DNA of 64,000 nucleotides from Crambe crambe. Taxonomy: Eukaryota > Porifera > Demospongiae > Poecilosclerida > Crambeidae. The stretch spans positions 6,138,001 to 6,202,000 of the forward strand of contig OZ004592.1 of the NCBI GenBank assembly GCA_963924555.1. Direction: 5' to 3'. This document shows, piece by piece, positions 1 through 64,000 of the stretch. The position numbers and the translations under genes are program-made. Position 1 is the stretch's first letter; every line of letters starts with the position of its first letter. Under the pieces are notes generated by a model. It searched no databases, was not told the DNA's origin, and was given only the letters and a program-made list of their open reading frames with translations.

Positions 1-4
1 TTAG

Positions 5-2551
<2,547 letters not shown>

Positions 2552-2778
2552 TCATTGTGACACAGATACTCAGTTCTATCATAGCTACATGCATAACAAA
2601 GAGTTTTTAATACTTTTATAGCACATGTGCATGATTGTTGCATCATATTTGGGCTACCAATACAAAATAAAATATCCCTCATCAGACATATAAGGATGTA
2701 AACAAAGCCATGTTTCGTATATAAAATAAGATCCCATTGGATGAGAGAGGAGGTTAGCAATTAGCTGAAAGGTTCACC
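2552..2778. other. Short intergenic spacer, copine 3' end to collagen gene A
   Basis: A 227-bp gap between the copine stop and the first collagen start. It should hold the copine 3' UTR and the promoter of the collagen gene. I see no clear TATA box and no reading frame. Confidence 0.5.
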
Positions 2779-4166
<1,388 letters not shown>

Positions 4167-4510
4167 AAACCCAATAACTTTGACTGTACCTTTACCAGAT
4201 TTGCATTGCATTCTATAATTTTTAAATCATACATTATATAATAGCTACATTATGGACTATAAATTATAGTGATAATTATAATATCACTCAGACTGAGCAT
4301 TGATCATGCAGTCCAAGTTGCATGTGTGTACCTGATTAATTATTTATCAGCATAGCTAGCTAGCTATAAGGTTCAAGTTTGGGAGATAACCTCTCTTCCT
4401 TTTATTATTAACTTCTAAAGAGGTTTTGGTTTGGGTTCTAGACAAACATGGTGGGGGGGGGTCTCTCCTCAGGACTTTTATTATGGTAATATTTCAAGTG
4501 GTCTTGGTTC
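4167..4510. other. 3' flank of collagen gene A, left flank of transposon
   Basis: AT-rich spacer after the collagen stop. From 4433 it carries a stretch beginning GGGTTCTAGAC and containing CTCAGGACTTTTATTATGG. Diverged copies of these elements reappear on the right side of the transposon (7440-7515), so the flanks share a local repeat. No gene seen. Confidence 0.5.
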
Positions 4511-7441
4511 CAGGGCCGTATTTAGGGGGGGGGGCAGGGGGGGCAGTCGCCCCCCCCCCCCTGAGCTGAGGGGAAAAAATTTTTTTTCAACAGCTGTGCT
4601 ATACAGTAACAAAGGTGGTATAGTAGTTATTGTGCTAGCAGAGCAGCTAAATAGTGCTAGCACAGCAGCTAATTAACCTGCTGATACAGCAAAAGCAGTA
4701 ACAGTGACTGAAAGTCTAGCACATATCAATCATGGCTACAGATTCTGAAGCCAGTGATTCTGAGCCTGAGGATCCAACCCCTCCTAAAGCTAAAAGACTG
4801 TGCCAAGCTAAAATAAGTTCATTTTTTGGATCTCCAAGGTATGTAATGAGAGGACCTAGCATGAGCTGTGATCCCATCACTGAATGTAGGACCCAGAATG
4901 AAGTCAATACCCAAGTTAATGAAGAGGCTAATGAAGAGGCTCTACCATTGCCAGCTGATATAAGTATAGCAAGTTCTTTTGCTGATTATTTTGATCCCAA
5001 TGATCCAGCACGTTTTGCTGGAAGGCACTCTTTCTCCAATGATGAGAAGCTTGGACTCCTGACGTCTAAATTTAATTGCCCCCCTAATTTTGTGTTCCCT
5101 GCCACATCAGGAAGAAGATTTAGTTTAAGCTGGACAGTAAGTAGGCCATGGCTGCGTTATAGTATGTCAAGTGATAGTGCATATTGCTTGCCATGCCTGT
5201 GCTTTGCGAGTGTAGGCACTGAATCACCATTTACTTCTACAGGTTTTAATAAGTGGAAAAAAGCTCTTGGTAAAAAGAACAGTTTACTTGATAAACATCA
5301 GGAAAGTGAAGCACATAAATCATCTGATGAACAAGCTTGTCTTTTCATGCAAACTCGACAACCTGGTTTAGATGTTGCTTCATTAATGAACAAAGGAATG
5401 GGAATCCAGCGTGTTCGTACTAAGAAGGGTATTATGTCAATTATTGATGTGGTGGTTGCTCTTGGCAAGCGAGGTATAGCTTTTCGGGGCAATTGGGACA
5501 AGGATACAAAAACAGAGGACGGGAACTTCTCTTTTTTTGTGGACTGGAAATCAGGGTTTGACAGTGATCTTAAAGAGCATTTTCAACATGCTACCAAAAA
5601 TGCTAAGTACACATCACCACTAGTACAGAATACTATAATTTCCATATGCGAAGGCGCTATTCGTGAAAATATCTTGTCAATGTTTTCATCATATTGGAGT
5701 GTTATGGCTGATGAAACTGAAGACCTTTCAAGCATGGAGCAGGTTAGTATCTGCATACGATTTGTTAGTGATTGTGAAGTTTTTGAAGAATTCTTGGGAT
5801 TTATTAATATAGCAAAGATGGATGCTCAAACAATTGCTGATGCTTTGGTTTCTACACTTCAGAAATGGGGTCTTAACTTGTCTTTTCTAGTCGGTCAAGG
5901 GTATGATGGAGCCTCTGTAATGAGTTCAAGCAGGAATGGAGTACAGGCTAAAATAGCTGTAAAATATCCTAATGCAACATATGTTCATTGCCGTTCACAT
6001 GTCTTGAACCTTGCTATTTCTAGTAGTTGCACTGATGTACCATCTATCCGTAATCTTTTTGATGATGTTGGGAAGTTGATGTGGTTTTTATCTGGTAGTG
6101 CCAAGCGCAAAGAAATTTTTTTGGAGGTTGCATCTGATGATCAAGATGAAGAGCTTCTTGATTCCTTGATACTTGCAGATGAAGATGATGACCAGCTTAG
6201 TGGGTCTATGGCAGAGATAGAAGCAGGTGCAAGGAGGAGGCATGTGCCCAAGTTTTGTGCTACTCGCTGGAGTGCAAGGGTAAGTACCCTTTCCGCTCTT
6301 ATGGCTAAATATGTCACTGTCCTAGAGACCATGACATTGATTAGAGACAGGAGCACCAAACAAGCAAGGAGTGATGCCTCCTCTTATGTAAGACTTCTGG
6401 AAGACAGCCAATTTGTCGTTGCACTGGTTATTACCCAAGCTGTTCTTGGGTTCCTTAGCTCTGTGACATTAGCATTGCAAGCTAAACACTGTGATCTTGC
6501 AGAAGCTTACAGGGATGCAACAGCTGCAAAAAAATGCATTAAGGATGCCAGAAATGATGATTGCTGGGAGAAAGTCTGGGGCAGAATTGTAACATTAGCC
6601 AACTCTATTAATATAACTGTACAAAAACCACGTACTGCTTCTATTCAGCAGCATCGAGCTAATGCAGGGGAAGTGAGTCAAACTCCTTCAGACTATTATA
6701 GAATCAATGTTTATTATCCATTTATTGACCATGTTGTCGAACAGCTAGAAACACGATTTTCAGATGAGCACAATGATATTATTGCAGCTGAATCCCTGAT
6801 ACCACAAAGTTTATCAAAACTGAGTGGTGACAAAATTGATATGATCAAATCGTACTATGGAAAATTTATGTCCTTGCAAGAGAAAACTGGATTTCCTGTT
6901 GAAATAGCTAAATGGAAGAAGATTTATGAACCAATTCCACCAAGAAATAGGCCTGATACAGCCAGAGGTGCTCTGTCTGAGTGCAATATGCAATCCTTTC
7001 CAGCTATAAATAAAGTTCTTACTATATTTTTAACCATACCAGTAGGAAGTGTGTCTTGCGAGAGATCATTTTCTGCCCTTCGTCGCCTGAAGACTTGGAC
7101 CCGCTCTTCAATGACAGAGGAGAGACTAAACGGACTAGCAATGCTCATGGTTCATCGGAACACTAAATACATACCATCAATAGAAAATATTTATCAAAGA
7201 AAATCTAACTGGAGACAAATAAAATAATATAGGAACTATATCTGAACTTGAAATTATATTCTTAATTGTTTTTACATAGTATTTCAATAGACCGCTTTTT
7301 AGCTTCCCATTCACTTTGTAAAATGGAGGCAGTTTCAGCTTCGCGCTTACATCCCCCTCCCGCACCCTCCCCCTTGCTGTGGCCTTTGGCCACGCGATCA
7401 ATGTTCGCCCCCCCAAGAATTTTTTTTTAAATACGGCCCTG
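4511..7441 (+). mobile_element. hAT-family DNA transposon, apparently autonomous
   Basis: Class II element of about 2.93 kb. The ends are inverted: the left end reads CAGGGCCGTATTT at 4511 and the right end is its complement AAATACGGCCCTG, ending at 7441. Each end continues into G- or C-rich runs (GGGGGGGGG, CCCCCCC), typical of CAGGGnC-type hAT ends. The flanks share GGTTC on both sides (4506-4510 and 7442-7446). A clean 8-bp target duplication, the hAT norm, is not visible. It encodes one uninterrupted transposase, so the insertion looks recent. It lies between collagen genes A and B and disrupts neither. Confidence 0.9.
4732..7227 (+). CDS. hAT transposase (TTF-type zinc finger, DUF4371, C-terminal dimerisation region)
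   Basis: Cut-and-paste transposase, 831 residues, single exon and no stop. The N-terminus is acidic and followed by KISSFFGSPR. A TTF/BED-like zinc-finger region lies at about residues 120-210 (RPWLRYS, AYCLPCLCF, KHQESEAHK). The catalytic RNase H-like core begins near VMADETEDLS (first acidic residue) and includes GQGYDGASVMS and VHCRSHVLNLAI. The C-terminus carries the hAT dimerisation signature (SCERSFSALRRLKTWTRSSM, then LNGLAMLMVHR). This layout is that of the ZMYM/DUF4371-type hAT group. Sequence intactness suggests it could be active; that is inference. Confidence 0.93.
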   Translation: MATDSEASDSEPEDPTPPKAKRLCQAKISSFFGSPRYVMRGPSMSCDPITECRTQNEVNTQVNEEANEEALPLPADISIASSFADYFDPNDPARFAGRHSFSNDEKLGLLTSKFNCPPNFVFPATSGRRFSLSWTVSRPWLRYSMSSDSAYCLPCLCFASVGTESPFTSTGFNKWKKALGKKNSLLDKHQESEAHKSSDEQACLFMQTRQPGLDVASLMNKGMGIQRVRTKKGIMSIIDVVVALGKRGIAFRGNWDKDTKTEDGNFSFFVDWKSGFDSDLKEHFQHATKNAKYTSPLVQNTIISICEGAIRENILSMFSSYWSVMADETEDLSSMEQVSICIRFVSDCEVFEEFLGFINIAKMDAQTIADALVSTLQKWGLNLSFLVGQGYDGASVMSSSRNGVQAKIAVKYPNATYVHCRSHVLNLAISSSCTDVPSIRNLFDDVGKLMWFLSGSAKRKEIFLEVASDDQDEELLDSLILADEDDDQLSGSMAEIEAGARRRHVPKFCATRWSARVSTLSALMAKYVTVLETMTLIRDRSTKQARSDASSYVRLLEDSQFVVALVITQAVLGFLSSVTLALQAKHCDLAEAYRDATAAKKCIKDARNDDCWEKVWGRIVTLANSINITVQKPRTASIQQHRANAGEVSQTPSDYYRINVYYPFIDHVVEQLETRFSDEHNDIIAAESLIPQSLSKLSGDKIDMIKSYYGKFMSLQEKTGFPVEIAKWKKIYEPIPPRNRPDTARGALSECNMQSFPAINKVLTIFLTIPVGSVSCERSFSALRRLKTWTRSSMTEERLNGLAMLMVHRNTKYIPSIENIYQRKSNWRQIK

Positions 7442-7817
7442 GGTTCTAGACGAAATCGATTAGCTAGCTATTAGCTTTTATTATGGGGTCCTTCCTCAGG
7501 ACTTTCACAGGACAGTTGTGCAATATATGCATTAACCGTAACTCATCAATCAAACTAGTAGACATCACAGCAGTGCTGAAAGCACTTTAGCTAAAGGGGG
7601 GGGGGGGGGGGGGGGGGGGGGGACATTCACTATTGACTGGTGCTACAATTATAAATGACATAACTCTAACGGATGTTTTGATGGATCCTAGATGATTTAA
7701 TATTCCGTAACATGCAACATAGAGTTTAGTAGTTACTGAAAACAGTGGAGTATTCACCTATAGCTATAACACAGGCATTTTCTGGCTACTTTAACTGGTT
7801 GCACAGAACTCATAACT
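7442..7817. repeat. Spacer with 27-bp poly-G tract before collagen gene B
   Basis: Right flank of the transposon and upstream region of collagen B. It contains a homopolymer of about 27 G at 7596-7622, which may be a sequencing or assembly weak point. No reading frame of note. Confidence 0.7.
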
Positions 7818-9123
7818 ATGAGGTGCAATCTTTTCAGCAGTAGTGAACTATGTCTTATCGTACTGCTTTCACTCAGTGTCATCCACTTTTGCAAACCTGC
7901 TGGAGTTCCTGGACTAAGAGGAAGGCTGGGCCCACCAGGTCCCAGGGGACAGAAGGGAAGCAGAGGTTAGTCGATAACTGAGCAGCATCACTAAGTAGTC
8001 AACCAGCTGTGGCTAGCTGCAAGAGTAAACTACAACTCCACTTCCATAATAGGACAACCTGGAGTGAAAGGAGCGAAGGGTCGTGGGATTAAGGGTGCAC
8101 AAGGGGATCTTGGCAATGCAGGATACAAAGGCCAGCCTGGACGATCAGGAATTCCAGGACCTATTGGAGGATTAGGAGTTAGAGGACCTACTGGAGAAAC
8201 TGGACCACCAGGGGAAGTTGGATCACCAGGACCAGTTGGACTACCGGGTGGAATGATAGGTCCCAATGGATCTCCAGGACCGATTATTATCCAACTTATA
8301 GGTAGCTATATGATAGCAAAATTGACTTTTGTAATGCAAACAAAAAGCTATTTCAGTGCTATATCATGCATAGGTGATAATGGGAGTCCTGGCCCTAGAG
8401 GACCACGTGGAGATGATGGAGAACCTGGAATTCCAGGGCAGAACGGTGCAGAAGGTGAGATGGGAGAGAAGGGAGAAAGAGGATTGCCAGGATCAGATGA
8501 AATTGTTAGAGGTATGAGCTCTAGACCCCAGACCCTAGCTCTACCCCTATTGCTGATGTTGAATTTCACTAGGTTTTAGCGGAACAGTTTATACTTCATG
8601 GGGTGAAGAGACTTGTCATTCACCTGGTGCTGTCATCCTTTATCGTGGCAGAACTATGGCTGGAAATGGAAGAACTCCGCTATGTATAGCAGAGGACACA
8701 CTTCAGAACTCTGAAAAAGAAAATAGTAGTGTGGTTGGATTGGAGGTCAATGATGACATGGCAGTGACAGTCAATAATGTTCAATACTTCAACAACGACC
8801 AAGAACGAAGTATTTTTAGGTGCACTGTATGCTTCCTTCATCATAAATCGAAAACTATCACCATACCAGCTTCTACTATCTGTCCAACTGGATGGAAAAG
8901 AGAATACAATGGTACCCTTTTGATGAATCCTGAACAAGAAATGGAACAGGTCTGTGTCAGGAAAGGAGGAGGAGGATCTAATGGAAACGTGAATGCTTTG
9001 TTCAGAATGAGTACACACCAACTTCTCAATAACACTTCCCCCCAAAATGCTGGATGTGTGAATCCAAGTGATTGCACAGGGACACAGCCTGGGAAGCTCA
9101 AGTGTGCAGTTTGCAGTCAATAA
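7818..9123 (+). CDS. Short-chain (spongin-type) collagen, gene B
   Basis: Second paralogue. Exons 7818-7965, 8053-8301, 8374-8511 and 8573-9123 join in frame to 361 residues. A signal peptide (LCLIVLLSLSVIHFC) is followed by Gly-X-Y repeats (GVPGLRGRLGPPGPRG and onward). The C-terminal domain matches gene A (YTSWGEETCH; RCTVCFLHHK; TICPTGWKREYNG; LKCAVCSQ). The second exon contains a Gly-X-Y run of over 70 residues. The start was chosen because it gives the signal peptide. As in gene A, the terminal domain is one exon, so the pair arose by whole-gene duplication. Confidence 0.9.
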
Positions 9124-9812
9124 CAAACCATCACCTTGCACTCATTATAACTCCCCAAAAATCTCATTCTATTTTCTGTAAAAAAAAAGTCACCGCATAT
9201 CTATTAATTTAGTTGGAAAAAAAACAACCCTATTTCCCAATTTGGCAAATGGTATTAATTTTTTGCTTCTGTAATTTATGTCAAATTGATGCGGGAAGAA
9301 TAATAATCCCTATAGCAATTCACTTTAGTCTAAGATTTATGTTTGGGTGAGCATGGAACCAAAAAAGGGACTGCTAGCTTGCTGTGATCTTGATTTGGGA
9401 AAGACCCAGAATAGTTCTGGTCTGTGCATGCTAGTGATTCACTCACACACCCTAACTACCAATGCCAGTCATCAAGACCAGCTAGCTAGCTATAATAGCA
9501 TCAAGTATTGCAGTGATCATACATAGCATCTTAGCTATAGCCTTCAAATCATGCAGTTAGTGTAGTGTAGTCACACACATAATATTATATGCATCGATTT
9601 GTCCTCAAGGTAGCCTGACATGCAGGGTGTGTGTGTGTTGTGTGATGTCTAGCTATTATTTATATTAAAATAGTCCTCCCACTTCTTCCTGTTGGAGACA
9701 AAGTGTGCTGCATCATGACAATGAACAAAAACAGAAGCACAGCAGCTACAGTATCAGTTACCGTTAGTTAGCTAGTTAGCTAGCTAGCTGGGAGATTGGC
9801 ACCATCATCATC
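9124..9812. other. Intergenic spacer between collagen genes B and C
   Basis: AT-rich, with many GCTAGCTA-type short palindromes (for example near 9480 and 9770) and a short GT run near 9630. No reading frame or RNA gene recognised. It should contain the promoter of gene C. Confidence 0.5.
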
Positions 9813-11611
9813 ATGTTAAGAGCTGAAAAGTTCATGTTTTTTAGCACTATTCTAATACTTGCTTTCATTTTCACATCCTCAACTACTGAGAGTGCACTTT
9901 CTCGAAATTGCTACTATTGCAAAGGTAAGTCCCTCACTAATTGCATAGAAGGATTAACTGAGGACGAGGAAGGGTTGGACAAGGGTTGGACAAGGGGATG
10001 AGGAGGGGAGTGCTCTAATAATTATTATGCAATAGTGAAAGTGTTTTGATAGCTAATTGGTTTGCATGATGTAATCATGAATTAGCTACATTGCATGCAT
10101 GCAAGTAAGTGCATGGCAATAGGGATAGTGATATTGCTGATGAATAACTCACAAGTTCATATTTCTACAGTAAAATTAATTGTGCTGCCAAGAGTGTTAT
10201 CTAGCTATACCATAATGATTTTAAGGTTTGAAGGGGGACAAAGGTGACCATGGATCACCGGGAAAGTGTTCGTCTTCAGGCTGTGCCAGTGCACTACCAT
10301 GCTCACTAGATGCACAGGCCATGCTGAAGCTGGCTGGTGTTGGCAATAAAGGCATCCCCTCCAGCAAATCACTGAGAAGTGTGATTGGGCGAGGAAAAGC
10401 ACTATTGAAACAAGTGGAGGAAGGAACCAGATCAATAAAGGATCTGAGCGAAGCAGAAAGTAACAACTTGTACGCATACTTGTTCTACAACAGCACTCTA
10501 TGTATTACTACCACCGCCTCAGGCATAGTAGTGCCAGATGGTGAGTTCTATAAACAGTGGTAGGTATACATATTATAGTTAATTGGCTGGCTGTCCTATT
10601 GATAGACATCAAAGGTGAAAGGGGAGACCCAGGGCCACCTGGAGAAGATGGAATGGATGGGATACCAGGGGAAAGAGGAGAGAAAGGTACAAGTTCGTAT
10701 GGAGCCTCATACCCAGGCCCTGCATGCTCTGGGTATGTGGCTAGTTTGTATGTAGAAACAGAACGAGGTCTTAGAAATAGTTTTACGATTTTTGCTTTCT
10801 ATAGGGGATACTGGAATGAAAGGTGAAAGGGGAGAGAAGGGAGACATTGGGCCCAAAGGGGACATGGGAATGATGGGAGACAAAGGAGAGCCTGGCCCTG
10901 TGGGAAACACTGGCGTCCCAGGACCAGTCGGACCTATGGGACCAGAAGGTATCAATGGCAACATTGGACCACAAGGTAAAGTGTACAGACACAACACTAA
11001 GTGGCTAATTCTAAAAGATTGCTGTACACAAAAGGTAGCAAAGGAGAGAAAGGGACCATAGGAATGTCAGGTATATCTTAGTATACTAGCTAGTCTGTGT
11101 ACAGAATTATCAAAGTGTTTTTTCTTCAGGAGTGACTTACACTAATTGGGGGGTGAATACTTGTCCTTCTGGTGTCACTCTGCTGTACAGAGGCAATGCT
11201 GTTCAAATTCATCACTCTGGAGTGGGAGTCCAGTGTTTACGAACCCAACCTCAAGTGAACCCCCATGGTGTTCCCATTCAACACGCCAAGAAGCTGACCA
11301 CGTTGCGATACACCAACAGATACAAAAGATCAAGCTTCATTCCCTGTGCTCTGTGTTACGTGCCTAGTCGTGTGGCCAAGTTCCTGAATCTAGGAGCAAA
11401 CTCCTGTCCTCGGGACTGGACGAAAGAGTTTGAGGGGTCACTGGGTACGGGTCTTTCTACAGAGGGCCTGTGCATCAATGGAAAATTCCTATCCAATATA
11501 CGTTGGACTCCATTTAAGAGTGTCAATGATTTGAGCATGGTTGAATCGGAGTGCTACCATTATCGGTCATGCAAGAAAGGGCCGATAGCCTGTGCACTTT
11601 GCACCAGGTAA
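9813..11611 (+). CDS. Short-chain collagen-like protein, gene C, with an extra Cys-containing domain
   Basis: Third tandem paralogue. Exons 9813-9924, 10226-10540, 10606-10686, 10805-10975, 11035-11070 and 11130-11611 join in frame to 398 residues. A signal peptide (FFSTILILAFIFTSS) and a short collagen start (GDKGDHGSPGK) are followed by about 90 residues of non-collagen sequence with cysteines (CSSSGCASALPC, later TLCITT) that A and B lack. Gly-X-Y repeats then resume (residues about 143-238), and the C-terminal domain (YTNWGVNTCP, PCALC, NSCPRDWTKEFEG, ACALC) closes the protein. The middle exons of 81, 171 and 36 bp are multiples of 9, as in collagen genes in general. The extra block is not recognised as a known domain. 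Confidence 0.88.
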
Positions 11612-11913
11612 CTAAGCAACACTTGAGCAATACATTATCTCTGTGTGTGCCATCAACAGATAAATTGTCACCATGTCTGTTCCTGTAGACTAGACACAAT
11701 ATGTGATACTGTCTTTTATAAACATTTTTGAAGTCTATTTCTAGAGTGGGTAATGGTTCCAGTGCTTGTCTATCCCATGATAAAAACAGCGTCACAGACT
11801 AAACAGAGGATATATTATTTTTTGGAAATGTCCATAAGCAGCAAAGATAGCACATAAATGAAAAGTTATGATTATGATTAAAGATAACTGTAGAGTTTGG
11901 CTGCATTCTCAGT

Positions 11914-14819
<2,906 letters not shown>

Positions 14820-14929
14820 CTAAACTCGACGATGACGATGTCACTAGGTCCAAAAGAATTTTAAATGATGCGCACCACATGATGCATTAATTTTATCAGG
14901 GGGTGTGGCATTTCAGTTTGTTGATTGAT
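14820..14929. promoter_or_regulatory. Bidirectional promoter, PSMD4 / DUSP-UBL kinase
   Basis: Only 110 bp separate the two start codons, so both transcripts must start in this gap. It contains GATGACGATGTCACTAGG, with a TGACG half-site and an inverted GTCA, resembling a CRE/ATF site. No TATA box. Co-expression of the two ubiquitin-linked genes is an inference. Confidence 0.6.
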
Positions 14930-17900
14930 ATGGCTTCTGAACCGTCCCCTCCAGATTATTTTACTCAGAAAGAAATCATTCATGGCCTTTTACAGCAAAG
15001 ATTGATAAAATATGATATATGGTAAGGTAGGTGAAACTATCATTCTCATCAGTAGCTCCTAGCTGGTTTGGTTGTGAATGACCACCATCATCATTCCTTA
15101 GGTACTTGGTAGATGTGAGATGGATGAAGCAATGGAAGAAATATGTTGGTTATGATAAGCGGGATCAGTCACTTGCTGGGGAAGCATCAGCACATCCTGG
15201 ACCTGTGGAAAACAGCTTTTTATTTCGGAGCACTTCCAAGCATCAAGGTATGTAGTCCAAGATTTAGAGTTGGGATAGCATCAGCAATACATACACATAC
15301 ACCTCTCATTAGCTCTTCTACTATGGTGGTTCTGCTTGATCAATATGAAATTATTATTACAGAACGTCTGTTCATCGATGATGTACCAAGATTATGCAAA
15401 TTCCTACGATCCATTTCAGAAAGATCAGAAGAACATGCAAATATTTCTGAAATGATAATCACTGACAACTCTTTGAATCAAACTTTATCTTCTGGAATTG
15501 TGTTACCTCTCACAAACGATTTAATGGCCATGAATGAAAAAGAGTTGGAGTATTTCCTTTTGCTGCAACAATCAGGTGAATAATAATTATGTATGGGATT
15601 ATAGTAATGTAATTCTCTAACATCTTGAGGTGTGATTCCCTTGCAGATATCTTGAAGGAACATTTAGAGGCGGAATTAGACTACTTTTTACTTCCACAAG
15701 AAGCTTGGGATAAATTGATCGCTTGGTATGGATTGAATTCCCTGTCAAGTCCCATTCCCAGGATGGTAGTGGAATATGGACTCTACATGAAACATTGCAA
15801 AGTGGAAGTATATCCACTTAAGTTCAAGTTATGTCTCCATCCTGCATCAACTCATATCAACATTAAATTTAGCCACTCCAATACTACAGGTCAGTAGTGA
15901 AGCAACTTGATTAAGTTGATAGCCAGCAAAAGCATTCCACATGTATGCATGTGACTATTTACTTTGGAAGCATACATTTGACATGATCGTAACTTTCAGG
16001 TTTTCTGGAAAGTATGGCAAGAACTATATTTGATATCTCCTCTGATAAGAAATCTCGAATTTGGCATCGCTACATGACAAGCTATGAATTGTTAAACTCT
16101 GGAAGTCAAACTGTGCAAGATGCTGGATTATACAATGGACAAGTATGTTAATGTGCTGAGACTATCCTTATGGGTAGTAGAGCTAAGTGTTGTTGGACAT
16201 GATAAGTACCCAGGCTTCTTCCTGAATGATTATGACATATCTGTACTGCAGATTGTTATGCTGGAAGTAATGAATGAAAATGGAACTTGGCCAAGAAGTA
16301 GTAATTCACCTGCTCGAGTTCAGGTAAACTTTCATACATTGGTAGCTACTTTTAATTAGTAATTTTTCCTTCTCCATAGGCTCCTGCACAAATATTACCA
16401 AAGGAGTTATTTTTAAGAGTCAAATGGATTACTGGTGATGGTGAAAGGAGTCGACCCAAAGAAGTAGCCTCCAATCATCAGGACCTCCGATCCGAATATC
16501 AAGAGAGCCAGGAAAAAGTTCAACTAACTCCACCTCAGGCTGAGAAAGAAAGAAAAATTTCTGAAGATGAACGAGTTTTGCTGAAGCAGAGAACTGATAT
16601 TGAAAGGAAAGACCAGCTGGAACAGATCATTCGAGAGAAAGATCAAAGGACTCAAGTCATAGAAGTAGCCTCTGATCATCAGGACCTCCAATCCAAAGAT
16701 CAAGAGATCCAGGCAGTAGTTCAGCTAATTCTAAGTATTGAGTCAAGGTTGCACAAGAAAGAAAGAAAAATTACTGAAGATGAACAAGTGATGTTGAATC
16801 AGAGGACTGATATTGAAAGGAAAGATCAGCTTATTCAAGAGAAGGAGCAGATGATTCAAGACAAAGACCAGATGATTCAAGATAAAGATCAGATGATTCA
16901 AAAGAAAGATCAAACAATTGAAGAGAAAGAACAAGAATTATGCAAAAGTAATCAAGAAATCGCTGAGAATAAGCAAGCTATCGGAGACTTGGAGTCAAAC
17001 TTGCAAGAAAAACAGCAGAAAATTGCCAAAAATGAACAAGTAATGCAAAGCCAAAGTGTCCAAATTGAAGCACTGAAGAAAGAAATTCAAGAGTTGGAGC
17101 AAGCACGTCTTGAATTTGAGCAACATTCCAAGGAGATGGAGCAGAGAGTCCAAGAAGTTGAACTCCGTTTGTCCACTTCTGATAATGTCTTTCAGGATCT
17201 TCTTCAACGTCTGACAGGTCAAATACCGCAAAGCCAACCAGCTTGGGTGATCCAGCGAGATGAGGTGGAACTTACTGATGAAGAATTAGGGGCAGGGGGT
17301 TGGGCCTCCATAAAGGTTGCCAATTTTCGTGGTCAGAGAGTAGCAGCAAAATGCCTCCATCATCAACTCATTTCTGCTCATAATATTAGAATCTTCACAA
17401 GAGAGATGAGCATGGCAGCTCAAGCCCGTCACCCAAACCTCCTCCAGTTCGTAGGAGCCACTATGGACAATAACCCCATCATTCTGACAGAGCTCCTCCC
17501 CACTAGTCTCAGACGCATCATGGAGGAAGGAACACGTCTCTCCCGTGCAACCATTAAGTCTTTATCCCTGGATGTGGCACGAGGTTTGAACTACCTCCAC
17601 TTGACCAAACCTGATCCCATTGTCCACAGAGACATCAGCAGTGCCAATGTGCTCCTTGAGGGTCATATTGATAGGAGATGGAAAGCCAAGTTATCAGATT
17701 ATGGATCGGTGAACTTTGTTCGCTACACCACCACAGCTGGTCCTGGAAACCCTCTCTATGCTGCTCCCGAAGCCAATGACCCAAAAAGACACTCTCCAAA
17801 AATGGACGTCTATAGCTTTGGTATCCTTCTGGTGGAAATGTGTTCGGGGGAACTGCCAGACAAATGTGAAGAGCTGATCCGCACTCATCTCCACAGCTGG

Positions 17901-18005
17901 CCAGAGATGGTGAGGATTGTGAGGGTGTGTCTTCATCAGGATCCCCAGCGTCGTGCCAGCATGAATGACCTCATCACTCAACTGGATGGTTTACATGTCG
18001 TGTAA
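14930..18005 (+). CDS. DUSP-UBL-coiled-coil-protein kinase fusion (USP4/15-like N-terminus, TKL-type kinase)
   Basis: Seven exons, 14930-15021, 15102-15247, 15363-15575, 15647-15889, 16000-16142, 16252-16323 and 16380-18005, join in frame to 844 residues. The N-terminus matches the DUSP domain of USP4/11/15 (WYLVDVRWMKQWKKYVGYD, HPGPVENS, then EHLEAELDYFLLPQEAW and LIAWYG). A UBL region follows (KHCKVEVYP, IWHRYM, TVQDAGLYNGQ, NENGTWPR), as in USP15. Instead of the peptidase there is a coiled coil (about residues 345-590) with heptads such as KDQMIQD. A kinase domain (about 595-844) closes the protein: GAGGWASIKVA loop, VAAK lysine, TREMSM helix C, HRDISSANVLL, DYG in place of DFG, and APEA. 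The catalytic residues are present, so it is probably active. I know of no named protein with this order. The third exon is symmetric (phase 1-1) and splits the DUSP domain. Confidence 0.92.
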
Positions 18006-18133
18006 CAATGTCATGACATTGAATTTTATATTTTTTGTAATAATTATTTTTGAGAATTGAATAACTCAGTTAGAAATAATTGTATCACAAAGACGGGATA
18101 AAAAAATTAATTTGCTATACATGTTTGGTCAGC

Positions 18134-20917
18134 TCAAAGTCCTTCGACTTCCTTATTGGCAGGGAACTCCACAGTGTACTGGATGATGATGGAGCGGGTC
18201 TCCTCTGCCTTCAGTTCCAGCTGCCATTCAATGTTATTCTGTGTGTTCAGCTGAGGATTAGGGGGAGGGGCTCCCTGTTTCTGCTTGCCGATCACTGGCT
18301 CTGTCAGTATGACCTAGCGAACAGAAAATAATGTGAAGGTTGTTTTCTCTAGCTTGTGTTGTGAATTGTGAAGGTTGTTTTCTCTATGTTGTGTTGTTAG
18401 CTGTATACTATTGCAAAATCACAAGAGAAAATAACCTTCACAATTCACAATACAACCTAGAGAAAACAACTTTCACAATTCACACACAATTCATGATGCA
18501 ACCTAAAGCTTTATGTCTCTTAGCTATCTTAGCTTGCTCTATACACACATACTCATCATTTCATACTTATACTGAACTTGACTAAAGCCACACCTTAAGT
18601 TTCTCATCTTCACTCTTGGGGATCTGGTCTTTGAAAGTGATGGTAACTGGTTCGGATCTTGAGTTGCTGATTTCGGTCACCTGCTTGTATCTGTAAGTGA
18701 CATTCTTGGAGATGATTCCACTCTCCTCTCGAAAGCGCTTGACAGGCTTGTATACCACCTTCACTGATGGGTCCACTCCTGAAATTGGAACCAAAATTCA
18801 GTCTGATGGTTTTCAAATAATGGCTGGTTCTCAATTTGTTGTTTTAGGGGACTACTGCTGTACTAGGCAGGCCACAGGGTTCTCCCCAAAGGGTGGTAGA
18901 GGTGCAACACCACTCTGATGGGGCCCATTTTTCTTTCATGTGATTAAAGCAATGTATTTTAATAGCCACAAGAATATCAAAATCCTTTAATGTGGTATTC
19001 AAGCACCATTCTGATCAGTTTCACTGGGGAGGACCCTGCTAGGGGACTTAGTATTGCACTGACTGACCGAGGGAGCAGCTGAATTCTTCATTGGGAGAGG
19101 TGGAGTTCAGGGTCGTTTCAGTGACATAGGATTGGTCCAGGAAGACATTGGCCGGTCCCGCTAGGAAGGGGTAGCTGGAATCATTGGTGACCTTTGCTCT
19201 CAGGAAAGCATGCTGGGCAAGTTTGGGGACTGTGTCATACTGGAATGTCGGCTTCAGATTAATAGTAGCCACATGAACCTAAAACATAATACACCCTTAT
19301 CATCATGCACATCTGTACTGTGTTTAACTGGGTTGCACCTTGTGGCCTGATTGGTCAGCAGGGATGCTAGCAGGAGTTGAAATCTCAAACACTGAGCTGG
19401 AGAGTCCTTCGGAAACCTGGGCTTGAGGTGCTTCGATGCTCAAGGAGGTCTCACCTCCGTACCCGTACGATGCCCGTGTCTTCTTCCTACATACAGTGAA
19501 TGATCAGTAAGTGATACATCCATAGAGAGAACAATGGTTACTTACCGCAAGGAGCCTTTGCGCGAGGGGTAGGCATTAGGAATCAGGCTCAGTTTGCAGG
19601 TATCAAGGCTTGGGGCAGAGCCTCCGATACTGGGTGTGGCAGTGGATAGGGACAACTTGGCATCCATCCTAGAATCAACAGGTACGGTTATGCATCCTCA
19701 TGGAGTCATGACATTTTTATAGCACATCCACTCACCAGTCCTCTCCTGTGTTCTGCTGGACCATGCCAAAGTAGCTCACTTCCATCGTGGTCTCAGCACT
19801 GGAGACACGCAGGTCATACTTAGGAGTCCAGCTGGCATTGGACACCACATACGAGACCAGGAGCTGTATCTCAGCCTCTTTCTGCACAGTTAACAGTATC
19901 CCAATTACCTGCTTCTTTACTGGCTCGGTTTTCTTGGTCAATTTTGGTTCCAATCTACTGAGTTGATTTGAGACCTGAAAGGTAGAATTATTCGGCAGAT
20001 CAGACCATTGACAATGACCTTCCACACTTCTAAAGGTTACCAAGGTTACCAGTATCAAACTACGTATTACCTCATTCAGCTCATCTTCAAGTTTCTTTTT
20101 CTCCTGCTCCTTTTCATGTTTTGAAATTTTGAGTTTGAGCGTCTTCTCTTCAAAAGTATCCATGAATTCAAACACCCCATCTGTGAAAAAGAAAGTGGAC
20201 TTATAGATTAGAGGATTTACCAAGGAGTGGTGTTCTCCCTACCGATGGTTTTGACTTCAAGAAGGTCAGATGTGTTGGCATCTTTTCCTGCTTTGATCAG
20301 ACCGTTGGAGTACGTGGTGAGGAGCTTACTCTGGGCAGAGAGGCGAGCTAGCTGATTGTCCATTGAGCCTATCTTGGTCTCAATATCAGCTACTTTCTTC
20401 CTTAACTCTTTCACTTCCTCACTAGCATTTTCTTGATCGTCAACTTCTTGAGTCACAGCAACTTCCTACAATGAACCCTTTGTTAATACAGTTTCATGTA
20501 GAAATCAAAATTTGAATTAGATTCCATGGCAGAAGGCATAGATTAAACTTGATAAGGGAGATGTTGTTTGGAACTTACTTGGAAGGATACTTCGGTGATA
20601 CTAGCAGGACCGATCCCATCCACACGAACAGAGTCCTTATCCAGGGACTTGGAGAGATTTTGGAGGACCACCTCCCCATCCCCTGCACCTAGCTCCACCT
20701 TCACAACACGGGTCACCTACAAAACGGTTACGCTTGGATAAACTCAGAGCTCAGTGCTCAAGCCACATCAAGTTACCTCTGCTCTGTCGGGATATACCAC
20801 AACACTCAAAACTGGGCAATCAGATATGGTCACTTCTCTCTTTCCTGCGTCCTTCTTCCCCTCTTCCCCGCATTCCGCTTGCTTCTCCACTTCAACTGCT
20901 CCTTTCTCTTCATCCAT
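18134..20917 (-). CDS. DUF4140/DUF4139 protein (F37C4.5-like)
   Basis: Ten exons (gene order): 20777-20917, 20579-20716, 20243-20465, 20071-20180, 19736-19974, 19546-19668, 19339-19486, 19068-19278, 18594-18778 and 18134-18313. They join in frame to 565 residues. The N-terminal DUF4140 part is the beta segment VYPDRAEVTRVV. A coiled coil follows (EELRKKVADIETKI-like, about residues 100-215), then the DUF4139 region (LLVSYVVSNASWTPKYDLRV, AKLSLSTATP, QHAFLRAKVTN, LLAGPANVFLD-like segment, VTYRYKQVTEISN, WQLELKAEET). The molecular function of the family is not established. No signal peptide is seen. The last intron holds a large hairpin. The 3' end faces that of the kinase gene 129 bp away. Confidence 0.93.
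18333..18476 (+). repeat. Long inverted repeat (53-bp stem, 38-nt loop) in DUF4139 intron
   Basis: Left arm 18333-18385 and right arm 18424-18476 are reverse complements apart from 4 of 53 positions. In RNA from the + strand, three of these become G-U pairs and one is a true mismatch. In RNA from the - strand (the host gene's strand) the three would be C-A mismatches. Each arm holds two copies of a motif like GTGAAGGTTGTTTTCTCT. It could be a small MITE-type element or the precursor of a small RNA from a + strand transcript. Confidence 0.85.
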
Positions 20918-21094
20918 GATTAGCCTTTGAGGAGAAAGGGTGGGGCACAGAACGAACGGAAGTAATTGTTAACGGTCGACGATAGCTATGCGCATGCGTA
21001 CACAGGATCGAATTCCGGATGTAAAGAAAACCACGTGTTGTAGTTAGCGTAGATATTATGATGCAAGCCTTGGCCTAGCACCTGAGCCTGAGGC
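20918..21094. promoter_or_regulatory. Bidirectional promoter, DUF4139 gene / GPAT gene
   Basis: A 177-bp gap between two divergent start codons. It contains TGCGCATGCGTA at 20989-21000, close to the NRF-1 consensus YGCGCAYGCGCR, and CGGAAGT near 20957, an ETS-type site. No TATA box. NRF-1 and ETS sites are typical of broadly expressed metabolic genes. Confidence 0.6.
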
Positions 21095-23747
21095 ATGGAA
21101 GAGTGGAGGAAGAGGAAGATAGAAAGTGTGTATGCAAAGTGGGAGAAGAAGGCGGGAAATTCTGGAAAAAGTAGTCAGAATGGGCATTCTAGGTAAGTTA
21201 AGTCAAAACCAGCAACTTGCAAAATGTGCAGCTGTTCAAGTGATTGTGTTTTGCAGGTCTACTAAGCCCCTAGTGATCAGATCATCACGGTACAACGGGG
21301 CAGCCTCCAGGTATAACCGGCAGAGACAGAAAAAGGTGAGAGCATAACTTTACCAATGCACATGTGGAGAAGTGCCAACTTCACGTTACAGGTTCATTAG
21401 AAAATTGGAAACTAGCAGTTGTATGTTTTGTATTGATTCATCCTGCCACACCTCAGAAAATGGCAAAGTCCTTGCTTTTCATTTATTACATGCAGGAATT
21501 TCTGGCGGTTGGTGGTTTTGGTGCTACAGCGACTTTTCTACCTTCACTTGGAGTGGACCTCAGTGCTCTCCATGCTGCTGCTAACCTCAAGTATGTCAGT
21601 ATTCGCCAGAGCTGCGAGCATTGCCTTCCTGTTAGCAGGGTACGTGAAATTGCACTCTGTATGTATGTGGTTCAACTGAACATGCTATGAAATTGTGCAT
21701 ATGTCTCCATTCAGTCCTAGTATTGTGTTGCTGTGTTAGTATTGTCTCTCCCATTGCTAACACTGCATGAACACTGCATGGTCAGTGGAATTGTTTATCT
21801 GTTAACACTGCATGATCATGGAATTGTCTGCATGATCATCTGCATGATCAGTGGCATCATCTTCTTCAAAGGCGATAGATAGTGTTGCTTGCACGCCACC
21901 TGTGTCATGAAACATGTAGCCTTGGTAGGTTTCTGGTGTAGTATGCTAATTAATACAGGTCAAAGGTCATTTTGGGGCCACTGTATACAATGCATGTATT
22001 GTATTGTTGTGAATGCTGCAGGTTGACTATCATCCCAAGCAGGTGACTGAAACTGCTCTCTACAACTGTCTAGTTGTAGACTCACGAAAATACGGGTGAG
22101 TCTGATGAGTTATTTGGTACATGTTGGAAGAGGAATTGGAATCTCTTCTCGGCTTTCTGATTTTCAGAGGCCATGGCACGATTTTCAATTATTCACCTTG
22201 TTCAATTAGTGTATTTGTTTGTTTATTTATTTATTTGTTTATTTGTTTGTTTGTTTATATCTGGATCGGCAGTGTTTTTGGTCGATGGTGTCCCTACATT
22301 TCACACTCCTGGAGAACAGTCATGAATTATTCCATGAGAGATATGCGCAAGGACATTCTCCAAGCCAAAAGGTCCTCTATGATAGACCTTGCGTGTAAGT
22401 TGTGTGTGACATTAGCGTTTCTTCTTCTTGTAGAATCAAGACTGCTATCGAGGATTCTGCCAAGACCACGACAGACAATGGTGAGGGTCGAAGGTGGTTT
22501 GTTTAGCATAGACATCAAAGATGAGCCAGCACTATCAATATGGTAAAAACACCATAGCAACAAGAACCACTTGCTGGGATAGGGTTCAAAGTACAGACTA
22601 TAATTGAATACAGATCTCAGGTGCTTCATTGATGTCTCATAATACTAAGGAAGTAGAATTAGGATGATAATGATAATACTTCCAGACCCTGTGCAGTTTG
22701 CAGCTTCTATGAAGGAGCAAGAGAAGAGGGCGCGTTTAGTTGTCAACCGCATGTCCTCTGGCGTGTATAATGGCTTGGTGAGGTAAGCAAGTTCAAAGGA
22801 GAGGGAGACTAGCATCTTTCCGCGACCAAATTTTCGATGTCGTGTTGTTTCATGGTTTTACCATGCTGCAGGATCGTGGCGTGGGCGCTGCTGTGGGTCT
22901 TTGGAAGACTATACAACAAAATCCAAACCCCAAAGAAACACATCTCAATGCTTCTGAAGGCGCAGGAGGTGAGACTGTAGTTACCTTATTCCCCAAGGGG
23001 GTAACAGTATACTTGCAAATGTTATTGACTTTTGTGATTTGAAGCTCACTCAGTGACTGATATTCAATATGCATCCACACACCCCCACCCACCCATTAGC
23101 GAGGAATACCCATTGTATTCCTGCCCTCCCACAAGAGCCACATGGATTACATCATCATGACCTTTATCCTCCTCAACATGGGGATCCACATACCTCGCAT
23201 AGCCGCAGGAGACAACTTGAGGATACCGCTGATCTCGTGAGTGCCCTCCCCTGCACCCTGTCCTTTGGTGACGGCTGTGTGTCTGCATGTGTACTAGATG
23301 GCTGGTGACTCATCTCGGTGGATTCTTCATCAAGAGAAAACTGGACTCGGCTTCTGGGAAAGATGTGCTCTATCGGAAATGCCTTCACGAGGTAAAATGA
23401 AAAGCTGCTGTCAAATATGGTCATTTCATTAGAGTCATTTGTAGTTCATGGAGCATTCGTTGTCTGAAGGAGAGAATATGGAGTTCTTTATAGAGGGCTC
23501 TCGTTCACGTAGTGGCAAACCCAACACCCCAAAGGCAGGTCTCCTCTCTATCCTGGTGGAGTGTGTCAGAGAAGGTGTGTGCTTCTATCAAAATGACCCG
23601 GGTGCATTCAAACAGACCCTTAATAGCACGGTTGCTCTGGGACTTATTTCAAAGCAAATTGTATGTAATGTTGTGTTGTCTGATGTGGAGATTTGTACCC
23701 AATTGAAGAATACATCTGTGGTTGTTTGAGAAGGGGCTTCTTCCTCT

Positions 23748-23801
<54 letters not shown>

Positions 23802-26049
23802 TGAGTCTTTCATTTGCTGGTCTTACAGGTATTGTGGCTGACATTTTGTTGGTTCCAGTTGGAATATCGTATGACATGCTCATAGAGAGAAACTTTGTAC
23901 GACATGAGCTCATGGTAAGACTCAGATGAAGGGGATTGGGGGTTGGGGAGTGGATTGAGCGTCCTTTCTCTTGTTTCTGTGTGATTCACAGGGAGGTAGC
24001 AAGAAGACAGAGACATTCTTCAAGGCCATGAAAGGAGTCTGGGTAATGCTTACTAAGAACACTGGCTCTGTTAGGATAGACTTTGCACAACCATTCTCTC
24101 TACAGGTCAGCCCAATAACTAGTTCATGCACAGCTGGGGGGATGGGGTGGGGATAACCAACTTTGTACCCACGTGTAGGAGTACCTTTCTTCCTCATTTA
24201 TTTCGAGTCAGTCTCAGCTAGAGGTAACCAATGCCAGCCATTATCGTTCTGTCCTCAGCCTGACGGACCTTGCACAAAGAAAAGTAGTCACTGCCCTCAG
24301 CCATCACATCATTCACGGTAAGAGCCCCTCCCCCCAAGTTTTCAATTGATAAATCTATTACGTCTCAAGACATGACACACTGTGCCAGCCTGATGCCAAC
24401 CAGCATGGTCTCTTTCCTGCTCCTCGCAAGACACAGAAATGTATTTCCTACACTTAGATGATATCACCATAGCAACTGTACTCCACTTTTACACATAGGG
24501 TGCAACTGTGACAGAGTTGATTTCTAGTTACTTGTGGCTGGAAGAAATAGCTTGCAAGAAGCAAAGGTGTGTGGTATTTTACAGAAAAGAAGTTTTCATT
24601 CATTCCATGCAAGTTCTCAAGCCATTTTCCTTTTGTCCTTAGATCTGTTGGTTTCACAGGAGAGGCGTCTGAAGCAGTTCACTATGCCCTCCATTACCTC
24701 CGACCCCTGCTGAACTTTGAGGAGAATGAAAGGACCAATGGGTTCATAGCGAAGGATCAGGTGATCCGCCCTCGTCTGAAACTACCCGATGTCTTCGAGC
24801 TTCTCCACCACATGAACCAAGTCACACCCATGTTGGCCCTGGAGGCTGTCCTCGGTATGATTCTAAGGAAGCTAGCTCTTTCATACATGGCATTGTGTTT
24901 GGAAAAGGGTGGTGTGTAATTGTGCAGTACACTTTGTAGCATGCAGTCTCCATAGTTCAATGGGTGGCAAGCTGAAAGCAACACCTCATAAAGCAGAGAC
25001 ATTGAATGTGGACAAAGACGAGGTGAGCTCCTGTAATTATGAGCCTTGTACTGGACAATTAGACTACACCACAATCATTCTGTAGCTGGTGGAGGTAGCT
25101 GTCTACCTGTGCAGAATCCTCTCCAGGGAGTTCATCTTTGCTCCTGTGAGTAGATATTTGGTCACCTGTCACTTGCTTTAAAGATTATTTTGATTGGTTC
25201 CCAGCCATGTGTGGACTTATGGCAGGTATTGACTGACACAGTAGACATACTAGTGAATTCAGACCTCCTCAAGATGCCACCTGAGGTGGGTTTTAAATTA
25301 ATGTACAGGGTTTTCCCTCTAATATAATTCTAGCATCAGCATTGTAATATTTCAGCCTAGCACATTTATCTCTGGGAGGAAATTGCCACGTCTCTTTGAA
25401 GATTCAGATGAGGAAGAAGGTGTAGTCTCCATCCAGTTAGAGGTATGTACCTTAACTAGGGGTTTCTGAGCCAATGACCAGGATTATTATATGACCAGGT
25501 GAACACAGAAGAATGGGCATTGGAGAGACTGGTGTGTCTGCAGAGCATACTGGACCCACTCCTGGAGGCCTACTGGAGCACACTCATAGCCTTACTCCAA
25601 ATGGAGCACACTATGATAGGTGACAACCTCTCCATGGCAATTAATATAAAAGTAATGTGTATAAATTCCTTTTAGAGTCTGAATTTCTAAAGCAGCTGCA
25701 ATCAAGTTTGATTCAGAAGGCAGAAAAGGATTTGTTGAGGAATGGTAAGGCAGAGTGAAGTGTGATTTCTTGCATACATAGTGGCTAGGAATAATTGAGG
25801 AATTGTAAGAGTATGATTCCTGGAGTGTACTAGCTAATATGTTGCTTACATAGTGGCTAGAAAGTGAAAATGATCAATTTTTTCTTTCTGGTGCCAGTGG
25901 AGAGTTGTTCCATGGACAGCCTGCGTAATGCCCTCAAGTGTATGATGGATTTGGGATATGTTGGCTACAAAGAAGGCTCTTTGCTCTACGTCACTGATTT
26001 TGATAAGCTCACAGAGACAGTGGAAAGAATAACAGTATTCAAAAATTAA
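21095..26049 (+). CDS. GPAM: Glycerol-3-phosphate acyltransferase, mitochondrial type (GPAT1/2-like)
   Basis: Acyl-CoA:glycerol-3-phosphate acyltransferase, first step of glycerolipid synthesis, at the outer mitochondrial membrane in the family. Clear core exons: 23100-23236 (FLPSHKSHMD, acyltransferase motif I), 23298-23391 (HLGGFFIKRKLD, motif II), 23445-23574 (FFIEGSRSRSGK, motif III), 23829-23914 (ILLVPVGISYD, motif IV) and 23992-24105 (IDFAQPFSL). The segment VFGRWCPYISHSW near 22270 corresponds to the Cys-rich segment in the N-terminal part. C-terminal exons run from about 24650 (YALHYLRPLLNFEEN) through LVCLQSILDPLLEAYW to MMDLGYVGYKEG and the stop at 26047-26049. The start at 21095 (MEEWRKRKIES) and the N-terminal exons before about 22030 are less certain. 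A CA repeat lies before the motif IV exon. Confidence 0.92.
23751..23799. repeat. (CA)n microsatellite in GPAT intron
   Basis: Pure CA dinucleotide tract of 49 bp, about 30 bp before the acceptor of the exon with acyltransferase motif IV. Confidence 0.97.
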
Positions 26050-26218
26050 CTTTATTCTCACTTTCATTTTTCATTAGTGTAACAAATCACTGTCATACAT
26101 GATATTGTTTGTTTACTGTGTATGTTAGTGTTGTTGTGTTATTCTTTATCATGTTAGTGTTGTTGTGTTATTGTTTATCATGTATTGTGTAAATCATGTT
26201 ATTGACATTATTCAAGTA

Positions 26219-27399
26219 CTAACTTGACAAAATGAAATCGACTGCTTTGACCAAGTTGTCCACTATTTTATCAGGCTTCACTTCACTGCTGAGTTCATCT
26301 TCAGCTCTGTACTTGCCTGTTCTGACAAGGATACCAGCTAAACCACACCCCTGGGCTCCACCCACATCGTTAACCAGGTCATCTCCCACCATAATAGCCT
26401 GGGGTGCAAAAATTATGAAGTCCAGCACTGGATGCATTCATTATTACGCTTACATTTTCTGGAGTTACTTGCAAGTCCTGGAGAGCACTAGTGAAAAAAG
26501 TGGGAGCTGGCTTCCCAATAACAATAGCAGAAAGACCAGTAGCAAACTGAAGAAGAAGAAGAAGGAAAAAAAACTTTTTTTATAGCATACATTTAAATCA
26601 TGGTACCTCTAGAGCTTTCATATATGGGCCCACATCCAGAGAGAGGTCACCTCCTTCCTTATAATAGCGACTACACTTCATATTCATATTCAAAACAACA
26701 AATCATCAAAAAATAAGACACAGTGTCATCTTTACCCTTTTCCAAGTGATATGAGGACACGCTCCTTTTTCTGTTGATCAATTAATAGCTTGAAGGCATG
26801 GTTTAGACTCTGGTATGTGAATGCATCAGTAGCATCCCCCAAGACCACACAATTGGGGTCAGAAGTGTCCACACCCTCATAGTCTGGCAGAGCATTAGGG
26901 TGTACTGCAAGAATTAGGTCATAAATCAAATAATTGGAGACACAAGAAAAAGGAAAAGGGTTGTCCATGAAAAAGTGTAAGTGGGCGTGGCCCATACCTA
27001 CTAGTATGTAGTACCTAGTGGTACTGAGAAAACACTCCATTCAGCCATTAACTTACCAAGGAGATAAGGTCGGAGATTATTCTCGACGAGATATTTCCGA
27101 CAGGCAGGTGCAGGTGAGTGGATCTCTTCTTCTGAGAGAGAGAAGCCATGCCTTTTCAGCTTCTCCATCAGTGCTCTCCTAGTGATGTTAGTTTCATTGG
27201 TGCAGAATTTCAATCTATATCCTGCTTCTCTCAACCTGAAAGAGTGTATAATTACTTGCAGCTCTCTTAACCATCTATATCTTCCTTACTTTTCAACAGC
27301 CTCTGGAGAACCTTCTATCACTCTTCCATCATCTTTACCGCTCTCATATAGAACTCCAGTGACATCCAAAAGCACTGCAGTTACTTTTCTGCAAGCCAT
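26219..27399 (-). CDS. LHPP: Phospholysine phosphohistidine inorganic pyrophosphate phosphatase
   Basis: HAD-superfamily phosphatase (the LHPP family acts on phosphohistidine and related P-N bonds and pyrophosphate). Six exons (gene order): 27290-27399, 27057-27235, 26736-26904, 26607-26670, 26454-26546 and 26219-26398. They join in frame to 264 residues, close to the usual 270. HAD motif I is LLDVTGVLY, with the nucleophile Asp and a second acidic position replaced by Thr-Gly-Val as in LHPP. Motif II is FCTNET. LHPP-specific stretches include LGDATDAFTYQSLN and LDVGPYMKALE. The motif III lysine lies in VIGKPAP and motif IV is MVGDDLVNDVGGAQ. The start gives MACRKVTAVLLD, matching the family N-terminus. 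The gene converges with GPAT (170 bp) and diverges from the FKBP gene (110 bp). Confidence 0.96.
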
Positions 27400-27509
27400 T
27401 ACTTACCAAAGGTCGTCAAGTTTATAACCTGTAACTCAATTTTCTGAATTGAGTTTATTTGTGCGACGATCTCACCGACGTCTAGGTCTATAAACAACGA
27501 GAAACAATC
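27400..27509. promoter_or_regulatory. Bidirectional promoter, LHPP / FKBP-like gene
   Basis: The 110 bp between two divergent start codons hold both promoters. No TATA box. A short inverted pair, CTCAATTTTCTGAATTGAG, is visible near 27434-27452. Confidence 0.5.
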
Positions 27510-28430
27510 ATGGCAGCGTTCGAAAAGACTGTGTTAACAGCAGGTTTAGGGGTCTACAAGCCGAATCGCCTGGCATTAGTTGCGGTGGATATAATAGGGA
27601 AATGGTGCACCTCGGATGGAGACGATGTGACCTTTGATAAGAGAGAAAATGTCACCATAGAATTAGGTAGGTGAAAAGGTTTAGAATGCATTCAAAGCTC
27701 AGGATTTATATATTTGTTTTTCTCTCTAGATTATGCTGTGGATGAGCTGAATCAATGTGTGGATGACATGATCACTACTATGAAAAGAGAAGAAAGATCC
27801 CAATTCCTGCTCTACAACAGTCACAAGCTTCTCTCTGACAGTGTCAGAGTCGAAGCCGATCAGGTGCCACCCATGGGAGCTGAGGTAATTTACATCATCC
27901 ACTTACATTCGTTCAATAGAGGGAAGGATTTATGGAACCTAAATGATCAAGAGAGGCTGGAAATAGCAAAGAGACACAAAGAACAAGGTTCCCAGTTCTT
28001 TAATGCTAGTGCTTTTCGATCAGCTGCTCTGAACTATTCCAAAGCCATACAGTACCTTGCTGCTGTTGACCCCGACACCCCTTACGAAGTGGACAGCCTT
28101 GAAGATTACGAGACAGAGATTTTAGCCACCAAAGCAGCTGTCTTACTGAATCTCTCTGCCTGTCAGCTCAAGTTCGAACAGTACGACCATGTTGTCAGCA
28201 ATTGCACAAAGGTGCTTGAGCTTGAAGCAGGGAATGTGAAAGCTTGGTATAGAAGAGCCAAGGCTTTGCTTGGGATGAAGGATTACGAGACTGCTCGGAG
28301 CGACTTGTTGAAGGCGCAAGAACTCGACCCCAGCAATCAGGCCATCATAGAACTATTGAAGACAGTGGCTGCTCAGGAAGCCACACACAATGCAAAGTAC
28401 AGAGATGCTTTGAAACCAATGTTCTCATAG
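27510..28430 (+). CDS. FKBP-like TPR co-chaperone with degenerate FKBP domain
   Basis: Exons 27510-27666 and 27730-28430 join in frame to 285 residues. The N-terminal half resembles an FK506-binding domain only loosely (CVDDMITTMKREERSQF, then the family-typical EVIYIIHLHSFNRGKDLW). The aromatic pocket residues of active prolyl isomerases are not recognisable. The C-terminal half has three TPR repeats (KEQGSQFFNASAFRSAALNYSKA; LLNLSACQLKFEQYDHVVSNC; VKAWYRRAKALLGMKDYETA), with the Asn/Lys/Arg carboxylate-clamp pattern for Hsp90 binding. It is most like the TPR half of FKBP4/5/6/FKBPL. Role as an Hsp90 co-chaperone is inferred from the TPR part. Confidence 0.88.
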
Positions 28431-28622
28431 TGAACTTTATGTACTTAGTAGTATGTGTGTGTGTGTATGTATGATCCTAGGCCAGCCACAAGAGTCCACT
28501 TGGAACTCCATACCCACCCAACTCGCATCATATAGAGATAATATAGAACTCTAGTGGTAGGTGTACAAATCTTTCTAGCTGGGCTTCCAATATAATTATA
28601 ATAAAGCAATTGTCAGTCATTA

Positions 28623-31600
28623 TCAGGAACATGGTTTGGGTCCACAGCAGGATTTCTTTGCTGGTGGTTCAGTGGTCCCATTTCCAGTGGTCCCATCACA
28701 GCACAACTTCTTTGCTGGTGGTTCATCTCCACAGCAGCTGCCTGATTTGGGCGGGACCAGTGCCACTGTTTTACTGGCCACTTCAAATGGGTCGATATTG
28801 ATGAAATCTGATAGGGGAGGGGTTAGGGGTGTGGCCTCCCCTCCCTCCTCTTGGGATGGCTGCTGGGTGAAAGTGAAGTGAGGGGCTAGTCTAGGAGAGG
28901 CTTGGATCAAGGAAGACACTGACGACCACATCAGAACAGGAGACCCTGCCTATAGCATCAAGAGAGATCATAAGATCATAAAAGTGCAGTAGCAGCTTAT
29001 GGTTATTTGCTTTCAAATAAAACCTAAATACACTATGTTATAGAACAATGAGCAAAATTAAAGTCAATGCTAATTGACTTCTTTGTATTTAGCTTATACA
29101 GAGATGGTTCAACCATTTAGCTCATACAACCATTATAGAACATGATGGATGCATTGTAACTAGCTAGGAACCCTGTGGCACTTGTAGATTACAGGCTGTG
29201 GCACTTGTAGATTACAGGCAAGGTACAGAGGGACTGGATGATGATATCACTGGAGACCCTAGCCATTGTAATATTACCACATGAAAGGGCTGAATTATAA
29301 ATCAATATGCGCATGTTATAGGAGTAGCTATAAGAAACAGGCAAGTTATTCTTCTGTTGACTGCAAGCGAGCTAGCGAGTGACAAGGGTATTATATGTGA
29401 GTGTTTAATGATGGTCTCATTCCAAGGAATTTCCAGGCAGATCCCAGAATAGTTGTACCTCATCATTAAAGAAACCACTTCTGCCTGGAGATTTCTGAAC
29501 AAAATACTTAAAATCCCATTCCGTGCATTATGCAACCTGCTCTCTGCTTTAATGGTCAGATCAGAGGGACCACAAAGCTCATTATTGGGAAATATCCCAG
29601 TTAACAGTCATCACAGAAAAAAGTGGGACTCTAAATCACCACCGGCTCATTGCTCATTTGAATAGAGGGGAAATCCACTTCCTTTGAATGAAGGGAAATT
29701 CACTCTTGCATAAACCGCAAATAGAGGGATCTAGTTACATGGCATATATAGGTGCATGCCAGGAAAGGGCTATTGCATCCTCTAGTTCACTTAATTGAGT
29801 ACATTCCTACACACATACAGGAAAGATTTGGGGGAACATATTCTTTTGATAGGTTTAAAGGCTGCCCAGTTTAGCTATATATACAGGAAATATTTCATAA
29901 TGCAGAAATGCCAGTTGTATACTCCCTGAACAAATTTCACAATGAATTTATAGGAAAATATCATCGTAAGAAGGTGAAAAATCATTTTCTCCCCCACGTT
30001 CCTGTGACCGCTCATTATGATCATTACGAAATGGTTCTCTGATGCACATGTAGTAACATTCCAAGAAGGTGGGCACTAATTAGAATTGAAACTTGACCTA
30101 TGTCATAACCTGATTGCCAATTTAGAACTATGTCACTCTCCTTGGCAACTGACATACATCAGATTACATAATACCTAACTACAGAGGAAGCATCCACTTA
30201 TATTGATTATTGGACCCAAAAGAATGTCAAATAGAAATAGCCCTTTGACTTATTTTTAGAAACTGTTGCTTTTGATACTCACTGCATGGGGGAGGGGAGG
30301 GACTATACCTGGTGTCCAGGCACAGGGTATTATTAATGATCTAACCATGCAAGCAAGCTATATACACATGCAGCTGCTATTATGTCATTGACTTCCACCA
30401 AAATGCAAAGCATTATGAGCATGCTCAGTTTATCCAAAGTAATGTTAGGATGTACGAACTATGTCGATCATCATATTAAGCATGAAGATGGTTATGTCGA
30501 TCATCATAAGCATGAAGATGGTATTATAAAATTAGCAACTGGAAATTTGTTATCAACAATAATTAGGAAGCTTTGACTAGCTGTCCACCCACTGCAGAGG
30601 AGGGGGGTGTGTCTAGTCACTGGAACTTTCTATATGCCTTTATGGTTTGAGATCACGGTGATTATTTAAGCTTGATACTTATAGGAAGACTGATATACTG
30701 TTACAGACCAATCGCCATTGGAGACGGCACATTTATTGACATTCCATATGCTCCTTATGGCCTTTAGAGAACCTAATAAACAGTATGCATTACTGCAGGA
30801 AGACTGGCGTCATAATTTGAATTGACATTGCATCTGCCTGGAAGTCAATACAACCCTGAACTTGTGATGTCGACATTCTTGTGCTTACAAGGCATCTGGA
30901 ATTGTAGGAAGACTGTAAGTAGGGTCAAGTGATATCACCATTGTATTGGAGACCACATTATTGACAGTCTCATGAATGAAGACCTTTAGGAACACTTTAT
31001 GGTGATATCTCTGATATCACTCTATTGGAGAAAAGTGTGTTCCAGTACGCATGTGGGAGACTTGATAAGTGCACCACCGAATAAGTGCACCACCGAGATG
31101 TAACCAGCTTATACCATACCAACTGCTTGGAGATGAAAACTGACCCTAGGCCCTGACCTCAACTGACCCTCTGACCCCAAACTGCCAAGTGTCAGACTAA
31201 TTTGGACCAGAAGAAGATAGTGTGTCAAACTGCCTGGAGACAGAACTGACCTTTGACCCCAAACCTTATGACACCCCATTTCCTGAAACAGAACTCCTAA
31301 AGTAATGACATAACTTAATAACTGACTCATTAGAAGACCTACACTTCCACTTATTGACTAATATCATAATACTCCAAGGAGTCTTTTTTTTTTTTGTCCA
31401 TAGATGGAAACAATAACTGCTCTTGCTGACTCTAAAGCCTCCCAACCAGGAAGTGCTGGCAGGAAGTAAGTAAGCAGTGAGGACAGATTAGATGATGTCA
31501 TCACTATCAGAGAGGGGTGGAGTCCACAAATGACATCACCCATCTTATAGTTATTCATAGTGCTATTGGTTACATGCCTGGTGGCTCAATTCAATTGGAT

Positions 31601-34600
31601 GGAACCACAATGGAACCACAAGTTAAAAGTGGCCTGACTTTGTAAACATTTTGTATGCATGCATGCAGCTGCATAATTTGTTTTTGTCAGAAAATTGCAA
31701 CATCAGTCAAAATATTGAACCTCCCCCAGGCCTTTAAAGACCAGCAATTGTTTTCTTTCCAAAGGACCTAGTCTTGGGGAAGAGACTACTCTTTGCTAAT
31801 AATACATTTGCTTGGATACTCTCCATAGTATACTATCCATTCCATAGTATACTATTCTTGGATACTATCCATAGTATACTCTGCCGAGGCACAGTGCCAA
31901 AGGCGTATATGATGGTACGTATTAGTAGCACGCGCAATGCGGTGTGTGTATCGAGCACGTGCATTAGCAAGCTTTCTCTAGCTAGCTAGCCAACACAAGC
32001 TCTACTACAGTACTCTACAGTATTAAAGACAAACAGACAGACTCAGGCTCAGGCTTGCAGTCACTACGCAGTAACTCTACACCGTGAAGAGAGTGCTGAT
32101 GCTTCTTGGCCGTCTTTGCCAACAAATCAAGCCCACAGAAAACTAACTAAAAGACAGCAATGAACCAATGAACGAAAACAACAGAGACACGAATTAGTGA
32201 TCGTTTGAAGTGCCAAAGAGAGGGGCATGGTGAAGGAGAATTTCAGAACTAAGACTTTGAGGCTTCCAAACAATGAGTACACATACTTCAATCAAGCTAT
32301 GCGTGAGAATAACCATTCAAAACGGCAGTTTGAAAGCATTGAACAGCAAGAATACTAGCTGTGTAAATACCAACCTTACTACAATGAGCCATGTTGCTCA
32401 GTGCACATTATTTGGAAAGTTTAATAATAATAAAGGTTGCACTGAAGTCGTGCCGAGGCATTCCTAGTCTTTTTAAAAGACTAACTTGTTAAAGTTGTTT
32501 AATAAGAGATGAATAAAGACCTGAGTAACCTTGATTTGCAATATTGTGACCTCTGAATGAGTATATTTCATAAGATTTCTGACCTTTTGAACTCATGAAT
32601 ACTGCCAGCTGGACAAGGTAAGGACAAGGTAAGAATCTGAGGGCACCCACTTCAGGCGTAAACTAGAATGACCTCAGAACAGAGGTGCCTTTTTAAGTAA
32701 ACATATCAACCTTTTGAACTAACAGCCACTGTCAGTGAATTGGTCTGAATTTGACCTTTTTGCTTTAATTAATTCAAGTAGACCACACCTGTGAACACAG
32801 ATCACTCTCACAACACTATCTGAGCTTCCCAAAATGACACACCAATTTGTACTTCACACAACCATTAGCTGGCATTCAGACAGTGCTAGATTTGCTGATT
32901 TGACACCAATGAAATTTTATTACATAACCTGTTGGTATGAGACCCTCAATAATACTTACCTTCAGAGCTCCATGATGGGAGAACTTGACTTGTGATTTGT
33001 GGCCAGTGATGGTGCCTGCAGTACAAGACCCATTTATGTGCATGCCCACATACTCTAATATACCAGTAAAGGTCAAATGAGATGACCTTTTATTCAGCTA
33101 GCTATGAATGTTGCATGGGTACATGTACAGCATGCATGTATAGGCTGCATGGCCATATGGCTTTATGTACACAGATAAGTATAAATGCATGCTGCATGCG
33201 CATGCATTGATAATAATACATACATGCATGTATTATGTGTATACATGTACAAGCTACATGGCTTTGATACACATACTACATGTATGCTACATGTATGCAT
33301 AACATGCATTAGAAACTACATGCATGTTGAATACAGATGCATGCTAAATACATCATGTATACACACATGTATACATGATACATGTATGATCTAGACCAAG
33401 CATGCATTATAGCATGCATCTGTAGGACTTTGCTATTTGCACACCACTTAGCTACTTTCCTACTAGCAGATGATGTTTTATGATTTGCTTTTGAGGTCAT
33501 ATATAATCCAGTTTCCCAGAATGAAATAACTTGGCATGCATCAGTAAGGCACTAGTCACACGACATGATAGGCATGGCACAGTGATGTCATCTAACATTG
33601 TATAGATTACACAACAGTTACTATTGAATTGATTGTCAAGCCAGCTCTAAGCTCTAATAATAGACCTTTTATCAGTGATGTAATGTCTAGCTTAAACCTC
33701 CAACCACAATTAACTGTCGGAGCAGAAAACAATGGTAGGATGTTTGCCCTCATGCAGCTAAATCATCAGTTTAAACAAAGGCTGTATCAAAAAAATCACT
33801 TCCTGTCACAGTGTATTCAGGAATCATATCCAAAACAACTCACCATTGTAAAGTACTTGGACCAGGCTACTCTTCTGTTGTTCTTCCTGATCTGTCTTCA
33901 TCAGTCGGTAAGTGGCAGAACAGAACTGCAATTCGCTGCATCCTGCTGAATCTGATGCAATGAAGGAAAACAAAAAACAAAAACAAAAAACAAGGACACG
34001 TCATTAAGGAAACTCGTGACTAAAAAATTTAGTTCTGATTACAGCTTGCACAACTATCACTCCATCACAAGACATTTATTGATGTTCAGTAAACAATGAC
34101 GACTGGACCTGGTTGTTTAGTTTGATACTGAATAAATAATTGTGAGAGGAAGAGAAGGAATGCTTCTCTTTCCTTCTCATAGTAGTCCATTACAGACAAG
34201 GAATGGACACCACTTCGAAGTTATCTCAGTTATAGAAAATTATCAGAGGTCTGTCTCAGAGAAATGTCTTGTCATACATGTAAATGATATGGTAACATAA
34301 TTATGATGGTAGGAATTGGCTCAATTTTCATCTCAAATTTATAAAATATTTGCATTCACCAGTCATGCACAAGGACGTGCATCCTGTGCGGACAAAAAGC
34401 TACTCCTGCCATTTTCCTTCTGCCATAATGGTCTGTCACATGACTGATATCATAATAAGCTGATATCTGTGTGATATCTACCATGTATGATACCTGTTTG
34501 CTATATACATTATAATAATGTGATTCCAATCATGTGACTATGCAACACTTGCACTACAGAGAGAGACTGACCGAGCATGTCTTTCACTTTGGGATCATCA

Positions 34601-37073
34601 GACGTGTACAATAGAGAGGTGACCAGAACAGGAGGAACAAAGCCAATCTCAGTAGCCAAGCGGATAAGTTCCCTCCACTCTAGTGCACCTGATATGCACT
34701 CCCCTGAAACAAAATGACACAGCAAGTGACTCTTGTCAGCAACAACAAACAAGCTGATTGGCTGGCTACTCCAACACGTACAAACACAGACAAGAGACTG
34801 CTATGTATGTATGTATGTATGTATGTATGTATGTATGAAGGAAGTTGATTACGCACTAGGAAGGAGAAATGACAACACCATGATGGTTTAGTTAACACAA
34901 CAAGGATGGAAAGTGTCGGAGAAAATTACACACATGCATTAGTAGTGCATAGAGACAATGCTCACTGGGCTGAGTCATTCCTAGAAATGCCTAGGAATGA
35001 CTGGGCTAGAGTCATTCCTAGAAATGCTACATACACACAGATAACTTATTGTAACGGTTCGATATGATGCCGCAATCAAATACCGTAATTACGGAAACTT
35101 GCTTGACGGTTGTGAACCTACGTACCCCACAACGTCTTGTTTTCTCTCAGGGCTTGTGGCACTGGCTGATTGCAGTAGATATCACTGAAATACATTTCCC
35201 CTCCAGTCTGTGGAAAGGAAAAAAGAAAGAAAGAAAGAAAGAAAGAAGTCAGGGAGGAAAATAACTGCAATAACCACCCTTCCCTAAACAGGAAACAAAC
35301 TAGGATACTCCCGAACTACTTGAAACAGTGCCATCATAGATATCCCCCTTCCCTCCCAAAATATTATGGACCAGGTGTGACCAGGTGTGGGGAAGTCCAG
35401 AGTGACACACAGATCATATTATGCAGTGCTTCCATCTAGTTTCGTTTTGAAATTACACATATCCCCCCAAATCAGGGGGGGGGGGGGATGGGGTGGTGGG
35501 GAATCCCAGGGTGACCCCCCCCCCCCCCCCCCCCCCCCCCACTCTCCCCATGTAGCTCTAGTACATATCAGAGAGTGCCGATATGTACTATGTAATATGT
35601 ACTGTAACAGTGCTTCCTCCTTGCTTTCAGTTTTGAAATCACACACACACATACTACTACTCCCCTTGTTTACAAACACTCCCATAGATGCACACTAAGA
35701 AGGATCATGGCACAATGCAACTTACCTTTAGCAATCTGTATGCCCCCCTCAGCACAGCCTCCTTATCTGGAGAGAGGTTGATCACACAGTTGGAGCTGGA
35801 AAAAAAAAATGACATCATGTTATGATCAATTGCTCAACCATTTCCTAGAATTTTTTTCTTCCAAGAACTTTTTTGTCTGAAAATGCTGATGTTAACTCAC
35901 ACAATTATGTCAAAAGTGTTTTCCTTGAGTTCTAACACATCCAATTTCTCGATGAATCCCTCCAGGAACTCTACGTTAGGCTTTGAATAACCATAGAGCT
36001 GGGTGTGGTAATCGACATGCTTTCTTGCCACTTCCAGCTATGAGGAAACAAAGATCAAAGTCAGGCGGGAGAAGGGGATGATATTGAGAAACCAGCATAT
36101 ATCATTACACTGAATCAGTACTGAAGCAGTTTGGATTGATTTTTTTTTAAGTCAGTGCAATTACAAATGATTCAGTGGGGGTGTTCATACCCGCTTTAAA
36201 GGCTTCTGTTGTTCCTCTTGTATGGGAGCTAAGAAGCCCTAACAAACGCCATCATGTACGGAAATCTGTACATCCTACATGATTACAATGCAGAACATGC
36301 CTTCATGGAAGCGTAGGATTTGTCAAATGTTTGTCATTATGCTAAAATGTATACATTATGGAGACTTCACATGACGTAAGAGGCATACAAGTGCTATGCT
36401 ATGATATGTTAGGTGTATCTGCTAATAACTATGGCTTTATATTATAGCTAATTATAATCTGTCACTGTCATGCTGTACCTGCTCTTGTGTCATGTCAACA
36501 CCTATCACATGACCGTCTGGACCAACCAGCTTACTGAGAGCAAAGCAGTCCAGTCCCGCCCCAGAGCCTAGATCCAGCACCTTGCATCCCATCACTGCTT
36601 CAGGATAAACTGCACCGCAGCCGTAGTTCCTATAAGATAAGTGAGGAAGCCCCAGTTCATTAAACAAATAGCAGCTGGATGTATACATCCCCGACTGGTG
36701 CCAATTGCAATGATTATGAGTGGGCATATGAAGTTTTTAATAAGTGTTCTCAATTGATATGGCTACTATAACTGCTTCTAGAGTCATGTCATTGTCTGGG
36801 CAGGCCTTTTTAGGCTTAGCCTGGGGATGAGGCTATTTTAGGCTATGATAGTCTATATGTGCCCAAACTGTGTGTGTGTGTGTGTGTGCATCATGCATAC
36901 TTTGCGAGTATCTCTGGGTGTATTTGCTGGAGTGCTTCTTTTGCTTCAGAAGAGAAGGCACTGCGGTCAAGTGTACAGGAGTTGGTCATCAAGTCCTCAG
37001 TGGTCTTTACCCTCTTTCCATAATATTCCTTGACATTTTCATGAACTTGGATCTCTTCCTCTTTTCCTGACAT
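28623..37073 (-). CDS. AS3MT: Arsenite methyltransferase
   Basis: SAM-dependent methyltransferase that methylates trivalent arsenic. Nine exons (gene order): 36901-37073, 36479-36629, 35901-36037, 35726-35795, 35126-35207, 34572-34703, 33844-33951, 32960-33015 and 28623-28949. They join in frame to 411 residues. The SAM-binding motif is [20 protein letters not shown]. The four arsenic-related cysteines of the family are all present: NSCTLD, NYGCG, SNCVINL and GECISGAL. Other family stretches are [10 protein letters not shown] and VQVLYNGTITGHK. The C-terminus is a Cys-rich tail ([17 protein letters not shown], then [14 protein letters not shown]). The last intron is about 4.0 kb, very long for this region. 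An in-frame upstream ATG at 37100 would add nine residues; 37073 fits the family start better. Confidence 0.95.
28950..32959. other. Large AS3MT intron 8, no coding content recognised
   Basis: About 4 kb between AS3MT exons 8 and 9. It contains short direct repeats (near 29165-29220, and TATGTCGATCATCAT near 30460-30500), CATAGTATACTAT palindromes near 31825-31880, and a segment about 31880-32462 bounded by TGCCGAGGCA at both ends. No ORF with recognisable homology was found on either strand. Confidence 0.6.
33100..33430. repeat. ATGCATG/ACATGT-rich low-complexity stretch in AS3MT intron 7
   Basis: Dense alternating purine-pyrimidine sequence with many GCATGC, ATGCAT and ACATGT palindromes. 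No unit of fixed length was seen. Confidence 0.7.
34804..34836. repeat. (ATGT)n short tandem repeat in AS3MT intron 5
   Basis: About eight copies of a TATG tetranucleotide, a little over 100 bp upstream (gene sense) of AS3MT exon 6. Confidence 0.9.
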
Positions 37074-37372
37074 GACTACCTCGAGGCTTGCTTCAGCCAA
37101 GGTACAGGAAATACGCCGCCGGCAGGATCTAGGATCTACTAGAGGAATTCGGAAATGAGCTAGCTAGCTAGCTATGCATATCGCATGGCTATGAATACAA
37201 TTCACACGCGCACTCGCTCGATGATTACGTTTTTTGATACTAAAAATAAATACCCTTAATTATTGCCCCACCCCCTCTGCAAACCTGCTACTATATATAA
37301 AGGCTATGCACCGTCGCACTTCAGAAGTAATCCCTCCAACAATTTTAAACTAGTTCTATAAACTAATTAACC
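37074..37372. promoter_or_regulatory. Divergent promoter, AS3MT / MAP-kinase phosphatase, with TATA box on + strand
   Basis: A 299-bp gap between two start codons. On the + strand TATATATAAA lies at 37292-37301, about 70 bp before the phosphatase ATG, a good TATA-box position. A GCTAGCTAGCTAGCTA run lies near 37160. Confidence 0.65.
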
Positions 37373-39156
37373 ATGGACGTCAATACTGCTACCACAGTCA
37401 AACTGATCCCCACATCTTGCAGCGTTCTAGCCGGCCAAATAGAGAATTGGAGCACAGGTATCATCCTTATAGACACTCGTCCAAGTGCGCAACACTGCAA
37501 CAATCACATCAAGCAGTCAAAAAACATCAACTGCTCTAATATTCTCCTTAGAAGACTACTGAAAGGAGTAGTTCAGCTCACTACGGTTGTCTCGTCAGAG
37601 GAGCTAGCGCTGAGCTTGATTTCTCGCGATAGCGAGGAGAAGAGACTAGTTATATATGACAGTTGTTCTGCCAGGGATTGCATTAGGAGTGAGCTTGTGA
37701 AGTATGCTGAAGTGCTGGGAAAGACAGAATACAGAAAGGAATCTGATAAAACTGTTTATTTCTTGGATGGTGAGTAATAGGCTACATGCAGTAACCATGA
37801 AGTTAAACTGCTTCATTTTCTAATTTTATAGGTGGTTTTGAAGCTTTTCTTGCACGCTATCCCCACTTGTGTGTGGCATCAAACAGTGCAGAAAAGAAGC
37901 AGCACTCTCCATTGGGTATCTCCATCAGTGCCAGTCTTCCCATCATGTCCTTCCCCAGCTCATACAATAGACAGCGTTCCAGGCTCCAAACTCCAAGTAC
38001 CGATAGCAACAGTCAGTTCGGGCCTCCAGTGGAGATCCTACCTCACTTGATCTTGGGATGTGCTAAGGATTCCAGCAACTTGACTCTCTTGAGGAAACTG
38101 GGCGTTACATCAGTCCTGAACGTGTCGCACAACTGCCCTAATCATTTTGAGGGCGTTTTGGAGTACAAATCCATCAGCGTTCAGGATTCGTACCAAGCTG
38201 ACCTCCTCTCCAAGATGGAGGCTGCTATAGAGTATATAAGTAAGTTGAGAGAGAGAGAGAGAGAGAGAGATTATGGTTATTCATTCATTTGGCAGTTAAT
38301 AAATTATAGCTACTAAACAAAGTATTTATTTTCCCAAGATTCATGATGTTGTTTCCTTATCACAGATTCAATCAAAGCCAAGAATGGTCGTGTATTTGTT
38401 CACTGTCATGCTGGGATATCCCGCAGTGCTACCATCTGCATCTCCTACATCATGAAGACAATGCAAATGGATTTATCCAGTGCTTATGAGTTTGTCAAGA
38501 ATAAGAGGCCCTGTATCTCCCCCAATCTCCATTTCATGGGTCAACTCTTAGAATTCCAGAGACAACTACAAGAATCACACAAAGAACAGGAATCCTGTAC
38601 AGAGGACAATTCTGCAAACATATCAGCTCGTGAAGCTACAGATAGTGCATCCTTCATAATGTCAGAAATGGAGGAAGAGGAGATGGGGGAAATGGATGAC
38701 TATCCCTTGTGCTGTACATCAATACCATCAGCAAGTGCTCCTTCATCTTTGAACTTTGATAAACCGTCTTCTCTCCACAAAGATTCTTATCCTATGAACA
38801 CTGATAATGATTCATCACAGGTTATAACTAAAATGGCCAGATTACACAGGACACCTTCTAAACCTACCACTCTCCCTCTCCTGAAGTCCCAATCGTGCAC
38901 TGGTGATGATGGTCCAGTGTGTAGATTTGCTAAAGCGAAAAAGACACTCCCTGCTCTAAGTAGTACAAGTTTGCCCACCACTCCAATATGCCAGTACAAC
39001 AAGAATCACTTACCCTTCACATTGTCTATCTCCCAACGCTCCACTTCTCCACTGCACCCATTGCAACACAGTCCATGTCGCATGGTGGCACAGCTGGGAA
39101 GCAGATCGGAATCAAACTTGAACTACCAACATGCTCCTCTCACTGAGAGCATGTGA
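37373..39156 (+). CDS. MAP-kinase phosphatase (rhodanese plus dual-specificity phosphatase), DUSP1/4-like
   Basis: Dual-specificity phosphatase that removes phosphate from Thr and Tyr of MAP kinases. Exons 37373-37769, 37832-38239 and 38366-39156 join in frame to 531 residues. The N-terminal rhodanese-like domain (about 20-135) has [10 protein letters not shown] and the basic kinase-docking stretch LLRRLLKG. The catalytic domain (about 210-355) has [23 protein letters not shown] and the signature [12 protein letters not shown] with the catalytic Cys and Arg, followed by [16 protein letters not shown] Ser/Pro-rich tail of about 175 residues follows, longer than in DUSP1/4. The sequence is closest to the nuclear inducible MKP group. 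A TATA box upstream fits inducible expression. Confidence 0.95.
38244..38270. repeat. (GA)n microsatellite in phosphatase intron 2
   Basis: Short GA tract just downstream of the donor of exon 2. Confidence 0.9.
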
Positions 39157-42100
39157 ATCACATGATACATTAATTTTTATGTTCATCCTTGTATTTTTGT
39201 GTTTCATCACTGTCCTTTGATCTGTTAATCAAGCCCTGATTGCTAAGAAAATGTTCAGTTTGTAATTTTTTACCACGGCACGGCACAATGCAATTGATGA
39301 CACACTTTTTCCAGTCAATTAAAAAATAATAAGCATGGTTATGAGAGTAAAGCATGACAAACCAAAAATTGAAAATTTAGCTAATGAACAGGGAATAGTG
39401 TTAAACAATGATATTGCGATTATAATACCATGTGAAATATTAATACTATATATAAACACACAACAATTTCATCTCCTGCAACTTCTAGCTATTATGACTG
39501 CAGACACTTAAATGGGGCTTGTCTGAAATGCTTTGCAAATAAATTTCTCCCACAGGCCAGCAGCCACAATATTTATGCACATTGCTGAGTGATGCTCGAC
39601 TTCAATAAGAAGGTGTTGAGTGAGATCAATACACTGAATGTCCGAAGGATATGAGCTAATGTGCAATAGATCATCGCAACAGAGGTTGTTGTTTTTTGAG
39701 GAAAAAGCTACATTATTCACATTGCATGGATGCAATTCCATGCAGCAAAAATATAGAGAATTCTAATAGTGGATGTAGTGATACCAGGAAAAAAGATTAT
39801 AGCTACAAGATTAATGATGACTCTGCACTACTGATTTAATGTGGAAGTGCACACACAGGGGCATCCAGAGGTGAAAGGCTCACATGATCCATTACATCAT
39901 CATTCACATGGTGTCGGCATGATATTGAAAGCCTTATAGCTACCAATGTATCATTTGGATTCAAGAGCTATTTTGTGTGTTAACTCTGCCTTCCTTGCTT
40001 TCTAGTAATCGTTTTTTTTTGTCCTTTCTCTTTCGGCCACTAGTAGGATCATTAGCTAAGTCAGACTAATTCCCTCAACCCCGTTGAAAGCAGGAGGAAC
40101 AACATCCCTCTTGACAGTTATCTAAACATGGCACTCCAATAACTGTTAATACCCTAGAAATGACCACATCACGTTGTGTACACAAACAGCTATTCAGTGA
40201 AACTTCATGATCACCTTATGAGTTAGTTATTGACCTTCTGAGTTGTAATTTTGTTTACAGTTGATACCTTTATTCATGGGCTCATGATCTCATAATTAAC
40301 TCCGCGTACCTGTAGGCAGTGGAGAAAGACATACACCAGAACATTAGTTGATTGGGCAATTGATAAAATGAGATCACTTGCTAGTTAAGTGATAATTATT
40401 GTCTATGGACCACATTTTAGTACCTTGGTACCCTCTACACCTGTGCTAATAAGTGCCAATGAAGCATTACATCATCATTACATCATCAATATTTGGCTGC
40501 CTAGCACCACCTGTATGGTAACACATGTCTGCCATTGAGGTATGCCTACACAATGTGTGGACTCCAGTTAGCAACAACATAGTTATGAAGTTTAAACAAC
40601 ATGCTTGGAATATCATAGGGAAGTCAACACCATTAGCAGTTTTCTGTACTGCAAACCATAACAAGAGCTGGTTATACATTTCCACAATGTTTGCTTACCG
40701 TTAAAGCTTCCCCTAAAATAGTGTGGCAACGATCAAGCTTACAAAATTAATTAGTCTCTCTACCCAAAATGGTAGCTGTCCATTGCAGGTTGGTTGCTTA
40801 CACAACTGCATGGATTGTATAGGACATGTCCTTGTGAGCCACTACCTACTTCTCATTCCTTACGGACAACCATCCTGAAATCTACAGTTATGGATGGTTT
40901 ATTTAACAGTGCTAAAAGTAGCCTTATATATCAATGATGTAATTCAAAAAATCATATCATGTTTATATTATCAGTTCGTGGTTTACGTTGACTATATTTT
41001 CAAAAACTAAACTGTTATTTTTGATACACATACAATACTGAAGTTGTTTAGATAAGCGTGTATATATTTTCTATATGAGTATCAATGCCCACAGTCTTCA
41101 AATGACGTATGTTTAATAATGCCACCTGCACAGAATTAACAACACAATGATTAAAAGTGATGTCATTGTTGTGATTATAGGAGTGACCTCTGCAAAGGTT
41201 CATGCTAGAATATACAAAACATGAGGCCATACGTGACCTGACCTCATCAATGTAAAGTTATGATTTTGATTACAGAGAAGAAATTTCCGGAAATTCTGGA
41301 AATTGCTACTACTTAACTAACTAGGTACAGGTAGTCAGTCCAGTATGAACTTATTCCTACTCGTTGAATGGCATCTAACAGGCTTGGCATCTAATAGTCA
41401 TTTAAGTAGAAGTCCCCTACATGATGATATTTAATAGGAGTATTGCATTAGAGAGAATATTTGAGGCACATAACAGAAGCTGAAAAGTTAACATATTTCA
41501 AGGAAACACAACTAGTCGGATTCTTAAAATTACTGTGCAAAGGGAAACTGACCTGGCAATACAGAAACGAGGACATGTACGTAGCTTTAAAGTTTTCCGC
41601 TCCATGTATATGATTTAATGATGAGTCACTGAAAGCTTGACAATTGATTGAGTGCATTGTCATTGCGTGGCATATGGGATAGATAACTGCTAACAGAACC
41701 ATCAGTTAATTAAGGTGGCTATAGCTATCATTGTGGATGGGAAGCATGCCAAATTTAGAGTTCTGAAGTGATCGATGACTAATAAGCACTGTAACCAGAG
41801 CTGCTGCCCTAATGAATAACCCACGTATGGTGCCCAATCAAAGCATGAATCCCATTGGCTCTAGTTACCAGTGATATAATAAGGTCACATGCTAAGATCT
41901 AGAGATATGGAATTATGACTCTATATGGAATGTGTCATAGTTTGTGGTGTCATAATTCAATCATTTATGTTGGCATGAGTGCTCGCACTTTTTTGGGTTA
42001 TTTTACAGTATACTCTTTCTTCTTGTAGTGAAAGAAAGGAAGTACGCCATATCACATGGTTAGGATTAATCATAGGGGGTCCCCCTCCTGTGCAGAGAGA

Positions 42101-43360
42101 CTCATGACACTATAGCTAGCTAGCTATCTGATTGAGTTATAAATTATTAAGTGCACAACCAATACTCCATCGCTGTTGAACCCTATGGTTATCATGATAC
42201 ACTCTTTCTCTGAATCATGTACTGACTAGCTAAGTTCAATCCTTTATAGCTACAGTGCTCTTAGTGGGTTTAGTTATTAGCCTTTTAAGACAGGGGCATG
42301 ACACAATAATAACAAAGGCATTCCATAGCAACCATTTAACTAGCTAATGCACTTGAGGAGGCAACTTCTTTTACTATAGTATCATAGCCAGCAAAATTAC
42401 ATGAATGCTGAGTGCTATTACATTACTTAATCACCATGGCAATTCACTCTCCACAATGTGGAATGTTACTGGAGAAGTAAAACAATTGTGAAAGATTTAA
42501 ACACAATAGCTACTGGCTACGTAATGATGAAATATCTTTTTTGAGACTGATGATAGCTAATGACAATGGATGTAGCTAAATATGGTCAGTTATCTTGAAG
42601 TGAAACTCGAATTTGAAATAGCTAGCTAATAACATTACGTAGAAAAATAATTATTTAGTTCAGGAATTCTCTGTATTGTAGCTACATATTTAGACTAGCT
42701 GATGTCAGCTAATAGAGTCGACCGTTCTATATATACCTACTAAATTGGCAACAGCTGGTTTATAATTGAATCCAACTTGGTATGCTGATTGTGTAATGCA
42801 TAGCAACTAGCTTGCTAGAGGGCTCATTATTGAGCTTGACTTTTCAAAAATGCTGCATAGTAAGTCAGTACTTCCCAGCCAAACACTGGCATAGGAACAG
42901 GGACCAGGGTAGCCAGGGTCACCCTTAATTTTTTTGAGTCGTTCTGGATCCAGCCCTATTATCACATTCTAATTTGCAATCATAAAATTATGCCCCCAAC
43001 CTGGCACCTTAAGGAAAACCATCTTCCTACAGTTCCCTAAACCAAAAGATTGGGGGGGGTGGGTGGGTAGTGCCACAAAAGTTGTGCTATTGTATTGCTT
43101 ATACTGATAATCATTGTCGTAAAGTAAGCTGTTAGCTATTAGAAAAAATTTAGGGGGGCCCTGGCCCTCCCTGTTCCTACACCAGTCCATTAGCTGAGGT
43201 GTATTTCCCAGTTAAGACAATAGCTAGTGTCAGACAGTCTAGCCAACTTTTGTAGTGACAGCATCAGGAGTTCGGTAAAGGATCGCTATATTTGGATACT
43301 AGACTGCATGGATGGTACGTGGTTTGGTTCTGTGGCTGTGGAATTCGCTAGCTGAACGAA
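39157..43360. other. Intergenic region without recognised genes
   Basis: 4.2 kb between the phosphatase and sideroflexin genes, AT-rich with scattered TAGCTAGCTA palindromes. No ORF with recognisable homology was seen. It holds the 3' UTR of the phosphatase and presumably the promoter and distal control elements of the sideroflexin gene. Confidence 0.6.
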
Positions 43361-46000
43361 ATGAGTCAAATGAGTGAGGGAGAGACAGCCAGGATTAATG
43401 GCCAAGAGTATCCTCCTTTCATTTTGGGGAGACCACGATATGATCAGGTATATTCGCCTAGTTCATCAATCCTCAACTCTGACAGGAAATAGTACCCCCG
43501 CCCGCTAGCTAGTTTATGTATAATAATATAGTAGTTTAGTATACCTGGCTTAAACTAGTCTCACAAGTCAGCCTGTTCTTTCTTTTTCCTTATGGAGGGT
43601 TGATTGTAGGACCATGGTAGGACTAAAACTGTAATCGCAATTTTAATATGGAAGGTGTTGTAATTACCTATCAGCAGGACTAAAACTGTTAATATGGAAG
43701 GTGTTGTAATTACCTATCAGCAGGACTAAAACTGTTAATATGGAAGGTGTTGTAATTACCTATCAGCAGGACTAAAACTGTTAATATGGAAGGTGTTGTA
43801 ATTACCTATCAGCAGGACTAAAACTGTGTAAAATCATAATTGAAATTTTATAATGACATTCTAGTTGGATGGACTGAAGATATTGACATTTGGTAGTCAT
43901 TATGAGGTAGCTATTCTTGGAAGGGTATGGGGAAGGCTAATTAGAGGTCCAGTTTTGGGGATGGTGGTTAGTCCAAGCATAACCACACCTTACACTGTGT
44001 TGTGGCTGCACCATTGGACCGAATGAGATTACTTTGATGGATCCATAAATATTGTAATCTGATATCATAAATATTGTTGTCTTCATCCGGATCATGTTGT
44101 TGACACATGACCAATATTTCAGCTGGTGCCACTGTGGAAAGAGGCCTCAGTATTTTGAAGCTGTGCATGAAATAACCAGTTCTATATCCAAGAGACCTTT
44201 CCCCCCTGAAGCAACTTGTGTGTGTCTGAGTGTAATAGGAATATGGGATATACGTTTCCTTTCATGTCAGTGTATGTAGGTACAGTGACATTAGAGATTT
44301 TTACACAGACTACAGTGTAACCTTCATTATCCCGACACCTTTATCATTACTTCACTAATAACATGTGCAGTAATGAATCAAGGTTGGGATAATTAGACAG
44401 GTTTCTGCCTATAATGTTATGCAAGTGTGATAGGTGATTTAGTTAATGATTATTAATTTTAATCATATTCACAGTCAACTTTTCAAGGAAGACTTAAACA
44501 CTTTTTGGATATTGTTGACCCTCGAACTCTCTTCACTTCTGAGGTATGTGTTCTTTGTTCTTTTCCCTGTTATATTAATTTTCTTTCATCTTTTTTATCA
44601 CCAGGCAAAACTTAAGGAGTCCATCAAGCTGCTGAAAGATTTTAAAAATGGCACACTAGCTCCTAATATCACAGATAAGCAGGTGAATCTCATTGTACGA
44701 CCTCACCTTAATCATTACTGCACGTGTGTTAGCCTTTTTTAGTAGCTGCTAGGTGTCCAAGGTTGCTTCTTTAGAGAAAGAGGAATTCAATACATGTAGT
44801 CTTGTGTAAAGCTAGTGAAATGCATGTGCAATGCAGGTGAAATGCATGTGCAATGCAGGTGAAATGCATGTGCAATGCAGGTGCAATGTAGGTGAAATGC
44901 ATGTGTAATGCAGGTGAAATGCATGTGCAATACAGATGAGATGCACGTACAATTGCCAGAGACTAAATTATGTAGTTATCTATCTTTCTTTTATAGCTAT
45001 GGGAGGCACAAAAGATCAAGCAGGTATGTGTTAGTTACAGGTAACACCTGATCAGTTTGTGTATCATCTACTCCTCCAGGCCATCATCCACCCAGACACT
45101 GGAAAAAAGGTTTTTATGCCACTGAGGATGTCTGGATTTGTGCCTTTTGGAACTGTCACGGTACAATCACGCACAACTGACCCACTTGTACTTGCTTCCT
45201 CAGTTATGAAATTTGTCTCTCTCCTAGGTGGTGGGTCTCCTTTTGCCAAATCAGACTCTCCCTCAAGTCATCTTCTGGCAGGTGAGGTAGCATCACTCAT
45301 TGTGATCTAACTTTCTATGGTAACTAGCAGACACTAGAGACCATGCAACAGTTTCTTTGAGAGTTTGTACCTATGAAAATGTCCTAGGTGTTGATGAAAG
45401 ATTACCACCCACTTTTTATTGCAGTGGTTGAACCAAAGTCATAATGCTGGTGTGAACTATGCCAATAGGAATGCCTCCAAGGTAGTATGTATGTATGTAT
45501 GTATGTATGTATGTATGTATGTATGTATGTATGTATGTATGTATGTATGTATGTATGTATGTATGTATTGAATGTATGTATGTATGAAGATCGAACTTAT
45601 CCATCTAGTATTCTTCTTTATCTGTCTGATGTATGTGTGAGAGTGATGTGATGGTAAACAATAATTGTTATAATAATTAGGAAGCGCCCATCAGCAGGTT
45701 TATAAAGGGTTATGCGGGAGCAGTGTCCTCGGCCCTGGGAATAGCGGTAAGGACTGTATGCACATGGTCTTCCCCTCTGGTCTTGCCTCTCTTTATTTTT
45801 ACGTCCCTCATACACAGATAAGTCTCAATTTACTACTGCAAAGAGCTGAGAGCTTCTCTCCCACGAAGAAAATGATCGTCCAAAGGTTCATTCCCTTTCC
45901 AGCCACTGGTACTATCATAATGTAATCTCAGTTTTGGGAGCCTGAAGAGAAGGCAACCACTTATTCTCAAGAATGCCATGCTATGCATCAATTATGCTCC

Positions 46001-46033
<33 letters not shown>

Positions 46034-46608
46034 CTATATTTTAGCAACTGCATCTGCCATCAATGCTTTCCTGATGAGGAAGCACGAATTGAAAGAAGGG
46101 ATTGTGGTGACTGATGACAAAGGAACAGCAGTTGGCACATCACAGATAGCTGCTCATAATGTAAGTTTAGTGGATTCTTGTGGGTGTGCTTCCATCCTTT
46201 GTACTGTAGGCAGTACGAGATACAGTCATTACAAGAATAGTTCTCCCTGCACCGATTCTCATTATCCCTCCACTTGTCATGGCAGCTTTGGAACGGTGAG
46301 TATAGTCAGATCATCCATAGGATCCCATGGAGTTCTCCTATTATTTTTGAGCAGCACAAAGTTCCTCAAGATGCGACCTCGTTTAAACCTCCCCATCCAG
46401 GTGCTAGTATGCACTCTCTGCTTTGGGGGTGCTTTACCACTCTCTATAGCCGTCTTTCCACAAACCTCAGAGGTACGTGCTAGTCAGCTGGAGCAGTTAT
46501 AATAGTTTAATCTTTCTTGTGTATGTACAGATTGCAGTGGACAAGTTAGAGCCTGAATTTAAAGAGCTTACAAATAGAAAAACTCTCTTTTATAACAGGG
46601 GAATTTGA
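43361..46608 (+). CDS. SFXN5: Sideroflexin-5, mitochondrial carrier-like protein
   Basis: Multi-pass inner mitochondrial membrane protein of the sideroflexin family; SFXN1 carries serine, and SFXN5 substrates are less clear. Thirteen exons: 43361-43447, 44475-44543, 44605-44682, 44997-45023, 45080-45160, 45228-45281, 45425-45481, 45681-45746, 45818-45908, 46045-46160, 46210-46295, 46355-46472 and 46531-46608. They join in frame to 335 residues (about 340 in mammals). Signatures: DIVDPRTLF, LWEAQKIKQAIIHPDTGKK, FMPLRMSGFVPFGT, GLLLPNQTLPQVIFWQWLNQ, NYANRNASK and FPQTSE. The end is FYNRGI. These match SFXN5 rather than SFXN1-3. Exon 4 is only 27 bp. Four introns carry different tandem repeats. 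Confidence 0.97.
43617..43828. repeat. 46-bp minisatellite in SFXN5 intron 1
   Basis: Near-identical units beginning GCAGGACTAAAACTG start at 43674, 43720 and 43766, with a partial unit at 43812 and a longer variant before them. Confidence 0.95.
44815..44940. repeat. 22-bp minisatellite in SFXN5 intron 3
   Basis: About six copies of a unit like GTGAAATGCATGTGCAATGC, some truncated, between SFXN5 exons 3 and 4. Confidence 0.95.
45485..45590. repeat. (GTAT)n tetranucleotide repeat in SFXN5 intron 7
   Basis: About 25 units of GTAT with one interruption, beginning immediately after the donor of exon 7 (45481). Confidence 0.97.
46002..46031. repeat. Poly-C tract (30 bp) at SFXN5 exon 10 acceptor
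   Basis: Homopolymer of C that ends 13 bp before the acceptor of exon 10 (46045) and forms its polypyrimidine tract. Confidence 0.95.
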
Positions 46609-47414
46609 AAGAAAAAAAATCAATCTTCATGAAAGTAACAACTGATGATTTAATTTATTAATAACATGTAATAAAACACAATTGATTTCATGAGTACAGG
46701 AGTTTTTGGTGGGATGAATTTCAGTGAATATGCAAATATACGTCGTATTGTTTCATGACTGCATAAAAATTGATTTTTTATAGCAAAATTTTAATGTATT
46801 TTTTCCTTACCACTTGGTCTTTAATACATGTAGAGAACTCTTTCCAGGCTGAGGGAAAGAAGTTGCAATAATCATGACTATTAGTGATCTTCTAAGGTCT
46901 TACCATTGAAGTTGCAATACTTTAATAGTTAGTAACTTGTGAATGATAGTGTGACAAAATCGAACTAGTGGCCTAATCGGCCTTGTGGCTGGCGCTTTTA
47001 TTGGTGCAGGGTAAAGGGTTTGGCACGCGAGACTAGGTCAGGCACTAGCCAGCCAAAGCTAGCTAGTCCCAAATATTAAACAGGACATTACTGATGGAGA
47101 TTCCTGTATGACTGGCTTCGGTGAATTCGTCCAGTTATATGTATAATAAACAAGTCCCAAATGTTAAACAGGACATTCCTGATGGAGATTCCTAACTGGC
47201 TTTGGTGAATAGTTAATAATGAAGAAGTCTGCTTCTTGCTCACCTCAATGTACTTCTGCTTGCAGCATAGAAATGATTATCATAGCTAGGCCTATACAAT
47301 AAATAAATCTGTTTTCAATAATCTTACAGGTATGATCAGTGTGTCATATTTTTAAAATCATAATAACAGTCTTGAGAGTTTCATAAAAAAAGGAAAAAAA
47401 AAAGAAGAAAAGAA
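46609..47414. repeat. Spacer between convergent SFXN5 and YKT6, with a tandem duplication
   Basis: 3' UTR space of two convergent genes. From about 47066 to 47220 a stretch starting AGTCCCAAAT and containing AACAGGACATTnCTGATGG occurs twice, about 90 bp apart. No gene. Confidence 0.7.
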
Positions 47415-49013
47415 TCATTGAATAACACAACATGTTCCACCTTTTGCCTGCAAAATAAATTTGTTAAGTCAAAATAACATAAGTGACTCATACCATACCT
47501 CCTTATAGAAGGCCTTTGAGGTACCACTGAGTTTATCTGTCTTCTGAACCAGGTCGTCTAGTTTTTCACCTCTTTCCAACAATTGCTCTATTGTTTCATG
47601 CTGTGGAAACAGAACCAAGAATAACAACAGAGTCTGTAAGAACAAAACTTGAATACATTGGAGACCTGCCAGTTTGTATAAGGCTCATTTTGTCCAGGTC
47701 TTGGTTCAGAGGTTCATTCTCTTGTCCATTATCAAGAGCTCCTAGATATTTACTTGCTCACATACCAATACTATCTTAGTGTCATCCAAGTCACTCTGAA
47801 CTCTGAGAATAGGGTCGGCTTCTTTAGGATCCTATATAATTAAATTTTAATATTATAACACATGAGCAAATTGATATGAATTTTACCTGATACTTTTTTA
47901 GAAATGAGTCCAAAGGTGGATACGACAGATCCCTGGTGTGTGCATGAATGGTCATATTTAATGAAATAATGCTTTATTGAAATTCACACCATAAATATTA
48001 ATTGGGGGCAGGGACAGAAAGGGGGTGGTTGTTGTTAACAGTAAACAATGAGGAATTGAACTCCCACAAGATTCAATCAGCACATAGCTGACATACACCC
48101 AAGTATACTGCTGACTAAGTGCTGAGCTCAGACATACCATTACCCAAGTGAATTCATGACTCACTCTTGTGACATGACTAAAAGTAGTAGCTGACTTACG
48201 CTGCAGGTTGGTTCCAGGAAGACTGAGGGAAGTCTGAGGCAAACATCTCCAAAACCTACAGGTTTAAAGGTTTCTAAATTGCCTCCTATAGAACCTGAAG
48301 ATGTTACTGCTAGTAGCTAGCATCTTCTACACACCTTATTCATGAGTGTGAAACAGACACGTCCTGGATAGTCATGATCAGCAATGACCACACACGCCAG
48401 AGAATCCGATCTGACATACACGTGACATCTGTATTCTGTGAGTGAATAGTAGATTACTTTGGTAATCATTGTTGGATGGAAAAAGGGGGTATTATTTTGC
48501 CTTGTTCTTTGACTGTCTGCCTCTGACCAATTTTTGTTTTGTCTACAAGTACATCACTCGTGAAGGCCATAAACTCTCGAACGCTAAAGATAGAAAGATG
48601 ATATCTTCCATTACAATTCATGGGTTTTAATGGGTCTGGGGACTTGTGCTGAGTATCTGAGAAAGCACAGCACTAACAATGGGTGGCTCTTTATGCCACT
48701 CAATGTGGCAGGGTGTATAACAGTGGTATTTATATAGAGTCCGCCTGTATGGGGTACAATTGAAATGTATTCCAAGAAAGTGTTCCATGATACCCCCTTA
48801 TCTACCCTATATCTCATCAATGAAGCCTCTCTGTGGATTTATAACTGCTCCTGATTTCTAAGGGGGTGGGGAGACTTAAGTGTCCCAACACATAATTCTA
48901 GCTTCATACCCCGATCTCTGAAAGAAACCAAATGAAGATAGATCGTACGCTGCCTTCTTTTGTACAGGTTTAACGTCTTTGAAGAATACATTGATAGAGA
49001 ACAACTTCACCAT
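47415..49013 (-). CDS. YKT6: R-SNARE YKT6
   Basis: Prenylated longin-type R-SNARE for membrane fusion at Golgi, endosome, vacuole and autophagosome. Eight exons (gene order): 48910-49013, 48501-48583, 48335-48435, 48200-48255, 47887-47932, 47766-47831, 47499-47600 and 47415-47447. They join in frame to 196 residues (198 in human). The longin domain includes AAYDLSSFGFFQRSGVREF and CHVYVRSDSLACVVIAD. The SNARE motif (about 140-186) carries the zero-layer Arg in LLERGEKLDDLV. The C-terminus is GGTCCVIQ, a CCaaX-type lipidation signal. The intron after exon 2 uses a GC donor (CAAG|GCAAAA). No other start is possible that keeps the conserved MVKLFSINV N-terminus. Confidence 0.97.
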
Positions 49014-49410
49014 CTTGTCACAATAATAGTGTTTTCAATATTTCTTTAGATCACATAATTGAAATGAGCACATTTACGGTAACTTAAAGATTGCGTCATT
49101 GATGACGTCATAACGGACCAATCGAAATCGTTATTGCGCAATACATGCCATGACAACCACAAAATTCCGGACAAAAGTTGTTTTTGCCAGTTTGCCAAGA
49201 CGTTTCGAGAACGCTGTGAAAGTCCCGGGAAGTAGGCTGACGTCCTTTGGCCGTTCCTCTAGAAGAACGACTATAAAAAAGCAGATGTGGGTATAGTGGC
49301 AGCATTTTCACGGACCTCACTACTCGGCAGTATATATCATCGTTCATCTCCACTTCAGCAGCGCAATTTGTCTTCGGTTTCAGGGAGCTCCTTTACATTC
49401 TTCTGAATAT
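49014..49410 (+). promoter_or_regulatory. Promoter region divergent from YKT6, TATA box on + strand
   Basis: Upstream region of YKT6 with a second, rightward promoter: TATAAAAAA at 49272-49280, expected start near 49300-49310. A good donor, ATAT|GTAAGT, lies at 49410/49411, which would end a first exon of about 100 bp. No coding gene follows for 9 kb. Confidence 0.45.
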
Positions 49411-52400
49411 GTAAGTTAGTAATTTAATGCAGCGCTCTGAGAAACGAGATAATGTATGTATATTTCCCTTTCCCTCCCCTCTTAAACTTTCAGAATGAAG
49501 TGACAAGACAGCTGGATGATGTGGTTTGCTGTTTAAATTGCTAGCTTCGCGTCTCTTGCGTGTTTGGTAGTCCATGTCTGCCTGAGCTGCCCTTAGTTTT
49601 TTGGGATCACCTATCTTCTCTATCAGTTGTATGGCATTGTATTTGCTTTTAAGGGTGTTGTAGCTTCTTTGTGGTAAGGTGTGTAGGTAAATGTGTTTCT
49701 GTGCCAAGTGTGTAATATGTTTCCCTTATATGGTATGTGTAAAAGAAAGGAAGTGAGACTGAATAGTGTTGATAAGAGTACATCCTGGTGTACTGTGAAC
49801 TGTGTCCTTTCTTTTTATCATGAAGCCATATGGGAATAGTTCTGGTTTTATGGTTGTCTCCAAATTCCTCTAGATACTATTGCGCATGCTTGCGTAAGAA
49901 GATGTGATGTTTATAGGTGTGGTTGTAGTGACTATGTGAGTCCCCCACCCTGTCAGCTTTGGGTCTCCCGCTCCTGTCAGCTCATGCCAGTTATGTCCTA
50001 TTCTGTTTGGTGACGGCTTCTTTACTGGTTGCGTGTTTACTTTGAAGCATCTACCTTGTTATTGTGGAGAATTTGTAATGTGTTAAAACAAACCAGGTGG
50101 TATTATAATAATGTATCGTTCTAAATTAAACACTTCTTTTTCACCAAAATGCTATATTAAAGCCGTATTAATGTTTTGTGTAGAGTTATTGCATCATGAT
50201 TGAGTCTTATTTATATCTTCTGCAACGAGAGAAAGAAAATTGTGTTAAGGTTTTGTGAGTGTATGGAAGTAAACTAAGTTTTGAGGTAACATCTGGTGTG
50301 ATGTAGATACGGACATGATCTCCCACTATTGTGGAATGTTCTAGACGTTTTAGCAGCTGGTAATCCTTTTATGGTACACAGTTAATTATTGTCCACTATG
50401 GTATTTAGGGGAGACAACTGTGTTTAGCACTGTTGGCAGTATTCCCAATTCGTCGTCAAGGTTATTGTTCCTGTTACAATGAAAGATTTCATTCTACAAA
50501 GCATAATATGGGAGCTGGAATGGCAAGTACCATAGTATTAGTTAATACTTCAGTATGGCAATGTTTATAGGGAAGAAACAGAGTCTTCAGTGTGATAATA
50601 TAAAGTTCTGCGATAAGTTATGGTTGTAATGTAAAGAGGTAGAGTATCTTTAATGATCATAAGTAATGCTACCAATACGTACATAGATAACGTGTATCAA
50701 TGGACATCAGTATCCTTGTAGAGCAGTAAAAATTGTGGAAATCGGATTTCAAGAGTGAAAGTAAAGCAAAATTTATTGTTCAGTTACCAAAGTCTTGTGC
50801 ATCCTCTGATTTTTGGGAGATCCGTCTACCAGTAGATAGTATTTGTATGCAACCTGTATTCCCTCATCCTACAGACCTTCATAATGTCATTCTAAACCAA
50901 GGCTCCAAGTTCTGGGTGCTCATATTTATGAATCCCCTACTCGTATAAAGAATGAGTTCTGTTCTGCATCAATATTCAGCATTTAAAATCGTTTTTATCG
51001 TAAGTTTAGTAAAGTTGTCCGACAATTATTTTAGCTTCAAAAAAAAAAAGTGTAGCGTAGTAGTTGTTATGCACATGCCCTTTTCCATTTTGATGCCAGA
51101 AACATTTAAGTATAGGAGTCTCTTGCCAAAGGTGAAGTTGATACACGTGTTCTTCTTGCCCCATGTATATTGTATGCAATATTCAAGTTGTGGACGAAGC
51201 TGCACACGATTTTTTTGCAACTCTAATACATAGCCCTTTTTTTTTCCCTTCATGATCCCAATCCCAATTTGGACTGTGAGTACCTTACAAATATATGCAT
51301 GCAACCCCTCTTTTTTTCTTCCCAAGATGCATTTGCTAGGACTGCCTATACAATTCATCCTGGTATCAGCAGATTATCCTTTGGAGCATCTCATTAATGT
51401 AGACTTTGTAAGCATTTTCTTCTTAGTAGCTATTGGGTCATGGTAAGAGTTTAAATTTAATAGCAACTTTAAGAGTTGATGTAATCTCTTGTGCATAAAC
51501 ATGATGAAAGAAAGCACCAAAAGTTGAGGTTGCTGTTTAAATTAAGCCCCGTATCATGACCCAATTAAGTAGTCTGAGCTCAATGGCAAGTAAATATTGT
51601 TACCAAAAAAGTATGCGTTACATTTTCCCCGTGGATATTTTTTGTGTGGTTATAGCAGTTAGGAAGGTTATGGCAGCTAGAATGTATGCAGAGATGTTCC
51701 TCGCTACTTATTCGTAAAGATAAGGTTATGCAATAATGTGTTAAGGTATGCCTCCTCCTGCAAGGACCAATTCAGATTATGGAAAAGTTGGGACTAGTAG
51801 TTTATATAATGTATGCAATCCATACTTTTGAACTGAGATTAGGCACATGGCTTGTGAAGAATTTCTCCCCTACTACCTAATTTATTGTCTTACTGTTTGT
51901 GAGGATGATAGCTGACTTACCAAGATGTATGCAATGTTTTTTTCTTGAATAAACGAGAGTAGACCCCAAGGCTAAAGAATAACTTTCATTTTTTCTTCCC
52001 AAGACAATAATAAAACTAACTGAAAGATAAAAAAACTGCTCAACCTGTCGGATCGTAAGGAGAAAGTGATATGATTGTAAGGAGAAATTGATACGCTTTA
52101 TACTGCCCCATTCCCATGGACAAGAACTGTATGAACTAGATCTAGTTTATATAGATGCATGCATGCTTCTTCTCTCCCCATAGTAAAGATATTTTATAGG
52201 ATTCGTCCTTTGAGGATTCCATTGACTCTGCACCTCATTCAAAAGTCCACTATATTGTTTGCCATTCCCTGATGGACTCTAAGCAGCTTCGGTTTCTAAT
52301 TTTCCATGTGAATGACTCCAGATTACACCGTATAGTCAGCATGTAAGAAAACTAGAAATGCAAAATATTGGGCAAGATGGCATAATACAGAGGTAGTACC

Positions 52401-55400
52401 AATTCATCTTTATGACCCCAATTCCAAAAGTTAGTAGAGTACCTTACAAATGTATGCCTCTCTTTCTTCTTCCCAAGAAGCATTTGCTGGTGTCAACAGA
52501 TTATTTTTCAGAGCAGAGGTCATTCAATGCCACAAGATAGCATCTCATTAATGTAGACTTTGTAAGCATTTTCTTCTTTCATAGTAGCTATTGGGTCATG
52601 GTACGAGTTTAAATTTAATAGCAACTTTAAAAGATTGATGTAATTTCTTGTGCATAAACATGGAAGTAAGCACCAAACTTTTGAGGTTGTTTAAATTAAG
52701 CCCCTGTATCATGACCCAATTACTTCAAGTAGTCTGAGCTCAACAGCAAGTAATATTGTTACCAAAAATGTATGCGATACTTTTTCCCTGTGGATATTTT
52801 TTGTGTGGTCATAGCAGATAGGAAGGTTATAAATGCCAGAATGTATGCAGAGATGTTCCTCACTTCGTATTCGTAAAGATAAGGTTATGTAATGTGTGTT
52901 AGCGGTACAAAATGTATGCCTCCTCCTGCAAGGACCAATTCAGATATGCAAAAGTTGGGACGACCAGTAAATGTAGTTTATGTATGCAATCCATACCTTT
53001 GAACTGAGACTAGGCACATGGCTTGTGAAGAATTGGCATCTACCCCTACTACATAATTTATCGTCTTACTGTTTGTGAGGATGATAGCTGACTACAACTA
53101 GAGAGAGCTTTGTTACCAAGATGTATGCAATGTTTTTCTTGAATAACGAGAGTAGACCTCAAGGCTAAAAAGATACTTCCATTTTTTTCTTCCCAAGACA
53201 ATAACAAAACTAACTGAAGGATAAAAAACAGCTCAACCTGCAAAGTCACTTTGTTCCATCTATACTGCCCCTTTCCCCATGGACAAGAACTGTATGAACT
53301 GAAAAATAGATCTAGTTTATATAGATGCATGCATGCATCCCTCTTTCCTCCCCATGGTAAAGATATTTTCTAGGATTTGTCCTTTGAAGATCCCATCAAC
53401 TCTGCACCTCATTCAAAAGTCCACTGTATCGTTTGCCATTCCCTGATGGACTCTAAGCAGCTTCGGTTTATAATTCTCCATGCGAATGACTCCAGATTAC
53501 ACTGTATAGTCAGCATGTAAGAAAATAAAGTCGACTAGAAAAGCAAATTATTGGGTACAAGATGGCCATTTGACCCATAATACGTAGAGGTAGACATTTT
53601 CATGATCCCAATTCCAAATCTAGCTAAAAATTTAGCCAAATGTATGCATGCAACCCCCTCTTTTTTTCTTCCCAAGAAGTATTTGACTGCCTATACAATT
53701 TTGGAAGTGCATCCTGGTATTGCCAGATAATCCTGCAGAGCAGAAATTGATATCGTACTTCAATGCTGTTAATATAGACTTGTAAGCATTTTCTTTCATA
53801 GCTAATTGGGTCATGGTAAGAGTTTAAAATTGTAATAGCAACTTTTTAAACATGAGGAAACTTATGAGGTTGCTGTTTAAATTAAGTACTGTATCATGAC
53901 CCAATCGTACACTAGTAAAATTAATATTGTTACCAAAAATGTATGCGATGCGTTTTCCCCGTGGATATTTAGTGTTATAACAGAAAATGTTTCAATTCAT
54001 ACACCGAGATTGTTTCTTGCTAAGAGAGGATAAGGGAAAGCACAGTATGCAATGTAAAATGTGAGAAATGTCCTGCAAGTCCAATGTAGATCATAGTTTA
54101 GCCAAGTACATGTTTATTCGAAGTAAAATTAACTTAGCCAAGTAATTGTTTGTTCGAAGTAAAATTAAGAGATTTGTTACCAAGATGTATGCATTGTTTT
54201 CCTTGAATAAGCAAGACTAGAGTAGACCCCAAGTGAACAGACGAGATAAAAGCAGCTCAATCTGTGGAGAAAGTCATAAGCTTGAGGTGTTTGAATGCCC
54301 CTTTCCCCCATCGACTATAGCAGCATGAACAGAAGTACTACAGTGGTAGAAGGTGTATGCATGCTCTTTTTCTCCCCATAGTAAGGATTTTTTCCCCTAG
54401 GATTTATCCTCGATACCTCGTCATTCAAAAGTCCATCGTATTACAAGCAAGCCATTCCCTGATGAACTGCAGCTTTGGTTTATAATTCACCACGCAAAAA
54501 TTGTAAAGAATGACTCCAGATATGCATCGTAGTCACTATGTAAGAAATGGGATTAACTGCTATACACATCATCATGGTCACCATGTAAGAAAGAATTTTT
54601 AACCCAGAGGTACATACACCAATTTGTAACATGCATGTATGTATGCTTTGAGAGATTCTAAAAGCAGAACAGAATGGCAAGTGGTTAGCAGAGTGGTGGG
54701 GAACTTTCTAAATTGTGCCACATTGGCTGCATACCATCGTGGATGCATAGATGTAAGAGTAGATCTGATTTCTGACTACAATAAATAGTATAACTACTAT
54801 TCTGAACCAAAGCTTTTATTTACCTTCTGAATAGAAATGTTTTAGACAAATTATTTGCATTCTGGATAACATGACCTGACTGACCCACTTAAGCTTTCGA
54901 CTAATTTAATAACTGTAGACTTTTTTTTTTTTTTTTTCCCAACTGCATACCATTGTTACCACATGTATGCAATGCGTTGTTTTTCTCTGAAAGCCTGATA
55001 GGATTTTCGGTGAAACCCCAAATTGTAAAATTTTGAACGTAGCTATGTCGTCGCTGATTCACTACCAATGGATAAGCACAACACGTATGATTATTTGTTC
55101 AATTACTCGTCTCCTCTAATAAATTGATCTACTTCTAGTCGTAGAGATTATTTACAACCTGTATGCATGCAAATCCTTTTAAATAGCTATACGATGGCAA
55201 GACCAGTGTATCCACATGGATGAGTGAATGTTCACTAAAGTAATCCCAGTTTTTTTACAATACATCTGAAGTGGTAAAATAATGAATAGTTTCAAGTCAA
55301 TAGTGTAGTTTTTTTGGTTACATGCATGCATGTATGCAAGTCTTTTCTTTAAAGGTAATTGAGCACGGTATTGGAGAGAGTAGTGTCGAGTCCTGTAGTG

Positions 55401-56600
55401 TGGTGTTTGAAAGCTTCATAGTCTCCACAGCTTAGGAAGAATGAAAATGTCCATCGAATTTGCAAGATTCCAAGTGTTTTTGGAAGAGTTAGTCCTTGTA
55501 GATTGTCTACTGTGTTCCTTGTATGACTAGTGTTGCAAAGATTCTGAAACAAGTATCAGCCATAACATGTTGACTGTTGGGAGAGCCCCACAGCCATGTG
55601 AATGTTCTACAAGTAATGTAAGCGTAATTTCTAAATATCAGTATTATGCCTTACAAGTAGCAAAGCTTCAAGAAATGTAATTGAGCTGAGATATTAATCA
55701 AGACTCCTTTATAGAAACATTGTTACCCATGTATGCAATGTTCTCCCCCTTTCTTTCGTAACGATTTAGAAAAAAGAAAGTTTACTCTGATAAAGAATCT
55801 GTAAAGATCTTGTGTTATATCAAAGATGACGTATGAAAAATCTAGTGTCATGTAAATTTGAACAGCTAGAATGTATGCATGCCATCCCCTACAACCAGGA
55901 AATTTTTTTATGTTTCGGTCAAGAGTCACAGCGTCAATGAATAGTCCGGTTGGTTAAAGAGTGTTTCTAATTCTCCCCTAAAGCCTGCAAGCTACGCTAT
56001 GTAGAAAATGTGAACCAAGTATGATAATATTGCAATGCTGAACTTGAAGATAATGTGAACATATTGTATCAGTGATGCCCACCTGGACACATCCCTAGGT
56101 AGCATTGTTAGCATACATGCATTTCTTTTTCGTCCCAGGGACTCGCTATCTTGCCTTTTTGCCAAGTGCACATGCATCACATGTTGCAATTTTTGCTTCA
56201 AGGTGAAGGTTTTATGCACTATCTGTACTTCATGTGTAAGAAAATGAAACAATACTAATGTAGTATGTTGGTAGTATAATATAATATAATGCGATTGTTA
56301 CTGATGTATGCATATCCCTCCCCCTTCTTTCTGATACTGTATTTATAAGGAAATAGCTGGAGGTGAAAATCTATTTTGTGCTGATAGTTGATCATCTGCT
56401 GTGGTATAACTTGTATTACCAGTGTATGCATATCTTCCCTTCTTTCTGATACCAAGGATGGCTGAATGGAAACAGTTATACAATTTGTGCTGATAATCCA
56501 TCGTCTGCTCTGGTATAGCAGTTATTGTTATTGATGCTTGTATTTTCATGCTGCAAGGGGGAAAAAAAATCTAAGTGGATTTTAGTGTGTGGAGTTTTCT
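49300..56600 (+). ncRNA. Candidate long non-coding RNA locus
   Basis: No reading frame with recognisable homology exists here on either strand, but the sequence is not random. It is preceded by a TATA box and splice donor pointing right. From about 50.85 to 56.43 kb it holds at least 25 copies of TGTATGC, most followed within a few bases by a pyrimidine run (examples ATGCAACCCCTCTTTTTTTC at 51278, and GTATGCATATCCCTC near 56308). Almost all are in the + orientation. Part lies in three tandem units. Exons and ends cannot be assigned from sequence alone. The alternatives are an old satellite-like repeat or a cis-regulatory block. Confidence 0.35.
51250..54640. repeat. Three diverged tandem units of about 1.17 kb
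   Basis: Units begin near 51250, 52416 and 53603. The first and third start CATGATCCCAAT and the second TATGACCCCAAT. All share ordered blocks: CTTCCCAAGA, TATTGGGTCATGGTA, TATCATGACCCAAT, CCGTGGATATTT-like, ACCAAGATGTATGC, a GCTCAA block, CTTTCCCC and GCATGTAAGAAA-like. The copies differ by many substitutions and small indels, so the duplication is old. The third is the most diverged and shorter. Confidence 0.85.
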
Positions 56601-56993
56601 TCTAATGGTATATAATGGTAGCTCAGTGTGTGTGTATAATCAGTTTGTGATACCCAATAATGTAACAGGATTGCAAATATTTGCATTTTTTCCCCATAAC
56701 AGGATAAAGCACAGGTTTTTATGTGGATTTTGTACCTATAAATTATTTTAGGCCAACTTGTATAATAATGGTGTGCCCATCTTTTTTTAATGTAATTTTT
56801 TGGAGAAGGGCCAGGCTATAGGTATCTTCGAAAGATCATGCCCTTAGCCTGGAGGGAGGTGGTGGGCCCTTCTAACAAATATTTTTTAAGTTTATTGCAG
56901 GAATGGAACAATTGTAGTTACGGACATTAAATTTTATTTTTGTTATTTTTGTGAAAGTTATTATGTGGTAATGAGCGTAGAACATTAAACTAC

Positions 56994-57116
56994 CGCGCAT
57001 GCGTAATTAGCCTCTGGCGGGCAAAATTTGGATGAAAGCGTGATATGAGGTTTTACGGGATCGGAAACGCCCAATGAACTGCACAACCGTGGCGCGTTGA
57101 CAGATGCGCACGCGCA
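56994..57116. promoter_or_regulatory. Orphan promoter-like CpG-rich patch with NRF-1 sites
   Basis: CGCGCATGCGTA at 56994-57005 nearly matches, and TGCGCACGCGCA at 57105-57116 fully matches, the NRF-1 consensus YGCGCAYGCGCR. The patch is richer in CpG than its AT-rich surroundings. A possible donor, ACAA|GTAAGC, lies near 57220. No coding gene starts within 1.2 kb on either strand. Confidence 0.45.
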
Positions 57117-58366
57117 TGCAGCATTAATTATATTAATCGTTGTGAAAAGAGATCAATATTCACTCCTTTCAAGGCAGTTAGTGATATTCTGCCCCTACAA
57201 CTCACAGAATAGTACAAGTAAGCTAAGGGGAAGGTATTGAAGAAGTGAAGAGTCAGAGTTGAAGTTGGAGAGTCTGAGGAAGGAAGTTATTAATTATTCA
57301 TAATTTTTTCCTTGTAATTATAACTATGAGTACCTATCATTGCTCATTATACATTAATTTTATGTGATTGATTTGAAAGAAAGGCCAGAATGACTTTTGG
57401 TATTAAAATTAGACATTATTATAGCTAGATAATTTTGCCTCAAAGTTATCCGCCAGTTTCTGCTCAGTTCTCCCTCATCAACATTATTGCAATACTTCCA
57501 GCTTTTGGCTGTTGGGTTTTGACACCATCCACCTCAAGAATTCGGCTCAGTCAGCTGTCCTGTGGACCCTATGGATATTAGGGGGGAAATATAGTAAGCT
57601 TGCCATCTCCATAGGATGACTATTGTATAGAAACGAATGCATCAGTTCCATTTACTGTTCTATCCTTTCCCTGAAATCACACTAATACAGTTGCAATATT
57701 GTTAATCTATTTCTTGGGAGAGGGATTACAGTTTTAACACAATAATATGTCAGCTAATACCATGTAGCTAAAGTTTACATGCCTTTTGATCAGAAAATGG
57801 GCAACAGCAATTGATTCCATCAAGCGTGAGAGGGATTACAGTCCCATTAACCACTACAGTAGTATTTGTAGGAATAAACTTGAAAATCTGAGCTGAAATT
57901 TATTTCATACAGTAAATCTATGCCCTAGTGTATTATAGTATCATTGGCATAAGTCTCACCTCACGGATCTTGTCAGAACAGCAACTTTGACAAAAGTGCT
58001 GTCATTCAGCTGTCGGTTGTTAGTTGCTAACGAGAGCACGTGATCCGTTTCCAATCCCGTAAACCTCTTATATCTATGGGTGCACTGAGCTGCAACCAGT
58101 AACTGCTCTGCTCTTGGAGTACCCTTTAAACCTTTTCCCCCGGGAACTTTCTCTGAATTTATGGAGAGCTACCATTGTAATTTCAGGGAAATTAAAGCAA
58201 AATAGTTTGACATCCTATACCCCACCAATGATGAAACTGAATTGGTGCATTGTACACCCATCTTTAAATAATTTTATTCCAAATTCACAGGATTAACAAA
58301 CAAAAAATAAAGTGATGAGGCCAGATGATTGAAGAATTGAGTGATGTTATAGTACTAGGCTATTAA
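57117..58366. other. Intergenic region, no gene recognised
   Basis: AT-rich sequence between the NRF-1 patch and the 3' end of the Frizzled-CRD gene. It includes ACGTGATCCGTTT near 58038. A 60-codon frame near 58.1-58.3 kb has no recognisable homology. Confidence 0.5.
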
Positions 58367-59479
58367 TCACAGTGAAGTGATGAAAAAGAATAGTTGTGTC
58401 AGTATTGCACTAAAGTGTCCCATACTGGAGAGTGCTGCTGCTGCTGAGGTAACTGAAAAAGGAAGCGTGAAAGATCCAGATGGTAGAGTCCATGTGCTTC
58501 CACTCTGTGCAAGAGGATCCAAGGTGCTTTGAGGTGCAGGGGAAGAAGTGGTTGCTCTCTCTGTTGTAGTGCTGCTACTGGTTCCAATATTTCGCAAGTG
58601 AGCTTGTGGCCACAAAGGACAGGAAGTCTCTCTCAGAGCATATTCTTGATTTGTGTGGCTAAAACTGCATAATAGATAATTGAATAATAGATCATAAAGC
58701 TGGTAGGAAAGACTGAAACACTGTGCATAACATGCAATTTAAAACACTCACCAGTTAACTGCATCATTACAAGATTCATGAGTGTTGATAAACTCCACTC
58801 TTTGTCCATCTGGGGTGCATCTTCCCAGAAATTGGCACTGATAGGATGCCAGCTTCTGTCCACATACACTTTGACTCGATGTGTACAGAAAACTTCTTGT
58901 TGTGTGTTGTTCTGCATACTTTAAGTATTCAAGCATCCATTCAGTCACCAATGTAGTTTCTCCAAGTGAGCATTGTTCAAAGTTAAAATTTTCTGGTAGT
59001 GTATGATTTGAAATAGGTCTGCAACCTCCAACAGATACTGTAGTCTGTGTGAGACCTGTACACATTCCATGAACATGCTCTGCTATTTCAGCTGAGCAAA
59101 CTGATAATACCCTGGAGCAATTTTGGTGATTTATGACAACCTCCATCTCTTGGGAGCCTTCTCTTCTTTGACAACGTGGGAACCTCATCGAGCACATCAG
59201 CTCTTCCACCACAGGTCTGCACGAGTTACTCCGACCTAGATCACTAAGTTTACTGCGAATTTCATCTTCTATAATAGCAGCGAGTCTCGCTATGGAGGTA
59301 GGTACTGTATAATCGATTCCAGTGCACAATTCAGTTGTGGGAATTTCACATGATTCAACTGCTCCTCCATCGAAAGGATTATCTGAAGACGTTAATATTC
59401 TGTGGTTCTGTAGGCTGCCTGGGAGAGCTCTGCAGAGAGAGGCGCCGAGGAGCAAGGAGATAATCAAGCTTGGAGTCAT
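58367..59479 (-). CDS. Secreted, probably GPI-anchored Frizzled-type CRD protein
   Basis: Exons (gene order) 58752-59479 and 58367-58664 join in frame to 341 residues. The signal peptide is MTPSLIISLLLGASLCRA; starting here rather than at an in-frame ATG 36 codons upstream puts the signal at the N-terminus. A Frizzled-like cysteine-rich domain follows (about 40-150): CEIPTTELCTGIDYT, then SCRPVVEELMCSMRFPRC, NCSRVLSVC and HGMC, as in Fz/SFRP Wnt-binding domains. A second Cys-containing part (about 165-265) follows, then a Ser/Thr-rich stalk. The tail is hydrophobic (ILTQLFFFITSL) and ends at the stop without a cytoplasmic part, typical of a GPI signal. There are no seven membrane helices, so it is not a Frizzled receptor. 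A role in Wnt binding is inference. Confidence 0.85.
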
Positions 59480-59596
59480 CTTTAGTAGAATTGTCAACGC
59501 GCATAGGGATGGCCTCAATTTATATATCCCGCGAAGCCCCGCCCACAATGAATGTGTTCTGATCTGTGAAACATTACAATACTTCATTGATCACAC

Positions 59597-59988
59597 TTAG
59601 GCATGGGGCTAAAATGCTCTTTTTTGGCCTATTATTTTATTCCGCAGTGCTCCCCCAGCAGACCCATAGTATTATAGCCTCAACAATAATATCAAAATGT
59701 CATGAATATACTTTTTGAACTGTGGTAGCATTAAAGATGTACAATTTTCATGCTGATCCACAAAAAGGATGCTTTTAAAATAATCTCACTCAGAATGCAC
59801 ACACCAGTACAATTTTGTGCCAAGTCAAGATGCCAGCACTGGACAATCAGATAAAGGCTAGGGAGGAGCGAGGTTATAGTAGCTATATAATGACTGCAGC
59901 CTATTATTAGCCTATTATGCTGGGATTCTAGTGAGGCCCTATTATTCCCATTATTATGCTAGCATAATAACATTAGCCCCATGCCTAA
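59597..59988. mobile_element. Non-autonomous DNA element (MITE-like) with 16-bp TIRs
   Basis: TTAGGCATGGGGCTAA at 59597-59612 and its reverse complement TTAGCCCCATGCCTAA at 59973-59988 bound a 392-bp AT-rich segment without ORF. Both ends are flanked by TCACAC (59591-59596 and 59989-59994), a 6-bp target duplication. Superfamily not assigned. Confidence 0.8.
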
Positions 59989-61605
59989 TCACACTCTTTA
60001 TCCCACTTTGCTGATTGCTGATTGAAGTTAGTGTGGCTACCATTCAGGAGATGTGGCAGATTAATGTACAGAAAAACAACAAAAAAAACAACAAAAACAA
60101 CAAAAACAACAAAAACAACAACAACAAACTAGCTATATGCGTCTATATGGCCAGAATGTTAGATTGGTGCATCATTGGTATTGCTTCCATCTCTGTGGAA
60201 TAGATGACATTCATCAGCTTATAGTTAAATAGCTAACTATTCAGCTCTCATGAATAGAAGGTATTTGGTCTTATCCCCATGCCAGTTTTTTTTAAAAGAC
60301 AAACAAATTATCTTTGATGAGTGTAGCTACTGTTTACCATAATGGCATTTTTTTTGAACATTACTTCACTGGTTTGGCATAAGATGGCCTGGCCCCATAG
60401 GAATTACTTCTAAGCAACTTCACAAATTAATGACGATTGTGCAATAAATAATTACACATTCATGTGCTTGAGGTGATTTTGGAGCTACTGATGGAGGTGA
60501 ATTTGTGATATGAACACCTGCGAAATGAGGCGATTCCTGGAACAGACTTTTTTTTGCCCCTAACATGAATAAAACCCCAACTATGCAAAAAAGAGTATGA
60601 TTTTCAGTAATTAATGTCATTCAATGTTCCACAAAAGACATCTGTGAAATTTGAGCCCAGTAGCTGGCACATAGCCACACATGTATATACTTACATGCAT
60701 TGTTCATTCCCATTCATGAGCATGCCAATCCCCATAACTAGGATTTACGAAAACATTTGAAAGAGGCGGTTGGGGTATGTAAGGGACCATATGATCACTA
60801 ACATCAGAATTCTCTGTGTATCACAATATACTACACTATTTCACTAGATCAATTACAAAATAGTTCTGAGAGCTGTTGTTACATAACCAAAGCAACCATT
60901 TAAGCTATACAATTGAAAGCTGTATGAAAACATGTCCTATTTGTTGCCGAAATTCTCAGATAATTCATAATGAAAAAGTCACAATTTTGCCAAGTAAGTA
61001 CACAATGGCAGAGTTATGTAGTGAACATCAGCTATACTCATCTTACTTAGGGAAGCCACAAGTGGAATAGTGTTTTTATTAGTTCTCAACATATCCTGTG
61101 ACCTTCGTAATTCAAAGTGGCCCTTAAAGGGATTGCTTTGCTGATTGACATTCTTGATTGCCTACATGTAAACACTATTGGATCTTGATTAGGCCTGAAG
61201 AAACAGACCCATGGATTTAATACCATACTTCAAAAACCCACTACACTAGTGCTAGAACAAAAATATTTCAATAGGCACAGGACGAATCAACATAGTGTAC
61301 ATCAGAGAATAATACACAACACAACTCTTATTGAAGTATACCAGTCTACAGAAGTGTGATATAATTATAATCTATATATTTCCCTCAAGAGGGAAGTGAT
61401 GCAATCAAAACGAAGGATGCGATTTGCTGGATTGACGAGCACAAAAATACAGTTATGCAGATGAAACAGAGAGGTATGGCATGGATTGTATAAAATTATA
61501 GAATCAGAGAGAAGCTTGGAAGAAAATCTAGAAGAAGAGATAAAGGATTGACTGTTTTGCTGTTATTATTATACTACTGAGAAAAAGTGACCAAGATATG
61601 AGTTA
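59989..61605. repeat. Intergenic region with an (AAAAC)n-type repeat
   Basis: AT-rich spacer. At 60075-60127 there is an AACAAAAAC repeat. No gene recognised on either strand. It is presumably the 3' flank of the PH-domain gene and the promoter side of the Frizzled-CRD gene. Confidence 0.6.
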
Positions 61606-62499
61606 CTAAACCATGGAAATACGCATGTCATCATCGCTATCATGTGTAGAGTTCACCTCCACTGAATCCGTCACCTGCAGAAATCAAAAATAGCACATCA
61701 CACCAGATCTGAAAGTAATGATGCAGTTCCCCAACAGCTGCCAAGAAAAATAAACACAAAAATAGCTGGAATCTAATGAAGTAAAAAACCATGAAATTTT
61801 ACAATAATTGATTAATGATTGGACACTTGCCACATATGGCATATTAGGGAAGGGATAATTATGATAATAAAATGGTCACAATCACTCCCTAGAAAAGACC
61901 CTCAATATCAGCCATGCCTAAAACTATGCTTTGTACTTATGAACTACCATAAGAATTATAATGCTGTTGGCTTCTTATAGGAATGGCTCCTAATAGAGCA
62001 TACCTGCTGCATGCAGTAAATATTTCATATGGAATTCAGTAATGTTATATAGAAACGCTGCTCAAATTGTGTACAAATTAGTGGTGTGGATCCAGTTCTA
62101 ACAGTCCCTTATTTCATCATGCACTCAATACTAATATTCCCACAAATATTTAATGAGGAGATTAATTAAGTCCACCGGGCACCCACTAAACTCACGACCA
62201 CAAACCACAGCCGCCTACAACAACAACCCAATTAGATCTGACCTAATAACGTTGGTCCATCAAATTTGAGAATTTACCCCATATCAATATATACCATTAC
62301 ACTGCACATAAGAGTGATGGGAATCAACCCCCACCTGTCCATGCTGTTGCAGCGTAGGTTTGACTGTTTGTAACAGGTCATTGAAGACCCTAATCCAGTC
62401 CTCCATGTCCTGGTTGCTATCTACTTGAATGAAGAATGTTCTATTGGGCGTCACCATTTCAAACAAGTGTTCTTTCCCTGGCATTCTGCAGTAAAGGAA

Positions 62500-62588
<89 letters not shown>

Positions 62589-63674
62589 AAATTCATTGCA
62601 AAATAACAACAAAAACAACAACAAGACAAAATGAAAAACAATAACATAAGAATTGGACACTATGTATATGATACAAGACCCCATGCATGTTGGGACAGGT
62701 TTCAATTTCCACAGAAACATAATTATGCATGAAGAAAATCATGTTTCTGTTTAGAAGTGCAATTATGCTCCTTGCAAGAATACAGGGCATGGAATAAAAC
62801 ACTCTATCACTGTCTGGACATGATTGTATAGATTTCGTTCAGACAAAGGCAGAAAGAGACAGGACAAATGAAGTGACTGACTGTTATATGTACATAGTAC
62901 ATACATATTGATTCGAAAACATACTAGATTAATTGTGCATGAGAGAAGAGACTAAAGAATAGGGAAGTGATACTATGCATGTACCCTCCTTTGGAAGAAT
63001 AGGGGAGTGATACTATGCATGTACCCTCCTTTGGAAGAATAGGGGAGTGATACTATGCATGTACCCTCCTTTGGAAGAATAGGGGAGTGATACTATGCAT
63101 GTACCCTTCTTTGGAAGAATAAGGGAGTGATACCACACTTGACACGCACTCCTCCTTTGGAGGTCAAAGTACTCCTGACTAGGCCGAGGTGATGGGGGAG
63201 AGACATGTAACAGGTCTCAAACTGGGGGCACAAAATTGGCCTGCCATGCTTGGCTACACTTGTGGTGGGGGGAGTGTAGAGGCAACTGCTTCTACTAAGA
63301 CCTCAATCATTTTGTTACAGCCTTCACCACAAAAATTGATGCAACTATGGGGGGGGGGGGGGGAGACCACCAGTGTCACCACACAGCAGATGATACATCA
63401 TAATAAAGGACTTCCACTATGGGGCAGCGTGAAAGGACAGGGTGTGCTTCTAGACAGAGAATTAATATGTCCATGTTACTTACTCCTTGCTGCCAGCAGA
63501 CACTGCTGATATCTCTCCAACTGATACAGATTTGATAGGCTCCAGTTCCTACAGTGAAGAACACAGAATAATGCCAAGTGGACTTCACTCTCTTTCAGAA
63601 CTCACTTCGATACTCTTGTAATAGCTGAATGATATTTCCGTCAAGATGAAGAAGCGTCTTTTCCAATTCTTCAT
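61606..63674 (-). CDS. TAPP-like PH-domain protein (PLEKHA1/2-like), 3' part, 5' end outside window
   Basis: Adaptor with a phosphoinositide-binding PH domain. Exons (gene order) 63606-63674, 63484-63548, 62335-62485 and 61606-61674 join in frame to a stop. The visible protein is a PH domain: MKNWKRRFFILTEISFSYYK, ELEPIKSVSVGEI, EHLFEMVTPNRTFFIQVDS and DMEDWIRVFNDLL. The K-x-W-K-R-R-F/Y-F start and NLFE-like core resemble the C-terminal PH domain of TAPP1/2. After a short linker the protein ends DDDMRISMV, where S at -2 and V at the end form a class I PDZ ligand, as TAPP proteins also have. The upstream exons lie beyond 63674 and probably beyond the window. Confidence 0.85.
62503..62586. repeat. 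(GA)n microsatellite before PH-gene exon
   Basis: 84-bp GA tract. On the coding (-) strand it is a (CT)n tract ending about 12 bp before the CTGCAG acceptor of exon 62335-62485. Confidence 0.97.
62957..63140. repeat. 40-bp minisatellite in PH-gene intron
   Basis: Units starting GAATAGGGGAGTGATACTAT (first copy AGGGAAG) at 62957, 62997, 63037, 63077 and a partial copy at 63117. All lie inside the 1-kb intron between exons 62335-62485 and 63484-63548. Confidence 0.95.
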
Positions 63675-64000
63675 CTAAAGAATTTGATAAAGAAATCTTG
63701 GCACCTTATGCTTCAATGCAATAAGAGAGAATTAGAAATTTAAGAGAACAATATTGCATCACTTTGTGCCTCAATATGATAACCAACATAGAATCTAAAT
63801 TTTAAGGTCTCTGCACACAAGCATAAACATAGTCTAGCCACAGCAAAAGACCATCCTGTATATATATTACACATATTCCACTCCCTTTGATACTAGTTTT
63901 ATCATTTTTAATACAATGATTACATTCCCAGGGTCTTGTGATTGAGCTAAGCATATGCTTCATAAGATACTACAAAAGAAATGTTATAACGGAGTAAAAG
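63675..64000. other. Right edge of window, no exon recognised
   Basis: Probably intron of the PH-domain gene upstream (gene sense) of exon 63606-63674. AT-rich, no clear coding exon. Confidence 0.4.

Follow-up and report, generated by a model that had tools for sequence, protein, structure and literature searches.

In the genome of the sponge Crambe crambe we describe a gene, at 14930-18005 on the plus strand of the window (the whole 64,000-nucleotide stretch of DNA that was analysed, to which bare coordinates refer), whose predicted product we rate as a domain-shuffled TKL-like kinase with an unexpected head: a DUSP-UBL pair of the USP4/15 type, followed by a coiled coil and the kinase domain. 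The anatomy of the locus and comparison within the genome support the reading, put forward in a preliminary description, of a single fused gene, in which head and kinase would share one mRNA. The gene did not prove to be a lone fusion, as first supposed; its kinase belongs to an expanded family in the same genome, within which the DUSP-UBL is one of several kinds of head.

Splice modelling on the sequence joined seven exons into 844 residues without a stop, ending in a TAA at 18005, with introns that are all GT-AG and 56-115 bp long; the seven in-frame exons lie where they were first placed. The parts of the gene and its two neighbours are as follows.

12471..14819, minus strand: gene for Rpn10/PSMD4, a proteasomal ubiquitin receptor; its 3' end may extend further left; head-to-head with the fusion gene
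14930..15021, plus strand: exon 1, with the initiating ATG and the N-terminal stretch of the DUSP (residues 1-31)
15102..15247, plus strand: exon 2, first half of the DUSP (YLVDVRWMKQWKKYVGYD...; residues 31-80)
15363..15575, plus strand: exon 3, a 71-residue insert within the DUSP (213 bp, phase 1-1; residues 80-151)
15647..15889, plus strand: exon 4, remaining half of the DUSP, then the linker between DUSP and UBL (KHCKVEVY) and the first part of the UBL (residues 151-232)
16000..16142, plus strand: exon 5, UBL (residues 232-279); both boundaries equal those of the USP gene on C8 in position and phase
16252..16323, plus strand: exon 6, last part of the UBL (NENGTWPR) followed by a linker (residues 280-303)
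16324..16379, plus strand: intron 6 (56 bp), where two genes would need separating
16380..18005, plus strand: exon 7, coiled coil and kinase in a single frame of 541 codons
16779..17213, plus strand: long helix predicted over residues 134-278 of exon 7, a coiled coil in which seven-codon units (IQDKDQM etc.) recur almost exactly
17277..17975, plus strand: TKL-like kinase domain (residues 603-835; Pfam)
18134..20465, minus strand: DUF4139 gene; its 5' end is not fixed; tail-to-tail with the fusion gene, bounding its 3' side

Three Pfam domains were found in the 844 residues, each above its curated cut-off: DUSP at 29-192 (5.1e-15; 56.1 bits against a cut-off of 29.3), Ubiquitin_3 at 210-294 (3.7e-21; 75.3 bits against 24) and Pkinase at 603-835 (1.1e-33; 117.2 bits). 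The top PDB matches of the head are the DUSP-UBL structures of USP4 and USP15 (1.5e-60 and 1.6e-60), and chance as a source of the head and kinase identities can be set aside on these sequence matches. The peptidase is absent, as originally noted: UCH has no match in the 844 residues or anywhere in the window, and the 98 UCH matches in the genome include two on C15, the sequence that holds the window, both about 4.4 Mb from the locus. The predicted protein is not a USP, since the split UCH peptidase with its Cys and His boxes is missing. Rfam gave no matches in window 9000-28000.

Minus-strand genes flank the locus on both sides. Among three fragments of the Rpn10/PSMD4 gene scanned, one matched VWA at 35.3 bits (cut-off 27), one matched UIM at 18.4 bits, below its cut-off of 21, and one had no match; the PDB match is Rpn10 (2.4e-17). 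Its ATG lies about 110 bp from that of the fusion gene on the opposite strand (14819-14930), and this interval is a possible bidirectional promoter shared with the gene for a proteasomal ubiquitin receptor. A run of about 113 GA units occurs within the Rpn10 gene region, at 12966-13191. Four fragments of the DUF4139 gene were scanned: 19732-20238 scored 55.7 bits, over the cut-off, another scored 21.7 bits, below it, and two had no match. The window also holds a short gene (9810-11620) for a collagen whose C-terminal domain is rich in cysteine and which looks like sponge short-chain collagen.

The N-terminus had been characterized as nearly that of USP15, and the motifs quoted in its favor are indeed present; the degree of likeness was overstated, as 103 of 215 aligned residues (47.9%) are those of human USP15 when exon 3 is omitted. 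With gap columns dropped and exon 3 left out, the head shares 104 of 214 residues (48.6%) with human USP4, 144 of 219 (65.8%) with the protein of a USP gene on C8, and 142 of 219 with that of a second such gene on C14. DUSP matches occur at four loci of the genome (C8, C14, C15 and C16) and Ubiquitin_3 matches at three of them, C8, C14 and the window gene on C15; UCH matches lie near the DUSP loci of C8, C14 and C16. The C8 USP gene has the sequence NTCFMN and a His-box sequence, and in Pfam the Cys-box regions of the C8 and C14 genes exceed the UCH cut-off, the C8 His-box exon reaches 17.1 bits (cut-off 23.9) and the C14 His-box exon gives nothing. These two genes are recent twins (dS 0.068, dN 0.023). 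The C14 copy (L051, G000:C14:6529001-6538500) reads NTSFMN, with Ser for the catalytic Cys, and has an altered His box; it is likely a pseudo-deubiquitinase or in early decay.

Intron positions connect the head with the C8 USP gene, the exon boundaries of the C8 and C14 genes having been chosen by splice signal and homology. Three introns are common to both in exact position and phase, at W31 (phase 2, the exon 1 donor), at residue 232 (phase 1) and after NGQ (phase 0); a fourth, which closes exon 2, is phase 1 in both and is offset by about three residues where the loop varies in length. The C15 head has no counterpart of the C8/C14 intron at PR|KVV. A retrocopy origin of the head was ruled out, because these introns, three exact and one near, are shared with the C8 USP gene. 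Between head and C8 gene, pS is 0.868 (saturated) and pN is 0.268, from which an old split and constraint on the heads follow; these values are pairwise and do not tell apart the branch under constraint. The comparison suggests that the head is an old, constrained duplicate of the 5' part of a USP gene.

Residues of functional interest in the head can be compared with those of human USP4, for which mutations that lower activity are reported at ten positions, M24, R40, F51, 88-92, E134 and Y136, in one study (PMC4243247). The head is identical at six of these (R40, E90, L91, D92, E134 and Y136) and conservative at two (M24L and F51Y), as is C8; positions 88 and 89 are changed, and there C8 is also non-human, with other letters. 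The linker KHCKVEVY is retained as in human, and corresponds to a reported SART3-binding site (PMC7935551). One stretch of 12 residues in the genome matches a SART3-type motif of 19 positions, a thin match at 28.4 bits (cut-off 21.4).

The reading of the N-terminus as a plain DUSP-UBL was right as to the domains and missed the insert that exon 3 places within the DUSP. The 71 residues of this exon fall in the loop that precedes the LKEHL helix, and the DUSP score rises from 56.1 to 64.7 bits when the exon is left out. Exon 3 has no Pfam match, and at the sensitivity used the genome contained no second copy, the only match being to itself; it is missing from the genome's other two DUSP-UBL genes, C8 and C14, as modelled, and the length of the loop that receives it also varies between C8/C14 and human. 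Since its phases are symmetric (1-1), skipping would restore an ordinary DUSP, and exon 3 is possibly a cassette exon. As to a possible origin of exon 3 by duplication of exon 4, the protein ends of the two are alike (EKELEYFLLLQQS / EAELDYFLLPQEA), with one of 2000 shuffles reaching the score in a comparison picked post hoc; for the DNA of the two exons, 953 of 1000 shuffles did so. Coding potential was scored with a codon table built from the C8 head and from relatives of the kinase, a choice that favors the 14930-18005 gene: the true frame was the best of six in six of the seven exons, exon 2 being beaten by one minus-strand frame. When 213-nt frames were drawn at random from the window (both strands, genes included, GA runs dropped), 868 of 20000 were open and 207 of these were as coding as exon 3 or more, so that intron noise would reach this state at a joint rate of about 1%; the coding look of exon 3 is thus fair, supportive and not conclusive.

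The coiled coil and TKL-type kinase with HRDISSANVLL, said to follow the head, were confirmed by repeats, Pfam and PDB ranking. Repeats with a spacing of 21 nt correspond to seven-residue repeats in exon 7, and a structural model of the exon, of poor quality (mean pLDDT 63.1), predicts a helix of 145 residues. The kinase keeps its catalytic residues (Lys, Glu, HRD, Asn, DYG and APE), and none of them varies across the 19 rows aligned (19 of 19). Among the best 60 of 266 PDB matches, the first eight are to plant CTR1 (best, at 2.7e-28), MAP3K9, TNNI3K and MLK4, which are TKL kinases; CSK, a tyrosine kinase, follows at 1.5e-19. The ranking, as distinct from a kinome-wide tree, supports a TKL-like assignment of the kinase domain.

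Interrogation of the genome with the kinase domain gave at least 149 scored matches (377 candidates). Besides the gene itself, there are 54 relatives, 41-56% identical (44 of them 47-56%), whose matches span at least 246 of the 255 positions of the query; stops occur in some. A coiled coil followed by a kinase in one frame is common to the window gene and its same-genome relatives. Heads were sought at eight of the 54 near-full-length relatives, and Pfam supported them in five: Kelch in three, ankyrin in one and a CYLD-like CAP-Gly in one. Pfam recognizes Kelch exons upstream, on the strand of the kinase, at L056 and L057 (C14) and L063 (C3), and at L060 (C13) a single frame of 697 codons encodes ankyrin repeats together with the coiled coil and kinase. 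At L064 (G000:C13:3884501-3888000) a CAP-Gly domain precedes the coiled coil, scoring 46.7 bits as spliced (cut-off 26.5) and 27.4 bits for its second half alone, which shares a frame of 469 codons with the coiled coil and kinase; its best PDB match is the CAP-Gly of CYLD (1whl, 1.2e-07), with CLIP-115 (2.1e-04) and others weaker. L061 (G000:C6:8134001-8137900) has a head of the same kind, whose first exon is interrupted by a stop and whose CAP-Gly second half, at 15.6 bits, falls short of the cut-off; nine places on C6, at 8.12-8.23 Mb and including L061, match the first head exon of L064. The head of L065 (C14) is Kelch-like by eye and has no Pfam match, and the single exon scanned at L062 (C9) gave no head match. 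The head-kinase junction is phase 0 in the window gene and in the C13 CAP-Gly gene, and phase 1 in the two Kelch genes read.

A kinase tree of 35 of 37 rows (the partial rows L036 and L050 being left out) places the C15 kinase outside 30 other rows with support of 93/88, less than the mark of 95, and three CAP-Gly rows with the outgroup further out than it (100/99); its exact place is unsure because its end branch is long. Other members of the family vary further. Other C13 kinases are ankyrin-headed as read by eye, among them a kinase at G000:C13:2745192-2745938 (L031, L073) that ends an open frame of 8104 codons, the sampled middle of which reads as ankyrin repeats, and another ankyrin-type coiled-coil kinase in a frame of 3566 codons. 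Arrays of related coiled-coil kinases, some copies with stops, occupy G000:C14 at 4.1-6.4 Mb, where L056 and L057 lie. The Kelch-headed L067 (G000:C3:8380846-8381592) has HRN instead of HRD and no DYG, and is likely a pseudokinase.

From these features we propose, and hold to be somewhat the better bet, that a targeting head derived from USP4/15 brings a kinase assembled by its coiled coil to partners of the USP4/15 type. An old duplicate of the 5' exons of a USP gene, introns included, would have been joined upstream of a coiled-coil and TKL-like kinase exon. The DUSP-UBL would bind partners also bound by the USP, the long heptad-repeat helix would bring two or more chains together, and proximity would activate the kinase, so that the partner or its complex would be phosphorylated where the USP would remove ubiquitin. 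Recruitment to USP4/15 partners is plausible by analogy with the human proteins, whose DUSP or DUSP-UBL partners include RIG-I, Rheb, BRAP and NBS1, with SART3 bound through the linker (PMC7935551). The isolated DUSP-UBL of USP4 is reported not to bind ubiquitin (PMC4243247), so that ubiquitin is not necessarily what the head would direct the kinase to. The assumption of partner binding comes from human proteins that are 48% identical, and the 71-residue insert of exon 3, which could disturb the DUSP, speaks against the proposal. So do the thin SART3 match, the altered HRD and missing DYG of the C3 relative, which show that not all members of the family are intact kinases, and the poor exon 7 model. 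We infer transcription as one mRNA, partner binding, kinase activity and substrates; oligomerization and proximity activation would follow the pattern of other TKL kinases.

This proposal presupposes one intact gene. The locus might instead hold two neighboring genes, one short and encoding the DUSP-UBL, the other encoding the kinase, that were misjoined across intron 6, and in keeping with such an arrangement, retention of intron 6 leads to an in-frame stop 11 codons on. A new kinase start between 16323 and 16580, which the preliminary description had named as the mark of two genes, was not found: a TAG in the exon 7 frame immediately precedes 16380, and the earliest in-frame ATG of the exon, at 16791, is its codon 138, so that a kinase-only product would need to begin there or in an unseen first exon. 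Much of the 137 codons before this ATG looks coding, being the first copy of a coiled-coil unit that is duplicated in frame, with its second copy deeper in the coiled coil. The intergenic space would be 56 bp, without AATAAA, and the Rpn10 and DUF4139 genes bound the locus on its left and right. AATAAA does not occur on the plus strand of 14819-18200, intron 6 included, where ATTAAA is found at 15862 and AATAAT at 15579, 15582, 18039 and 18075; its lack near intron 6 is weak evidence, because none follows the final stop at 18005 either. In relatives from the same genome, the kinase shares its frame with ankyrin repeats or with part of a CAP-Gly (the 697- and 469-codon frames above). On the start codon, intron length, poly(A) signal (a weak point) and neighbors, we rejected two genes as the likeliest reading and consider it very improbable. 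Still less credible, and hardly to be entertained, is a fusion without function or a duplicate in decay: decay does affect paralogs of this genome, as in the Ser for catalytic Cys of the C14 USP and the stops in some kinase and CAP-Gly matches, whereas this gene has 844 codons without a stop, GT-AG introns, the conserved kinase residues and a head with pN far below pS.

If the gene is intact and fused, its head might serve in other ways. It could bind the animal's own USP4/15 enzyme, not its clients, as a docking or decoy module, the kinase regulating the enzyme in trans and phosphorylating it. The USP4 study describes a human DUSP-UBL that activates the peptidase via its insert and can act in trans, with fitted KD values of about 100 uM for binding to the catalytic domain and about 44 uM for binding to the insert (PMC4243247); eight of the ten compared positions are kept or conservative, and the C8 USP gene, with a Cys box above the UCH cut-off and a His box below it, would provide a target. 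The human affinity is weak, so avidity from the coiled coil would be needed, and positions 88-89 are changed, with exon 3 entering just before the helix that leads to their loop; we consider docking unlikely, at about one chance in five, and the main rival to recruitment. The same insert and substitutions could mean instead that the DUSP no longer binds USP partners, leaving a scaffold or relic while the kinase is directed otherwise. Against such a loss, pN is far below pS despite saturated synonymous divergence (pairwise with C8), the insert occupies a loop whose length differs between C8/C14 and human, and exon 3 can be skipped in frame; a relic appears more doubtful than docking. Recruitment of the kinase to USP4/15-type partners remains our preferred account. 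A wider conjecture, to which we give little more credence than to docking, is that in this animal lineage one class of kinases took over recognition parts of deubiquitinases (the USP4/15 DUSP-UBL, and the CYLD-like CAP-Gly of C13 and C6), so that complexes that a deubiquitinase would ordinarily handle, or the deubiquitinase itself, would be seized and phosphorylated; such proteins would be kinase counterparts or integrated decoys with swappable heads sensing signals, perhaps immune ones.

The closest counterparts of the head are USP4, USP15 and USP11, which share its DUSP-UBL order, linker and sequence, with three exact introns and one near in the comparison with C8; they have UCH, whereas the window gene has instead a coiled coil and kinase, the 71-residue DUSP insert and no PR|KVV intron. 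Among the matches listed, the closest solved kinase domains are those of plant CTR1, MLK/MAP3K9 and TNNI3K. TNNI3K has ankyrin repeats and MLKs have leucine zippers, and none of these kinases is known to carry a USP-type DUSP or UBL. The order DUSP-UBL-coiled coil-kinase was not named in the literature searched, which comprised titles and the beginnings of abstracts from part of the literature; within that scope nothing contradicted the view of the preliminary description that it is undescribed. Nearer at hand, the Kelch, ankyrin and CAP-Gly kinases of the same genome (C14, C3, C13 and C6) have the same kinase type after an in-frame coiled coil, with other heads. It is of interest that a second head on this kinase type is also deubiquitinase-like: that of the C13 relative best matches CYLD, a deubiquitinase with CAP-Gly, as a likeness only, since there are weaker matches to other CAP-Gly proteins and descent is not implied. 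In vertebrates, deubiquitinase recognition and phosphorylation are linked through separate proteins; if expressed as one protein, the window gene would couple a deubiquitinase recognition module directly to phosphorylation. A kinase family with varied heads, two of them deubiquitinase-like, would offer a natural experiment on recognition by DUSP-UBL and CAP-Gly in proteins that lack the peptidase, and on how such animals diversify intracellular signalling.
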